A DNA stretch of 59,062 bases. Source: Salinisphaera japonica YTM-1. Its GTDB lineage: Bacteria > Pseudomonadota > Gammaproteobacteria > Nevskiales > Salinisphaeraceae. Location of the stretch: positions 1 to 59,062 of the forward strand of contig NZ_AYKG01000014.1 of assembly GCF_003788585.1 (NCBI RefSeq). The letters run 5' to 3'. The translations under genes and the position numbers were made by a program. Positions 1 to 59,062 of this stretch are shown one piece after another. Numbering within the stretch: position 1 is the first letter of the stretch; each line of letters starts with the position of its first letter. Below the pieces are notes generated by a model. The model was not told the origin of the DNA. It did not search any database and was given only the letters and a program-made list of their open reading frames with translations.

Positions 1-154
1 CGCTTTGACCTCTTGCGTTAGCGTCAAACCATCATACGGCGGGACTGAACACCTAGGGCGTGCTGAGGTTTCAGACGATCCGTAGCGATACGCGCTATCA
101 CGCCGCCCACGACGTGGCACACTTCATGTTCTGTCCAACAATGAGCAACACGCC

Positions 155-436
155 ATGAATCAGGCTGACAAGGAGCGTATCGTCTGGGCCGCGCTCAGCG
201 CGGGTGCGGTGATCGGCGCCAGCATGGTCGCGCGCAAGAGCGCTGATCGGGCCTGGCGGCAACTGCGCGGCGATACCCCGCCCAAGGATGCCGCCGAGCC
301 GTCCAACAGCTGGCGCGATCTCATCCTGTGGGCCGGCGCCAGCGGTCTGTCGGTCGCACTGGCGCGCTTCGTGGCCCAGGGAATCGTCAGCAAGCTCTGG
401 CGCAAGCGGCTCGGCCGGCGCCCGCCCGGGCAGTAG
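155..436 (+). CDS. DUF4235-like small membrane protein
   Basis: The product is 93 residues. Residues about 10-26 form a hydrophobic, small-residue stretch, and about 55-75 form a second one, separated by a charged Trp/Arg segment. This size and two-helix layout match the DUF4235 integral membrane family, whose function is unknown. The C-terminus is Arg/Pro-rich and probably cytoplasmic. No strong ribosome binding site precedes the ATG. The gene stands alone, convergent with the lipocalin gene downstream. The family name is assigned from overall pattern only. Confidence 0.7.
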   Translation: MNQADKERIVWAALSAGAVIGASMVARKSADRAWRQLRGDTPPKDAAEPSNSWRDLILWAGASGLSVALARFVAQGIVSKLWRKRLGRRPPGQ

Positions 437-457
437 CACCTTATCGATCGGCACGCC

Positions 458-997
458 TCACGCCAGTGATACGTGTGACTCGGCCGGTTGCTGGGGCACT
501 TTACGCAACTTGGACATGTCATAGCCGATCTGTCGCACCCGCTCGACCAGGGCATCGTAGGCGTCGTCACTAATCTGCGGCGTGGCCGCCATGATCCAGA
601 CGAAATCCCGGCGCTCGCGGGCCACAATGGTCGTCTGGTAGTCGTCGTCCACGTACGAGACCACGAACTGCATCTTGATCGGCCAGACAAACTGCATGGC
701 CCAGACGGCGTTGCCGGTATTCGGCACCACGAAGCCCGTGGGGTTCATGGTTTTATGCGCGCCGTTCGGCCCGTCTTTTCTGAACGTGAAGGTCACATCG
801 ATCTGGTCATCGCCCTTGCGGCGATAACGCTCGATCGAGTTGTGGGCGGTTCGGGTCACCTTGGGCGGAATATGCGCGATGACATACCAGTCACGCATAT
901 AACGATCCAGATCCACGTTGTCGGCCGTGGGAAACGACCGATCCGGCGTGATGCTCGCCGCCGAAAAACCGAACGAGCGATTCATGAACGAGACCAT
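458..997 (-). CDS. lipocalin family protein (Blc-like)
   Basis: The 179-residue product has the bacterial lipocalin signature near its start (RDWYVIA around W37), followed by alternating beta strands and a C-terminal helix, as in Blc. Bacterial lipocalins bind fatty acids or lysophospholipids at the envelope. Unlike E. coli Blc, no lipobox or clear signal peptide is visible, so the location is uncertain. The ATG at 997 has a GGGA about eight bases upstream. A second in-frame ATG lies four codons further in. Confidence 0.85.
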   Translation of the reverse strand: MVSFMNRSFGFSAASITPDRSFPTADNVDLDRYMRDWYVIAHIPPKVTRTAHNSIERYRRKGDDQIDVTFTFRKDGPNGAHKTMNPTGFVVPNTGNAVWAMQFVWPIKMQFVVSYVDDDYQTTIVARERRDFVWIMAATPQISDDAYDALVERVRQIGYDMSKLRKVPQQPAESHVSLA

Positions 998-1113
998 GTG
1001 CGTTTCCCGTAGATAGCCGGCCGGGCGACCGGCCTTAAGTCAGTAGCGTGACTATGCGTGCTGCCCGGCCCGCTTGGCTATCCGTCCGATCACCGATCGG
1101 GGCAAGACACCGA

Positions 1114-2622
1114 TCAGAACGCGTACTTGGCCGAAAACTGCAGCCGGTCGAGGTTGCCGTCGGCGCCCGACTCGATCTCGCGCTCGGCATAGATGTACTC
1201 GCCGCCGAACGACAGCGGGGTGATCGGGTTCCAGATCAGGTTCACGTGAAAGCTCGAGGCACTTTGCGTGGCTGCGTCGCGCGGGCCGAAATCGTTACGC
1301 CCGTTGTTGTCGACCTGGAGCGTGCCCAGCACCACGTTCGAGCGCCATTTCGGCGACCAGACATGCTTGTAAGCCAGATACCCCGAGGCATAGGAGATCG
1401 TCTCCACGTTGCCGTCGGCGTCGATCGTGCCGGCCGGAATCAGACCCAGTGCGACATAGCGGCCCAGGCCATCGCCGTAGGTCGAGAAGAACCGCAGATC
1501 GTCGCCGCCGTTGCCCACCTTCAGGCGCCCGGACAAGCGAAAGCCATAACCGACCGTCGCGTCCTCGTCGAAACGCTCGCCGGTCACCGGATCATCGATG
1601 CCTTCGTTACTCACCCGGCGCACGATGCCGCCAAAGCCGACATGGCCCAGACGATGCTCGATGCGATAGTCGGCGACCAGATCAGGCCAGTCTTCTTCCT
1701 GTAGCGTGGCTGTGGTGCCGGTGTTGGTGTCACGATCAAAGAATTCTTCCGTCACGCTCGGGTTTTCCAGCGCGACAGCGAAGTTGTTCTTGGTATAACG
1801 GATCTGGGTCTGGCGAATCAGGCTGATGGATTCAGACGGGCCGATCTGGTCCAGCGTTTCCGGCGTGGCCGAGGTATCCATGAAGGTCGAGTCGGTCTGG
1901 CCGAACAGCCAGGTCTTGTCGAGCTCGAAGATCGCATCGCGCAAGCGCATGCCGTATGAGCCCGTCGTGGCCTCGTTGGCATCGTCGCCGAAGAAATCGA
2001 ACTCGACATAGCCCTCGATCTCGTGGCCGCCGAGCCGGGTATTGGTCAACAGATTGATACGTGTCCAGCGGGCCGAGAAATCAGTGGCCTCCGAGCCCGG
2101 GCCTTGGCCGACGTTCACGCGCGACGGCGTATACAACTCGCGCTGTCGATCGGTGGAGTCGCCGGTGCTGAAATTACTGAAATTGGCGTTGACCTTCACA
2201 TACCCGCCGATGTCCGCGGTGGTGTGCTCGCCGATGCTGAACTGCAACGGGTCATTGTCTTCTGCGGCCGGTTTGGCGGCGACGAAATCAGCCTGCTCCC
2301 CGGCCTCGTCACTCAGCAGCTCCTGGGCCACCGGCTCCTGAGAGAAATCCGCGCGTGGCGTCTGGGTCTGTGACCCATCATCGGTGGAACTATCGGTGTT
2401 GGCCGCGACCGTCTGGTTATCGCCGGCCGCCGTGTCGGGCGTTTTCGCGCCGGCCTGCGGCTTGCCGTCCTTGGGCAGCGTCAATCCGGCAGCCTGGATG
2501 ATCTGCTCCAGGCGTTTGACCCGGTCCTCGAGCGCTTCGGTAGAGGTCTCGGCCATCGCCGGACCCGTCAAACCGGCCATGCCGATGAACAATGCCGATG
2601 TCGTGCGCGGGATCAGCCGCAT
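1114..2622 (-). CDS. DcaP-like trimeric outer-membrane porin
   Basis: The 502-residue product begins with a Sec signal peptide ending AMA, then a short coiled-coil segment (ALEDRVKRLEQII). A low-complexity Thr/Asp/Gln linker follows, then a long beta-barrel region ending in Phe (SAKYAF), the terminal aromatic of outer-membrane proteins. This architecture is that of DcaP porins, which take up dicarboxylates and related small acids. The ATG at 2622 is chosen because GGAGG lies just upstream and the signal peptide starts there. Further upstream in-frame codons lie in a repeat element. That element starts only 33 bases before the ATG, so the promoter must lie inside or beyond it. Confidence 0.85.
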   Translation of the reverse strand: MRLIPRTTSALFIGMAGLTGPAMAETSTEALEDRVKRLEQIIQAAGLTLPKDGKPQAGAKTPDTAAGDNQTVAANTDSSTDDGSQTQTPRADFSQEPVAQELLSDEAGEQADFVAAKPAAEDNDPLQFSIGEHTTADIGGYVKVNANFSNFSTGDSTDRQRELYTPSRVNVGQGPGSEATDFSARWTRINLLTNTRLGGHEIEGYVEFDFFGDDANEATTGSYGMRLRDAIFELDKTWLFGQTDSTFMDTSATPETLDQIGPSESISLIRQTQIRYTKNNFAVALENPSVTEEFFDRDTNTGTTATLQEEDWPDLVADYRIEHRLGHVGFGGIVRRVSNEGIDDPVTGERFDEDATVGYGFRLSGRLKVGNGGDDLRFFSTYGDGLGRYVALGLIPAGTIDADGNVETISYASGYLAYKHVWSPKWRSNVVLGTLQVDNNGRNDFGPRDAATQSASSFHVNLIWNPITPLSFGGEYIYAEREIESGADGNLDRLQFSAKYAF

Positions 2623-2654
2623 AAATCGCCCTCCGAAAAACCGCCAGGATCTGT

Positions 2655-2926
2655 TAGGGCCTGTTGCCGTTTCATACGAGTCCGCGCCAAGCGCTGTTTT
2701 GCGGCAAGACGAGGCGTAGCTCACGCCGCGCAGTCATTCTGCGCTAGTGGGCTAAAACGCTGTATTGCCGCAAAACAGCGCTTGTCCCGAAGGGTTGGGC
2801 CGCAAATCGCGCCCTGCGGCGTTACGAGTTTTGATCGTGGCACGCCACGACGCGGCGACTCGCGCCTTGCAGGACACGATTTGCGGTCTCCAACGCGGCG
2901 CTCGTATGAAACGGCAACAGGCCCTA
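2655..2926. mobile_element. MITE-like element, copy 1 (268 bp plus flanking TA)
   Basis: This non-coding element has about 24-bp terminal inverted repeats starting GGGCCTGTTGCCGTTTCAT and is flanked on both sides by TA. It contains a large internal inverted repeat: 20-base arms at 2688-2707 and 2765-2784 are exact reverse complements. Further smaller palindromes lie in its right half. Copies 2 (4122-4408) and 3 (from 58881) have the same orientation and layout. A TA duplication is typical of IS630/Tc1-mariner transposases, but no transposase gene is present here. It lies between the porin gene and the hydrolase gene. Confidence 0.85.
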
Positions 2927-3103
2927 GCAGGCGGCACGGTATAAGAGCGTTGTCAGTCATGCACTTAGACAAAAGTACGTCATAACATCACTGCATGACG
3001 CATACACATGATGCCGGTCTGTTTCGTTCTCCGATCGGCCAATAGAAGCCGGCCCGAGCGCCTTGCTACTGTCAGGTCATCACCTTCGCTTTTGTAATAA
3101 GCC

Positions 3104-4186
3104 ATGACGTTCTCTCGTTTCGGGCTGACCTGTAGTTTGATCACGATCGGCTGGGTGGCCGGCCTGACCGCCGCGCCTGCCGCCGACCACACCGCGATGC
3201 GCGTACAAAGCACACACGACATCGAGCTGTTCGTACGCCACGCCGCGCCAACGCGCGACACGGATCAGCATCGCGCGGTGCTGTTCGTCCACGGCGCGAG
3301 TTATCCCAGCACCACGTTCGCAACGCCGGTGGCCGGCGGGCCGAGCTGGATGGATCGCATGGCAGCGCGTGGCTACGATGTCTATGCCATGGACGTGCGT
3401 GGCTATGGCCGCTCGACCCGCCCGGTCGCCATGCAGGCCCCGGCCGCCGATAACCCGCCGTTCGCCCGGGCGCGCGATGTCGTTTCCGATATCGACGACG
3501 TCATCGAGCGTATTCGCCGCGACAGCGATGTCGACACGGTGGATCTTGTGGGTTGGTCATGGGGCACGGTCACCACCGGGCTCTACGCAACCCGCCACGG
3601 CGACAAACTGAACCGGCTGGTGCTCTATGCCCCGGTCTACAGCACCACGAATACGGCCTGGACCGACAAACTGGCCGCCCCCGACGACACGGACACCCTG
3701 GGCGATATCGGCGCCTATCGCACGATCACGCGCGAGGCCGCCGATCAACGCTGGGCCGAGCAGATCACCGCGGATGAGCCAGGCGCCTGGCGCGATCCTG
3801 CTGTTTTCAAGGCCTGGTTCGATGACATGCTCGCCGCCGAACCCGGCAAGAATGCCAAGACCGTCAAGGCGCCGAACGGCGTACTGGTCGATATCTGGCA
3901 TATCTTCCATGAAGACCCGATCTATGACGCGGGCGCGATCGATGTACCCACCCTCGTGATCCGCGGCGATGCCGATCCCACCTCAAGCAATGCCGATGCA
4001 CTGGGCCTGTTTCATGCCCTGGGCACCGATACCAAGCGCTACGTGATCATCGGCAACGCCACGCATTTTGCAGCACTGGAAAAGAATGCACCGCAGCTGT
4101 TCGCCGAAACCGCGCTGTTTCTAGGGTCTGTTGAGGTTTTATACGAGTCCGCGCCAAGCGCTGTTTTGCGGCAAGACGAGGCGTAG
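3104..4186 (+). CDS. exported alpha/beta hydrolase with element-encoded C-terminus
   Basis: The 360-residue product has an N-terminal hydrophobic signal sequence ending APAAD and an alpha/beta hydrolase fold. It has the oxyanion region LFVHGAS, nucleophile elbow GWSWG, acidic residue in RGDADPTS and catalytic His in GNATHFA. The substrate is not identifiable, though an esterase or lipase-like role in the periplasm is likely. The last 20 residues, from GSVEV to the stop, are encoded by the MITE-like element at 4122-4408, which supplies the stop codon. The catalytic His lies upstream, so activity may survive. The natural C-terminus has been replaced. Confidence 0.85.
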   Translation: MTFSRFGLTCSLITIGWVAGLTAAPAADHTAMRVQSTHDIELFVRHAAPTRDTDQHRAVLFVHGASYPSTTFATPVAGGPSWMDRMAARGYDVYAMDVRGYGRSTRPVAMQAPAADNPPFARARDVVSDIDDVIERIRRDSDVDTVDLVGWSWGTVTTGLYATRHGDKLNRLVLYAPVYSTTNTAWTDKLAAPDDTDTLGDIGAYRTITREAADQRWAEQITADEPGAWRDPAVFKAWFDDMLAAEPGKNAKTVKAPNGVLVDIWHIFHEDPIYDAGAIDVPTLVIRGDADPTSSNADALGLFHALGTDTKRYVIIGNATHFAALEKNAPQLFAETALFLGSVEVLYESAPSAVLRQDEA

Positions 4187-4408
4187 CCCGTGCCGCGCAG
4201 TCATTCTGCGCTAGTGGACTAGAACGCTGTATTGCCGCAAAACAGCGCTTGTCCCGAAGGGTTGGGCCGCCCATAAAAAATCGAAGATGGGCGCCCTGCG
4301 GCGTTACGAGTCTAGATCGTGGCACGCCACGACGCGGCGACTCCCGCCTTGCAGGCCACGATTTGCGGTCTCCAACGCGGCGCTCGTATGAAACCTCAAC
4401 AGGCCCTA
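4122..4408. mobile_element. MITE-like element, copy 2 (283 bp plus flanking TA)
   Basis: This is the same element as copy 1, in the same orientation, with TA on both sides. Its terminal repeats read TTGAGG where copy 1 reads TTGCCG, and the change is present at both ends. The internal 20-base inverted arms are conserved at 4155-4174 and 4232-4251. It carries a short extra hairpin (GCCCAT ... ATGGGC) in the right half that copy 1 lacks. It interrupts the 3' end of the hydrolase gene and replaces its stop codon. Confidence 0.85.
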
Positions 4409-4515
4409 GCGGGCACACGGTGAACACGATTGCCTCCAACGCCGGCTTTTTCGGCGTACCCCAGTAGTTCGACGCCGGGCGTCTATCTTTGCCCGCGCTT
4501 TGACATGGAGATTGC

Positions 4516-5229
4516 ATGACTTATCGCACATTCGTGACCGCTGCCTCGCTCATCGCCACTGGCATTGCCACACCGGCCCTTGCCCAAAGCCAGGGCCAGG
4601 GCCAGGCCGACAAGACAACGAACCAGCAAGCGTCCAAGACCGTTGGCCACAACGCCCAGTATCCGCTCTCGGCTGACCTGCGCCGGGCCTCGAACCAGGC
4701 GCTGCAAGCCACCTTGTATGACCTGATCGCGCTCAAGCACGCCGCCCATCAGGAACACTGGAACGTCGTGGGGCTGGAGTTCTATCAGCTGCACGAGTTT
4801 TACTCAGAGCTCTATACCTCACTGAGCGCGCCCATCGACCGCACCGCCGAGCGGATTCGTGCCCTGGGCAAGGCCGCCGACGGCCGGCCCGGCAAGGTAT
4901 CGAAAACCGCCCTGCCCAAGGCACCGCCGGTTGCCAAACGCTCGGCCAGGCAGACGCTGGCGCTGCTGGAAAAAGACTGGGCCACGGTGTCCAACGCGCT
5001 CTATCAGCGGATCGCCAAGACCGGCGACGATCTGGTCACCCAGGATCTGCTGATCGGCATCACCCACCGGATCGACAAGCAACTCTGGCAGCTCCGCTCA
5101 CATCTGGCCCGCATGGACAGCCAGAACAAGCGCTCGAACACCGGCGATCGCGATACGGCCAAGCCTCAGGCCGCCACGAAAAACACGCCCCAGAGCAACA
5201 ACGACCCAGACAGTCAGACCGTCAACTGA
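4516..5229 (+). CDS. exported Dps-like ferritin family protein
   Basis: The 237-residue product begins with a convincing Sec signal peptide (basic start, hydrophobic core, ALAQ cleavage region at about 21-24). The Dps four-helix core follows at about residues 45-205. Ferroxidase-site residues align by spacing with Dps: H81, H93, D108 and E112, in HWNVVGLEFYQLH and DRTAERI. The position matching E. coli D67 is Ser97, next to Glu98. A Gln/Asn/Lys-rich tail of about 35 residues follows. Dps proteins normally bind iron and DNA in the cytoplasm, so this one probably stores iron or detoxifies peroxide in the periplasm. GGAG precedes the ATG. Confidence 0.85.
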   Translation: MTYRTFVTAASLIATGIATPALAQSQGQGQADKTTNQQASKTVGHNAQYPLSADLRRASNQALQATLYDLIALKHAAHQEHWNVVGLEFYQLHEFYSELYTSLSAPIDRTAERIRALGKAADGRPGKVSKTALPKAPPVAKRSARQTLALLEKDWATVSNALYQRIAKTGDDLVTQDLLIGITHRIDKQLWQLRSHLARMDSQNKRSNTGDRDTAKPQAATKNTPQSNNDPDSQTVN

Positions 5230-5254
5230 TCCGCCCGGCTTGCGACACGCCCTC

Positions 5255-5286
5255 AGCCCGCAGGCCTTTGGCTTGCGGGCTTTTTA
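5255..5286. terminator. intrinsic terminator between convergent genes
   Basis: A GC-rich stem, GCCCGCAGGC pairing with GCTTGCGGGC, is followed by TTTTT. It terminates the Dps-like gene. The stop codon of the convergent beta-barrel gene lies in its T-run. Confidence 0.85.
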
Positions 5287-6123
5287 GAACGTCAGCCGGA
5301 GCCCAGCGTTCAGATTTACCTCGTGCGTATCGCTATCGTAGTCGGCTCGCGCTTGGCCGGCCGTGGCCACGTCGGCCTGTTGTGGGGTCTCGCGCGAGAT
5401 ATAGGTATAGCGCGCGGCCGTGAACACATGGACATGCGGGGCCAGCAGATAATCCAGGCTGAACTCGGCGCGCGCCAGCGGGGCATTATCGCTCGATACG
5501 TTGAGCGTTCGGAAACCCGGTGCCTGAATATCCAGCGTCTGCTCGTTGGCAAACGTCGAGGCGCCCATCAGGTCGATGCTGGCGATCAAGTTATGCACGA
5601 TACCGATATCGGCCAGTACCCCGCCGCCCAGAAAATAGGTGTCGTAATCGCGGCTGTAATCGATGCCGTAACTGATGTCTCGCTGCCAGTGCTGATAGCC
5701 GTAGCTCAGGTAGGGCGTGATCAACACCCGGTCCGAGGCCGCGGCAGAAAAGCCGAACTTGCCGTAGGTCGAGACAAGATCATTATCGCTATCGCGGTCG
5801 TTGCGAGGCGCGTCGGCCCCCGACAGGCCATAGTCTGTCTCACCGCCACTGTAGGCCGCGCCGGCCTCGAGAAACAGGCCGTTATCGAACAGCCAGCCGC
5901 CGCTGGCTCGCACCTGGGGCAACCAGCCCGTGTCATGCTCGCGACGGTCGCCAATCGCTTCATCGTGGTCCAGATAGCTGGCCCCACCGGCAATCGAGAC
6001 CTGTCGGTGCAACTCGACGAGCGCCGGATCGGCACCGGCCGGCGACAGTTCGGCAGCCGGTGCGGCCGTGGCCAGCCAACATGCCGCCGCCAGCCCACTC
6101 AGCGGGTATAACCGATTCCCCAT
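5284..6123 (-). CDS. outer-membrane beta-barrel protein
   Basis: The product is about 279 residues with a signal peptide (ATAAPAAE). Alternating aromatic/polar strands run throughout, and it ends LNAGLRLTF, a C-terminal Phe typical of outer-membrane barrels. It resembles generic MipA/OmpW-sized barrels, but no family is clearly recognisable and no substrate can be named. Two adjacent ATGs occur at 6126 and 6123. The second has better spacing from GAGGGG. Confidence 0.7.
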   Translation of the reverse strand: MGNRLYPLSGLAAACWLATAAPAAELSPAGADPALVELHRQVSIAGGASYLDHDEAIGDRREHDTGWLPQVRASGGWLFDNGLFLEAGAAYSGGETDYGLSGADAPRNDRDSDNDLVSTYGKFGFSAAASDRVLITPYLSYGYQHWQRDISYGIDYSRDYDTYFLGGGVLADIGIVHNLIASIDLMGASTFANEQTLDIQAPGFRTLNVSSDNAPLARAEFSLDYLLAPHVHVFTAARYTYISRETPQQADVATAGQARADYDSDTHEVNLNAGLRLTF

Positions 6124-6236
6124 CATTTCCCCTCGTCTGCTACAGACCGCACAATCGCGGGCTGTTACCCCTTGAACGAGGCGCTCAGGTTGCACATGGC
6201 CTGTAACGGTTTCATGACAACAACACTGTCGTAGAC

Positions 6237-6977
6237 TTGACCGTCATGCCCACGCCGCACAGCCCAGCGCCGGATATTCTGGACTTCGACCGGTTCATGG
6301 CCGCGGTCGATCTGTCACAGACCGAGATCTGTCGCGCGCTGTATCGCGCCAACCCGCAGATGATCCGTATCAAGAAAGAGCGGGTGGCCGTGCGCAATCT
6401 GGCCCGCTTGATCGATGCCACCCTGCATCTGGCCAATCGGCGCGGGTTTGCGGCCATGAGCATGCGCGCACTGTGTCAGGAGGCCGGCCTGTCCATGGGC
6501 GGCCTCTATGCGCTGATCCAGAGCAAGGATGATCTGGTCGGCCTGATCCAGAGCCATGGCTTCATGCTCACCCGCCAGATACTGGCTGATTTCACCCACG
6601 GCATCATCGACCCGCTGGCCCGGCTGGATGCCGCGGTGACCAGCCATCTGTTTCTGACTGAGGCCATGCGGCCCTGGTTTTATTTCTCGTACATGGAGGC
6701 ACGGCATCTGCCGGCCGCCCACCGCGCCGATGCACTCGCCATCGAGCGCGAGACCGAAGACCTGTTTCACGACATCATCGTCGACGGTATCGGGACCGGC
6801 CGGTTCGCAGCCGTCGATGCACGCCTGACGGCCTCGATGACCAAGGCCATGTTGCAGGACTGGTATCTCAAACGCGGCAAATACCGCGCCCAGAACACCA
6901 GCGTATCGCGCTACGGCGCCCACCTGCGCGGGCTGCTGCGCGCGCATCTGGGCCTGGCGCAGCCAGCCGTAGTGTGA
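6237..6977 (+). CDS. TetR-family transcriptional regulator
   Basis: The 246-residue product has an N-terminal extension of about 50 residues and then a TetR helix-turn-helix (FAAMSMRALCQEAGLSMGGL ... KDDL, about 75-105). A helical ligand-binding domain follows. It ends three bases before the convergent acyl-CoA ligase gene, so it is a plausible local regulator of that fatty-acid-type operon. This is inferred only from position. An alternative ATG lies three codons in. Confidence 0.85.
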   Translation: MTVMPTPHSPAPDILDFDRFMAAVDLSQTEICRALYRANPQMIRIKKERVAVRNLARLIDATLHLANRRGFAAMSMRALCQEAGLSMGGLYALIQSKDDLVGLIQSHGFMLTRQILADFTHGIIDPLARLDAAVTSHLFLTEAMRPWFYFSYMEARHLPAAHRADALAIERETEDLFHDIIVDGIGTGRFAAVDARLTASMTKAMLQDWYLKRGKYRAQNTSVSRYGAHLRGLLRAHLGLAQPAVV

Positions 6978-6980
6978 GCT

Positions 6981-8585
6981 TCAGAATCGATCGCGCAGGA
7001 CGTTCTTGCGTATCTTCCCGGTCGCGGTCTTGGGCAGTTCACAAAAGACCACGCGCTTGGGCGCCTTGAAGTGGGCCATGCGTTCGCGGCAATAATCGAT
7101 GAGCGAGTCGGCGGTCAGCGCCGTGTCGATGGCCAGGGTCACGAACGCACAGGGCACCTCGCCCCAGGTCTCGTCCGGGGCGGCCACCACCGCCGCTTCG
7201 ACGATCGCGGGGTGATCATAGAGCACGTCCTCGATCTCGAGGCTGGAGATGTTCTCGCCGCCGGAGATGATGATGTCCTTGGCCCGGTCCTTGATCTCGA
7301 CATAGCCATCGGGATGACAGACCGCCAGATCGCCGGTGTGAAACCAGCCGTCGGCAAACGCCTCGGCGGTCTTGGCCGGGTTGTCCAGATAGCCGGCCAT
7401 CACGGTGTGCCCACGGATACAGATCTCGCCGATGGTGGCGCCGTCGGCGGGCACCGCAGCACCGTTCACATCACGCACCGAGACATCCTCGATGGCGTAA
7501 TTGGCCACGCCCTGACGCGCCATGCGCGCGGCCAGTGTCTCGGTATCCAGCGCTGCCCAATCGGGCTGCCAGACACAAAGCGCCGACGCGCCATAGGTTT
7601 CGGTCAGGCCATAGAGGTGGGTGATCGCGAAACCGATGGTCTGGGCCTTGCGGATCACGGCCGCCGGCGGTGCCGCCCCGCCGAGGGCGAATATGGCGGT
7701 CTGGCTCAGCCGCTTGCCGGCCGCATCGAAAGCACCGATCAGCGTGTTGAGCACGATGGGCGCACCACACAGATGGGTGACGCCGTGTGTCTCGATCTCG
7801 TCAAAGATACGCGCGGCGTCGATGCCCGGCAGACAGACATGCGTGGCGCCCATCGCGGTCACCGACCAGACATAGCCCCAGCCGTCGCAGTGGAACATCG
7901 GCAAGGTCCAGAGATAGACCGAGGACTGCGTCATCTCGAAGGCCATGGCGTTGCTCATGGCGGCCAGATACCCGCCGCGATGGTGATACACCACACCCTT
8001 GGGGTCGCCCGTGGTGCCCGAGGTATACGACAGCGTCAGCGGCGCCCATTCATCGGCCGGCGTGACCGGGGCAAAATCATCACGCCCGGCGGCCAGCAGT
8101 GTTTCGTAGGCCTGGCCGGGCTCGGGGGTGGCGTTGCCGGCGTTGGTGATCCACACCAGCGCCGGCGGCGCGGCCATCCGGGCACAGGCATCAAGCACGG
8201 TCGGAGCAAACACGGTGTCCACGATCGCGATCCGTGCGCGGCCGTGGCCCAGAATGAAGGCGATCGTGGCGGCATCCAGGCGGGTGTTGACCGGGTTCAT
8301 CACCGCGCCCGCCATGGGAATGCCATAACGGGCCTCCAGCATCTCGTGGCGGTTACGCGACAAAACGGCCACCGTGTCACCGCTTACCACGCCGCAGGCG
8401 GCCAGCCCGGCAGCCAACGCCCGGGCCCGCTGCTCGAACTGGCGATAGGTCAGGCGAGCCTCGCCATCGATGATCGCGGTCTTGTCGGGATAGATCCGCG
8501 CCGAGCGTTTGAGAAACGATACCGGCGACAGCGGCGCGTGATTGGCCGCGTTCGGAACAAGCTGCGACCAGTCGGCCTGTGTCAT
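6981..8585 (-). CDS. AMP-dependent acyl-CoA ligase
   Basis: The 534-residue product has the adenylate-forming P-loop YTSGTTGDPKGV, the core GLTETYG motif, a HTGDLAV segment and the C-terminal catalytic lysine motif TATGKIRKN. It activates a carboxylic acid to its CoA thioester. It resembles medium/long-chain or methylmercaptopropionyl-type ligases, but substrate cannot be read from sequence. The ATG at 8585 overlaps the upstream dehydrogenase stop as ATGA, so the two are translationally coupled. A longer upstream frame was rejected. Confidence 0.9.
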   Translation of the reverse strand: MTQADWSQLVPNAANHAPLSPVSFLKRSARIYPDKTAIIDGEARLTYRQFEQRARALAAGLAACGVVSGDTVAVLSRNRHEMLEARYGIPMAGAVMNPVNTRLDAATIAFILGHGRARIAIVDTVFAPTVLDACARMAAPPALVWITNAGNATPEPGQAYETLLAAGRDDFAPVTPADEWAPLTLSYTSGTTGDPKGVVYHHRGGYLAAMSNAMAFEMTQSSVYLWTLPMFHCDGWGYVWSVTAMGATHVCLPGIDAARIFDEIETHGVTHLCGAPIVLNTLIGAFDAAGKRLSQTAIFALGGAAPPAAVIRKAQTIGFAITHLYGLTETYGASALCVWQPDWAALDTETLAARMARQGVANYAIEDVSVRDVNGAAVPADGATIGEICIRGHTVMAGYLDNPAKTAEAFADGWFHTGDLAVCHPDGYVEIKDRAKDIIISGGENISSLEIEDVLYDHPAIVEAAVVAAPDETWGEVPCAFVTLAIDTALTADSLIDYCRERMAHFKAPKRVVFCELPKTATGKIRKNVLRDRF

Positions 8586-9790
8586 GGCGTTTGGCCCGGC
8601 CAGTGCCAGAAATCCGTGCCCTCGGCCATCAGCGTCTTGGAAAAGACCATCTTGTGGACTTCCGAAGCCCCGTCCACCAGCCGGGCCTGGCGGGCATAGC
8701 GATAGATCCATTCCAGGACCGTGTCCTTGGAATAACCGCGCGCGCCGTTGAGCTGAATCGCCGTATCCACGGCCTTGTGCAACGTCTCCGAGACGTTGAC
8801 CTTGGCCATGGAGACTTCTTTCTTGGCGAAACTGCCCTGATCCAGCGCCCAGGCGGCGTGCATGGTCAGCAGGCGCCCGGTCTGGATGGCCATGGCGGCC
8901 TCGCCGAGCATGCCCTGCACGCCCTCGCGATCAGCCAGGCGCACGCCAAAGGCTTCACGATCGGCCACATAATCGGCGGCGATCTCCATCGAACGCCGGG
9001 CCAGGCCCAGCCAGCGCATGCAATGGGTCAGGCGGGCCGTGCCCAGCCGAATCTGCGTCACCTTCAGGCCGTCGCCGACCTGCATCAGCCGGTTTTCATC
9101 GGGAATACGCAGGCCGTCGAAACGAATTTCGCAGTGCCCGCCGTGTTCTTCCGGGCCCATGATGGGTATCCGGCGCACGATCTCCCAGCCCGGATCATCG
9201 GCATGGAACAGGAAGGCGGTGAGGCCCTTGCGCGGATCGTCCGAGGTCTTGGCGATCAGGATGAAATGCTTGGCCACGCCCGCACCGGTGATGTAGTGCT
9301 TGTGGCCGTGGATCACCCAGTCATCGCCGTCGCGGGTGGCGGTGGTGATCATCATGGTCGGGTCCGAGCCGCCGCCCGGAGCCGGCTCGGTCATGGCGAA
9401 CGACGAGCGCACATCGCCGTCGACGATCGGCTGGAGAAACCGGTCCTTCTGCGCCGGCGTGCCGACTTTCTCCAGCACCGTCATGTTGCCGTCGTCTGGA
9501 GCGGCGGCGTTGAAGACAACCGGGCCGAAGATCGAGCGGTTCATCTCTTCATAGCAGGCCGCCATGCCGACGATCGAAAGCCCCTGCCCGCCGCGGGCGA
9601 CCGGCATCTGCAAGGCCCACAGCCCGGCCGCCTTGGCGCGTGCCTGCATGCGCGCCAACAGGTCGGGGGCGATGTTTTCATGCGCGTCGTAGCTGGCCGG
9701 ATCGGCTTCCAGCGGAATCAGTTCAGCGTCAACGAAACGACGAATCGCATCACGAAAGCCGGCAATCTCGGGGGACAGAGAAAAATCCAT
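8582..9790 (-). CDS. acyl-CoA dehydrogenase family protein
   Basis: The 402-residue product starts MDFSLSPE and has the FAD-binding stretch FAMTEPAPGGGSDP, a middle beta domain and the C-terminal helical domain with a late catalytic region (NGARGYSKDT...YR). It oxidises an acyl-CoA at the alpha-beta bond, passing electrons to ETF. Its size and motifs resemble the ACAD10/11-type branch. It overlaps the acyl-CoA ligase gene by four bases and follows the SDR gene by seven, forming an operon. The ATG at 9790 is preferred over an N-terminal extension lacking family similarity. Confidence 0.9.
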   Translation of the reverse strand: MDFSLSPEIAGFRDAIRRFVDAELIPLEADPASYDAHENIAPDLLARMQARAKAAGLWALQMPVARGGQGLSIVGMAACYEEMNRSIFGPVVFNAAAPDDGNMTVLEKVGTPAQKDRFLQPIVDGDVRSSFAMTEPAPGGGSDPTMMITTATRDGDDWVIHGHKHYITGAGVAKHFILIAKTSDDPRKGLTAFLFHADDPGWEIVRRIPIMGPEEHGGHCEIRFDGLRIPDENRLMQVGDGLKVTQIRLGTARLTHCMRWLGLARRSMEIAADYVADREAFGVRLADREGVQGMLGEAAMAIQTGRLLTMHAAWALDQGSFAKKEVSMAKVNVSETLHKAVDTAIQLNGARGYSKDTVLEWIYRYARQARLVDGASEVHKMVFSKTLMAEGTDFWHWPGQTP

Positions 9791-9797
9791 AAAACGC

Positions 9798-10568
9798 CTA
9801 CAACGAAGACTGGAGATGACCACCATCGACGGCGATCGTGGTGCCGGTGATATAACGACCGGCCTCGGAGGCCAGCAGCAGCAGCGCGCCGGCCAGATCG
9901 TCGATATCGCCGAGCCGTTTCTGTGGAATACGGCTGATCATTTTTTGACCGGGCGGTGTCTCGAAAAACGCTTGATTCATTTCGGTCGCGATATAGCCGG
10001 GGGCGATCGCGTTCACACGAATGCCGTAGCGTGCCCATTCCAGCGCCAGCGCCCGGGTGAGCTGCTCAACGGCGCCTTTCGAGGCGGCGTAGGGCGCGAC
10101 CGCTGCGGCCACGCGATGCCCCAGTATCGAGCTGATATTCACGATCGAGCCGGCGCGCTCGTGGGCCGCCAGGCGTTTGGCACTTTCCTGGGCCACGCGC
10201 CAGACCCCGTTGAGATTGACCTCGATGGTCTTCAACCAGTCATCCTCGGCCAGGTCCATGGCGAACGCCGGCTGGGCGACCCCGGCGTTGCACACCGTGA
10301 TATCCACACAGCCGAACGCGGCCTCGGCGCTATCGAAGGCCGCGGCCACGCTGGCCGAATCCGTCACGTCCATGGTGACCGGCTGCGCACGGCCGCCGGC
10401 CCCGCGGATACGCTCGGCGACCTCGGCCAGCGGGCCCTCGCGGCGGCCACACAGCACCACGCCGGCCCCGGCCTCGGCCAACGTCATGGCAAACCCACGG
10501 CCCAGGCCGGTGCCGGCGCCTGTTACCAGCGCCACGCGGCCGGTCAAATCGAATCTTTGCTGCATCAT
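9798..10568 (-). CDS. SDR family oxidoreductase
   Basis: The product is a classical short-chain dehydrogenase of 256 residues. It has the cofactor motif TGAGTGLG, NAG in the core, catalytic Ser in NISS and YAASK as the Tyr/Lys pair, ending with the VDGG segment. It probably acts on a 3-hydroxyacyl-CoA or related alcohol in the same pathway as the downstream dehydrogenase and ligase. AAGGAG precedes twin ATGs at 10568 and 10565. It is the first gene of this leftward operon. Confidence 0.9.
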   Translation of the reverse strand: MMQQRFDLTGRVALVTGAGTGLGRGFAMTLAEAGAGVVLCGRREGPLAEVAERIRGAGGRAQPVTMDVTDSASVAAAFDSAEAAFGCVDITVCNAGVAQPAFAMDLAEDDWLKTIEVNLNGVWRVAQESAKRLAAHERAGSIVNISSILGHRVAAAVAPYAASKGAVEQLTRALALEWARYGIRVNAIAPGYIATEMNQAFFETPPGQKMISRIPQKRLGDIDDLAGALLLLASEAGRYITGTTIAVDGGHLQSSL

Positions 10569-10733
10569 CTGTCTCCTTGGCCTCCAAAAATAGAGCGATC
10601 GCTCGGTTTTTGAATATGCGGCCTTTGTCGCATGACGCTCCGTAAGGCAACGGATAGGCAGGCGCGGCTTGAGCACAGACGATTGATAGCGCGCGCCGAC
10701 CTACCGCGCGTCGTTTTCTTCCCGGAGCACGTG

Positions 10734-10925
10734 ATGCAACAAGACCCGACCCAGCTCGCCAAGTATTTCGAAGGCGCTAATTTTCCGGCCACCGGCGGTA
10801 ACTTGGCGGGCGTGGCCGCCGGCAACGGCGCCCCTGACGAGGTCATCGACAAACTGCGTGAGTTCGAAGGCGATCATTTCGCGGATGCCAACAAGGCCGT
10901 CGAGGCACTGACCGAACAGCGCTGA
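10734..10925 (+). CDS. DUF2795 family small protein
   Basis: The 63-residue product is recognisable as DUF2795 (QLAKYFEGANFPATGGNLAGVA, then a Leu/Glu helical C-terminus), a family of unknown function often found near stress genes. The ATG at 10734 is chosen because CCCGGAG lies upstream and the family begins here. A longer frame from 10632 adds a basic, unrelated leader. A GC-rich hairpin without a T-run follows at 10933-10953. Confidence 0.75.
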   Translation: MQQDPTQLAKYFEGANFPATGGNLAGVAAGNGAPDEVIDKLREFEGDHFADANKAVEALTEQR

Positions 10926-10997
10926 TCGGCTGCGCGGGCCGCCTTGGCCCGCGTTGGCGCAAATTGATTCGACGTGGCCCAGCGTGAGCCGGGCCGG

Positions 10998-12467
10998 CTA
11001 GCCGTCGATGCCGTCGCGCACCAGTGCCCCGTCGGCGTCGATAAAGACATTGGCCGCCAGCTCGAACTGATGCGAGCGGCTTTCCAGAAAATGCACGAGA
11101 TAACCGGCCGAGTTCGCCAGCACCAGGGTGTCGCCGCGGGCCAACCCCTGATCGAACACGAAACGACGCTTGAAGATGAACTCGGATTCCGTGCAGTACG
11201 TGCCGGTCAGATACGCCTCAAGCGGCGCGCCGGCCGCACGCTCTGGATGCGCGACCAGACACGGGTCGAACATCACCTCGGCAAACCCGGTACGAAACTG
11301 GGTGCGATTCATTTCGACGCCGGCCACATGACGCCCGGCCGTATCGGTCTTGACGTGAACCACCCGGGCCAGCGTCATGCCGCAATCATCCAGCACGCTG
11401 CGCCCCGGCTCGCAGCATAGCGTCACGCCCAGTTCGGCCAGATGCGCGTGCAGTGGCCGCCCGGCATGGATCGTGTCCAACACCGCGGCCATCCAGTCGG
11501 CCTGCACGAGATCATGTCCCGTGGGATAGGCATCCGGGGCGCTCCAGCCGCCGGTAGGCGTGGCCCGCCGGCCCAGAGCATCGTTGTTGTAGGTGATCGG
11601 GGCGCGCCGGCCGTCCAGTGCCTCGCCGTGGGCCTGCAGATAGGCCGGCCAGTCGGCCGGCTCGGCCAGGTAGCGCATCGGGATACCGCCGCCGATATCC
11701 ATGAACGTGGGGCGATTCGTCTCGCGACGCCGCGCCGCCAGTACGCCTAGCGCCGGCAACAGACCCGCGATGGCCGAGGCCCGCTGGCCGTGCTCATAGC
11801 CGCCCAGGTGAAACTGCAGCCCGGCCAGATCGAGCGTATCGGCATGGTCGCTCAACACGCGCTCGATGAGCGTGGCCAGCCTGTCGACGTGATAGCCAAA
11901 CCGTGAATGCAGCGTATCCCCGGCGTGCTCGAAACCGGCCACCCGCAGGCCGACACGACACACCGTGCCCTGCCCGGCCGCGCGGGCCGACAGCTGGGCC
12001 AGTTCTTCGTCGTTATCCACGATGACCGTCACATCGCGGGCCACGCACAGCGCGATCAGCGCGTCGGGTTTCACCCCGGCCGTACACACGATGCGGGTGC
12101 CGGGGACGCCCAGATCCAGCGCCTGCTGGACCTCGGCCAGGCTGGCGGCATCGATGCCGAAGCCGTTATCGCGCGCGGCTTTGACATACGACAGGCACTT
12201 GTTGGCCTTGCGCGCGAAAAACGGCGTGAGTGCCAGCCCCCGGGCGGCGCCCGTGTCCACGAGAGCCTGCATATGAGCCACAAACGGCACGGTGGATTGA
12301 ACGTTGAGCGGCGAGCCGTAGCGGGCCAGCAGCGCGTGCGGGGCATGCTCGGCAAGACATGCACTCATCCACGGGGCAAGCCGGGCGCGCAGGGGCACCA
12401 CGCCCCGGCAGCCGGTCGAAAGATCAGTCATAGGCGCTCGTTCATATCGGGGCCGGATGGCATCCAT
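10998..12467 (-). CDS. type III PLP-dependent decarboxylase (Y4yA-like)
   Basis: The 489-residue product has the alanine racemase-like PLP barrel of diaminopimelate/ornithine-type decarboxylases. The PLP lysine is probably K87 in FFARKANK. Other landmarks are QFHLGGYEHG, DIGGG, CEPGRS and a Cys-containing TYCTES near the C-terminus. It should decarboxylate a diamino or citryl-amino acid. In staphyloferrin B synthesis SbnH does a comparable step. Its start overlaps the upstream FAD gene stop by one base (TGATG); an alternative ATG is at 12431. It is the last gene of a three-gene overlapping operon. Confidence 0.8.
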   Translation of the reverse strand: MDAIRPRYERAPMTDLSTGCRGVVPLRARLAPWMSACLAEHAPHALLARYGSPLNVQSTVPFVAHMQALVDTGAARGLALTPFFARKANKCLSYVKAARDNGFGIDAASLAEVQQALDLGVPGTRIVCTAGVKPDALIALCVARDVTVIVDNDEELAQLSARAAGQGTVCRVGLRVAGFEHAGDTLHSRFGYHVDRLATLIERVLSDHADTLDLAGLQFHLGGYEHGQRASAIAGLLPALGVLAARRRETNRPTFMDIGGGIPMRYLAEPADWPAYLQAHGEALDGRRAPITYNNDALGRRATPTGGWSAPDAYPTGHDLVQADWMAAVLDTIHAGRPLHAHLAELGVTLCCEPGRSVLDDCGMTLARVVHVKTDTAGRHVAGVEMNRTQFRTGFAEVMFDPCLVAHPERAAGAPLEAYLTGTYCTESEFIFKRRFVFDQGLARGDTLVLANSAGYLVHFLESRSHQFELAANVFIDADGALVRDGIDG

Positions 12468-14038
12468 CAGGCCAGGCGGTCTGTGTGGGCCAGGCCGTCG
12501 AACACCGTGGCCGCCCAGTCGCGCATCGTATCGTGCAGGCGCCGGCTCAAGGTGTCGTTGCCCAGCACCGACAGCTCGGTCACACGGCCGATTACGGCCA
12601 GCCCGGCGACAGGCCGGCCGCTGGGGGCATGGATCGGCCGGCCATGCGCGTTCACGGCCAGCGTGTCGTAGGCCGTACGCGCCAGGCGTTCACGCGCGAC
12701 GAGCCCGGGCAACGGCCCCGCTGGATCCAGGCGATATGGCGGGGCAATGGTGGCATCGATATCACAGGCCGCATCCGCCGGGGCGCCCAGCGCCGACAGA
12801 TCCACCTGCCCGGCGTCGATGAGTGCCAGCAGGCGCGCGATATTGCTCGCCGCCGGGCCGAAGGCGATCCGCTCCATCTCGGTGGCCGCGGCCCGGAACG
12901 CGTCCCAGGCCGCCGGCGCGAGCCCGTCGTGGCTGACGATACGCACCAGCGCGGGATAGGCCCCGCGCCAGACGAGTGCCAGCGCCACACCCGGCCCGGG
13001 CGGGCAGCGCCCGGTGGCCATCGCCCAGCTTTGCCGCAGCGTGGCCCGAGCCTCGTCGGCGCTTTGATGGGTGTCACACCAGGCGGTGAACCAGGCCCGT
13101 GTGGTGCCCGGCGCCGCCTGGATATAGGCATCGGCCGCGGTTAAAAACGCCGGCCAGATACCGCCGACGAAATCATGAATCGGCCGGGGCCGCTCGGCCA
13201 GCCAGCGCGACAGCTCGGCGACGATATCGTCGCGGGCGGGCGTGGCCTGAATCACGCCGGGATCCGGTTTGGCCAGCATGGGCCGGCCGGTGCGCGAGAC
13301 CGGCCGGATACACGCCGGCTCGTGCCCGCTGGCCCGATAGCGCAGCTGCCCCGACCCACGCGTCTCGAACCGCCCGCCCCGGCCAACGGTCAGGGCGAGC
13401 GCCGCATCGATGAAGGTCAGGCCAAAGCCCTTGCAGCGCAGCGCGGCCCCCGGCGTGTCATCGTGTTCTGCCAGCCGCGCGGCGGGAAACACCGATACCG
13501 GGCGCGCGCCCGGCTTGCTCTGCCAGGCCTGGTGGCCGGTCGTGATCAACACCTCATCGGCCCGATCGGTATGGCCGGCGCCCGCGATCTGCCAGCGCGC
13601 CCCGCAGCGGCTGACCTCGTCGACAAAGGCCTGTCGGTGCACAAGGCGCACGTTGGCCGGCAAGCCGCGCGCCAGTATCTCGTAGCAGGCCATGAGATAG
13701 CGCCCGACGGTGGCCCGGGGCACATAAGCGCCGGGATCGGCGCTGGCCGAGTTCGTGCGGGCCAGCCAGTCCACCAATGCAGGACGCTGTGCGTTGCTCG
13801 CAAACGAGCGGTCCCAGGCATCGATCAGCCCGGCGGCGAAGTTCATCAACAGATAGTCCGGCTGGTTCGGATCGTAAACCGGCCCGGCCCCCGGCCGGGC
13901 CGCCGGGTCAAGCAACGTGATCGCCAGGCGGCGATGCGGATAACGCGCGGCCCAGCCACACAGGCAGTCGAGGGCAAACAGCCCGCGCGGGCCGCCGCCC
14001 ACGATAGCGATCGCTCGAGTGGGATCCGCCTCAGGCAT
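12467..14038 (-). CDS. FAD/NAD(P)-binding protein of a PLP-enzyme operon
   Basis: The 523-residue product opens with a Rossmann motif (IAIVGGGPRGLFALDCL) and has a second nucleotide-associated segment (DEVLITTGHQAW). This is typical of the NAD_binding_9 FAD/NAD(P) proteins. The reaction is unknown. By position between an SbnA-like synthase and a decarboxylase, it might do the oxidation that SbnB performs in diaminopropionate synthesis, but SbnB is a different fold, so this is speculation. It overlaps the upstream gene by eight bases and the downstream one by one. Confidence 0.75.
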   Translation of the reverse strand: MPEADPTRAIAIVGGGPRGLFALDCLCGWAARYPHRRLAITLLDPAARPGAGPVYDPNQPDYLLMNFAAGLIDAWDRSFASNAQRPALVDWLARTNSASADPGAYVPRATVGRYLMACYEILARGLPANVRLVHRQAFVDEVSRCGARWQIAGAGHTDRADEVLITTGHQAWQSKPGARPVSVFPAARLAEHDDTPGAALRCKGFGLTFIDAALALTVGRGGRFETRGSGQLRYRASGHEPACIRPVSRTGRPMLAKPDPGVIQATPARDDIVAELSRWLAERPRPIHDFVGGIWPAFLTAADAYIQAAPGTTRAWFTAWCDTHQSADEARATLRQSWAMATGRCPPGPGVALALVWRGAYPALVRIVSHDGLAPAAWDAFRAAATEMERIAFGPAASNIARLLALIDAGQVDLSALGAPADAACDIDATIAPPYRLDPAGPLPGLVARERLARTAYDTLAVNAHGRPIHAPSGRPVAGLAVIGRVTELSVLGNDTLSRRLHDTMRDWAATVFDGLAHTDRLA

Positions 14039-15050
14039 CGATATCGTCGATCATGCGGCGGATATCGGCCGGTGAGAGCCCGAGTTTGTGGGCCACCCAC
14101 GCGTCGTCGAAGATCGTATCCAGATAGCGCGTGCCGCTGTCGTGGAGAATGACCGCGACCCGCTGACCGGCCAGCTCGTCGGCCAGGCCGCGCACGGCTT
14201 CCAGCACGCCGCCGCCCGAGCCGCCCACTAAAAGCGCCTCGCGCTCGGCCGCCCGGCGACAGCCGGCCACACAGCGACCGTCGCCGACACGTACCACGCG
14301 TGAAAACACCTGGCCCTTGGCAAGCCCCGGCTCGCGCCCGGCGCCCATGCCGGGAATGAAACGCGTGCCGGCCGTCCCACCAAACAGCGTGCTGCCCTGC
14401 GCGTCCACGGCGATCACGCGCGTATCGCGGCCCTGCTCGGCCAGATAATCGCGACAGCCCTGGGCGGTGCCGGTACTGCTAGTGGCCACGAACAGCGTAT
14501 CGATCGCCCCGACCATGGCGGCATCGATCTCCACGATCGCCCCGATCTGATGGGCGCCGGGGTTATCGCGATTGATGTATTGGTTGAGCCAGACCGCGCC
14601 CGATGTCTCGGCCACGATCTGCTCGACGGCCGCCATGCGCGCAGCCAGAAAATCCCCGGCCAGCGGCTGGCTCACACGATGAATCGTGGCCCCCAGCGCC
14701 GCCATGATCGCCACGTTCTGTGCCTGTGCGTTCACATCCACCACGCAGATCAGCGCGATCCCGTGGTAACGACAGATCTGGGCCAGGCCGATGCCCATGT
14801 TGCCCGACGACGACTCCACCAGCGTGGACTCGCGCGTGATATCGCCACGCGCCAGGGCCTGCTCGACCATGTGCCGGGCCGGGCGATCCTTGGCCGAGCC
14901 GCCGGGATTGGCCGCCTCGAGCTTGGCGAAAAGCACAATATCCTCGCGCCCGAGATAGCGCGTCAGCTGCACCAGCGGCGTATGGCCGATCAGATCGACC
15001 ACGCCGACCGGCACGGGCGCGCCATCCGGCATGCGGGCGGGTTCAACCAT
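14031..15050 (-). CDS. SbnA/cysteine synthase-like PLP enzyme
   Basis: The 339-residue product is a fold-type II PLP enzyme. It has the PLP lysine K54 in GGSAKDRP, substrate loop ESSSGNMG and phosphate-binding GGSGGG. The SAKDRPA form is closer to SbnA, the N-(2-amino-2-carboxyethyl)glutamate synthase, than to CysK, whose motif reads SVKDR. It would make a diaminopropionate precursor. It is the first gene of the leftward operon, reading into the FAD and decarboxylase genes. No NRPS or NIS synthetase is nearby, so the final product is unknown. Confidence 0.75.
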   Translation of the reverse strand: MVEPARMPDGAPVPVGVVDLIGHTPLVQLTRYLGREDIVLFAKLEAANPGGSAKDRPARHMVEQALARGDITRESTLVESSSGNMGIGLAQICRYHGIALICVVDVNAQAQNVAIMAALGATIHRVSQPLAGDFLAARMAAVEQIVAETSGAVWLNQYINRDNPGAHQIGAIVEIDAAMVGAIDTLFVATSSTGTAQGCRDYLAEQGRDTRVIAVDAQGSTLFGGTAGTRFIPGMGAGREPGLAKGQVFSRVVRVGDGRCVAGCRRAAEREALLVGGSGGGVLEAVRGLADELAGQRVAVILHDSGTRYLDTIFDDAWVAHKLGLSPADIRRMIDDIDA

Positions 15051-15366
15051 GGCGATACCTTGTCAGGAAAACGAGACCGTCGCCCAGTCGCAAACACGCT
15101 GCGGCGATAGCGTTCGTGGCGAGGACATTACAGCGCACGATCGTTGACGTATTTATCGAACGACAGTGCCGCGGCGTCAATCCGTATCAATCATGACGCG
15201 CATACGACGCTCCCATGCCCTGCTCGTTGATGGCCCGCGCTCTACTATCCGCGTGGCGTATTCGATGCAGCCTGGTGCCCGGCTCGCGATCAGGCAGCGG
15301 CCAGCTAACCCGGCGTATATTGATTGTGTATTTCCGGGCCACTACTGGCCGTATCGGGGTGTTGTC
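15051..15366. other. intergenic promoter region, divergent
   Basis: This 316-bp stretch separates the SbnA-like operon (leftward) from the STN-domain gene (rightward), so it should hold both promoters. I find no clear Fur box, no terminator and no convincing ORF. Confidence 0.5.
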
Positions 15367-15909
15367 ATGCGTGTTTCGTACTTTGTTGCTACCGGCCTGC
15401 TCATGCTGGCGGCCCCTGCCTCTGTTCTGGCGGCGTGCACGCCGGGCACGGCCACTTACGACTATCCTGAGCAGCGCCTGGACCAAGCACTGCAACAGTT
15501 TGCCCACACCAGCGGCTGCCCGGTGGCGGTCAATACCGGCGCGCTGGGCAGCACCCAGGCCAACGCGCTGGACGGCCAATACACCGCCGCCGATGCCCTG
15601 ATTCGCCTGGTACGCGGCAGCGGCTTCGAGGTTCACCTGGATAACGGCCAGTATCGCGTGAACCACGCCGATGCCCAAGCGTTACAGCGCCGCATCAAAA
15701 CGCTCACGCGCGATATCGACAGCGTCGCCGATGCCCAGGCACTTTCCAAGACGCGAGAAGCCGCGCTGCGCAAACAGCTGGGCGCGGTGTGGACAAGCGC
15801 CCAACGGCTGATCCGAGAACAAGGGTTTTTAAGCGCGGCCGAAAAAGCCAGCTACAACCGCACCTTCGCCTATATCACCGGGCAACTGAAAGCAGCTGTC
15901 GGCCGCTGA
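15367..15909 (+). CDS. stand-alone STN-domain periplasmic protein
   Basis: The 180-residue product has a signal peptide (VLAAC). An STN (secretin/TonB short N-terminal) domain follows at about residues 28-100, with YPEQRLDQALQQFAHTSG and a YTAADALIRLVRGSGF segment. The C-terminal 80 residues are helical and charged. STN domains normally sit at the N-terminus of TonB-dependent transducers or secretins. Here the domain is alone, without barrel or secretin. Its position divergent from the SbnA-like operon suggests a link with metal or siderophore handling, by inference. The ATG at 15367 is where the signal peptide begins. Confidence 0.75.
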   Translation: MRVSYFVATGLLMLAAPASVLAACTPGTATYDYPEQRLDQALQQFAHTSGCPVAVNTGALGSTQANALDGQYTAADALIRLVRGSGFEVHLDNGQYRVNHADAQALQRRIKTLTRDIDSVADAQALSKTREAALRKQLGAVWTSAQRLIREQGFLSAAEKASYNRTFAYITGQLKAAVGR

Positions 15910-16029
15910 CCGGCAGCACGGCCGCATCACCGCTCGGCCTGAACCGGCATCATGGCCCGGGCCCGCAACCTGATTATTGCTCGTAACTATGGCAACGTAG
16001 AAGACAATAACCTCTAGGTAACAAGATTT

Positions 16030-17178
16030 ATGGCAACTCGTCGACAAATCCTGAGTGGCGCGGCTGCTTCCGTGGCCGGCCTGGTCAGCGCGCGTGTATT
16101 CGCCGCCGAAAGCAACAGCACGCCGGCCAACAACATGGCCTGCGAAACGCCGAGCCAGGCCCTGCCCAGCGCCCTGCCGGACAACCCGCCGCTGGCCTCC
16201 AAGCTGTTCCCGCCGAAATACAAATACGGCGTCGGCGGCACCCAGCTCGGCAATATCTTCGAGGTCACCCCGGATGATCAGGCCCAGGCCATGCTCGAAG
16301 CGGCCTGGGCCGTGGGCACGCGTCTGTTCGATACCGCGCCGTTCTATGGCTTTGGCCTGTCCGAGCGTCGTCTGGGGCATTTCCTGGACGACAAGAACCC
16401 CGAGGACTATGTCCTGGCGACCAAGACCGGACGTCTGCTTAAAGCCGACGCCAACCCGCCGAATCCGGGCATCTGGAAAGGCGATCTGAACTTCTCTTAT
16501 CAGTTCGATTTCACCGCCGCCGGCACGCGGCGCTCGGTCGAGGACAGCCTGCAGCGTCTGGGCGTGGGCAAGATCGATCTCGTGACCATTCACGACATCA
16601 CCGAGCCGATGCTGGGCAAGGACTGGCGCGAGCAGCTGGAAATCGCCAAGAAAGGCGCGATGCCCGAGCTTACCCGCATGCGCGAGGAAGGCATCATCGG
16701 CGGCTGGGGCATGGGCGTGAACAACCTCGAGACCTGTCTCGAGGCCATGGACGCCGCCGATCCGGACATCATGCTGCAGGCCACGCGCTATAACCTGCTC
16801 GATCACAAAGAGGCCCTGGCCAAGCTCTTTCCCAAGGCACGCGCCAACGATGTCGCCCTGATCATCGGCGCCCCGCTCGGCGCCGGCTATCTGGCCGGCA
16901 CCGAGCGCTGGCTCTATGGCGGCGATGTGCCTGCCGGCTTTGCCGACAAGCGGGCCCGGATGGACAAGCTCGCCAACAAACACGGCACCGATCTGCGCAC
17001 CGCGGCCCTGCAGTTCACCACGGCCCCCGATATCGTCGCCGCGACCATCCCCGGCGCGCGCAACGCCGAGCAGGCCCGGGCCAACCATGCCTCGATGACA
17101 CAGGCCATACCGGCCGCGTTCTGGCAGGAGATGAAACAACAGGGCCTGATCGCCGAGGATGCCCCGACGCCGGGCTGA
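16030..17178 (+). CDS. Tat-exported aldo/keto reductase
   Basis: The 382-residue product starts with a twin-arginine signal (TRRQILSGAAASVAGLV) and is an aldo/keto reductase. The tetrad is visible as Asp and Tyr in LFDTAPFYGFGLSERRLG, Lys in LATKTG and His in TIHDI. It resembles the D-threo-aldose 1-dehydrogenase branch, which oxidises or reduces sugars with NAD(P). Tat export implies it folds with cofactor before crossing to the periplasm, which is unusual for this family. Confidence 0.85.
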   Translation: MATRRQILSGAAASVAGLVSARVFAAESNSTPANNMACETPSQALPSALPDNPPLASKLFPPKYKYGVGGTQLGNIFEVTPDDQAQAMLEAAWAVGTRLFDTAPFYGFGLSERRLGHFLDDKNPEDYVLATKTGRLLKADANPPNPGIWKGDLNFSYQFDFTAAGTRRSVEDSLQRLGVGKIDLVTIHDITEPMLGKDWREQLEIAKKGAMPELTRMREEGIIGGWGMGVNNLETCLEAMDAADPDIMLQATRYNLLDHKEALAKLFPKARANDVALIIGAPLGAGYLAGTERWLYGGDVPAGFADKRARMDKLANKHGTDLRTAALQFTTAPDIVAATIPGARNAEQARANHASMTQAIPAAFWQEMKQQGLIAEDAPTPG

Positions 17179-17350
17179 TCGGCCCCTCATCGGCCCCTCA
17201 TCGGCCAACGCCGCGGCAGCGGACCGCCCGGATCGATCGATGATCGCGTCGGGCGGTCGTCATTGCCCCAACTCCGTAATGGCGCGTATTGCAGGCCTCG
17301 GCCTGGCCCACCACATTGTCGGCAATGGTTCTTCAACGACAACGGATGTT

Positions 17351-17779
17351 ATGTCCGACCAAGGCTTGCCGATCATCGATCGCACGGTTCAGGAAACCAA
17401 TCGCTGGCTCAACGCCCTGATGGAAGACACCGGCCAGAGCGATAAAACGTTCGCCCTGGCTGGCCTGCGCGGCGTACTGGTGACCCTGCGCGACACCATG
17501 CCGGTCGATCTGGCGACCAATCTGGGCGACCAGCTCCCCCTGCTGGTACGTGGTATCTATTACGAAAACTACGTGCCCGCCAAGACACCGCACCTCGAGC
17601 GTACAAGCCGTGACTGGGCGGCTTCGGTCGCCGCGACCAGCGATAATCTGGATACCGCCACGGCCATGACCCTATCGCGCGCGGTCTATGCGCTGCTGCG
17701 TCGCGAGCTTGATGCCAACATCGTGGACAAGGTCAGCGATGCGATTCCGGCCGATCTGCGCGTCGAATTGATGGGCTAG
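17351..17779 (+). CDS. DUF2267 domain protein
   Basis: The 142-residue product matches DUF2267: an N-terminal helix with TVQETNRWL, the core LRGVLVTLRDTMPVDLA and the signature QLPLLVRGIYYENY. The function of the family is unknown. It often co-occurs with other general-stress small proteins. The ATG at 17351 fits the family start; the longer frame overlapping the upstream gene does not. A strong intrinsic terminator follows. Confidence 0.85.
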   Translation: MSDQGLPIIDRTVQETNRWLNALMEDTGQSDKTFALAGLRGVLVTLRDTMPVDLATNLGDQLPLLVRGIYYENYVPAKTPHLERTSRDWAASVAATSDNLDTATAMTLSRAVYALLRRELDANIVDKVSDAIPADLRVELMG

Positions 17780-17818
17780 ATCCGCCCCCCCGGAACCGCG
17801 CGACGGATACGCCCCCTG

Positions 17819-17850
17819 CGGCCCTGTCGAATCGACAGGGCCGTTTTTTT
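17819..17850 (+). terminator. intrinsic terminator after DUF2267 gene
   Basis: A perfect stem CGGCCCTGTCGA/TCGACAGGGCCG is followed by seven T residues. Confidence 0.9.
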
Positions 17851-17901
17851 GTTGCCGGGCGCTACACTGGGCAGCCATGCGTATCCCTGCGGGATCGATA
17901 A

Positions 17902-19173
17902 ATGAACGTATTTGAACTCACCGGCCTGCTACTTACGCTGACCGCGCTTTTCGCCTGGCTCAACCGACGCTTGATCGGTCTGCCTTCAACCGTCGGCGTG
18001 ATGCTGCTGGCGCTGGTGTTCTCGTTGCTGGCACTGGCGGCCGTGCCGTTCGGGGCCGATGTGGCCGGCCCCGCCGGCGATCTCGTCAACGCGGTGGAGT
18101 TCAATCGCACCCTGCTCGACGGCATGCTGGGCGCGCTGCTGTTTGCCGGGGCCATGCAGGTCGAGGCCAAGAAACTGTTCAGCGAGCGCCTGGTCGTCGG
18201 CCTGCTGGCAACACTGGGCCTGGGGCTGTCTACGATCATTGTCGGCACGCTGACCTGGGGCGTGTTCATCGCGCTTGATCTTGGCATCGCCCCGATCTAT
18301 GCGTATCTGTTCGGCGCGATCATATCGCCGACTGATCCCGTGGCGGTGCTGGCGATCCTGCGGCGGGCCGGCGTGCCCAAGACGCTGGAGATCCAGTTCA
18401 CGGGCGAGTCGCTGTTCAACGACGCGATCGCGATCGTGCTGTTCGTGGCGCTGTCGGAAGTCGCCGATCCGAACATCGCCGCCAGCCTGGAGCCGGGTTA
18501 TCTGATCCAGCTGTTCTCGGCCGAGGCCATCGGCGGTATCGGCTTCGGGCTGGTGGTGGGCCTGGCTGGCTTCGTGCTGCTACGCGGTATCGACGACTAC
18601 AAGACCGAGGTTCTCATCACGCTGGCGATGGTCATCGGCGGCTATGCCATGGCCTCGGCGCTGCATGTCTCGGGCCCGCTGGCGATCATCACCGCCGGCC
18701 TGCTCGTGGGGCATCACGGCCGCGACAAGGCCATGTCCGAGCACACCCGCGACCGCGTGGATACGTTCTGGGAGCTGATCGACGAGATTCTGAACGCCGT
18801 GTTGTTCGTACTCATCGGCCTGGAAGTGCTGCACATCAGTTTTTCGACCAACGCGATCATCGCCGGCCTGGCGGCTATTCCGATCATCCTGGTGGCCCGT
18901 TTTGTTGCCGTGAGCGTGCCGATCACGATCCTGCGCACGCGCCGCAGCTTCACCCCGCACGCGATCAAGATTCTCACCTGGGGCGGCCTGCGCGGTGGCA
19001 TCTCCGTGGCCCTGGCCTTGTCACTGCCTGAAAGCGATGCCCGCAACCTGATCGTCAACATGACCTATATCGCCGTGATCTTTTCCATCGGCGTACAGGG
19101 CCTGACCATCAGCCGCGTGGCCCGACTGGCCCGTACCGATGATGAAGCCGCGGCGTCTGAAAAGACGGCGTAG
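17902..19173 (+). CDS. CPA1-family Na+/H+ antiporter
   Basis: The 423-residue product has about 12 predicted membrane helices. It carries the CPA1 motifs GAIISPTDPVAV and GESLFNDA, with the paired transport-site acidic residues, and a C-terminal WGGLRGG motif. It exchanges Na+ or K+ for H+ across the inner membrane, consistent with a saline or alkaline habitat. It lies just after the DUF2267 terminator and is convergent with the MFS gene, only 11 bases apart. Confidence 0.9.
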   Translation: MNVFELTGLLLTLTALFAWLNRRLIGLPSTVGVMLLALVFSLLALAAVPFGADVAGPAGDLVNAVEFNRTLLDGMLGALLFAGAMQVEAKKLFSERLVVGLLATLGLGLSTIIVGTLTWGVFIALDLGIAPIYAYLFGAIISPTDPVAVLAILRRAGVPKTLEIQFTGESLFNDAIAIVLFVALSEVADPNIAASLEPGYLIQLFSAEAIGGIGFGLVVGLAGFVLLRGIDDYKTEVLITLAMVIGGYAMASALHVSGPLAIITAGLLVGHHGRDKAMSEHTRDRVDTFWELIDEILNAVLFVLIGLEVLHISFSTNAIIAGLAAIPIILVARFVAVSVPITILRTRRSFTPHAIKILTWGGLRGGISVALALSLPESDARNLIVNMTYIAVIFSIGVQGLTISRVARLARTDDEAAASEKTA

Positions 19174-19184
19174 CTACCAGGGCG

Positions 19185-20384
19185 TCAGCACATCGTCCGG
19201 GCGGTCTGGCGCCCGGACGGCCAGCGCGCGGCAATCGCCATGCAGACACCGCCGACCACCGAACACACCCCGCACACGCCACAGACCGCGAGCCAGCCCA
19301 GCCACTCATAGAGCCCGACCAACAGGCTCGACCCCACGATGCCGCCGGCAAACACCGCGGCCACGAACACTGCACTCACCGTGGCCGACTGGCGGCGCGA
19401 GAAATAATCGTTGAGCAACACGATCTGCGTGGCCTGTTGAAAGACCATGGCCGCACACATGGCCACCACGCCCACCGCCAGCGCCACGGCGCCGCCGCCG
19501 ATCACGCCGACCAGGCCCAGCACGAAAACCAGCGCGGCGATGGGCGTGGCGTTGGCCAGACCGCCGGCCCAGCGGGTGGCCGCCGGCGCGCCCAACGAAG
19601 TCACGATACCCGCGCCGTAGCCGGCATAAACCAACATGAGCGTGCGCGTGCCGCCCCCGCCGTAACCGATCTCCAGCGGCAGCACCGTGAGAATCGCGGT
19701 GAGCGTGGCAAAGGCCAGCGCCAACCCCGGAAACGCCAGGCTCACCGGCGCTCGCCAGGATTGATCCGTCTCGGCCACGGGCGCGCTCGTGGCATCGGTG
19801 GCGGCCGGCCCGCGGGCCACGTTCGTCAACGCCGGCGGATGGCGCAGGATCACGGCCGACACCACCAGCGCGGCAGTCGCGGCCAGCCCGCCCAGCTGCC
19901 AGTGCGCCCAGCCGGCCGAGGCCAGCGCGAACAGCCGCCCGGCCACGCCGCCCACGATCGTGCCCGCCGTGTACAGCGCCAGATCCCGTGCCCGACTGTT
20001 CGAGGCCGCCAGATTCGACGCACTGGTGATGATGGCCGGTATGAGCAGGGGCAACAACAGCACCTGCATCGCCCGTAGCACGAAGTACGCCGCCGGCGAC
20101 TGGGTAAATGCCTGCACGGCGAACAGCACCGCCAATATCAGCTCGATGACCACAATCATGCGCAGCGCGCGCTCGAGCGTGATGAAGCGGGAGAACAACA
20201 CCGGCCCGGAGGTCAGCACGATAAAAGCGAACGTCATCGGCATGGCCGCCCAGACGGCTGCCACATCAAAATCAGCCTGGATGCGTGCCACCAGCGGCTG
20301 CGGGAAATACAAAGCCACACAGGCCGCCGCTGCTGCCACCGCCAATCGAATACCGTCTCGTGCACCGCTCACCATCAGCTTCAT
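19185..20384 (-). CDS. MFS transporter
   Basis: The product is about 399 residues with 12 hydrophobic segments and a central loop (residues about 185-205). It belongs to the YnfM/YfcJ-like major facilitator group and is probably an inner-membrane exporter of small molecules. The substrate is unknown. The frame extends to a GTG at 20393. I prefer the ATG at 20384, or the one at 20375, which has AGGA at suitable distance. Confidence 0.85.
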   Translation of the reverse strand: MKLMVSGARDGIRLAVAAAAACVALYFPQPLVARIQADFDVAAVWAAMPMTFAFIVLTSGPVLFSRFITLERALRMIVVIELILAVLFAVQAFTQSPAAYFVLRAMQVLLLPLLIPAIITSASNLAASNSRARDLALYTAGTIVGGVAGRLFALASAGWAHWQLGGLAATAALVVSAVILRHPPALTNVARGPAATDATSAPVAETDQSWRAPVSLAFPGLALAFATLTAILTVLPLEIGYGGGGTRTLMLVYAGYGAGIVTSLGAPAATRWAGGLANATPIAALVFVLGLVGVIGGGAVALAVGVVAMCAAMVFQQATQIVLLNDYFSRRQSATVSAVFVAAVFAGGIVGSSLLVGLYEWLGWLAVCGVCGVCSVVGGVCMAIAARWPSGRQTARTMC

Positions 20385-20759
20385 CCTGCGCACTGGCGCT
20401 TCTTATCGGGCGACCGGCTACTGTGGCATACAGCGAGTGGCGGCGGGCTTCATATATCGTTGCCGATCCTCGCAACACGGGCTCGCCCGCAAACCCGGAT
20501 CGGCCGAATCGTTTCCCGTCGATCAGCTAACGGCCAATCGGGCCCAGCGCCGCTAGCCTGCCGATGCGGGCCGCGCGCTGGCGCTGATGACGACGTTCGC
20601 GCGACCCAGAGCTGATGGGGCAGCCCGTCTGGTATTACACAGACCATTCTGCCGACGTTTAGGTCACTGCCCGAGGCCCGTGTTGAACGGCCTCTCAGCG
20701 GCCGGCGTCAGCGGTCGGTCGAACGCGGACTCACGCCAGCGATAGCCCGGTTTAACACG
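20385..20759. other. 375-bp non-coding stretch
   Basis: This lies upstream of the MFS gene and downstream of the first FKBP gene, both leftward. I see no convincing ORF, RNA gene, repeat or strong hairpin. It probably carries the MFS promoter. Confidence 0.5.
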
Positions 20760-21206
20760 CTATTGCTCGACGTCTTTCAGCTCCACGTCAAAGATCAGCG
20801 GGGCATTGGGCGGAATACGGGCGCCGGCGCCCTGCGCGCCATAGGCCATGTCCGCCGGGATGATCAGCGTGCGCTCGCCGCCGACCTTCATCCCCTGCAC
20901 GCCCTTGTCCCAGCCCTGGATCACGCGCCCGGCACCCAGTACAAACGTGAATGGCTGCCCGCGATCCAGCGAGCTGTCGAACTTCTTGCCGTGATTGTCC
21001 GGGGCATCCGCGTCGTAGAGCCAGCCGGTGTAGTCCACGGTCACGTCGGCGCCCGATACGGCTTCGGCGCCGGTTCCGACCTTGGTATCAATCGTCTTGA
21101 GCTCGGCGACTGTGCTGTCTGCAGCCGCGGCACTCGTGGCCACCAGGCCGAGTAAACAGATCGTGACCAGGGCAGCGAAGCGCTGCTTCGGCTTGTTCGT
21201 ATGCAT
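20760..21206 (-). CDS. exported FKBP-type peptidyl-prolyl isomerase (1)
   Basis: The 148-residue product has a signal peptide (TSAAAAD). A single FKBP domain follows (VTVDYTGWLYD, KFDSS, FVLGAGRVIQGWDKGVQGMK, IPPNAPLIFDVEL). It catalyses prolyl isomerisation in the periplasm. The ATG at 21206 is preferred over an upstream GTG. A close paralog lies at 24165-24611, about 3 kb away on the same strand. Confidence 0.9.
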   Translation of the reverse strand: MHTNKPKQRFAALVTICLLGLVATSAAAADSTVAELKTIDTKVGTGAEAVSGADVTVDYTGWLYDADAPDNHGKKFDSSLDRGQPFTFVLGAGRVIQGWDKGVQGMKVGGERTLIIPADMAYGAQGAGARIPPNAPLIFDVELKDVEQ

Positions 21207-21285
21207 GTCTGGCACCGGTTTTGGAGTGGATCAGCCACCAGCATAGAGCATCGTGGCGACGCTACCTTACGCACGCCGGCCGGGC

Positions 21286-22215
21286 TCATCCAAGCGTAAA
21301 ACGCCGCCCTCTGCAGGCCGGGAAGCGGGAACAGCCAAAAAAAGACGGGCCGGGTTGGCGCGCGTTTCGCTCGACCATGGCCGAGCCACACAACGGGCAA
21401 CGCGACCGGCGGTTCGGATCGATATCGCGCAGCCCGGGCATCGATCCGGCGTCGATGAAGGACACTAACGTGTCAGCGTCGATCACATAGATCGCGTTAT
21501 CGTTACAGAAGACCCGGGCGTGCGGTGTCAGGTGGTTGGAGGTCGCCAGTACCGCCTTGCGCGCGTTCTTGGCATGCAGGGTACCCAGCAGTTTGCGCGC
21601 GGTCGCCACGCCGACCGGTTTGGATAACCAGTGCTTACACTGAACGAGCAACACGTTGTTCCGCTCGCGCAAGACGATATCCACGCCTTCATCGGCCCCG
21701 TCGGGCGTCACCTCCGCGGCAAACCCCTTGGCACGAAAACTGGCCGCGATCAGATGTTCGAACTGAAGCCAACTCAAGTTGGCGATATTGTCGGCGGTTA
21801 CGGGTGCCGGAGAATCGCGCGAGCTGGATAATGCCCGCCCGGGGCCGGCGGTCGTCGGTGGCCGGAGATCGCTCGGGTCAAGCGTGGGTGCCGCGTGCTT
21901 CGGGCCGTGTCGTTGCGCCCAAGCTTCGACCGGACCACGCCGGCTTTTCGACGATGACCGCTGGCGCACGAACGCCAACAGCGCGCCCAGCCAGCACAGC
22001 CCCAGAGTCGCCCATGCCAAAGGCGCGAAGCTGGCGTCATGGAACCCGGCCGTGATTGCGATCAGATAGGGATTGCCCGTGACGGCGCCGGCCCAACCGA
22101 TGCCATAACGCACGAGCGCGTAGCCAATCACCGCCAAAGCAACCCCTGGGGGCCACGGCATCGCTGCGATGACGTCCAGCCCGCTCGCCTGCCTGCGTCG
22201 TCGTCGCCGGCCCAT
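21286..22215 (-). CDS. membrane-anchored Mrr-type restriction endonuclease
   Basis: The 309-residue product has two N-terminal hydrophobic segments and a basic linker. An Mrr/RecB-fold nuclease domain follows at about residues 140-250, with the catalytic pattern GVDIVL ... VQCKHW. A C-terminal Cys4 ribbon (CPLCG ... GCSRFPACRG) resembles topoisomerase I zinc fingers. Such proteins cleave modified or foreign DNA, and the membrane anchor could place cutting at the point of DNA entry. AGGGGG lies nine bases before the chosen ATG; longer starts at 22251 and 22293 are possible. No methylase is adjacent. Confidence 0.8.
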   Translation of the reverse strand: MGRRRRRRQASGLDVIAAMPWPPGVALAVIGYALVRYGIGWAGAVTGNPYLIAITAGFHDASFAPLAWATLGLCWLGALLAFVRQRSSSKSRRGPVEAWAQRHGPKHAAPTLDPSDLRPPTTAGPGRALSSSRDSPAPVTADNIANLSWLQFEHLIAASFRAKGFAAEVTPDGADEGVDIVLRERNNVLLVQCKHWLSKPVGVATARKLLGTLHAKNARKAVLATSNHLTPHARVFCNDNAIYVIDADTLVSFIDAGSMPGLRDIDPNRRSRCPLCGSAMVERNARQPGPSFFGCSRFPACRGRRFTLG

Positions 22216-22298
22216 CGGATCACGCCCCCTGGCGTTGTCTTGTCTTCCCATACGGGCGCCCCGGCATCGTGCTACGGCGCCGGCGTCACACACACAAA

Positions 22299-22327
22299 GG
22301 CCCGAACACCTTGCAGGCGTCCGGGCC
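22299..22327 (-). terminator. possible terminator after PrpD-family gene
   Basis: Read leftward, GGCCCGGACGCC pairs imperfectly with GGTGTTCGGGCC and is followed by TTTGTGTGTG. The T-run is weak. Confidence 0.4.
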
Positions 22328-22375
22328 GTGATTATCGGGCTATGGAAAAGCGCGCTTCAGCGCCGCCCGAGGCGG

Positions 22376-23929
22376 TCAATAAATACCGCGGGTCGCCGGT
22401 GTGTCGAGCGTGCCGGCGTCCACAATCAGATTGATCTCGGCGAGCGCGTCGCCAGACAGTGAATCCATGTCATTCACGGCGGCGATGAAGCGGGCCCGCT
22501 CGTTATCACTGACCAGATCCTTCGTGTAGTCGGCCAGCTTGGCCTCGTAATCGGCGCGTTGCCACGGCGTATCGCCGCCGGGGTGCGCGTTGGCACGTGT
22601 TTTCTCGTCGGCCACCTCGGTCCCGTCGGCCAGGGTGACGATCATGCGCCCGCCGTAGGCCTGCACGTTCGGGTCCTGGTCGTGGTAGAGATCTTCCCAG
22701 CGCTGGTCGAACTGGGTTTCGATCCGGGCCATCAAGGCGCGCAGCTCGTCTTTCTCGGACGCCGTCATCTGATAGGCACGGTCCTTGTGGAACTCGCCGG
22801 TCTGAATACAGCGGGCGATGGCGAACATGATGCTGTGATCGAGCGTGCCGCGCGGGGAATCCGGGTCGATCTTCTGCGGGTCGTTGGCATCGGTGCCGAT
22901 CACATGATGCGTGTGATGGCTGGTCTCAAGCACGATCTTCTCGATCTGGTCCAGATCGATACCGTCGCCCTGCTTCGGCAGCTGGTCACGCAGCTGCAAC
23001 GCCAGATCGATGATGGCCTGGCCCTGATATTCGAAGGCGTGCTGCTTGGGGTACGTCTTCATGATATTGGCAAGTGCATCGACGCCCGGCTCGGCCAGCT
23101 CGATCTTGTAGACCGCGCTGTCGTCGTCGCGCCCGTTGAGAAAACGACGAATGATGGAATCCACGCCCTCGTAGACCGGGTTCGGGCCTTTCAGGCCGTG
23201 CATGGCGTGATGCACCGCCTTGATTGAAATCTCGGCGGAAAAACCGGGCACGAACTCTTTCTGGGCCCCGATATCGCCCTTGCGCGACTGGCGCGAGGAA
23301 ATCGCGTTATGTACCGCGAAATTGATCGCGTGGTACGTCTGCTCGGTCGTCAGCCCCAGCATCGACGACAACCCCGCCGCCGTGCCGGCCGCGATATGGG
23401 TCATGTGATCGACCTTGTGCTTGTGCAGACAGATGCCCGTGCCGTCGCCCGTGCCCACAAGTGCCACATGCACCTCGTAAGCCACCACGACACCGCGCAG
23501 CATATCCGCCCCGCTTACGCCCAGCTGCTGGCCCACCGCGATGATCGGCGAGATATTGTCGTCCGGGTGCGAATACTCGGCCGCCAAATAGCAGTCATCG
23601 TTATCCAAAAACCGCACGGCGACCGCATTGGCAAACGCCGCCGGCACCGGGGCGAATTTTTCCGTCAGCCCCCAGATCGTCGCGCTGCCTGTTCCCTGCG
23701 AGGCCAGCGCATCGGCGCGTGCCACTTTCACCGCCGTCTCGTTGGCCGCCCCCAGTGCGATCGCCGCGTTATCGATGATGCGGTTCTTGGCCATCGCCAC
23801 CGCCTCGTCATCCTGCGGCGCATCCTTGGCGCGGGTGGCCAACTCGGCCAGTTTCCAGGCCAGTTGTTGCTCGCGGGCCAGCTCACCGCTGGCTTTTTCG
23901 ACGGCAACCGTGTGAATCGTAGCGGTCAT
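22376..23929 (-). CDS. MmgE/PrpD family dehydratase
   Basis: The 517-residue product is a full-length MmgE/PrpD protein. It has the N-terminal helical domain (NRIIDNAAIALGA), a DDCYLAAEYSHPDDNISP active-site region and a C-terminal domain with SPRGTLDHSIMFAIA. Family members dehydrate 2-methylcitrate or related tricarboxylates. A PrpB-like lyase lies 19 kb away, but no prpC is here, so the assignment to the methylcitrate cycle is tentative. GAAGGA sits nine bases before the ATG at 23929. The gene stands alone. Confidence 0.85.
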   Translation of the reverse strand: MTATIHTVAVEKASGELAREQQLAWKLAELATRAKDAPQDDEAVAMAKNRIIDNAAIALGAANETAVKVARADALASQGTGSATIWGLTEKFAPVPAAFANAVAVRFLDNDDCYLAAEYSHPDDNISPIIAVGQQLGVSGADMLRGVVVAYEVHVALVGTGDGTGICLHKHKVDHMTHIAAGTAAGLSSMLGLTTEQTYHAINFAVHNAISSRQSRKGDIGAQKEFVPGFSAEISIKAVHHAMHGLKGPNPVYEGVDSIIRRFLNGRDDDSAVYKIELAEPGVDALANIMKTYPKQHAFEYQGQAIIDLALQLRDQLPKQGDGIDLDQIEKIVLETSHHTHHVIGTDANDPQKIDPDSPRGTLDHSIMFAIARCIQTGEFHKDRAYQMTASEKDELRALMARIETQFDQRWEDLYHDQDPNVQAYGGRMIVTLADGTEVADEKTRANAHPGGDTPWQRADYEAKLADYTKDLVSDNERARFIAAVNDMDSLSGDALAEINLIVDAGTLDTPATRGIY

Positions 23930-24164
23930 ACAACACATTCCTTCAGGGCGGGCCGACCGGTAACGGTGGCAAAACGTGAAGCGCCGATACTAAACCAGTT
24001 AGACAGATTTTCAGATAGGTCTGTATCGCCGTGCTACCCATCCCGCGCTTGCCTGCTCGGCAGGCTCGTCAGTGCCTGGGAATCTAGCTGTCTATAGCGC
24101 CGAGATGTTCAGGGGCGGCCGGCCGGACGGCGCAGCACCGATGCAGTAATCGCCGGCACCGTCT

Positions 24165-24611
24165 TTACTGCAAGACATCCTCAAGTTCCACATCAAAGAT
24201 CAGCGGCGCGTTCGGCGGGATCGACTGGCCCTGCCCCTGCGCGCCATAAGCCATGTCCGCCGGGATGATCAGCTCGCGCCGGCCGCCAACGCGCATGCCG
24301 GAAATGCCGCGGTCCCAGCCCTCAATCACCCGACCAAATCCCAATTCAAAGCTGATCGGCTCGCCCCGATCCCGCGAACTATCAAACTTTCGCCCGTGGT
24401 GATCCTTGGCCGCCGGATCATAAAGCCACCCGGTGTAATCCACCGTCACACGCGTTCCCGGCGTCGCCTTGGCACCGTCGCCGACCTTCGTATCGATGGT
24501 CTTGAGCTCGGTCACCGACGACTCGGCGGCCAGCGCCGTGGTTGTCATCAGGCCGGGCAAGCAAAATACAGCCGCACCAACCAGGCCGGCTATAGCAATC
24601 AATCCACGCAT
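24165..24611 (-). CDS. exported FKBP-type peptidyl-prolyl isomerase (2)
   Basis: The 148-residue product has a signal peptide (TTALAAE) and one FKBP domain nearly parallel to the protein at 20760-21206. The shared ELKTIDTKVG, VTVDYTGWLYD and PPNAPLIFDVEL segments mark them as paralogs. It acts in the periplasm as a folding catalyst. The start at 24611 puts the signal peptide first; a longer frame begins at 24647. Neither start has a clear ribosome binding site. Confidence 0.85.
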   Translation of the reverse strand: MRGLIAIAGLVGAAVFCLPGLMTTTALAAESSVTELKTIDTKVGDGAKATPGTRVTVDYTGWLYDPAAKDHHGRKFDSSRDRGEPISFELGFGRVIEGWDRGISGMRVGGRRELIIPADMAYGAQGQGQSIPPNAPLIFDVELEDVLQ

Positions 24612-24908
24612 AGCAAACACCCACGCTTTTGAGTCAAAGCGCAGCATAAAGTATCGAGGGCCAAGGGCCTTACACGGCTAGATGCTCGCTCGCAGCAAGC
24701 GCACCCGTCTGTGGTCCGGGCGAAAGCACTACATGCCAATACGCTCGGGTTCAATCCCACCCACCGCGCTCGCTGGTCAAAAACACCGTGAGCGAGTTTC
24801 ATCGCGTTGGCTCTCACCAATAGAGCGCGAAAACGCCACAAGTGCTCTTCTTTTGTCACGCGGCTGCACATGCCGAGTGCGGGCCCGGCATACCACCACG
24901 TGCCGCGG

Positions 24909-25028
24909 TCAACGCCCGTTCTTGTTTTTATACTTCCGATACGCCTTCCGCGCCGCGCGCTTGGCTTTCTGTTGATTCTCCGGCTTGCTGAACCACCGTT
25001 TAGCTTTTCCAAACAACCCACCAGCCAT
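24909..25028 (-). CDS. 39-residue basic protein
   Basis: ATG at 25028 is preceded by TTAGGAGATCAGC, a near-perfect Shine-Dalgarno. It opens 39 codons ending TGA at 24909. The product is strongly basic, with about 14 Lys/Arg residues. It starts MAGGLFGKAKRWF and continues as a Lys/Ala/Arg/Tyr-rich amphipathic helix. I do not recognise a family. The good start signal and codon use support expression. It might bind nucleic acid or membrane, but that is only composition-based. Confidence 0.6.
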   Translation of the reverse strand: MAGGLFGKAKRWFSKPENQQKAKRAARKAYRKYKNKNGR

Positions 25029-25161
25029 GCTGATCTCCTAAAGATTAATGCTCGCCGACCATATTTTTATCGGCATACGACGTCACAACCCAAATTTTAC
25101 AGATTTTGGAACAACAGATCGAAACGCCGATTCAAAACAGACAGCCCGTTTTTATCCCGCG

Positions 25162-26214
25162 CTACGGAATAATGCGTTGCGCCTTGAGACTGTCGATCGC
25201 GGCCAGCAACGAGGCGCTGGAATCCATGCGCTCGGTGAATCCGGCCGTATAAATCTTGTTGGTATCGGAGACGACGTCGGTTTCGGTCTTGAACACGAAA
25301 TCACCGAATCCCCAGCCCACCAACTTGCCAAGATCAGGCTCGATCAGGTCGTGCTTGTCGGCCAGCTCGCGCCACAGCTCGGCCTTGTCGGCCATGTGGG
25401 TGGCCAGATCCAGCGGCACCGGCTCGGCAAGTTCCAGGCCCAGATGGTCGGCCACGTCGGGGAACAACCGGGCCCAGCGAAACGTATCCACGTTAGTCAC
25501 GTTGTAAGCCTGGCCGGCCGGGGCCTCGTCGGCCGCCCACCGACTGGCACGGGCGAGTAAACCGGCATCAGTGGTTTGCACCATCTGTTCATAGGCCCGG
25601 TCCGTGCCCGGAAACCGCAGCGGTATATGCAGCGCCCGGGAGATCTCGGCAAACACACCGATCACGAGCGCGATATTCATCGCGTTGCCATAGACATCGC
25701 CCACGACCACATCGGGCCGCAAGGCCACATAATCCCAATCGGCGCGCTCGGCACGAGCGGCCAACTGTGCTTCCTGGGCCTGGTAGATGTTCGGCGGCAT
25801 ATGCGGCGGGTCGGACTCGCGGGCCGGGGTGCGTACGTTGGCACCGAGATGAATGCCGTAGATCTTGAAGCCTTGATAAATGACCACCCGTTGCAGCGGC
25901 GCGCCCACGTGCTCCAGGCCGTCGAGCAGATTGGCCAGCATGCGGCCATTCTCCTCGGCCTCAGCGGCGAGATCGTCGCCGGGCTTGAGCGCGGCATAGA
26001 ATAGATGCGTGGTGTCGGCTGCCTCGGCCAGAGCGGCTTGGGTCGCCTCGGGATCGGTCAGATCAGCCTGGACGGTATCCATATCACCGAGCACGTGACG
26101 GCCCAACCCGCGCACTGTCCAACCGTTGTCTTTCAGCTCGTGGGCCGCCGCATTGCCGATAATGCCGGCCGCACCGGCTACGAGCGCGACCGGGCGCGCA
26201 GAGGTATCAGACAT
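25162..26214 (-). CDS. PRISE-like extended SDR oxidoreductase
   Basis: The 350-residue product has an N-terminal Rossmann motif (ALVAGAAGIIGNAAAHEL) and the conserved YQGFKIYGIHLG segment seen in the PRISE group (progesterone 5-beta-reductase/iridoid synthase-like SDRs). These reduce activated C=C bonds with NADPH. AAGGA lies eight bases before the ATG at 26214; the ATG three codons earlier is too close to it. It is transcribed divergently from the MDR reductase gene. Confidence 0.8.
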   Translation of the reverse strand: MSDTSARPVALVAGAAGIIGNAAAHELKDNGWTVRGLGRHVLGDMDTVQADLTDPEATQAALAEAADTTHLFYAALKPGDDLAAEAEENGRMLANLLDGLEHVGAPLQRVVIYQGFKIYGIHLGANVRTPARESDPPHMPPNIYQAQEAQLAARAERADWDYVALRPDVVVGDVYGNAMNIALVIGVFAEISRALHIPLRFPGTDRAYEQMVQTTDAGLLARASRWAADEAPAGQAYNVTNVDTFRWARLFPDVADHLGLELAEPVPLDLATHMADKAELWRELADKHDLIEPDLGKLVGWGFGDFVFKTETDVVSDTNKIYTAGFTERMDSSASLLAAIDSLKAQRIIP

Positions 26215-26642
26215 AACAGGCATCCTTGTTCAATAAGCGTGTGGTCAGAAATAGACATGGCGCGGATCAGCCGCTAGCGCTGGCGTTTGCGCCGTTTGAT
26301 CGGTGCACGTTCGACAGGCCTCCCGTACCACAGCGCTATCGTCCAAGTAACGCTGGGTGGTTCCAGCCAATCATCAACCCACCCCGATTCAATGCACCGA
26401 GTGTTTCATACAGTAACCCGCCCACGAATCCGTGATTGTTCGCACAGAAACAGCGAATCAAACGATCCGCTTGCCGACGGGAACCCCGGCGCGATCAGGT
26501 GCCGTGTCGAGAGGGTCAGGGCCCCTAGGCATGTCTACAGATGGCCCCTCGATTGATACGCTCGGGCAGTTATCAAAGGCCGCCCCGGCATCGACATTCG
26601 ATAGCCATGCGGCTGTTTCGTATTCAGCCTAAGGATTTCATC
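26215..26642. other. divergent intergenic region
   Basis: This 428-bp stretch lies between the PRISE-like SDR and the MDR reductase. It must hold both promoters. I see no RNA gene, no clear operator palindrome and no credible ORF. Confidence 0.5.
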
Positions 26643-27659
26643 ATGAAAGCAATTACTACCCGCGGCGCGAGCGATATCGACGCGCCGAACGTCTTTGAAG
26701 ACACCGATATGCCACTTGCCAGCCCGGGCCGCCTGGATCTCCAGGTGCGCATCGATGCCGTGGCCGTGAACCCGGTCGATACCAAGATTCGAGCCGGCGC
26801 GCTCGGCAATATCAGCGAGCCCACCATCCTTGGCTGGGACGCCGTGGGCCGGGTCGAGGCCGTGGGCGACGCGGTCACCCATTTCCAGCCCGGCGATCGT
26901 GTCTATTACGCCGGCGAGGTCGACCGGCCCGGTTGCAACGCCGAACAACAAATCGTCGATAGCCGCCTCGTGGCCCATGCGCCAAAGACGCTCAACGACG
27001 AACAAGCCGCGGCCATGCCATTGACCTCCCTCACCGCCTGGGAAGGCCTGTTCGACAAACTCGGCCTGGCGCAAGACGACACAGCCCACAGCGAGCAGAC
27101 CCTGCTCGTCATCAACGGCGCCGGCGGCGTCGGATCCAGCGTCATCCAGCTTGCCCGCCAGCTCACCGGCCTGACCATCATCGCCACCGCCTCGCGCGAC
27201 GAAACCGCCGACTGGTGCCGCACGCTCGGCGCGCACGCCGTCATCAATCACCATGACCTGATTCCCGAATTACGCGCCGCCGGGCACGAGACGGTCGACT
27301 ACATCTTCAATTGCCACGATATCGGCGTGCACTGGGACAACATGGTCGAACTCATCCGCCCGCTCGGGCGCATTGTCGCCATCGCCGAAACCGAGCAAAC
27401 CGTGGATATCAACGCCCTGCAACCCAAGGCTGCCACCTTCTGCTGGGAATTCATGTTCGCCCGCCCCATGCACGGCTACCACCCCGAACGCCACGGCGAA
27501 ATCCTCGCCGAACTGGCCACCCTGCTCGATGAAGGCCGTATTCACACCACCCTGGGCAACGTCATCGGCCCGCTCAGCGTCGACAACCTGACCAAGGCCC
27601 ACCGACAACTCGAATCCGGTCGCACCCGCGGCAAACTCGTACTCACCGCCCTGGCCTAA
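26643..27659 (+). CDS. MDR-family NADPH:quinone/alkenal reductase
   Basis: The 338-residue product is a zinc-independent medium-chain reductase. It has AVAVNPVDTKIRAG, GWDAVGRVEAVG, the NADPH-binding GAGGVGSSVIQLARQL and a C-terminal SGRTRGKLVL. It belongs to the ZAD/quinone oxidoreductase branch, which reduces quinones or reactive alkenals. The structural-zinc cysteines are absent. AAGGA precedes the ATG at 26643. The frame extends upstream without family similarity. Confidence 0.85.
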   Translation: MKAITTRGASDIDAPNVFEDTDMPLASPGRLDLQVRIDAVAVNPVDTKIRAGALGNISEPTILGWDAVGRVEAVGDAVTHFQPGDRVYYAGEVDRPGCNAEQQIVDSRLVAHAPKTLNDEQAAAMPLTSLTAWEGLFDKLGLAQDDTAHSEQTLLVINGAGGVGSSVIQLARQLTGLTIIATASRDETADWCRTLGAHAVINHHDLIPELRAAGHETVDYIFNCHDIGVHWDNMVELIRPLGRIVAIAETEQTVDINALQPKAATFCWEFMFARPMHGYHPERHGEILAELATLLDEGRIHTTLGNVIGPLSVDNLTKAHRQLESGRTRGKLVLTALA

Positions 27660-27963
27660 GCCCGCGCGGGGCCTGCACTGGCCGCTTAACAGCCGGTGCA
27701 GGCCAAAGCGGGCCGTACCCGGTCGAGAAAAAAATGGAACGACAACCGGCCATTACGTGTCGGCCCTCTATTGTCGGCAGGGTTATAGCAAGCAAAAGCA
27801 GTGCGAATACTTAAGATTCGCCTACGCAAAGCCGCTGTATAACCGCCGCTGCGTATTTAATCCAGCAATGGGCCGGTTAACTAAATTCACCGCCCGACGA
27901 TGTTAAGAAACCGTGGTCTGTCCCTGAGGGTTCTCTATTGCGAGGGTTCCGCTGTGGGTTCCC
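27660..27963. other. AT-rich left border of the island
   Basis: A hairpin (GGCCTGCACTGGC pairing with GCCGGTGCAGGCC, about 27670-27703) follows the MDR gene but lacks a T-run. Beyond about 27720 base composition falls sharply and stays low to about 30470. No ORF, integrase or tRNA attachment site is visible. Confidence 0.5.
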
Positions 27964-28842
27964 TTAGCTGGCTCGCCTCAAGAGTTGCTCTGTTTCGTCC
28001 GGCACTACCACGCCGTCTGGGTATATTAGGATTTCTTTCCCCTTACGCCGTTCGTATGCGCTATACGCCAAGTCGAATGTTATTTGATTCTGGCTTTCGT
28101 AGAGATGCGCAATTTCTTCGACATTATCGTAAGTCATTATCCATTTATGCGGATAAGGACGTTCGAGATATTGCGCTAACGCCCCGTGTTGATCCGGGGA
28201 AAATTGGTTAAGGTAAAGTTCACCACCTTTTATATAGTAAGGCGGATCTAAATATAAAAAATACTGCTCCTGTGCATAGCCGTTAGGTTGCCTTAGAGAT
28301 TCTAATAAGGCCAAACCATCGAGATTCTGGACATCGATTCGATCGGCGTACATAGACACGTGCCTTATACGCTTGACGAGATCGGCCCTATTGAATCGAG
28401 CGTCGATTTTATACGCGCCATTCTGCTTATACCCTCCGATTGGCCCAGAGTTATGAATTATTCCGGACCTTGAGGTCCTATTCAGAAAAAAAGTCGCGAA
28501 CCCGAGGGATAAATGGTCGTGCATTTCAGGCTCCAAATAAATTTGGCGCTGTATATACCATTCCTCTACATCCAGCTTCACATTCTGAAGTAATTCTATA
28601 AATTTATCAGCATATTCCGTTATTGCTTTCCAGAACGCGTATATTCTAGGGTCCGCATCGTTAACCAAAATTGACTGGACTCGCTCCGAAAACAAAAGTG
28701 TTAATGCCGCGCCCGCTCCACCGGCATAGGGTTCTACGTAAATTGGATCATCGAAATCATTCGCCTCTAAAGCATTAGCTAAAAACGCAGATAGCTTAGC
28801 TTTCCCACCAGGATACCGTAGAGGACTAAACGCTCTACCCAT
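27964..28842 (-). CDS. D12-class DNA adenine methyltransferase
   Basis: The 292-residue product has the Dam/D12-class order: RYPGGK near the N-terminus (about 8-13), SAM-binding EPYAGGAGA (about 37-45), RTSRSG in the middle and catalytic DPPYY near residue 200. It methylates adenine N6 in a short site that cannot be read from sequence. Its ATG overlaps the stop of the ParB-like gene by one base (TAATG). It is in an AT-rich island. No cognate restriction enzyme is recognisable next to it. Confidence 0.9.
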   Translation of the reverse strand: MGRAFSPLRYPGGKAKLSAFLANALEANDFDDPIYVEPYAGGAGAALTLLFSERVQSILVNDADPRIYAFWKAITEYADKFIELLQNVKLDVEEWYIQRQIYLEPEMHDHLSLGFATFFLNRTSRSGIIHNSGPIGGYKQNGAYKIDARFNRADLVKRIRHVSMYADRIDVQNLDGLALLESLRQPNGYAQEQYFLYLDPPYYIKGGELYLNQFSPDQHGALAQYLERPYPHKWIMTYDNVEEIAHLYESQNQITFDLAYSAYERRKGKEILIYPDGVVVPDETEQLLRRAS

Positions 28843-30311
28843 TACTGCTCTTCATTGGGCTGTTGATCATTGAGAATGACCTCAAGCATTGGAGTTGCTC
28901 TAGACCAAACTTCTCGAAGCTCAGATTCAGTAGGAGTTACGAAACGGTTATGCGCGAATTGGTTGAAGCCATCTATGGTGAGAACGTCAGTTTTATCGCG
29001 ACTAACCAACATGCGCAACGCCTTATAACCATCACCGTTAACGCCCGGTAGCAATCGCTGTTCGCAGACATAACTTATTAAATCCCGAAGCGGCGGCGTC
29101 CAGTCTTTGTTATTGTTTTTTCGTTTCTTATATTGCGGATCGAAATGGTTCACGGCCTGCTGATCCAGTTTTTGCTCAACCAAAAAATTCCATAACCCGA
29201 TATCTAATAGCACGCGCAGCATCACCCCAGTCGAGTTACGTCTGTGAGCAATTGGCATTGCTTTCAGCTCATTAAACACAGCGCGCACTCGATCACTACG
29301 ACTAGTACAAGAAAAGCCGCGCGGAACAATGCTCTTATTAACCCTATTTCTTCTTCGAGGCGCCGGAGAAGGCGAAGCGGGCACCTCCGAAGGCTTGGCT
29401 TCTTTGTTTTCAGGGATCAAAGTAGCTAACGAAAATGTGCCAGCCTCTTGCGCCACGTCGATATCGCTCTCGATCTCTTCAAAATATGTCCGAAAATCTT
29501 CGTCCTTATTTACTCGCCGAGTAAAATTTTTCTCAGTGACAATATCGCTAGTCACCCGCTTCAACACTGCGCGAAACCGATCCAAGTTGACAGTGCCCTC
29601 GAGGTTGCCAATCTCGTCTATGCTAATGCCAAGCGACCTTCTTGCGGTTTTGGACTCAATAAATCTATCGAGTGTAGTGAGCGGAAAGTTGACGGATTCA
29701 ACTTTTGCACGTGTGTCAGATGGATAATCAAGGGTCAAAGCGACACGATAGAGCTGTTCCGAACGCAAATATTCGCGCATTTCTGACGCGCTTTTTCCAG
29801 TCTCTTCTGAAATTTCTTCAACTGTGAGGCCATCTTCCACTAGTTCGCGGTAAAATCTCGCCTGTTGAAGCGCCGTCCAGGGTTTTTTTGCGTAGCCGAT
29901 ATGCAAGTCTGCCAATAGGCCGGCTGCCGTTTGTCTATCGTCGACTATAACTACATCTAATTTCTCTATGGATTGAAGATTCGCGGCTTCGGAGAGACGA
30001 CGATACATAGAGACTTGCCGCTTAGTAAGCGCTAACTCCGGATTCACTAGAAGCTTCATTGCAGACAGCCGACGGTTTCCTTCCACGACGTAATAAAGAC
30101 GCCCTTCTTGCCGAACAATCATTCGTTCATGCAGAAAAAAACCTCGCGAGGCGATTGATTTGGCAATACCAAGAACATCCTCGTTCTCTAGCATCGCTTC
30201 CAGCAGGGCCTGCTGCTTATTTGATCGACGTTCTGGCGGTAGTCGCGGGTTGTTCGGATCTAGCCGAAGACTCCCAAACCGCACCGTCTGTGTTCTAGCT
30301 CTATTTGACAC
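28842..30311 (-). CDS. ParB-like domain protein coupled to a DNA methylase
   Basis: The 489-residue product has an N-terminal ParB/Srx-fold domain (about 10-130) with the hallmark VEGNRRLSAMKLL. A helix-rich segment with a possible HTH (LTVEEISEETGKSASEMREYL) follows. The C-terminal 200 residues are basic and start with a Pro/Arg linker. I do not recognise the C-terminal domain. It is not a chromosomal parB: there is no parA, and codon use is AT-rich. Coupling to the methylase suggests a modification or anti-phage module. It could instead be a prophage regulator. Confidence 0.75.
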   Translation of the reverse strand: MSNRARTQTVRFGSLRLDPNNPRLPPERRSNKQQALLEAMLENEDVLGIAKSIASRGFFLHERMIVRQEGRLYYVVEGNRRLSAMKLLVNPELALTKRQVSMYRRLSEAANLQSIEKLDVVIVDDRQTAAGLLADLHIGYAKKPWTALQQARFYRELVEDGLTVEEISEETGKSASEMREYLRSEQLYRVALTLDYPSDTRAKVESVNFPLTTLDRFIESKTARRSLGISIDEIGNLEGTVNLDRFRAVLKRVTSDIVTEKNFTRRVNKDEDFRTYFEEIESDIDVAQEAGTFSLATLIPENKEAKPSEVPASPSPAPRRRNRVNKSIVPRGFSCTSRSDRVRAVFNELKAMPIAHRRNSTGVMLRVLLDIGLWNFLVEQKLDQQAVNHFDPQYKKRKNNNKDWTPPLRDLISYVCEQRLLPGVNGDGYKALRMLVSRDKTDVLTIDGFNQFAHNRFVTPTESELREVWSRATPMLEVILNDQQPNEEQ

Positions 30312-30467
30312 ACCAACCCCTCGAACTTACCAACTCGCCTGATTCGTTATTAAAAATAGTCTCTAGATATTCAAGACCTTGTGTCGGGAAAATAGGCGGT
30401 AGACCACTATCCCCAACCCAAAATATTTTAACTTTGGTTCGTCTTTTTTATTTATCCAACCGTCGAT

Positions 30468-30767
30468 TTACTTAAAATCAACGGACCGAATCAACTCAAT
30501 GTCTTTCTCGAGCATTTCGTTAGCCAAATCCCCCAACGGAATACCGAGAGCCGCAGCTCGCTCCCTGAGAAAAGCCGTCACATCGCTGTCGAGATAAAGC
30601 GGCGCATTTTCGGTCGAACCGGGACGATAAAACCGGCCACGCTCAGCGCTGCTCCAATCCGCGACCTCGGGGATATCCGACGTATCAATATCGCCACCCG
30701 ACATTGCAGCCGACCGGTTGTGTTCTTGATCGCCAAGATCAGGCTTATCGGTATTGCTTTCGCTCAT
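30468..30767 (-). CDS. brnA: BrnA-type antitoxin
   Basis: The 99-residue product has a disordered acidic N-terminus. The BrnA DNA-binding region follows (PLYLDSDVTAFLRERAAALGIPLGDLANEML), a ribbon-helix-helix-like fold. BrnA neutralises BrnT and represses the operon. It starts 13 bases after the brnT stop, giving the usual toxin-first order of this family. An upstream extension of the frame runs into brnT and was rejected. Confidence 0.8.
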   Translation of the reverse strand: MSESNTDKPDLGDQEHNRSAAMSGGDIDTSDIPEVADWSSAERGRFYRPGSTENAPLYLDSDVTAFLRERAAALGIPLGDLANEMLEKDIELIRSVDFK

Positions 30768-30780
30768 GGCGTGTAGCGCG

Positions 30781-31020
30781 TCACGCTGAGATGATGCGAA
30801 TGACCTCATCATCTTGCCCATCGCGGATGGTGTGGGCAACCAGAACGAGCGCAACGCCGGCAACTTCGCCTATCGTCTGCCAGCGTTGCTCGTCATCGAC
30901 CATACGCTCGGGTTGGCTGAGGACGAGTGGGTCTTCGAAAACACGGCATGCGGTTTCGAAGCCAAGGCCATGTTTACGCCGGTTGGCGTCGTTCTTGGCC
31001 TCGTCCCACTCGAATCGCAC
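30781..31020 (-). CDS. brnT: BrnT-type ribonuclease toxin
   Basis: The 79-residue product matches BrnT: FEWDEAKNDANRRKHGLGFETA, then VFEDPLVL, and a conserved Arg/His-rich beta core (GEVAGVALVLVAHTI). BrnT is a RelE-like ribonuclease that stops translation. The start is GTG, only six bases after the nrdB stop codon, so nrd transcription may read into it. The very C-terminus is short compared with typical members (REAxxxE end not seen). Confidence 0.8.
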   Translation of the reverse strand: MRFEWDEAKNDANRRKHGLGFETACRVFEDPLVLSQPERMVDDEQRWQTIGEVAGVALVLVAHTIRDGQDDEVIRIISA

Positions 31021-31026
31021 GGCGAA

Positions 31027-32223
31027 TCAATCCCAGCTAAGTGCCCCACCACTCTGATACTCAATCACCCGAGTCTCAAAGAAGTTCTTCTCCTTGTTGA
31101 GGTCCATCATCTCGCTCATCCACGGGAACGGGTTTTCTGCACCCGGATAGAGTTCGGCCAAGCCGATCTGGCTGCAGCGACGATTGGCGATGAATTTCAT
31201 GTATTCGTCGAACATGCCGGCGTTCAGGCCGAGCACGCCGCGGGGCATGGTGTCGTGGGCGGATTCGATTTCGAGGTGCATGGCCTCGTCGATCTTGGCC
31301 CGCATTTCTTCCTGGAACGCTTCGGTCCAGAGGTGCGGGTTTTCGATCTTGATCTGGTTGATGACGTCGATGCCGAAGTTCAGGTGCATGGACTCGTCGC
31401 GCATGATGTATTGCACTTGCTCGGCGGTGCCGGTCATCTTGTTGCGACGGCCAAAGCTCAGGAACTGCACGAAGCCGGCATAGAACCAGATGCCTTCGAA
31501 GATGCAGTAGAAGGCGATTAGATCACGCAGGAAGATCTGGTCGTTTTCGGGGGTGCCGGTCTTGAAGTCCGGGTCGGACAGCGACTGCGTGAACTGCATG
31601 GCCCAGGAGGCCTTGTTGTGCACGCTGGGCAGCTCGCGGTACATGTTGAAGATCTCGCCCTCGTCGAGGTTCAGCGATTCAACGATGTACTGGAAGCAGT
31701 GGCCATGCACGGCTTCCTCAAAGGCCTGGCGCAGCAGGTACTGGCGGCATTCGGGGTTGGTGAGGTGCTTGTAGATGCCCAGCACCAGGTTGTTGGCCAC
31801 CAGCGACTCGGAGGACGAGAAGAAGCCGAAGCCGCGCTTGAGGATCTCACGCTCGTCGTCGGTGAGGCCGTTCGGGTCTTGCCAGGTGGCAATGTCTGCG
31901 GCCATGTTCACTTCCTGCGGCATCCAGTGGTTGGCGCAGGCGTTCAAGTACTTTTCCCAGGCCCAGGTGTACTTGAAGGGCACGAGCTGGTTCACGTCGG
32001 CGCGGCAGTTGATGATGGCTTTTTCATCCACCGAGACGCGGTTACCGCCGAGCTCGACTTGCTCCAGGCCGGTGACGGCTTCGCCGTCGTCGGCCTGTTG
32101 CGGGGCTGCCGGCTGCTTGTCCAGCGCGTGCGGGTCGGGCGTGGCGCCGGCCGGGTTGGGGTTGGTCGAGGCGCCCGGGTTGCTCGGGGTGCCCTGTCGC
32201 GGGGTGTCTTCGAAGTCGAGCAT
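31027..32223 (-). CDS. nrdB: ribonucleotide reductase R2, class Ic-like
   Basis: The 398-residue product has a Pro/Ala-rich disordered N-terminus of about 50 residues and then the R2 helical bundle. The metal ligands are E139, E170, H173, E243, E277 and H280. The position of the radical tyrosine (H173+4) is Phe177, in [10 protein letters not shown], and the first ligand is Glu, not Asp. Both are diagnostic of the Mn/Fe class Ic enzymes known from Chlamydia. The radical must therefore be stored on the metal centre. It lies 95 bases downstream of nrdA in the same operon. Confidence 0.92.
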
Positions 32224-32318
32224 GACGGTGTCCTTGTTCGAGTCTTTCGTTAAATACGATGTTCGTTGGCGGCTGGACGACGGCGCGTTTCAGGCGCCGC
32301 CGCCCAGCGTCGGGCGCG

Positions 32319-35300
32319 CTACTGGCAGGCCTCGCAGTCCGGATCGTCAATGGCACAGGCCATCGGGGCGACGGGTGCGGCGGCCGGGGCCGGGCTTTTT
32401 GCGCTGGCCGTAGGTGCTGCGCTGGCGCCGTTGGCCGCTTGGCCGTTCGTGGCACCGCCATTGCTGCCGGCGGCCGGGCTGCCGCCGTTCGAGCCACCGG
32501 CCACGTGACCGCCGCCGGAGCCTTTGCCGCCGTTGGCCACGGCATTGAGGCGATGATCCGAGATGGTGGATTTCTCGGTATGCGTGGCGCCCATGGTGCG
32601 CAGGTAGTACGTGGTCTTGAGGCCTTTCTTCCAGGCGAACTTGTAGAGTTCGTCCAGCTTGCGGCCCGAGGGCTCGGCCATGTAGAGGTTCAGGCTCTGG
32701 GCCTGGTCCAGCCATTTCTGGCGACGCGAGCCGGACTCGACCAGCCAGCGCGGGTCGATCTCGAAGGCACACTTGTAGAGCACCTTGAGCTCGTCCGGGA
32801 TGCGATCGATGGCCTGCACGGAACCGTCGTAGTATTTCAGATCGTTGGCCATGACCTGATCCCACAGGCCGCGCTCCTTCAAGTCATCCACGAGATACGG
32901 GTTGACCACGGTGAACTCGCCCGACAGGTTCGATTTGACGTACAGGTTCTGATACGTCGGCTCGATGGACTGGCTCACGCCCGTGATATTGGCGATGGTC
33001 GCGGTGGGCGCGATGGCCATGCAGTTGGAGTTACGCATGCCGACCTGCTGTACGCGGGCCCGCAGGGTGTCCCAATCCAGCGTCTGCGACTCGTCCTGGT
33101 CGAGATATTCCGCGCCGCGGTTGTCGCGCAGCAGCTTGATGGAATCGATCGGCAGAACGCCCTGATCCCAGAGGCTGCCCTGGAACGTGCTGTAGGCGCC
33201 GCGTTCTTCGGCCAGGTTGGTCGAGGCCTGGATGGCGTAGTAGCTGATCTGCTCCATGGAGCGATCGGCGAACTCGACGGCCTGGTCGGATTCGTAGGGC
33301 AGTTTCAGCTTGTAAAGCGCGTCCTGAAAGCCCATGAGGCCCATGCCCACCGGGCGGTGACGCAGGTTGGAGTCTCGCGCGGTTTTCACGCTGTAGTAGT
33401 TGTACTCGATGACGTTATCGAGCATGCGCATGGCGGTGTTGATCGTGGCCTGCAGCTTGTCGGTGTTCAAGACACCGTTCTCGATATGCTGCGGCAGGTT
33501 GATCGAACCCAGATTGCAGACCGCGATTTCCTTGCCCGGCTCGGTGTTGAGCGTGATCTCGGTGCACAGGTTGGAGCTGTGTACGACACCCTTGTGCTGC
33601 TGCGGGCTGCGCAGGTTGCACGGGTCCTTGAACGTGAACCACGGGTGGCCCGTTTCGAACAGCATGGATAGCATCTTGCGCCACAGAGTGACGGCCTGGA
33701 TGGTCTTATAGTTCGTGATCTCGCCGCGCGCGGCCTTGGCCTCATAGGCCTCGTAGGCCTCTTGGAAGGCGCGGCCGGTCAGATCGTGCAGCTCGGGCAC
33801 GTCGTTGGGCGAGAACAGGGTCCACGGCTCGTCGTTCAGGACACGCTTGACGAACAGATCCGGGATCCAGTTCGCGGTGTTCATGTCGTGGCAGCGCCGA
33901 CGATCGTCGCCGGTGTTCTTGCGCAGGTCGAGGAATTCCTCGATGTCCTTGTGCCAGGACTCGAGATAGGCACAGACCGCGCCCTTGCGCTTACCGCCCT
34001 GGTTCACGGCGACGGCCGTGTCGTTGACGACCTTCAGAAACGGCACCACGCCCTGGCTTTTGCCGTTGGTGCCCTTGATGTGGGCGCCCATGGCGCGTAC
34101 CGGCGTCCAGTCGTTGCCCAGGCCGCCGGCGAATTTGGACAGCAGCGCATTGTCCTGCACCGCCTCGTAGATGCCATGTAGATCATCGTCCACGGAGGTC
34201 AGATAGCAGCTCGAGAGCTGCGGGCGCAGGGTGCCGGAGTTGAACAGCGTGGGCGTGCTGCTCATGAAATCGAACGAGGAGAGCAGCTTGTAGAACTCGA
34301 TGGCTTTTTCTTCGCGCTCGATTTCGTTGATCGCCAGGCCCATGGCCACGCGCATGTAGAACGCCTGCGGCAGCTCGAAGCGGGTCGCATCGTGATGGAT
34401 GAAGTAACGATCGTAGAGTGTCTGCAGGCCCAGGTAGGTGAACTCCAGATCGCGATCGGCGATCAGAGCATTGCCCAGCTGCTCGAGGTCATACTCGGCC
34501 AGACGCGGATCCAGCAGCTCGTGATGCACGGCGCGATGGATATAGTTGGCGAAATAGGTCGCGTACTGCCCGCGCATCTCGGCGTGCGTGGCGTACTCGA
34601 CCTGGCCATCGGCCAGGAACGTCAGCGCCTCGTGGCGCAGCTTGTCCATGAGCAGGCGCGCGGCGGTGCTGCCGTAGTTGGGCTCGGCTTCCAGACGCTG
34701 ACGGGCCGACAGGATGAGTGCTGTGGACAGCTCGTCTTCGGTGATGCCGTCGTAGGCGTTTTTCAGCGTGTCGTCGAACACGGTCTGTGCGTTCACGCCG
34801 TCGATGCCTTCACAGGCTTCGGCGATCACACGCTGCAGACGATCCCGATCAAGCGCGGCAGATTGACCGTTCTTGAAGTTGACCTGAATATCAGCGGCCG
34901 GGGCGGCGGCGGGCTGGCCGGTTTCGGCTGTCTTGGCCGCGCGCTCGTGGGCACGCTCTTCGCGATAGAGCACGTAGGAACGAGCCACCTTGTGCTCACC
35001 CGAGCGCATCAAGGCCAGCTCGACGTAGTCCTGGATGTCCTCGATGTGCACGGCACCACCGCCGGGCAGGCTGCGCGTCACACCCTGGACGACCTGCTCG
35101 GTGATGTTCTTCACGGTCTGGCGGATACGGCTTGAGGCCGCACCCTGCTGGCCTTCCACGTCGATGAAGGCCTTGGTGACGGCCAGCTCGATTTTGGAGG
35201 CATCGAACGGCGTGACCTTGCCGTTGCGACGGATGACCTTGTGCGAGCCCGGCTGCGTGGCCGCCAGGGCCGCGCCCTGGCTGGGCGGGTTGCTGGCCTG

Positions 35301-35342
35301 CGGGCGGTGTTCCGTGCGCTCCGATACCTGTGTGTCTGCCAT
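32319..35342 (-). CDS. nrdA: ribonucleotide reductase R1 (alpha subunit)
   Basis: The 1007-residue product reduces ribonucleoside diphosphates. An N-terminal ATP-cone (HKVIRRNGKVTPFD) is followed by a second, divergent cone-like region (about 180-280). The ten-stranded barrel carries SSCYL and NLCTEI (redox and radical cysteines). Near the C-terminus a Gly/Ser/Asn/Ala/Pro-rich linker of about 60 residues leads to the thioredoxin-reducible tail CEACQ. GGGAG precedes the ATG at 35342. The frame continues upstream into the promoter region. Regulation is probably by NrdR and DnaA sites upstream. Confidence 0.95.
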   Translation of the reverse strand: MADTQVSERTEHRPQASNPPSQGAALAATQPGSHKVIRRNGKVTPFDASKIELAVTKAFIDVEGQQGAASSRIRQTVKNITEQVVQGVTRSLPGGGAVHIEDIQDYVELALMRSGEHKVARSYVLYREERAHERAAKTAETGQPAAAPAADIQVNFKNGQSAALDRDRLQRVIAEACEGIDGVNAQTVFDDTLKNAYDGITEDELSTALILSARQRLEAEPNYGSTAARLLMDKLRHEALTFLADGQVEYATHAEMRGQYATYFANYIHRAVHHELLDPRLAEYDLEQLGNALIADRDLEFTYLGLQTLYDRYFIHHDATRFELPQAFYMRVAMGLAINEIEREEKAIEFYKLLSSFDFMSSTPTLFNSGTLRPQLSSCYLTSVDDDLHGIYEAVQDNALLSKFAGGLGNDWTPVRAMGAHIKGTNGKSQGVVPFLKVVNDTAVAVNQGGKRKGAVCAYLESWHKDIEEFLDLRKNTGDDRRRCHDMNTANWIPDLFVKRVLNDEPWTLFSPNDVPELHDLTGRAFQEAYEAYEAKAARGEITNYKTIQAVTLWRKMLSMLFETGHPWFTFKDPCNLRSPQQHKGVVHSSNLCTEITLNTEPGKEIAVCNLGSINLPQHIENGVLNTDKLQATINTAMRMLDNVIEYNYYSVKTARDSNLRHRPVGMGLMGFQDALYKLKLPYESDQAVEFADRSMEQISYYAIQASTNLAEERGAYSTFQGSLWDQGVLPIDSIKLLRDNRGAEYLDQDESQTLDWDTLRARVQQVGMRNSNCMAIAPTATIANITGVSQSIEPTYQNLYVKSNLSGEFTVVNPYLVDDLKERGLWDQVMANDLKYYDGSVQAIDRIPDELKVLYKCAFEIDPRWLVESGSRRQKWLDQAQSLNLYMAEPSGRKLDELYKFAWKKGLKTTYYLRTMGATHTEKSTISDHRLNAVANGGKGSGGGHVAGGSNGGSPAAGSNGGATNGQAANGASAAPTASAKSPAPAAAPVAPMACAIDDPDCEACQ

Positions 35343-35440
35343 GTCTGCTCCCGAGAAGATGGGTGGCGCGCCGCTTTGATCGCGGTGTCCTGCGGTGGCC
35401 GAACGACGTATGACGACGCCGGCCGGTGCGTTGGTTGCTA

Positions 35441-35468
35441 AAGATACCCCACTAGATGCTGTGGTCAA
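35441..35468 (-). promoter_or_regulatory. predicted nrdA promoter
   Basis: Read leftward: -35 TTGACC (35463-35468), a 16-base spacer, -10 TATCTT (35441-35446). It sits about 100 bases before the nrdA ATG. The first NrdR-like box covers the spacer and the edge of the -35, as expected for a repressor site. Confidence 0.6.
35449..35464. promoter_or_regulatory. NrdR-like box 1
   Basis: CCACTAGATGCTGTGG is a near-palindrome matching the NrdR box pattern (CAC-T-A-x-AT-x-x-TGTG). It overlaps the predicted nrdA promoter. Confidence 0.7.
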
Positions 35469-35490
35469 TCCCCGGTATTTATCGCCTGAA

Positions 35491-35506
35491 TCACTACATG
35501 TTGTGC
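35491..35506. promoter_or_regulatory. NrdR-like box 2
   Basis: TCACTACATGTTGTGC closely matches box 1 and the NrdR consensus. The start-to-start distance to box 1 is 42 bases, four helical turns, so both boxes face the same side of the helix. Confidence 0.7.
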
Positions 35507-35535
35507 CGACGCCCGCTCATCAAGGTGCATAACAC

Positions 35536-35557
35536 TGTGGATAAACTCGGTGGATAA
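35536..35557 (-). promoter_or_regulatory. tandem DnaA boxes upstream of nrdA
   Basis: TGTGGATAA at 35536-35544 is an exact DnaA box on the complementary strand (TTATCCACA). GGTGGATAA at 35549-35557 differs at one position. E. coli nrdAB also has DnaA boxes upstream. The remaining stretch to 35879 holds no gene. Confidence 0.65.
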
Positions 35558-35879
35558 CTGCGTGGCGGCGCTTCTGCAAAGGCTTTGCGCCGTCGCCGAT
35601 AAAACCGCCACCGGCACACCGCGGCCCGCAGGTGTTGTGTCTGACACACCTGCCCAAGCGCCGACGAGCGATAAACGACCCGCTACCGATGGGGGCGCGC
35701 AGATGGCTGTTCTGGCAAGCCTTTGGCCGATGGCGCCGCCGCCCGCGGGGGTGGCGATGAAATTTGCCTAAAGCAGCACGCGCGCTGATAGCACGATGTT
35801 GCAAGCCAAGCGGCGCGCACGGGGCACGAATCATTGACTGGAGTGGCCTGACGCGCGTTAACAAGCCACAATCGCCGGC

Positions 35880-36389
35880 ATGGATATCATCGTGATTCGC
35901 CACGGCATTGCGCTCGATGCCGCAACCGCCCACGGCATGGGCCTGTCCGATACCGAGCGCCCGTTGACGGCTCAAGGCGAGCGCGCCACGCGGGCAGCGG
36001 CCATCGGGCTGCGCAAGCTCCTGGCCGATATGCCGGTCGACGACATTCTGACCAGTCCGCTACTGCGCGCTCGCCAAACGGCCGCGCTGATCGCGCCCTA
36101 TCTGGATGACGCACCGGTGGACCAGGCCGATGTGCTGGCCCCGCCGGTGGATATGGGCGCGCTGGATGGCTGGCTGCATACCCACTTCGGCGAGCGGCGC
36201 GTGGTGCTGGTCGGCCACGAACCGGACCTGGCGACCTGGGTGTCGTGGAGCCTGACGCGCAAGCGCGACCGGCTGCTGGCTTTCCAGCGCGCCGGCGCCG
36301 CCCTGCTGGAGTTCCCCGGCGCCCCCGAAGGCGGCACGGGCACCCTGCGCTGGCTAATGACCGGCGCCCAGCTGCGCCAGATGGGTTAG
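35880..36389 (+). CDS. sixA: phosphohistidine phosphatase SixA-like
   Basis: The 169-residue product has the histidine-phosphatase RHG motif at residues 7-9, a TSPLLRARQTA segment with the second catalytic Arg, and VGHEPDLA with the second His. The size matches SixA, which removes phosphate from phosphohistidine proteins such as NPr or HPt domains. It is followed 13 bases later by a flavoprotein gene on the same strand. Confidence 0.85.
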   Translation: MDIIVIRHGIALDAATAHGMGLSDTERPLTAQGERATRAAAIGLRKLLADMPVDDILTSPLLRARQTAALIAPYLDDAPVDQADVLAPPVDMGALDGWLHTHFGERRVVLVGHEPDLATWVSWSLTRKRDRLLAFQRAGAALLEFPGAPEGGTGTLRWLMTGAQLRQMG

Positions 36390-36402
36390 CCGGCCGGTCG
36401 TC

Positions 36403-37539
36403 ATGGCGCATTACGACTGGCTGATCATCGGCGCGGGCCCGCAGGGGCGGTTCGTTGCCACCGCGCTGCTTGCGGCCGACCCGTCGCTTGCGCTGGCGCT
36501 CGTGGATCCCGAGCCGCCGATGCAGGCCTGGCATCGACGGGCGGCGGCCACCGGCATGCGCTATCTACGCTCATCGAACGCGCACCATCTCGGGCAGCAC
36601 CGGCGCAGCCTGCTGCGGTTCAGTCACAGCGCCGGCTACGACGCACGTCATCTGCTGGGCTATTACAAGCGGCCCTCGCTGGCATTGTTCAACGCGCTGG
36701 CCGAGGCCGAGCTGGCCGGTGTGCATCAGATTCGCCGTCGCGCCCGCCGCGTGAGCCCCGATTCGAACCTGTGGCAAGTCGTGTTGGACGACGCCACCAC
36801 GACGACAGCCCGACATGTCGTACTGGCCACCGGGCCGGGCCAGCCGTGGCGCCCGCCGGGGCTCGGCACCTGTGAACACGTTTTTGACGATGATTTTCAT
36901 CTTGGCGCGCCGGGCCGGGCCACCGTCATCGTGGGCGGCGGTATCACCGGGGCCCAGTTGGCGCTGCGCGCCAGTGCCAAGGGGCATCGGGTCGCCTGGC
37001 TGACACGACGCGCGCCCGACGCCTGCGACTTCGACTCTGAGCCGCGCTATGCCGGCCCGCTGGGAATGCGCCCGTTTCTGGCCGCCCCAATCGCCCAGCG
37101 TACGGCGCTGCTGGCCCAGGCACGCCGCCCGGGCACCCTGCCCCCGGATGTTCACGCCGATATCACGGCCCGGCTGGCGGCCGGCGCGCTGGACTGGATC
37201 CGCGGCGAGCCGGTTGCCTTGGAGGACAATGCGCTACGCCTGGCCGACGGGCGCGTACTGGCCGCCGAACGCGTGATTCTGGCCACCGGCTTTCAATCAG
37301 AGCCCGGCGAAGACAGCCTGTTAGCGCGGGTGCTCGCCGATACCGGCGCCCGGACCGATGGCCAGGGCCATGTACCGCTCGACGATGATTTACAGGTCGC
37401 CCCGGGCCTGCATGTGGTGGGCCGGGCGGCCAGCCTGTCGCTCGGCCCCATGGCCGGCAATATCAAGGGCGCACGCTGGGCCGGCGAGCGCCTGGCCGCG
37501 GTTGCCCATAACGAGTGCGTAAGGCCTGCCCCGGATTAG
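36403..37539 (+). CDS. FAD/NAD(P)-dependent oxidoreductase
   Basis: The 378-residue product has an N-terminal FAD Rossmann motif (WLIIGAGPQGRFVATALLA), a second nucleotide motif (VIVGGGITGAQLAL) and a late ATG-like motif (VILATGF). This is the layout of NAD(P)-dependent flavoproteins such as SidA-like N-hydroxylases or Lpd-type reductases. The substrate is unknown. It follows sixA closely and may be co-transcribed with it. The two are not functionally linked by known biology. Confidence 0.8.
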   Translation: MAHYDWLIIGAGPQGRFVATALLAADPSLALALVDPEPPMQAWHRRAAATGMRYLRSSNAHHLGQHRRSLLRFSHSAGYDARHLLGYYKRPSLALFNALAEAELAGVHQIRRRARRVSPDSNLWQVVLDDATTTTARHVVLATGPGQPWRPPGLGTCEHVFDDDFHLGAPGRATVIVGGGITGAQLALRASAKGHRVAWLTRRAPDACDFDSEPRYAGPLGMRPFLAAPIAQRTALLAQARRPGTLPPDVHADITARLAAGALDWIRGEPVALEDNALRLADGRVLAAERVILATGFQSEPGEDSLLARVLADTGARTDGQGHVPLDDDLQVAPGLHVVGRAASLSLGPMAGNIKGARWAGERLAAVAHNECVRPAPD

Positions 37540-37550
37540 CGAGCACAAAA

Positions 37551-37580
37551 AAGCCCGCACGAATCGTTCGTGCGGGCTTT
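37551..37580. terminator. bidirectional intrinsic terminator
   Basis: Stem AAGCCCGCACGAA/TTCGTGCGGGCTT has a three-base loop. Six A residues on the left give a T-run for the leftward rubredoxin reductase gene. The right side has TTT for the flavoprotein gene. Confidence 0.85.
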
Positions 37581-37603
37581 GAAGCACGCAATCACGCGCC
37601 CGA

Positions 37604-38761
37604 TCAATCCATGATCGCCGGGGCGTTCTTGAGGTAGTCCTTGCGTTTTTTCGTGGCCTCACCGGTCAGGGCAAAGCCCAGCAGGTTGCCCTCGTCATCC
37701 AGATACGAGGCCTCCACGCTGCGATCATCGCCCTCGATTGTCCACTCGCCGCTGCGATCGGCCGGCGGATAAGCGATCACCGGGCACAGATGGGTCTTGA
37801 CCATGATCGGCAGCGTCGGATATTTGACCTTGCCCGGCGCATCATCATCGCCACCGGCCAGCGTCTTGCCCAAGGTGCGAGCACACTGCATGAGCGGGGC
37901 AACATACGGCCGCCAGATGCCGTCGACCTCGGCACAGTCGCCCAGGGCGTAGATATCGGCGTTGGAGGTCTGCAACGTGCGATCGACCTTGATGCCCTTG
38001 TCCACGGCCAGCCCGGCCTTCTCGGCCAGCTCGATGCCCGCTTTCAGGCCCACTGCAGAGAGCACGATATCGGCCTCGATGATGTCGTCGTTGTCGAGCT
38101 CGACCTGATAACGGCCGTTGTCGCCGTGCATGATACCGGTCGCGGCATGGCCCAGATGCCATTCCACGCCGGCCTCGGCCAGCGCTTTCTTGACCGCCTT
38201 GCCAGCCTCTTTCGGAATCAGCTGGGCCAGCGGCCACTCGGACGGATCCGCCACGCTGACCTCGTGCCCGGACTGGATGAGGTCATTGGCAAACTCACAG
38301 CCGATCAGGCCGGCGCCCAGCACGGCCACTTCGGCGTCGCTGTCCAGGTTGGAACGAAACGTGCGGTATTCCAGCAGGCTGTTGATCTTGTGCACGTCTT
38401 CGGCGGCATCGCCGCCGAGATTCAGCGTGATCGTGTCCGCGCCCCAGGCCAGTACCAGCTTGTCGTAGGTCAGCGTTTCCTCACCCAGCTGGATCTGGTG
38501 TGCCTCGGGCTGGATGGTGTCGACCTGCTCGTAGGTGCGCACGGTGGCATCGAGCATGTCGGCCATTTCTTCGGCGGTTTTCTGCACCAGATCGTCCGGC
38601 GCGTTGTCCTTGGCCTTGGCCTCGGAGATATCCGGCTTGTAGTAGTTGGCCCCGTCGTCGCGCGTGATCAGAACGATGGGTTTTTCAGTGTCGTGCTTGC
38701 GCAGCTCCCGCGCCACGCTGTAACCAGCCAGGCCGGTGCCGATGATGATGATCGGATCCAT
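37604..38761 (-). CDS. rubB: rubredoxin-NAD(+) reductase
   Basis: The 385-residue product has the FAD motif (IIIIGTGLAGYSVARELRK), the NAD motif (VAVLGAGLIGCEFANDL) and the IYALGDCAEV segment of the pyridine nucleotide-disulfide family. The length and C-terminal domain match rubredoxin reductase (RubB/AlkT). It moves electrons from NADH to rubredoxin, which reduces AlkB. The ATG at 38761 is preferred over an upstream TTG. It is the last gene of the alkB-rubA-rubB run. Confidence 0.9.
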   Translation of the reverse strand: MDPIIIIGTGLAGYSVARELRKHDTEKPIVLITRDDGANYYKPDISEAKAKDNAPDDLVQKTAEEMADMLDATVRTYEQVDTIQPEAHQIQLGEETLTYDKLVLAWGADTITLNLGGDAAEDVHKINSLLEYRTFRSNLDSDAEVAVLGAGLIGCEFANDLIQSGHEVSVADPSEWPLAQLIPKEAGKAVKKALAEAGVEWHLGHAATGIMHGDNGRYQVELDNDDIIEADIVLSAVGLKAGIELAEKAGLAVDKGIKVDRTLQTSNADIYALGDCAEVDGIWRPYVAPLMQCARTLGKTLAGGDDDAPGKVKYPTLPIMVKTHLCPVIAYPPADRSGEWTIEGDDRSVEASYLDDEGNLLGFALTGEATKKRKDYLKNAPAIMD

Positions 38762-38864
38762 GAGGTCTCGTTCTATCGACAATCGAACAGGACCGCACGA
38801 TGCGGCCCCGAGAGTTCAGTCAAAGGCCGGGCATGCCGGCCTGTCTGACAAGTCAGCGCTTGGC

Positions 38865-39032
38865 TTACTCGACTTCCATCATTTCGAAGTCATCCTTCGG
38901 CGCGCCGCAGTCCGGGCAGGTCCAGTCGTCGGGAATATCTTCCCACTTGGTGCCGGCCTCGATGCCTTCGTCGGGCATGCCCTGGGCTTCGTCGTATTCA
39001 AAGCCACAGACGATGCACTGCCATTTCTTCAT
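38865..39032 (-). CDS. rubA: rubredoxin
   Basis: The 55-residue product is a typical rubredoxin. It has the CIVCG and CPDCGAPK iron-binding pairs, the YD...G central segment and the DDW turn. It carries one electron at a time from the reductase to the alkane hydroxylase. It lies between alkB and the reductase gene, all leftward. Confidence 0.95.
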
Positions 39033-39073
39033 AACGTGTTCCTAGGCGATGTTTCTTGCGTTCGATCATACAA

Positions 39074-39101
39074 AACGGGCGCTGTAGGGACAGCGCCCGT
39101 T
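39074..39101 (-). terminator. hairpin between alkB and rubA
   Basis: A perfect 12-bp stem AACGGGCGCTGT/ACAGCGCCCGTT with a four-base loop is followed, read leftward, by TTG with only a short T-run. It may partly terminate alkB messages or set the alkB:rubA expression ratio. Confidence 0.6.
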
Positions 39102-39165
39102 CAGGTGACCCAAGGCTATCAGACGCCTCGATCACCGGCGATGGAAAGTACTACGGCATTGCAGC

Positions 39166-40347
39166 TTACGCTGTTGCAGCACCACTCGGCGGCGGATACT
39201 GGGTCAGCAGCTTCTTGCGCTTGGACGGCTGCAGGTTGGCCTGGCGAATATCGCCGTCGTAGTGCGCCACCACGCGCTTGTCCATCACCTTGCGCCACAG
39301 CGGCGGAATATAGGCCAGCACGATCATGCCGGCATACCCGGTGGGCAGCTCAGGCGCCTCGTCGAAATGACGCAGCGACTGATAGCGACGGGTCGGATGC
39401 GCGTGATGATCCGAGTGACGCTGCAGGTGGAACAAGAAGATATTGGTCACGATGTGATCGTTGTTCCACGAGTGCTCGGGGCGGCAGCGTTCATAGCGGC
39501 CGTTGCCGCGTTTTTTACGCAGCAACCCGTAATGCTCGCAGTAGTTGACCGCTTCCAGCAGCGAGGCCCCGATGAAGGCCTGAACGATGAGAAACGGCAA
39601 TACTTCGACCCCAAATGCGAGCACCAGCCCCGTGAATAACGCCACCGTCATCGCCCAAGACTGGAGCAGCTCGTTACGCCAATGCCAGAAGCCTCGGCCT
39701 TTGCGTTTCAAACGTGTTTTCTCTACGTGCACCGCCGATTTCGCGCTGCCCCCCATCGTTCGCCACAAGAAACGCCAAAAGTTCTCGCCCATGCGCGCGC
39801 TGGCGGGGTCTTCCGGTGTGGCCACATTTGAGTGATGACCATAGTTGTGCTCGACATAGAAATGGCCATATGCGACGGGCGCCAGCACGATTTTAGCCAG
39901 CCAACTTTCCAGACGGGTGTTCTTGTGGCCCAACTCATGCGCGGTATTAATCGCAACACCGGATAGCATGCCTAGGCTGCTGGTCATACCCAGCCACTGA
40001 AGGAACGTCAAATCGTTGGTGCCGACGATGCCGGTCGCCACAATCAGAAACACGAACTGCACCGGCACGAACAGATACGTGGAATATCGGTAGTAAGGGT
40101 CATCCTCAAGCACGTCGAGCACCCGCTCCGGCGGGTTCGTGCTGTCTTTACCGATAAGATAATCCAGCGCAGGCACGACGCCATAGACGATAATGGGCCC
40201 AGCAAACAGCAGCCAAGTGATGTTGAACCACCAACCGGTCAACAGCGCAGCGCCGACCAGGATGATGATGCCGAAACCCATCGGCCACAGCCATCGCTTC
40301 TTGTCATAGGCCCGCGCTTCTTCGAGCGTCATTTCAGGGGTGGACAT
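39166..40347 (-). CDS. alkB: alkane 1-monooxygenase
   Basis: The 393-residue product has six membrane helices and the full set of di-iron histidine boxes of AlkB: HELGH (137-141), EHNYGHH (166-172), LQRHSDHH (308-315), plus NYCEHYGL (268-275). It hydroxylates medium- to long-chain n-alkanes at the terminal carbon, using electrons from rubredoxin. GGAGGA precedes the ATG. The promoter is overlapped by a palindrome facing the divergent TetR gene. Confidence 0.95.
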   Translation of the reverse strand: MSTPEMTLEEARAYDKKRWLWPMGFGIIILVGAALLTGWWFNITWLLFAGPIIVYGVVPALDYLIGKDSTNPPERVLDVLEDDPYYRYSTYLFVPVQFVFLIVATGIVGTNDLTFLQWLGMTSSLGMLSGVAINTAHELGHKNTRLESWLAKIVLAPVAYGHFYVEHNYGHHSNVATPEDPASARMGENFWRFLWRTMGGSAKSAVHVEKTRLKRKGRGFWHWRNELLQSWAMTVALFTGLVLAFGVEVLPFLIVQAFIGASLLEAVNYCEHYGLLRKKRGNGRYERCRPEHSWNNDHIVTNIFLFHLQRHSDHHAHPTRRYQSLRHFDEAPELPTGYAGMIVLAYIPPLWRKVMDKRVVAHYDGDIRQANLQPSKRKKLLTQYPPPSGAATA

Positions 40348-40403
40348 TGTCTCCTCCGCGCGATCTTCACTGATCGCTGTATCGTTTACACCAACGACTG
40401 TAA

Positions 40404-40431
40404 CTTATCGCTTGGCTGACCGATCGGTCAA
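40404..40431 (-). promoter_or_regulatory. predicted alkB promoter
   Basis: Read leftward: -35 TTGACC (40426-40431), a 16-base spacer, -10 GATAAG (40404-40409). The -35 and spacer are covered by the TGACCGATCGGTCA palindrome. Confidence 0.55.
40417..40430. promoter_or_regulatory. TetR-type operator
   Basis: TGACCGATCGGTCA is a perfect 14-bp palindrome in the alkB/TetR intergenic region. It is of the kind bound by TetR regulators and is positioned to repress alkB. Confidence 0.65.
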
Positions 40432-40500
40432 GCCGCTTTCGAGGCGTCGCGTGCTAGTCTCAAATCCGACAACCTCTCTTTTCTTGTATACGTCCCGACC

Positions 40501-41151
40501 GTGTCTACCGTTTCAACCGCCGCATCGCCATCCGTCGATCTTGTACGTCGAACGGCTTTCACGCTGTTCGGGCGTTTTGGCTACGACGGTGTCTCCATGA
40601 CGCACCTGGCGCGTGAATGCGGGCTGACCAAACCGGGGCTGTATTGGCATTACGAAAGCAAGCAAGCGCTTTATGCCGATTGCATGCGCGACATGGTGGG
40701 CCTGTTCGAGACCCACGTATTCGCGGCCGCGCTCATGGAAGACGCGCCCGCCCGACAGATCCTGGCAGCCTTTGAGGGACTGGAGAATCCGCTGGCCGAT
40801 CCGTGTGTGGCCCACGGGGTAGCCGGATTCTGGCTGCGCCCGGCCACGGCACCCGTGGACGAGGCGATGACGGTCCAGCGCGATTTCGAGGCCATGGCCC
40901 GCGGGGCGACCGCCCAGATCCTGCAGGCCGCAGTCGATGACGGCGCGCTGGTGCTCCCGCTGTCGGCCGAGCGCGTGGCCGATGCGTTCATCGCCCAGGT
41001 CGAGGCGATCGTGCTGCCGCTGGGCGAGCGCTCACCGGCCGATCATCACGCGTTGGTCGGGCTGTTCGCGCATATGTTCTTCACGTCTTATGCACGCGAC
41101 AGCACGCTGGTCGATGGCCTTGCCCGGAAACTCAAAACCGGTCATACCTGA
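40501..41151 (+). CDS. TetR-family regulator, probable alkB repressor
   Basis: The 216-residue product has a TetR helix-turn-helix at about residues 13-60 (FTLFGRFGYDGVSMTHLARE, GLTKPGLYWHY) and a helical effector domain. It is divergent from alkB with one palindrome between them, so it probably controls alkane oxidation and itself. The start is GTG. The effector is likely an alkane-derived lipid or acyl compound, by analogy only. Confidence 0.85.
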   Translation: MSTVSTAASPSVDLVRRTAFTLFGRFGYDGVSMTHLARECGLTKPGLYWHYESKQALYADCMRDMVGLFETHVFAAALMEDAPARQILAAFEGLENPLADPCVAHGVAGFWLRPATAPVDEAMTVQRDFEAMARGATAQILQAAVDDGALVLPLSAERVADAFIAQVEAIVLPLGERSPADHHALVGLFAHMFFTSYARDSTLVDGLARKLKTGHT

Positions 41152-41242
41152 TAACCAACGCGCGCTACCGCGTCATCAATAAAGCCGGCCCACCGGCTCG
41201 ACGATAATCCGTTACTGCGAGGGCACACTGCCCGGAGGACAA

Positions 41243-42712
41243 ATGAGCGCTACTGCCATGACGGATCGCGGCCCGGCCGCGGATTCCACGTCAACCATCG
41301 CCGATACCGATCGCCACGAGATCGAGCGACTGTTCGCTGCTCAGAAAGACACGGCACTGGCCCTGCGACAGTCCACGGCCGGCGAGCGCATCGACAAGCT
41401 CAAGCGCCTGCGCGCGCTGATGTTCGCCCGCCGCGAGGACATCATGGCGGCCTGCCATGCCGATTTCGCCAAGCCCTCGGCCGAGGTCGAGGTCACCGAG
41501 ATTCTGCCGGTGGTCGAGGAAGCGCATCACGCCATGCGCAAGCTCAAATCCTGGATGAAGGCCGAGCGCAAGCGCCCGACCCTGCTCATGCTGGGCACGA
41601 GTGCCAAGGTGATCCAAGAGCCACGCGGGCGCTGTCTGATCATTTCGCCCTGGAACTACCCGATCAACCTGTCCTTCGGCCCGCTGGTGTCGGCCATCGC
41701 GGCCGGCAACACGGTGATCCTCAAACCGTCGGAAATGACGCCGCACTGTGCGCGGCTGATGTCCGAGATGGTGGCCGAGCTGTTCGACGAGACCGAGGTG
41801 GCCGTGGTGCAGGGCGCGGTGGAGACCTCGCAATCGTTATTGGCCCTGCCCTTTGATCATATGTTTTTCACCGGCTCACCGGCGGTGGGCAAGATCGTGA
41901 TGGCCGCAGCGGCCAAGCACCTGAGCTCGGTCACGCTGGAGCTGGGCGGCAAGTCGCCGGTCATCGTGGACGCCTCGGCGGATCTGAAAAACGCCGCCCG
42001 CACGCTCGTCTGGGGCAAGTTCGCCAACAACGGCCAGACCTGTATCGCACCGGACTATGTCTATGTTCACAAGGACATACGACAGGCCTTCATCGATGAA
42101 GCCCTCAAGGCGCTGGATCATCTCTACGGCACGGCTGATACGCGCCGGGACAACGACGACTATTGTCGTATCGTCAATCAGCGCCACTACGAGCGTATCC
42201 GCGGCCTGCTGGAAGACGCCCGTGAGCGCGGCGCGCGCCTGGCCACGGGCGACGTGCCGGCCAACGATGATCGCTATGTCCCCCCGACCCTGCTCACCGA
42301 TGTCGGCGACGATGCGCGCGTCATGGAAGAAGAGATCTTCGGCCCGGTGCTGCCGATACTGACCTATGACGATCTGGACTCGGCCATCGCGCGCATCAAC
42401 GCCCGGCCCAAACCGCTGGCGTTGTATATCTATGCCAAGGACAAACAGGTCATCGATACCGTGGTGACACGCACCAGCGCCGGGGGCACCTGTATCAACA
42501 CGGCCATGCTGCATTTTCTGCACGGACAGCTGCCCTTTGGCGGCGTGAACAACTCCGGTATCGGCAACAGCCACGGTCATGCCGGCTTCAAGGCGTTTTC
42601 ACATGAGCGCTCGGTGTTGCAGGATCGGTTCTCGCTGGCGTTCTTGTTCCGCCCGCCCTACAACGCGTTCACGCGCTGGTTCATTCGTTTTTCGGTTCGC
42701 TGGCTGAGCTGA
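41243..42712 (+). CDS. fatty/coniferyl-type aldehyde dehydrogenase
   Basis: The 489-residue product is an NAD(P)-dependent aldehyde dehydrogenase of the class-3 type. It has [26 protein letters not shown], the Glu region [11 protein letters not shown], and catalytic Cys in [11 protein letters not shown] hydrophobic/basic C-terminus (RFSVRWLS) suggests membrane association. It would oxidise the fatty aldehydes that arise from AlkB-produced alkanols. GGAGG precedes the ATG. It is on the same strand as the TetR gene. Confidence 0.9.
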
Positions 42713-42744
42713 TCGCCGCACCTCGGTCTTATTGGAGTTCTGGT

Positions 42745-43617
42745 ATGTCCTTATCTGCCCCGCAGCGTTTTGCTGCTGCCCTGGCTGAAGAAAACCCGTT
42801 ACAGATCGTGGGCGCGATCAACGCCTATTCGGCCATGCTGGCCGAGCACTCGGGCTTTCGCGCGATCTATCTCTCCGGCGGCGGCGTGGCCAACTGGTCG
42901 TATGGCCTGCCGGACTTGGGCATGACGACCATGAACGATGTGCTGGAAGACGTCTCGCGCATCACTTATGCCTGTGACACGCCGCTACTGGTGGATATCG
43001 ATACCGGCTGGGGCAGCGCGTTCAATATTGAGCGTTCGGTGAAACGCATGGAGCGCGCGGGGGCGGCCGCCGTGCATATCGAGGACCAGGTTGCGGCCAA
43101 GCGCTGTGGCCATCGCCCGGGCAAGGAGATCGTCACCCAGGCCGAAATGGTCGATCGCGTCACGGCCGCCGTGGACGCGCGCTCGGACATGAAGATCATG
43201 GCCCGTACCGATGCGCTGGCCGTGGACGGCCTGGAGGCCGCGGTCGAGCGAGCCGCGGCCTGTATCGAAGCCGGCGCGGACTATGTCTTTGCCGAGGCGA
43301 TGACGGATCTGTCCATGTACAAGCGCTTTACCGATCTCGGTGTGCCGGTGCTGGCCAATATCACCGAGTTCGGGGCGACGGATCTCTACACCACCGGCCA
43401 GCTGGCCGATCAGGGCGTGGCGATGGTGCTCTATCCGCTATCTGCGTCGCGGGCGATGGCCAACGCCGCGCTCGATGTCTATGCCACGATCCGCGAGCAC
43501 GGCACCCAGAAGCCAGCCCTTGAAACGATGCAGACCCGCGATGAGCTCTACAATCATCTGGGCTATCACCAGTTCGAGGACAAGCTGGATCAGCTGTTCG
43601 GGCATCGCAGCGAATAG
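42745..43617 (+). CDS. prpB: 2-methylisocitrate lyase family (PrpB)
   Basis: The 290-residue product has the PrpB/isocitrate lyase hallmarks: DIDTGWG (84-90), catalytic KRCGH (119-123) and MARTDA. It splits methylisocitrate to pyruvate and succinate. It follows the aldehyde dehydrogenase by 32 bases, so it may be co-transcribed. This would suit use of odd-chain alkanes, whose propionyl-CoA enters the methylcitrate cycle. prpC is not in the window. Confidence 0.85.
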
Positions 43618-43650
43618 CCGCCCTCACCCCGCGCGCAACCAAGGCACAGC

Positions 43651-44286
43651 ATGAAAAAGATCGGTATCGCGATAGGCATTCTAGCGATCCTCGTCATCGG
43701 CGGGTTCGTGATTCAAAGCGCCCAGCAAGACAACGACAACCCGCCGAGCGACAACGCCACGACCGGCGAATCCGCCGCGCCGTCAGCCAAGAAATCGCCG
43801 GAGGCCGCGCGAGGCGAACAAAAACCCGCGCCGTCCAAGGCGCCGCCGGCCAAGGTCGAGCCCGTGATCGCTTATTGCCAGAAAGCGGCCAAGGACAACG
43901 CGTCTAGCGCGGCCACCCAGGCACTGGCCGACAAGGGCGGGCTGGTCGCAATCCTGCAAAAAGAGGCGGCGTTGAACGGCGACCCGTATACCTGCGGCGA
44001 TTATTACCTGACCCACGGGGGCGATATCGACGCCACCGACCCGCGCACGGATTCCGAGCGTCTCACGCCGTTGTTGTTTGCCATCAAGCGCAACGACCCG
44101 CGCATGGTCAGCTATGTGATCGACCACGATGCCGATCTGAAAAAACGCGGCGGCCCCAACGATGTGCGTCCCTACGGCTATGCGGTGTTTCTGGCGCTAC
44201 AAAACCGCAGCACCAACTACAACCCGGTCATCGCCCAGCTGGACAAGGCACTGAAGACATCGGCTGCGGGCACGGGCGGCGGCTGA
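43651..44286 (+). CDS. membrane-anchored ankyrin-like protein
   Basis: The 211-residue product has one N-terminal membrane helix (residues 4-21), a Lys/Pro/Ala-rich periplasmic linker (about 27-70), and a C-terminal region. That region contains an ankyrin-like unit (TPLLFAIKRNDPRMVSYVID) after a Cys-containing helix (CQKAAK, CGDYY). Two cysteines could form a disulfide. The partner is unknown. Confidence 0.65.
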   Translation: MKKIGIAIGILAILVIGGFVIQSAQQDNDNPPSDNATTGESAAPSAKKSPEAARGEQKPAPSKAPPAKVEPVIAYCQKAAKDNASSAATQALADKGGLVAILQKEAALNGDPYTCGDYYLTHGGDIDATDPRTDSERLTPLLFAIKRNDPRMVSYVIDHDADLKKRGGPNDVRPYGYAVFLALQNRSTNYNPVIAQLDKALKTSAAGTGGG

Positions 44287-44317
44287 TCCGCCGGCCCGGC
44301 GCAGCACGCCGGCCCGC

Positions 44318-45199
44318 CTAACCGATCAGCCGGTCGCGGGCCTCGGTGTATTTGGCCGCAGTCTTGTCGATGACATCTTGCGGCAGGCGCGGGCCGGGCG
44401 CGGTCTTGTCCCAGTCCAGCGTTTCCAGATAGTCGCGCACATACTGCTTGTCGAAACTGGCCGGGCTGGTGCCGATTTCATAGCTGTCGGCCGGCCAGAA
44501 GCGCGATGAATCCGGCGTAAGCGCCTCATCGATCAGGGTGAGCGTGCCGCCCTCGTCCACGCCGAACTCGAACTTGGTATCGGCGATCAGGATGCCGCGC
44601 TCGGCGGCATAGGCCGCCGCCCGCGTATACAGCGCTACCGACACGCGACGAATCTCCTCGGCCCGCGCATGCCCGACGATATCGGCCATGCGCGAGAACG
44701 CGATGGTCTCATCGTGATCGCCCGCCTCGGCCTTGGTGGCCGGCGTGAAGATCGGCTCGGCCAGCTGTTCGGCTTGGCGCAGGCCTTCGGGCAGGGTGAT
44801 GCCCGAGATCGCGCCGGTGGCCTGGTAATCCTTCCAGCCCGAGCCCACGACATAACCGCGCACCACCGCCTCGACCGGCAGCGCGTTCAAGCGCTTGACG
44901 ATCACCGCACGGCCATCGACCTGGGCCAGTTCGGCCGGCGAGAGCACCCCATCGAGTGCCATATCAGCCCGCTGATCGGCCACGGTGCCGGCAAAATACT
45001 TGAACCAGAAATTCGATACCTGCGTGAGCACGCGCCCCTTGCCGGGAATCGGATCCGGCAGAATCACGTCAAACGCCGAAAGCCGATCCGTGGCCACGAT
45101 CAACAGATGATCCGCGTCCACGGCATACACATCGCGGACCTTGCCGCGCATGACCAAAGATAACGACTGGATATCGGACTCGAACAATACGTCGGCCAT
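44318..45199 (-). CDS. purC: SAICAR synthetase (purine synthesis)
   Basis: The 293-residue product has [11 protein letters not shown], the [11 protein letters not shown] region, [14 protein letters not shown] and [11 protein letters not shown] motifs of the long PurC type. It joins aspartate to CAIR, the eighth step of purine synthesis, in the cytoplasm. The ATG at 45199 with AGGAAG upstream fits the family start. The longer frame adds a basic N-terminus and was rejected. It is divergent from rpe. Confidence 0.95.
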
Positions 45200-45312
45200 G
45201 CCGGGGCTTCCTGTGCGGCGCGTGTGACGGGCGCGCATTCTATCAGCGCAGCCTTGACGTGGACCCGGCTTTGGCCGAGCTTTGGCACTCAAATTTTCGT
45301 CTTGCTGAGCCC

Positions 45313-46017
45313 ATGGCCCGTTCTCCTTTCACCCCGCTGATCGCGCCCTCGATCCTGTCTGCCGATATGACCCGCCTCGGCGACGAGTGCGAGGCCGTCA
45401 TCGATGCCGGTGCCCAGTGGATCCATTTCGACGTGATGGACAATCACTACGTGCCGAATCTGACGTTCGGCCCGCCGGTCTGTGCCGCACTGGCCAAACG
45501 CTTGAGCGCCTCGCGCCCGGGCATCCCGATCGACGTACACTTGATGTGTGAGCCTGTTGACGATCTCATCCGCGGCTTTGCCGAGGCCGGGGCGGCCTCG
45601 ATCACCTTCCACGCGGAAGCCACCCGCCATGTCGATCGTAGCCTGGCCCTGGCGCGCGATCTGGGCTGCAAGACCGGGCTCGTGTTCAACCCGGCCACCT
45701 CGCTTGAATGGCTGAAATACGTGCTCGACAAGATCGATATCATCCAGATCATGTCGGTGAATCCGGGCTTTGGCGGGCAGTCGTTCATCACCGAATCGCT
45801 GGCCAAGATCGCCGAGGCCCGCGAGATCGTGGATATGGTGGTCCAAGGCACCGACCGCGAGATCCGTATCGAGGTCGATGGCGGCGTGAAGATCGACAAT
45901 ATCGCGGACATCTACGCCGCCGGCGCCGATACCTTCGTCGCCGGCTCGGCCATCTTCAAAACCGATGATTACGGCGAGACGATCGGCGCGATGAAGCAGG
46001 CCCTCAACGCGGGCTGA
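45313..46017 (+). CDS. rpe: ribulose-phosphate 3-epimerase
   Basis: The 234-residue TIM-barrel product has [26 protein letters not shown], the metal His in [17 protein letters not shown] and VDGGV. It interconverts ribulose-5-P and xylulose-5-P. The ATG at 45313 matches the family start. Pseudomonas has rpe-gph-trpEG in this place. Here a toxin-antitoxin pair occupies the gph position. Confidence 0.95.
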
Positions 46018-46054
46018 CTCGGCTTTCAAGGACGATACAGGCAACGGCCGACCG

Positions 46055-46351
46055 TTAGTCTGGAAACAAAACCGCTTCGTAGGCGACCGCGCCGTGCAAG
46101 ATACGAAGCACCACCACGCGCTCGGCATCGACACGGTAGAGAATTAGATAGTTACCATAAACTCGACGGCGTATACCGTGTTTTTCGTAGCGCGGTATCA
46201 ACGGGAACGCATACGGTAATTCGCCGAGATCAACACATTTCGCCTGCAAGGCATCAATGAAACGCAGCGCGGCCAGCGCACTATCTCGGGCGATGTAATC
46301 GGCAATGTTTTCGAGATCACGCTCTGCTGATGCGGTTATTTCAACGATCAC
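46055..46351 (-). CDS. ParE/RelE-family toxin
   Basis: The 98-residue product has the ParE/RelE fold pattern: TASAERDLENIADYIA, a mid-region Arg-rich segment (RYEKHGIRRRVYGNYLILYRV) and VLRILHGA. Family members act on gyrase or on mRNA at the ribosome. The GTG start overlaps the antitoxin stop by four bases (GTGA). It is antisense in orientation to rpe and trpE, which flank it. Confidence 0.85.
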   Translation of the reverse strand: MIVEITASAERDLENIADYIARDSALAALRFIDALQAKCVDLGELPYAFPLIPRYEKHGIRRRVYGNYLILYRVDAERVVVLRILHGAVAYEAVLFPD

Positions 46352-46611
46352 GACGATGGTTCTGTCGATTCAGCCACCGATTGCGCGTATCTGGCTCTCA
46401 GACGCGTAAAGACGTCTGAGGCTGTTCGAACACGCCCATGGTCGATATCGGCCACACCGCGCGCAACGTCATTATCGAGCAATGCCAGTCGATGTTCACG
46501 ATCGCGCACGAGACGAATACCGTCCGTAATAACATCCTTTTCCGACCGATATCGTCCGCTTGAAACCAGGGCGTCGATATCGCGTTTTGTCTGATCACTC
46601 AAAATGGACAT
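46348..46611 (-). CDS. ParD-family antitoxin
   Basis: The 87-residue product starts with a ribbon-helix-helix region (ILSDQTKRDIDALVSSGRYR, then SEKDVITDGIRLV) typical of ParD-type antitoxins, with a toxin-wrapping C-terminal helix. It should neutralise the following toxin and repress the pair. The ATG at 46611 is preferred over a TTG three codons earlier. Order is antitoxin first. Confidence 0.85.
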   Translation of the reverse strand: MSILSDQTKRDIDALVSSGRYRSEKDVITDGIRLVRDREHRLALLDNDVARGVADIDHGRVRTASDVFTRLRARYAQSVAESTEPSS

Positions 46612-46757
46612 ACCGTTCAAGTGTGACGTGAGCGCTAAGTAATAACACTAGCCACGACTTCGACAGTCCACAAGTGGCCGTAAGTGATACCAATCGTTTG
46701 CGAGGAGCCCGGGCCTGGACCTTGGCAAGACGTTCGAATTCCGGCAGGATTTCAGCC

Positions 46758-46841
46758 ATGAAAATGAATCGTTCGACACGACACGTCGGCTGCCGCATCA
46801 ACGCGGCCTTGCGATGGCCACTAGCGTGCTGGCGAGGCTGA
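46758..46841 (+). CDS. possible trp leader peptide
   Basis: A 27-codon frame with AGGA eight bases before its ATG contains Trp codons at 46815 and 46830 near its end (RWPLACWRG). It lies 63 bases before trpE. A hairpin GCGAG/CTCGC follows at once, then GGCGC/GCGCC. Trp codons just before hairpins are the arrangement of attenuation control. No T-run is seen and the two Trp are not adjacent, so this is tentative. Confidence 0.3.
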   Translation: MKMNRSTRHVGCRINAALRWPLACWRG

Positions 46842-46904
46842 ACTCGCCCGGCCGGCGCCCGCATGCGCCGTTATCCTAGTTGCCTGAAAACCGAACGATG
46901 CGTT

Positions 46905-48431
46905 ATGTCCCAGTCCGTAGATTCCCGGCCCGTTGATACCCGGCTTGCCGTGCGCGTGCCACTGGTCGTTGAAGCATTGGCCGACCTCGACACGCCGCTT
47001 TCGACCTATTTGAAAGTCGCCGACGCCCCCTACTCTTTTCTGCTGGAATCCGTCCAGGGCGGCGAGCGCTGGGGGCGCTATTCCATCATCGGCCTGCCGG
47101 CTGCCGAGCGTATTCGGGTAACCGGCACCACGCTCGTCCACGAGCGCGACGGCCAGGCGTGCGAGACAATCGAAACCGCCGACCCGCTGGCCTGGATTCA
47201 GGCGTTCAACGATGCGCGGCCATTGCCCCGCCTACCGGAGCTGCCGCGCCTGACCGGCGGCCTGGTCGGTTATTTCGGCTACGATACGATTCGCTATATC
47301 GAGCCGCGCCTGGCGGGTGGCGGCGCAGACAAGGACGACCCGCTCGGCCTGCCGGATATCCTGCTGCTGGTCGCCGAAGAGCTGGTCATCTTCGATAATC
47401 TCTCGGGCAAGCTGTATGTCGTGGCCCATCATCTGAAAGACGATGCGACCGATCGGGCACGGGTCGAGCAGCGCCTGGACACGATTCTCGATGCGCTGGA
47501 CACCCCACTGGCACAGCCGGCCACCCGCACCGATGCCGACACCCCGACTCTCAACGACTCGGGTTTTGTCTCGGGCCTGACCGAGGCCGGTTACAAGGCG
47601 GCCGTGGCGCGTATCCGCGACTACACGCAGGCCGGCGATATCATGCAGGTGGTGCCCAGCCAGCGCCTGTCGGCCCCCTTCGCGGCCGAGCCGATGTCGT
47701 TGTACCGGGCGCTGCGCAGCCTGAATCCGTCGCCGTATATGTTCTTCTTCAATTTCGACGATCATCACGTGGTGGGCGCCTCGCCCGAGATTCTGGTGCG
47801 CGCCATGGACGGCGAAGTAACCGTGCGCCCGATCGCCGGCACCCGCAAACGCGGTATCGATGCCGCCGAGGACGAGGCACTAGCCGCCGATTTATTGGCT
47901 GACCCGAAAGAGATCGCCGAGCACCTCATGCTCATCGATCTGGGCCGTAACGATGTCGGGCGTGTGGCCGAGCCGGGCAGCGTGAAGCTGACCGAGCGCA
48001 TGGCCATCGAGCGTTACTCACACGTCATGCATATCGTATCCAACGTCACGGGCAAGCTACGCGCCGATCTGACCCCGATGGACGCCCTGCGCTCGGCTTT
48101 TCCGGCCGGCACGCTATCCGGCGCGCCCAAGATTCGGGCCATGGAGATCATCGACGAGATCGAGCCGGTCAAGCGCGGCGTCTATGGCGGTGCGGTGGGT
48201 TATCTGGCCGGCAACGGCAGCATGGATCTGGCAATCGCGATTCGCACCGCCGTGATCAAGGACGGCGAGATCCATGTTCAGGCCGGTGGCGGCATCGTGG
48301 CCGATTCCGAGCCCCAGGCCGAATGGGAAGAGACCATGAACAAGGCGCGCGCGGTCATGCGGGCAGCCGCCCTGGCCGAGCAAGGGCTGTCGACCCGGCG
48401 CACCACCCAAGGCGCGGGCAAGGAGCAATGA
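46905..48431 (+). CDS. trpE: anthranilate synthase component I
   Basis: The 508-residue product has the feedback site region ([17 protein letters not shown]), and the chorismate-binding domain with [28 protein letters not shown] and AGTLSGAPK motifs. It makes anthranilate from chorismate with ammonia from TrpG. It starts the trpEGDC run. The ATG at 46905 was chosen over an upstream ATG at 46863 because the family begins near here. No strong ribosome site is seen. Confidence 0.95.
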
Positions 48432-48432
48432 C

Positions 48433-49038
48433 GTGATTCTGATGCTCGATAACTATGACTCGTTCACCTACAACCTGGTGCAGTATCTCGGCGAGCTGAA
48501 TGCCGAAGTGCATGTCGTACGTAACGACGAGATCACTGTGGCCGAAATCGAAGCCATGGCCCCGACCGGTGTGGTCGTCTCGCCGGGGCCGTGTACGCCC
48601 AACGAAGCCGGGGTGTCGCTGGAGCTGATGGAAAAGCTGGCCCATCGGCTGCCGATCTTCGGCGTCTGCCTGGGCCACCAGGCACTGGGCCAGGCGTTCG
48701 GCGCCCGGGTCACCCGCGCACGACAGGTCATGCACGGCAAGACCTCAACCATTCGCCACACCGGGCGCGGCGTGTTCGAAAACCTGGCCGATCCGCTCAC
48801 GGCCACGCGCTATCACTCGTTGATCGTGGCCCGCGACGGCTTGCCCCATGATTTCGAGATCACGGCCTGGACCGAACACGACGACGGCTCGATGGACGAA
48901 ATCATGGGCATGATCCATACCCCCACCGGCGCCGAAGGCGTGCAGTTTCATCCCGAATCCATCCTTTCGGATCACGGCCATGAAATGCTGCGCACGTTCT
49001 TGAAGCGCTGCGGCGAGATCAGCCCCGAGGCGGCATGA
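48433..49038 (+). CDS. trpG: anthranilate synthase component II (glutamine amidotransferase)
   Basis: The 201-residue class I amidotransferase has [25 protein letters not shown], the catalytic Cys79 in FGVCLGH and the His/Glu pair in FHPESIL. It supplies ammonia to TrpE and may serve folate synthesis too. The start is GTG, one base after the trpE stop, with AAGGAG in the end of trpE. Its stop overlaps the trpD start (ATGA). Confidence 0.95.
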
Positions 49039-50072
49039 TCGACGCGGCCCTGCTCGACGATATCGCCCGCGGGCGCGATCTGGACGGCCCGCGAATGGCC
49101 GGGGCCATGCGCGCGATCATGACCGGGCAGGTCGAAGCCTCGCAAATCGGGGCCTTCTTGATGGGCCTGCGAATGAAAGGCGAGACGATCGAAGAGATCG
49201 CCGCCGCCGCCGGCGTCATGCGCGAGCTGGCCACGTCGGTACCGGTTGATCCCGATCTGGCCGAGCATCTGGTCGATACCTGTGGCACAGGCGGCGACGG
49301 CGCGGGCATCTTCAACGTCTCCACCGCGGCCGCCATCGTGGCTGCCACGGCGGGCGGCCGTGTCGCCAAGCACGGCAACCGCTCGGTCTCCAGCAAATCC
49401 GGCAGTGCGGATCTCCTGGAAGGTGCCGGTATCGCGCTCGATACCACGCCGGCCGATGTCGCAGCCGGCATCCGTGAGCTGGGCGTGGGCTTCATGTTCG
49501 CCCCGGCCCATCACGGGGCGATGAAACACGCCGTGCCGGTACGCCGCGCGCTGGGTATTCGTACGCTGTTCAACATGCTGGGCCCGTTGACCAACCCGGC
49601 CGGCGCGCGCAATCAATTGATGGGCGTGTTCAACGGCCATCTCTGCGAGCCGCTGGCCCACGTGCTGCACAGGCTGGGCAGCCGGCACGTGATGGTCGTG
49701 CACGGCGAAGACGGCCTGGACGAGCTCTCGATCAACGCCCCGACGCGCGTGGCCGAACTCAAAGACGGCCAGGTCACGACCTACAAGATCGCCCCGGAGG
49801 ACGTCGGCCTGGAGCGGGCCACGCTGGATACGCTTCGCGTGGCCGATGCCCGGCAATCGTTGATCACCGTGCGCGATGTGCTGGCCGGCCGGCCTTCTCC
49901 GGCGAGCGATATCGTGGCCTTCAACGCCGGGGCCGCACTTTATGTCGGCGGCGTGCGCGACACCCTGCAGGCCGGCGTCACCCTGGCGCGCGAAACGCTT
50001 GCCTCGGGCGCAGCCGCCCAGCGCCTGGCCGATATCGCGGCTTTCACACAGCAGCGCACCGTCGCGAGATAA
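49035..50072 (+). CDS. trpD: anthranilate phosphoribosyltransferase
   Basis: The 345-residue product has the PRPP loop [10 protein letters not shown], the [16 protein letters not shown] region and [10 protein letters not shown] typical of TrpD. It attaches phosphoribose to anthranilate. The ATG overlaps the trpG stop by four bases, indicating coupling. Confidence 0.95.
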
Positions 50073-50078
50073 CCCCCC

Positions 50079-50885
50079 ATGAGCGTTCAAACGACCGATA
50101 CCGTGCTCGACCGCATCCTGGCCACCAAGCGTGACGAGATCACGGCCTATCGCACCGGGCTGGATACGGCCCGGCTGGCTGACGAGATCGCTGCTGCTGA
50201 TACCCCTCGCGGTTTTGCCGCAGCACTGGCCGCCAAATCGCCCCGCGCGGTCATCGCCGAAATCAAGAAAGCATCGCCCAGCAAAGGGCTGATCCGCGAG
50301 GATTTCGATGTTGCCTGGCTGGCCGAGCGCTATGCCGCCGGCGGGGCCGCCTGCCTGTCAGTACTGACTGATCGCGATTATTTTCAGGGCGACAACGACT
50401 TTCTGGCCCAGGCCAGAAACGCCTGCGATCTTCCCGTGCTACGAAAAGACTTCATGATCGATCCGATACAGATCGATCAGTCGCGGGCGCTCGGGGCCGA
50501 TTGCATCCTGTTGATCGCAGCCGCGCTATCGACCGATCTCATGGCTGAGCTGGCCGGCCGAGCACGCGAGCTGGGCATGGACGTGCTGGCTGAGGTGCAT
50601 ACCCGCGACGAGCTTGATCGTGTCCTGGCCCTACCGAACGACACCATCCTCGGCATCAACAATCGAGACCTGAAGACGTTCAAGACCACCTTGGCCACCA
50701 GCTTTGCCCTGCGCGAGCACGTCGCCCCCACCCGCCTACTCGTCAGCGAGTCAGGGATTTTCACACACGAGGACATGACACGCCTGGCCACCGCCGATTT
50801 CGGCGCGTTTCTGATCGGCGAGTCATTCATGCGACAACCCGACCCGGCCGCGGCACTACGGGCACTGCTCGGAACACCCGACTGA
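50079..50885 (+). CDS. trpC: indole-3-glycerol phosphate synthase
   Basis: The 268-residue TIM-barrel product has AEIKKASPSKGLI, VLTDRDYFQG, RKDFMIDPIQI and NNRDLKTF with SESGI, the TrpC motif set. It closes the indole ring. It starts six bases after trpD. The trpF, trpB and trpA genes are not in the window. Confidence 0.95.
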   Translation: MSVQTTDTVLDRILATKRDEITAYRTGLDTARLADEIAAADTPRGFAAALAAKSPRAVIAEIKKASPSKGLIREDFDVAWLAERYAAGGAACLSVLTDRDYFQGDNDFLAQARNACDLPVLRKDFMIDPIQIDQSRALGADCILLIAAALSTDLMAELAGRARELGMDVLAEVHTRDELDRVLALPNDTILGINNRDLKTFKTTLATSFALREHVAPTRLLVSESGIFTHEDMTRLATADFGAFLIGESFMRQPDPAAALRALLGTPD

Positions 50886-51031
50886 CACGCCGTACACGAT
50901 GACAGCCTCCACTCAAAAGATTGGCGAAAAGAGCGCAGTCGTAGTGCAAAACATTGGAACAAAATGGTGCAGACGAGCGCTCATCGACCCGTAAAAAAGA
51001 TTGCTTTGCTTGGTATCAAAGTGCTTTCAAT

Positions 51032-51053
51032 GCGACCAAACGGTCGCTTTTTT
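51032..51053 (+). terminator. terminator after the trp genes
   Basis: Stem GCGACC/GGTCGC with loop AAAC is followed by six T residues. It ends trpEGDC, 147 bases past trpC. Confidence 0.8.
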
Positions 51054-51161
51054 GTGTCTGCAATCAGAGACAATTGACAGAAGATTGGGCACAACCGAAA
51101 TTCTGCTTCCCCATAACGAGCCGATCTGAAAATCGGCCATACCTGCAAAGGGAGCGGTTTG

Positions 51162-54100
51162 ATGCAAAGCATGCGATATGCGTTCTTTGCGGCTTTGATG
51201 GCGTGCACTCTCGCCGTCACAGGCTGTAGCGATCACAAAGATGTAGATCTGAACGGAAACAAAGGCAACGGGAGTGGCGCGCCCGATACCCCCGGCCAAA
51301 TGACCGATGACGACAACGACGGCGTGGCCGACGGCGATGACAACTGCCCGACGGTTCCCAATGCCAACCAGAAAGACACCGACGGCGATGGCTTCGGTGA
51401 TGCCTGCGATTCCGACGATGACGACGACGACATCCACGACAATCGCGACAATTGTCCGCTCGTAGTCAATCCGAACCAGGAAGATACGGACAATGACGGC
51501 GTAGGCAACGCCTGTGACGCCACCCCGAATACGCCGAACGACGACGACATGGACGGTGTGGCCGATAACGCCGACAACTGCCCCATGGTCTCGAACCCGG
51601 GCCAGACCGACAGCGATGATGACGGCCAGGGCGATGCCTGCGACGCCACGCCGAATGCCCCGAACGATACCGACGGGGACGGCATCATCGACAACACGGA
51701 TAACTGCCCGACTATCCCGAACGCTGACCAGCTGGACAGCGATAACGATGGCCTTGGCAACGTCTGTGACACCGACGATGACGGCGACGGCATTCCCGAT
51801 GGCAGTGATAACTGCCCGGTCAACGTCAACCCGAACCAACAGGATTCGGATAACGACGGCATCGGCGACGTGTGCGACAGCACGCCCAACGAAGACGACT
51901 CAGCGCGTGATACCGACGGCGACGGCATCAATGATGCAGTCGACAACTGCCCGCTAATTGCCAATCCTGATCAGCTCGACACCGACCGTGACGGCCTTGG
52001 CGATGTCTGTGACCCGGATAACGACAACGATGGTATTCCGGACGACGGCGACAACGACGGCGCCACCGGCAACAACGGCAACGGCGACAACGGCGACAAC
52101 GGCGACGATAACGACAGCATGAACGGTGGCATGGGTGGCACCCCGACCGACGGCGAAGGCGATAACGCCTGCACCGCCGGTAACACCGAAAACTGTGACG
52201 ACAACTGCCCCGTAACCCCGAACGCCAACCAGGCTGATACCGACGGTGACGGCATTGGCGACGTGTGTGACACCGACCGCGATGGCGACGGCGTCAACAA
52301 CGGCACCGACAACTGTCCGCTCATCCCCAATCGCGATCAGACCGATAGCGACGGCGACGGCGTGGGTGATGCCTGCGATAGCGACAACAACGATGGCAAT
52401 AACAACGGCGGCAACGACGCCGGCAATAACGATGCCGATAACGACGGCATCAATGACACCAACGACAACTGCCCCACGATCCCTAACCCCGATCAGACTG
52501 ATTCGGACGGCGACGGTGTGGGCGATGCCTGTGACCCGAGCGATGGCGCCGACGACGGCAACATGGGTGGCAACAACGGCGATGCTGATAACGACGGCAT
52601 CAATAACGGCAACGATAATTGCCCGATGACGCCGAACCAGAACCAGGCTGACCGCGATGACGACGGCACGGGCGACGCCTGTGATACCGACGACGGCGTC
52701 AACGAAGGTACCGATAACGGCCCCGGCAACGACTCCGATAACGACGGTATCGACGATGCCAACGACAACTGCCCGATGATCGCCAATCCGCGACAGGAAG
52801 ATCGCGACAGCGACGGCTTGGGCGATGCCTGTGATCCCAGCAACGGTACCGACAACGGTAACGGCGGCGACGACGGAAGTAATGGCGGTAACGGCGGCGA
52901 CGACGGCAGCACCGGCGGTAACGACGGCGATGACGGCAACACCGGCGGCAACGACTCAGACGGCGACGGCGTGCCGGATGGGATCGACAACTGCCCGATG
53001 ACTCGCAATCCCAGCCAGAATGACGTCGACAACGATGGCATTGGCGATGCCTGCGATACCGATAACGGTAACGAGGGCGCCAACGGCGATGCCGACGGTG
53101 ATGGCGTCAATAACAGCCAGGACAACTGCCCGATGATCGCCAACCGCGATCAGAAAGACAGTGATGGCGACGGCATCGGCGATGTCTGTGACGACACCCC
53201 GACGCAGATGAACGATTCGGACAACGACGGCGTTAACGACAACGTCGATAACTGCCCGATGACAGCCAACAGCAATCAGCTGGATACCGATAACGACGGC
53301 ATCGGCGATGTCTGTGATATCGACAAGGACGGCGACACCATCGACAACAGCTCGGACAACTGCCCGCTGACGGCCAACCCGCAGCAGACAGACACCGACG
53401 GCGATGGCGTGGGCGATGCCTGTGATGACACCAACAACAACGGCGCCGACAACGACGCTGATGGTGATGGTGTGGTCAATGACGACGACAACTGCCCGAA
53501 CGTGGCCAATGCCAATCAGCTCGATACCGACGGCGACGGCCAGGGCAACGCCTGTGACGCCGACGACGACAACGACGGCATCCTGGACGACGGCGACAAC
53601 TCAGGCACGCAGGGCGACAACGCCTGTACGGCGGGTGATCGCACGAACTGTGACGACAACTGCCCGCTGACACAGAACCCGGCTCAGGAAGACCGTGACG
53701 GCGACGGCGTGGGCGATGCCTGCGACTCAAGCAACGCGATCGCCTGTGGCACAAATCAGGACTTCGTCCCGATCACCGGCAGCACGGCACAGGTGACGCG
53801 TCAGCGTTCACCCTTCTGTCTCGGCTGCTCGATTCGCAATCCGGAGAACCTGATCGACGACAATCCGGATAACGTCTCGCGTATCTCGATCCCGTTCAAC
53901 GTGCTCAGCAACGCGGGCGTCACGGTCACGGATACGGCACGGATGTTCCCGGCCGGCTCGGAAGTTGCCTTCCTGGTCTCGCGTGAAGGTGGCCTGCTCA
54001 GTCGCAGCCTGCTTTCAGCCGTGTCGTTCGAGACGCTGAACAACGGCGTGCTTGCCTCGACGCTCGGCGACCTGCCGTTGACGATGCGCTTGTTTGACGT

Positions 54101-54239
54101 CATTAACGACGTGACCCAGCAAGCGCTGGTCTTCAGCTCTGACCAGCCCTTCAATGCGGGCCGTGTCCTGGTCGGCGGACTGGCCAATATCGGCAGCGTC
54201 GTGGATGTCTCCGCGGTCTGCGTGAGACAACCCCGCTAA
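51162..54239 (+). CDS. TSP3-repeat lipoprotein, 17 repeats (paralog 1)
   Basis: The 1025-residue product has a lipoprotein signal (LAVTGC, lipid Cys22) with Ser at +2, favouring the outer membrane. 17 thrombospondin type-3 units follow, each about 36 residues with DNCP ... N ... Q ... D.DGDG.GD.CD, which bind calcium and stiffen the chain. Gly/Asn/Asp-rich linkers lie between some units. Residues about 862-1025 form a four-Cys domain shared with the next two genes. The segment GDNACTAG...NCDDNCP occurs twice, before units 7 and 17. Surface stalk or adhesin is the likely role, inferred. GGGAG precedes the ATG. Confidence 0.8.
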   Translation: MQSMRYAFFAALMACTLAVTGCSDHKDVDLNGNKGNGSGAPDTPGQMTDDDNDGVADGDDNCPTVPNANQKDTDGDGFGDACDSDDDDDDIHDNRDNCPLVVNPNQEDTDNDGVGNACDATPNTPNDDDMDGVADNADNCPMVSNPGQTDSDDDGQGDACDATPNAPNDTDGDGIIDNTDNCPTIPNADQLDSDNDGLGNVCDTDDDGDGIPDGSDNCPVNVNPNQQDSDNDGIGDVCDSTPNEDDSARDTDGDGINDAVDNCPLIANPDQLDTDRDGLGDVCDPDNDNDGIPDDGDNDGATGNNGNGDNGDNGDDNDSMNGGMGGTPTDGEGDNACTAGNTENCDDNCPVTPNANQADTDGDGIGDVCDTDRDGDGVNNGTDNCPLIPNRDQTDSDGDGVGDACDSDNNDGNNNGGNDAGNNDADNDGINDTNDNCPTIPNPDQTDSDGDGVGDACDPSDGADDGNMGGNNGDADNDGINNGNDNCPMTPNQNQADRDDDGTGDACDTDDGVNEGTDNGPGNDSDNDGIDDANDNCPMIANPRQEDRDSDGLGDACDPSNGTDNGNGGDDGSNGGNGGDDGSTGGNDGDDGNTGGNDSDGDGVPDGIDNCPMTRNPSQNDVDNDGIGDACDTDNGNEGANGDADGDGVNNSQDNCPMIANRDQKDSDGDGIGDVCDDTPTQMNDSDNDGVNDNVDNCPMTANSNQLDTDNDGIGDVCDIDKDGDTIDNSSDNCPLTANPQQTDTDGDGVGDACDDTNNNGADNDADGDGVVNDDDNCPNVANANQLDTDGDGQGNACDADDDNDGILDDGDNSGTQGDNACTAGDRTNCDDNCPLTQNPAQEDRDGDGVGDACDSSNAIACGTNQDFVPITGSTAQVTRQRSPFCLGCSIRNPENLIDDNPDNVSRISIPFNVLSNAGVTVTDTARMFPAGSEVAFLVSREGGLLSRSLLSAVSFETLNNGVLASTLGDLPLTMRLFDVINDVTQQALVFSSDQPFNAGRVLVGGLANIGSVVDVSAVCVRQPR

Positions 54240-54292
54240 CCCAAAAGGGGCGGCCTTCGGGCCGACCCCGCCCAACGCATCGAGCGATGCTT

Positions 54293-54322
54293 AAAGGCGT
54301 AATCTTCGGATTGCGCCTTTTT
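54293..54322 (+). terminator. terminator after paralog 1
   Basis: Stem AAAGGCGTAATC/GATTGCGCCTTT has a UUCG tetraloop and a T-run. Its sequence resembles the terminator after paralog 2. Confidence 0.9.
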
Positions 54323-54881
54323 ACGTGCGATCAAGCATGAAGCCAGCCGTAGGCAGCCCGGTGATCACCCCATGCTCAGCGCTGACCGGCAAATACTCAC
54401 GCCGGCAACGCTGGACCTATTAGGGGTTGAATTCTCTCATACACCAGTTGATCGACAGACTTGGCCTGGCCGCCAAAACGCTCAGCGCGACACCGAGGGT
54501 GGCCATCAAATATGTCTACGCAGCACGAGCACGAACTATCGATCGTTCCTTTCGCTTCAACGGCTTGATCGATGTGATCGTTGGTCGATTAACTCAAAAG
54601 ACATCGTTCGACTAATAACCGTTTGCTACCATAAGAAATAAATTTTTATACTGCGCCGAATCGGCTTTTTATTATATTTTTACCAACTTATTAGATTCTA
54701 ATAAAATTGCGTAACATATAAAAATTATTATATTAATCATGTATTTAAAATTTTATCTTTGAGTCTTCATGAAAAAAAAACAAACCGTTCCGATTAATGT
54801 TGACGAGAAGCTAAAGCTTTGTAACTTTCTTGGACATCGGTTCTAAAAAGTTTTAGTACCGAAATCACAAGGGAGACTACA
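54323..54881. other. 559-bp gene-poor region with very AT-rich core
   Basis: From about 54640 to 54790 the sequence is almost entirely A/T, unlike any other place in the window. It directly precedes paralog 2, whose promoter must lie here. Two tiny frames (54427-54615 from TTG; 54769-54846 with 25 residues) lack good start signals. AAGGGAG precedes the paralog 2 ATG. An H-NS-like silencer would favour such DNA. Confidence 0.6.
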
Positions 54882-57062
54882 ATGTCCGATATCAAGTATT
54901 GGGGAGCGACCGGGCTTATAGCCTGTGCGCTACTGGTAACCGGCTGTAGCGACGATAAAGACGTCGATCTAGGCCAGGCCGATAACGGCAACGACAGCAT
55001 GCAACCCGTCGATACCGACGGCGATGGCATCAACGACAACAACGACAACTGCCCGGCGATCGCAAACCCGGACCAGACCGATACCGACGGCGATGGCATC
55101 GGCGATGCTTGCGATAACGACGACGATGATGACGGTATCGCCGATGGCCCGGACAACTGCCCGCTGACCTCGAATCCGGATCAGCAGGATTCAGACGGCG
55201 ACGGCATCGGTGATGCCTGTGATAGCGACCAAGGCAACGGTGACGGCGACGCAGATGGTGATGGCGTCAACAACGACGATGACAACTGCCCCACCACCCC
55301 CAACCCGGATCAGACGGATACCGACGGTGACGGCGTGGGCGATGTCTGCGATACCGATTCGGACGTCGCGGCATCTTCCTGCAGCTTTGGCGACAATGCC
55401 GCATTCTCGCCGATCGCGAACGCCGACGACGACAGCAATGATGTCAACGTGGCCTCCGGTGCTGACGGCGTGTGTCTGCTCTGCGGCGTACAGAATCCGA
55501 ACAACGCTATCGACAGCAACCTGGACAACGCGGCCCGTTTGAACACCACGGTCGGCGCTCTGGGCGGCAGCGCCTTCATCACGATAACCGGGAACCAGGA
55601 TTACTCCGGCAACCGTCGTGTCGGATTTGTTCTGGGGCGTCCCGACAACGTCCTGACGCTCGATCTCATTCGTAGTCTGGATGTCACGTTGTTCAACGAC
55701 GGTGAAGAAGTCGCCGACTCGAACGACTCGGACCTGCTGAATCTGGATCTACTGGGACTGATCGGCGACAATAGCCGTCAGCTGGCGCTCGTACAGACCA
55801 ACCAGACTTTCGATGCCATCCGTCTACGTTTGAACGGTGGCGTGAATGCGCTTTCGAATGTCGACGTATTTTCTGCCTGCGTACAGAACGGCACGATTCC
55901 GGATGGCGGTGAAGTCACTGACACCGACAGGCTTTCCAACGCCCTCTCGGGTCTGACCGCGCAGTTGACCGATCTTGGCAACGACAACGCGGTAAGCGAC
56001 GGACTCAACGATGCCGTCACCCGCGTCACCGACGCCTTGGCCGCCGCACTCAATGGGGGCAATACCCAAAATCTGTCGAGCGATGTGAACTCGGCGCTCA
56101 TGACTCTCCAGGATCAGCTGTCGCAGCTGACAATGGCCGGCGGCGACTTCTCGCTCGATAACCTGGTAACAAACCTCACAACCGGCCTGAGTGGGTTCAA
56201 TCCCGACGCTGGCGACAACGACAACCCGCTGGAAAATACGCTGAGCCAGCTTCAAGGGGCTCTATCCGGCCTGGGCGACGATAATGGAGGTAACGCCAGT
56301 GCGGCAGTACAGAATGCGTTGATGCAGGTTCGCGACGCGCTCGCCAGTCAGGATGCAGACGACGCATTGTCCAATGCCGCCCAGAGCGCGCTCAGCCAAC
56401 TACAAGTGGCGATTACACGGCTCGATGCTTCCAACGGCGCGGTATCCGATCCGCTGGCCAACGTTCTCGACAACCTGAACGGCACGATACAGAGCGTGCA
56501 GGATGGCAGTTCCGACAACCCGTTGCAGTCTCTGCTGGCCTCGTTGGCCAACGCCGATCTGGGCGAGATGAACGACAATGCGATCAAGCAGGGTCTCGAC
56601 CAGCTGCGCATGCAGCTGACTTCTGTGATTGGCGATGGTGATCCGGTCGCGACACTGACCAATACGCTGAGTCAGCTTCAGAACCGCCTGGCTGACAGCG
56701 GTAATGATGTCGACAACGACGTGCTCGAGAGTCTTTTGACCAACATCAAGAGCTCGATCGACGCCATCAATCTGAGTGACGGAACGACCGGTCTCTCAAG
56801 CGGTCTGTCCGGCGCCTTGGATACACTCGATAACTCACTGTCGAACATAAGCCTGACGGGCGATAACGGTGACGACGACGTCAACAATGCCCTGTCGTCG
56901 CTGGAGAACGCCCTCGACAACCTAGATATCTCTGATCTTCAGGATGGATCGGAGAACGGGCCAGGGGCTGGCTTGGTCGACGCTCTAAGCAATCTGCGAA
57001 CCACGCTCGGCGATCTACTGGGCGGGCTGCTCGGCGGCGTGGGCGACGTGCTGACGCCCTGA
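54882..57062 (+). CDS. TSP3-repeat lipoprotein with helical repeat tail (paralog 2)
   Basis: The 726-residue product has a lipoprotein signal (LLVTGC, lipid Cys22). The next residues SDDKDVDL nearly match those of paralog 1. Three TSP3 units lie at about 44-160. The shared four-Cys domain lies at about 167-334 ([28 protein letters not shown]). The remaining 390 residues are a predicted alpha-helical tail of loosely repeated NAL..L...L segments with Gly/Asp/Asn turns, ending [13 protein letters not shown]. No family is recognised for the tail. It could multimerise or bind a surface. Confidence 0.75.
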
Positions 57063-57108
57063 TCCGCTAGCCAACAACACGCCGCTCGGCAACGAGCGGC
57101 GGCTACCT

Positions 57109-57140
57109 AAAGACGCAATCCCTGGATTGCGTCTTTTTTT
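57109..57140 (+). terminator. terminator after paralog 2
   Basis: Stem AAAGACGCAATC/GATTGCGTCTTT with loop CCTG is followed by a long T-run. It is similar in sequence to the terminator at 54293. Confidence 0.9.
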
Positions 57141-57353
57141 GCCCGGCGTTTACAAATCGGGCGTATCGGCGATAGACAATATCCATAAGGTAACCGTAAT
57201 CGCCGCCGGGACAGCTGTTTGCGAAGACCTAAAAAATCTGAACATATAAACCATCAAAGCGCGACGCTGGATGAATAAAAACAATCATAAACGACCGACA
57301 GGTCGTGTAGCGTCAGCTGTGGGGATCAATCAAGCGTTTTCAGGGAGCGAGGC

Positions 57354-58883
57354 ATGTATCTTCATCGACCCATCGGCCGGGCTGTTCCATCCATTGTGCT
57401 AGCCATCGTGCTGGCCGGGCTATCCACAACGCCCGTGGTCGCCCAGACCGCCAACGCATCGGATACCGATGGCGACGGTATTGCCAACACGGTTGACAAC
57501 TGTCCGAACACGGCCAATCGCGTGCAGCGCGATACCGACAATGACGGCATGGGCAATGCCTGCGACAACGACATCGATAACGACGATATCGCCAACGATC
57601 AGGACAATTGCCCAACGCGCGCCAACCCGATGCAGGGGGACGTCGACGACGATGGCGTGGGCGATGCCTGTGACGTGAATTCCAGTCTCGCCGACAGCGA
57701 TACCGATGGCGTACCGGATCTTGTCGATAACTGCCCGGCCACGCCCAATTTTCAACAACAAGACGCTGACCGCGACGGTATCGGCGACGTCTGCGACCCA
57801 ACCCCGAATCAGAGCAATGACCAGGATTTCGATGGTATCGACGATGCCACCGACAACTGCCCACAGCGTGCCAACAACGACCAGAAAGATCGGGACGGCG
57901 ACGGGCTCGGCGATCTTTGTGATCCCGATGACGACGGCGACGGCGTGCCCGACGGCACCGACAACTGCCCGAACCTGGCTAACGCCGATCAGATCGATAG
58001 TGACGACGACGGCATTGGCGATGTCTGTGACTTCATGCCCAACATGTCCAATATCGAAACCGACACGGACGGCGACGGCATCGTCGACACCGACGATAAC
58101 TGTCCGTTCGTAGCCAACGGCGATCAGCTTGATGCCGACAACGATGGGCGCGGTAACGCCTGCGACGCCGACGACGATAACGACGGTATTGCCGACGATG
58201 GCGACAATTCGGGTGTCGAAGGCGACAACAACTGTTCGGTGGGCAACAACGCCCCCTGCGACGACAACTGTCCGCGCACGCCCAATGCCGCACAGGTCGA
58301 CAGCGATCGCGACGGCATCGGTGATGCCTGTGATACCGGCGAGCGCCTGGCCTGTGGGCCAAATCAGCCGTTCAAGCCGTTGACGATGCCCGACGTTGTC
58401 TTGACCAGCGATCTGCCAACGCTCTGCACGCCGCTGACGTGTGGCATCGACAACGAATCCAACGTGATCGACGCCAACCCGGACAACGCCACCGGCATCA
58501 GTCTCAGCCTGGACCTGCTGGGCAATCTCTTGAACGATCCGGCCCAGATCACGCTGACCGATACCAACGAAGCGCAATTTCCGCCCGGCACCGCGGTCGC
58601 GGTGATCCTGTCCTCTCGCGATACCCTGCTGAGCCTGGATCTACTGCCGTCGTTCACGGTCAGCGTACTGGGTAACGATCAGATCGTGGCTTCCAGCGAC
58701 GATACCGATCTGCTGGGCCTGGATCTGTTGGGGCTGGCCAATGACGAAAACCGGTCGGCGGTTGTCTTCAAGCCGGATGCGGCATTCAACGCCGTGCGGT
58801 TTTCTTTTGCCGGCACACTGAATCTGTTGAGCAGCGTGGATGTCTTTAACGTGTGTGTTCGACAACCCCTGACCGCGCCCTAG
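57354..58883 (+). CDS. TSP3-repeat secreted protein, 7 repeats (paralog 3)
   Basis: The 509-residue product has an ordinary Sec signal peptide (TTPVVAQ) with no lipobox, then seven TSP3 units at about 38-330. The segment GDNNCSVG...PCDDNCP precedes the last unit, as in paralog 1. The shared four-Cys domain lies at about 334-509 (CGPNQPF, CGIDNESNVID, LLGLDLLGL, VDVFNVCV). It should be released or weakly bound rather than lipid-anchored. Its stop codon TAG is formed at the junction with the MITE-like element, so the last residues may not be native. GGGAG precedes the ATG. Confidence 0.8.
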   Translation: MYLHRPIGRAVPSIVLAIVLAGLSTTPVVAQTANASDTDGDGIANTVDNCPNTANRVQRDTDNDGMGNACDNDIDNDDIANDQDNCPTRANPMQGDVDDDGVGDACDVNSSLADSDTDGVPDLVDNCPATPNFQQQDADRDGIGDVCDPTPNQSNDQDFDGIDDATDNCPQRANNDQKDRDGDGLGDLCDPDDDGDGVPDGTDNCPNLANADQIDSDDDGIGDVCDFMPNMSNIETDTDGDGIVDTDDNCPFVANGDQLDADNDGRGNACDADDDNDGIADDGDNSGVEGDNNCSVGNNAPCDDNCPRTPNAAQVDSDRDGIGDACDTGERLACGPNQPFKPLTMPDVVLTSDLPTLCTPLTCGIDNESNVIDANPDNATGISLSLDLLGNLLNDPAQITLTDTNEAQFPPGTAVAVILSSRDTLLSLDLLPSFTVSVLGNDQIVASSDDTDLLGLDLLGLANDENRSAVVFKPDAAFNAVRFSFAGTLNLLSSVDVFNVCVRQPLTAP

Positions 58884-59062
58884 GGCCTGTTGCCGTTTCA
58901 TACGAGTCCGCGCCAAGCGCTCCATAAAATTGACTATGGGCGGCAAGACGAGGCATAGCACGCTTAGCGTGTCGTTCTGCGCTAGCGTGCTAGAACGCTG
59001 GATTGCCGACGTGTCGTTAATTTCAGGGCGCTTGTCCCGAAGGGTTGGGCCGCCCATAAAAA
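58881..59062. mobile_element. MITE-like element, copy 3 (cut by window end)
   Basis: The left terminal repeat is identical to that of copy 1 and is preceded by TA, which with the next G forms the stop of paralog 3. The internal inverted repeat keeps its ends (CAAGCGC, CGGCAA), but the apex is replaced by different sequence, including a CCATA/TATGG hairpin. The right end lies outside the window. Confidence 0.85.

Follow-up and report, generated by a model that had tools for sequence, protein, structure and literature searches.

Three adjoining genes of Salinisphaera japonica encode predicted exported proteins that join thrombospondin type-3 stalks to a shared, unnamed domain

Three adjoining, intact open reading frames on the forward strand lie at the 3' end of the window, the 59,062-nucleotide stretch of Salinisphaera japonica YTM-1 that was analysed (ORF list; genes 1, 2 and 3, Table 1). 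In all three products, thrombospondin type-3 (TSP3) units lead into a domain, some 165-180 residues long, that the three have in common, and its three copies were unnamed in Pfam, NCBIfam and PHROGs. We read the products as anchor-stalk-module proteins of the envelope, in which a disulphide-stapled, galactose-binding-like binding module would sit on interchangeable spacers and would serve adhesion. This is the best explanation that we have and we give it about an even chance. Within the libraries searched, both the domain family and its occurrence on such different stalks are new.

Table 1. Positions of the three genes and their features in the window
Feature	Coordinates	Strand	Description
Gene 1	51162..54239	+	Lipobox-type signal (by eye), 17 TSP3 units, shared domain
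Gene 1 TSP3 stalk	51306..53726	+	17 units; Gly/Asn/Asp-rich inserts between some
Shared domain, copy 1	53727..54236	+	From alignment; without LDLLGL
Terminator-like hairpin with T run, 3' of gene 1	54293..54320	+	z -3.7
Gene 2	54882..57062	+	Lipobox-type signal (by eye), 3 TSP3 units, shared domain, helical tail
Gene 2 TSP3 stalk	55011..55352	+	3 units
Shared domain, copy 2	55368..55895	+	From alignment; modelled with AlphaFold
Gene 2 tail	55896..57059	+	About 390 residues, heptad periodicity; like tails in five congeners
Terminator-like hairpin with T run, 3' of gene 2	57109..57136	+	z -7.2; also found as inverted repeat
Gene 3	57354..58883	+	Plain signal peptide (by eye), 7 TSP3 units, shared domain
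Gene 3 TSP3 stalk	57462..58334	+	7 units
Shared domain, copy 3	58341..58880	+	From alignment

Judged by eye, products 1 and 2 carry signals of the lipobox type (VTGCS), whereas the signal peptide of product 3 is a plain one. These calls agree with the initial annotation, which had proposed two lipoproteins and one secreted protein. Because a Ser follows the lipid-bearing Cys, products 1 and 2 would be expected in the outer membrane by the E. coli rule, while product 3 would be released. A TTG codon lies one codon upstream of the gene 1 start at 51162. Past gene 3 the contig has another 179 bases and stops at 59062. Genes resembling osmC, speD, holA and proA (named by eye) open contig C31 and lie next to the window by synteny. 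Since the window is the end of its contig (C14) and the next genes are on C31, a further domain copy may lie in the gap between the two contigs.

The TSP3 stalks were analysed by unit counts and by Pfam. The 17, 3 and 7 units originally reported for products 1, 2 and 3 were found again in both ways: Pfam TSP_3 (PF02412) matched with E 4.6e-126, 6.8e-24 and 2.3e-60, and the bit scores of 410.6, 83.7 and 200.4 all pass the gathering score of 25. A Cys pair spaced by 20 residues is present in 27/27 units. The products contain 34, 6 and 13 D.D.DG motifs, which is compatible with calcium binding by the units, and their stalks are very acidic, with net charges of -215, -45 and -73. Filled with calcium and bridged by their Cys pairs, the units would form a stiff spacer. 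The repeats align with the TSP3 wires of eukaryotic thrombospondin and COMP chains in the PDB (3fby, 2rhp, 1yo8, 1ux6; E 2.9e-39 at best, to 2.4e-17), but this likeness is limited to the repeats. Bacteria were already known to have TSP3 units in proteins of the envelope and in secreted ones, as excerpts of two sources record: TraB and the TSP3-linked OmpA proteins are likewise envelope proteins, with TSP3 linkers that are said to bind calcium (PMC12045341, which cites Dai et al. 2017 as a study of bacterial OmpA TSP3), and secreted Saccharophagus laminarinases likewise join TSP3 units to putative binding modules, there CBM modules (PMC2386152). In contrast to these systems, genes 1-3 had no match to the OmpA family in Pfam at E<=1 and no Pfam match to a glycoside hydrolase domain.

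That the three products share one domain was tested by pairwise alignment. The three alignments, of 167-175 columns, have 26, 40 and 35% identity, with blastp E of 7e-14, 5e-26 and 9e-18 in the same pair order. The pairs scored 169, 265 and 256 in alignment, whereas none of the 500 shuffles made for each pair scored above 69; the excess is 21.5, 36.1 and 36.5 s.d. The copies therefore align significantly. They match no known family in the libraries searched; the initial annotation, which had claimed one shared domain, had named as its refutation a lack of significant alignment or a match of each copy to a different known domain. As first described, the copies contain the N..N.ID motif and close with VDV...CV, and LDLLGL is present in products 2 and 3 and missing from product 1. 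Four Cys are present per copy, with the claimed middle pairs CLGC, CLLC and CTPLTC in products 1, 2 and 3. The four-Cys pattern needs one correction, in that the opening Cys of gene 2 falls in a different alignment column from that of genes 1 and 3. Likewise, the placement of the domain at the protein end was right for genes 1 and 3 but not for gene 2, where it is internal.

The cysteines were then compared across a family alignment of 131 distinct rows, 55 from gammaproteobacteria and 76 from Bacteroidota. All four Cys are present in 41/55 gammaproteobacterial rows versus 0/76 Bacteroidota rows. Three of the 55 lack both the opening and the closing Cys and keep CxxC; in both gammaproteobacterial losses of CxxC it is gone as a pair, one of these rows also being without the opening Cys. 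The closing Cys is absent from all 76 Bacteroidota rows and the opening Cys is present in nine of them; CxxC has both Cys in 37, one in 13 and none in 26. These loss patterns favour two separate units, in which opening and closing Cys would form one disulphide and CxxC the other. Against strict pairing stand the 13 one-Cys Bacteroidota rows and nine gammaproteobacterial rows in which only the opening Cys is missing and the closing Cys is kept, although in some of the nine this may reflect alignment ends. Among polar residues, conservation is highest for the Asp of N..N.ID (54/55 gammaproteobacterial and 53/74 Bacteroidota rows). Beyond it, no fully conserved polar patch was seen across the family rows, and no Tyr column is common to the majority of both groups (55 and 76 rows). 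Trp is absent from 54/55 gammaproteobacterial and 66/76 Bacteroidota rows, compared with 3.0% Trp in the F5/8C rows used below. Aromatic ligand-binding residues are typical of CBMs. Because Trp is nearly absent, this domain is not expected to bind sugars through an aromatic face.

Structure prediction and fold comparison, as proposed at the outset, gave a beta-sandwich with mostly galactose-binding-like neighbours in the PDB. AlphaFold models started from the gene 2 domain (pLDDT 75.2, pTM 0.77) and from a Brumimicrobium copy (pLDDT 74.4, pTM 0.77) are both beta-sandwiches. They are not independent, since both were built on the same 14 sequences with a different one placed first. They agree in how strands and short helices follow one another, except that one short strand is missing in the second, where confidence is low. 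In Foldseek searches of the PDB with both models, entries of the CBM29, CBM32, SUN, IFT25 and APC10 type accounted for most of the 50 matches listed. From the entry names we take these to be galactose-binding-like folds. CBM29 and CBM32 were prominent among the neighbours listed. The best E was 1.5e-3 for the gene 2 model and 1.4e-4 for the Brumimicrobium model, with 0 and 19 matches reaching 1e-3. TM-scores normalised to the query were 0.27-0.49 over the 100 matches listed for both models, all below 0.5. Pfam gave no match to F5/8 type C / CBM32 (PF00754) for the three window copies at E<=10 or for 46 diverse members at E<=0.1. An hhalign comparison with nine F5/8C rows gave 0.2%, against 0.1% for a Big_2 control; this set is narrow (nine of 16 matches listed, one below the family cut-off and several from a single subfamily of look-alikes) and is thus a weak test of kinship at the superfamily level. 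The modelled domain thus likely belongs to the galactose-binding-like fold class; homology to a named family is at most putative, and the F5/8C profile test gave no signal. Its nearest PDB folds (CBM32/F5/8 type C, CBM29, SUN, APC10) differ from it in that the domain has no Pfam match, no F5/8C profile link and almost no Trp.

Searches with the wider family led to the same lack of a name. The 46 diverse members gave isolated weak matches only, the best at E 0.003 in Pfam and 0.01 in NCBIfam. Single matches to TasA/camelysin (PF12389, NF046066), 1/46 at E 0.003 (17.9 bits against a cut-off of 22.5) and 1/46 at E 0.02, were taken as chance. Even with a threshold of E<=10, the domain profile matched none of 177,635 distinct PDB sequences. 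No match was found among plasmid sequences queried with two of the three copies, and 76 pattern stretches in viral contigs included no relative of the domain. A literature search, judged by titles and abstract starts, found no paper on the domain, and nothing for Salinisphaera with thrombospondin or for MtsC with Myxococcus and cohesion.

The domain is common among related genomes and recurs in a distant phylum. It was found in 47/61 relatives, the own genome included, covering 17/20 genera (E<=1e-3). At E<=1e-5, it was found in 6/369 genomes sampled from the class (three of them from the order, the own genome among these), in 5/299 sampled from the phylum (the own and four of the same class) and in 30/296 sampled from Bacteroidota, the query genome included. 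The relatives in Bacteroidota that the initial annotation had tentatively suggested were thus recovered, among them Brumimicrobium mesophilum and a Cellulophaga sp.; other named carriers are Salinisphaera hydrothermalis and a Lysobacterales MAG. Many relatives outside the genus have no TSP3 unit, while some do (e.g. L030, L041, L064); other spacers are Big_2 repeats or Thr/Gly-rich runs. Because many relatives carry these other spacers, TSP3 and the shared domain are not one system: the first description of a TSP3 stalk followed by the domain is correct for genes 1-3 and does not extend to the family. ORFs cut by the locus edge were dropped, so that every ORF counted has its stop in the locus. 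Among the matches listed, the domain is then followed by no more than 15 residues in 36/43 gammaproteobacterial ORFs, and six of the other seven, among them gene 2 itself, are built like gene 2; 7/10 Bacteroidota ORFs run more than 50 residues past the domain. The gammaproteobacterial domain is usually single or double and last. In Bacteroidota it is often in tandem, with up to six matches in one genome's protein and up to seven in another count. In the Brumimicrobium relative about seven copies occur together with repeats of the SprB, cadherin-like and CshA types; by name, these are adhesin repeats. A tree was computed from 75 of the 131 rows, all 55 gammaproteobacterial and 20 of the 76 Bacteroidota rows drawn at random; its deep support is poor and its root is a midpoint only. 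The two copies of a gammaproteobacterium outside the order (G362) group (97/86) with 16/20 Bacteroidota rows, which suggests transfer.

Within the genus, the domain was found in 6/13 congeners (G001, G004, G005, G006, G009, G011). The other seven gave no match, nor did three further members of the family that do not belong to the genus. In all six carriers the domain gene adjoins a homologue of the window's trpC, and the other flank, as far as seen, is the same osmC/speD, holA, proA region (names by eye). Five congeners have one copy; G011, like the window, has three. The G011 counterparts of genes 1 and 2 are 90 and 88% identical (best local match). Its third copy, with 18 TSP3 units, a lipobox-type signal and no CxxC, is unlike gene 3. 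Gene 2 runs about 390 residues beyond the domain, and tails of 386-406 residues were found in its orthologues of G011, G004, G009, G001 and G006; the G005 protein has none. The window tail has a hydrophobic autocorrelation of 0.32 at lag 7 and LxxLQxxLxGL-like repeats (by eye). A match of the tail to FUSC (E 8.5e-06, but 25.1 bits, below the cut-off of 30.9) and other sub-threshold helical Pfam matches were taken as coiled-coil-like noise. Because terminator-like hairpins are predicted after genes 1 and 2, the three genes are probably separate transcription units, and a single operon is argued against by the same hairpins. The gene 1 hairpin, with imperfect arms, had no match in the inverted-repeat search, and a weaker hairpin lies 5' of gene 1 (z -2.3). 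The upstream regions of genes 1, 2 and 3 revealed no convincing common element, and promoter-like sites were at chance level (4 found, 3.7 expected).

NCBIfam would name gene 1 for the myxobacterial cohesion protein MtsC (NF047638), by name a TSP3-rich surface protein and in this like the products here. With 491.7 bits, gene 1 passes the cut-off of 350. However, the match consists of 10 stretches inside the TSP3 repeats, and gene 1 likewise passes the Omp28 cut-off (341.9 against 200), so the repeats drive both scores. They are a likely source of misnaming. Genes 2 and 3 stay under both cut-offs. Inspection by eye showed no membrane segment of the MYXO-CTERM kind at the end of gene 1, which reads VDVSAVCVRQPR, and no such tail in gene 3 (ending CVRQPLTAP); the NCBIfam search of genes 1-3 gave no MYXO-CTERM match. 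We therefore regard homology to MtsC as very improbable. Lipoproteins of gammaproteobacteria mostly face the periplasm, and products 1 and 2 might do so, buffering calcium or spacing the envelope, with a domain that binds peptidoglycan or an outer-membrane protein. The strong negative charge of the stalks would fit, as would an OmpA-family-like gene with a TSP3-like linker (by eye) that adjoins domain genes in G049 and G028. This arrangement is improbable, as gene 3 has no lipid anchor and the Brumimicrobium relative bears repeats named for surface adhesins. Display of the domain at the surface is plausible, the outward direction being our assumption.

In the main rival to a binding module, the domain would serve surface fibres as a structural brick or as their end cap, in the style of Ig-like repeats, and would itself bind nothing, with any adhesive part elsewhere or absent. 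The tandem copies in Bacteroidota, mixed with Ig-like and cadherin-like repeats, the scarcity of Trp and the conservation of little polar beyond one Asp all speak for it. Such a brick is rather unlikely, in our view, because the gammaproteobacterial domain is mostly single or double and last (36/43, among the matches listed), where a head would be expected. The same C-terminal place, the mostly galactose-binding-like neighbours of the two models and the adhesin-named repeats in Brumimicrobium bear in favour of a binding head, while the low query TM-scores, the missing F5/8C profile link, the near-absence of Trp, the tandem copies and the 7/13 congeners without the domain bear against it. On the binding-module reading, which we prefer, the domain would be a beta-sandwich closed by up to two disulphides, opening to closing Cys and the CxxC pair, held off the membrane on interchangeable spacers and binding a ligand. 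Its most likely role would be attachment to a matrix, to neighbouring cells or to a surface polymer.

Taken together, we tentatively propose a family not described before: galactose-binding-like binding heads, disulphide-stapled and nearly free of Trp, that would sit on TSP3, Big_2, Thr/Gly-rich and cadherin-like stalks and may have passed between Bacteroidota and the order to which S. japonica belongs. The domain recurs in most relatives and in about a tenth of the sampled Bacteroidota genomes, yet has no entry in the copies of Pfam, NCBIfam and PHROGs that were searched. With a model of it, many lipoproteins and large adhesin-like proteins that now lack a name could be annotated, and their ligand would become testable on one purified domain.

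The product of gene 1, the first of the three neighbouring domain genes, exceeds the NCBIfam curated cut-offs for both MtsC and Omp28-related selenoprotein. Either name would be assigned on the strength of the numerous TSP3 repeats, which carry the protein over the two thresholds and are a likely source of misannotation. The gap between genes 1 and 2 contains an A+T-rich stretch, into which all four promoter-like sites of the scan fall; over the scanned region their number is not above chance (4 observed vs 3.7 expected). Just past gene 3 the contig stops, at position 59062. The adjoining stretch was placed by synteny at the start of contig C31 of the same genome, which opens with osmC-, speD-, holA- and proA-like genes (named by eye).

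Coordinates of features in the window and in other loci
Feature	Location	Basis
Gene 1	window 51159-54239	
A+T-rich stretch	window 54640-54880	
Start of contig C31	L140:1-3783	synteny
OmpA-family-like gene with TSP3-like linker	L053:4776-5888	read by eye
OmpA-family-like gene with TSP3-like linker	L055:8150-9292	read by eye
Third domain copy of G011	L046:6484-9513	

In genomes G049 and G028, a gene read by eye as OmpA-family, with a TSP3-like linker, lies near domain genes.

Two domain copies (L058, L063) were found in G362, a gammaproteobacterium from outside the order. Since both cluster with Bacteroidota rows in the domain tree (75 rows, midpoint root), horizontal transfer is possible.

The third copy of the congener G011 belongs to a protein with 18 TSP3 units. 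Its domain lacks the CxxC and keeps both the opening and the closing Cys, a natural variant of use in mapping the domain disulphides.
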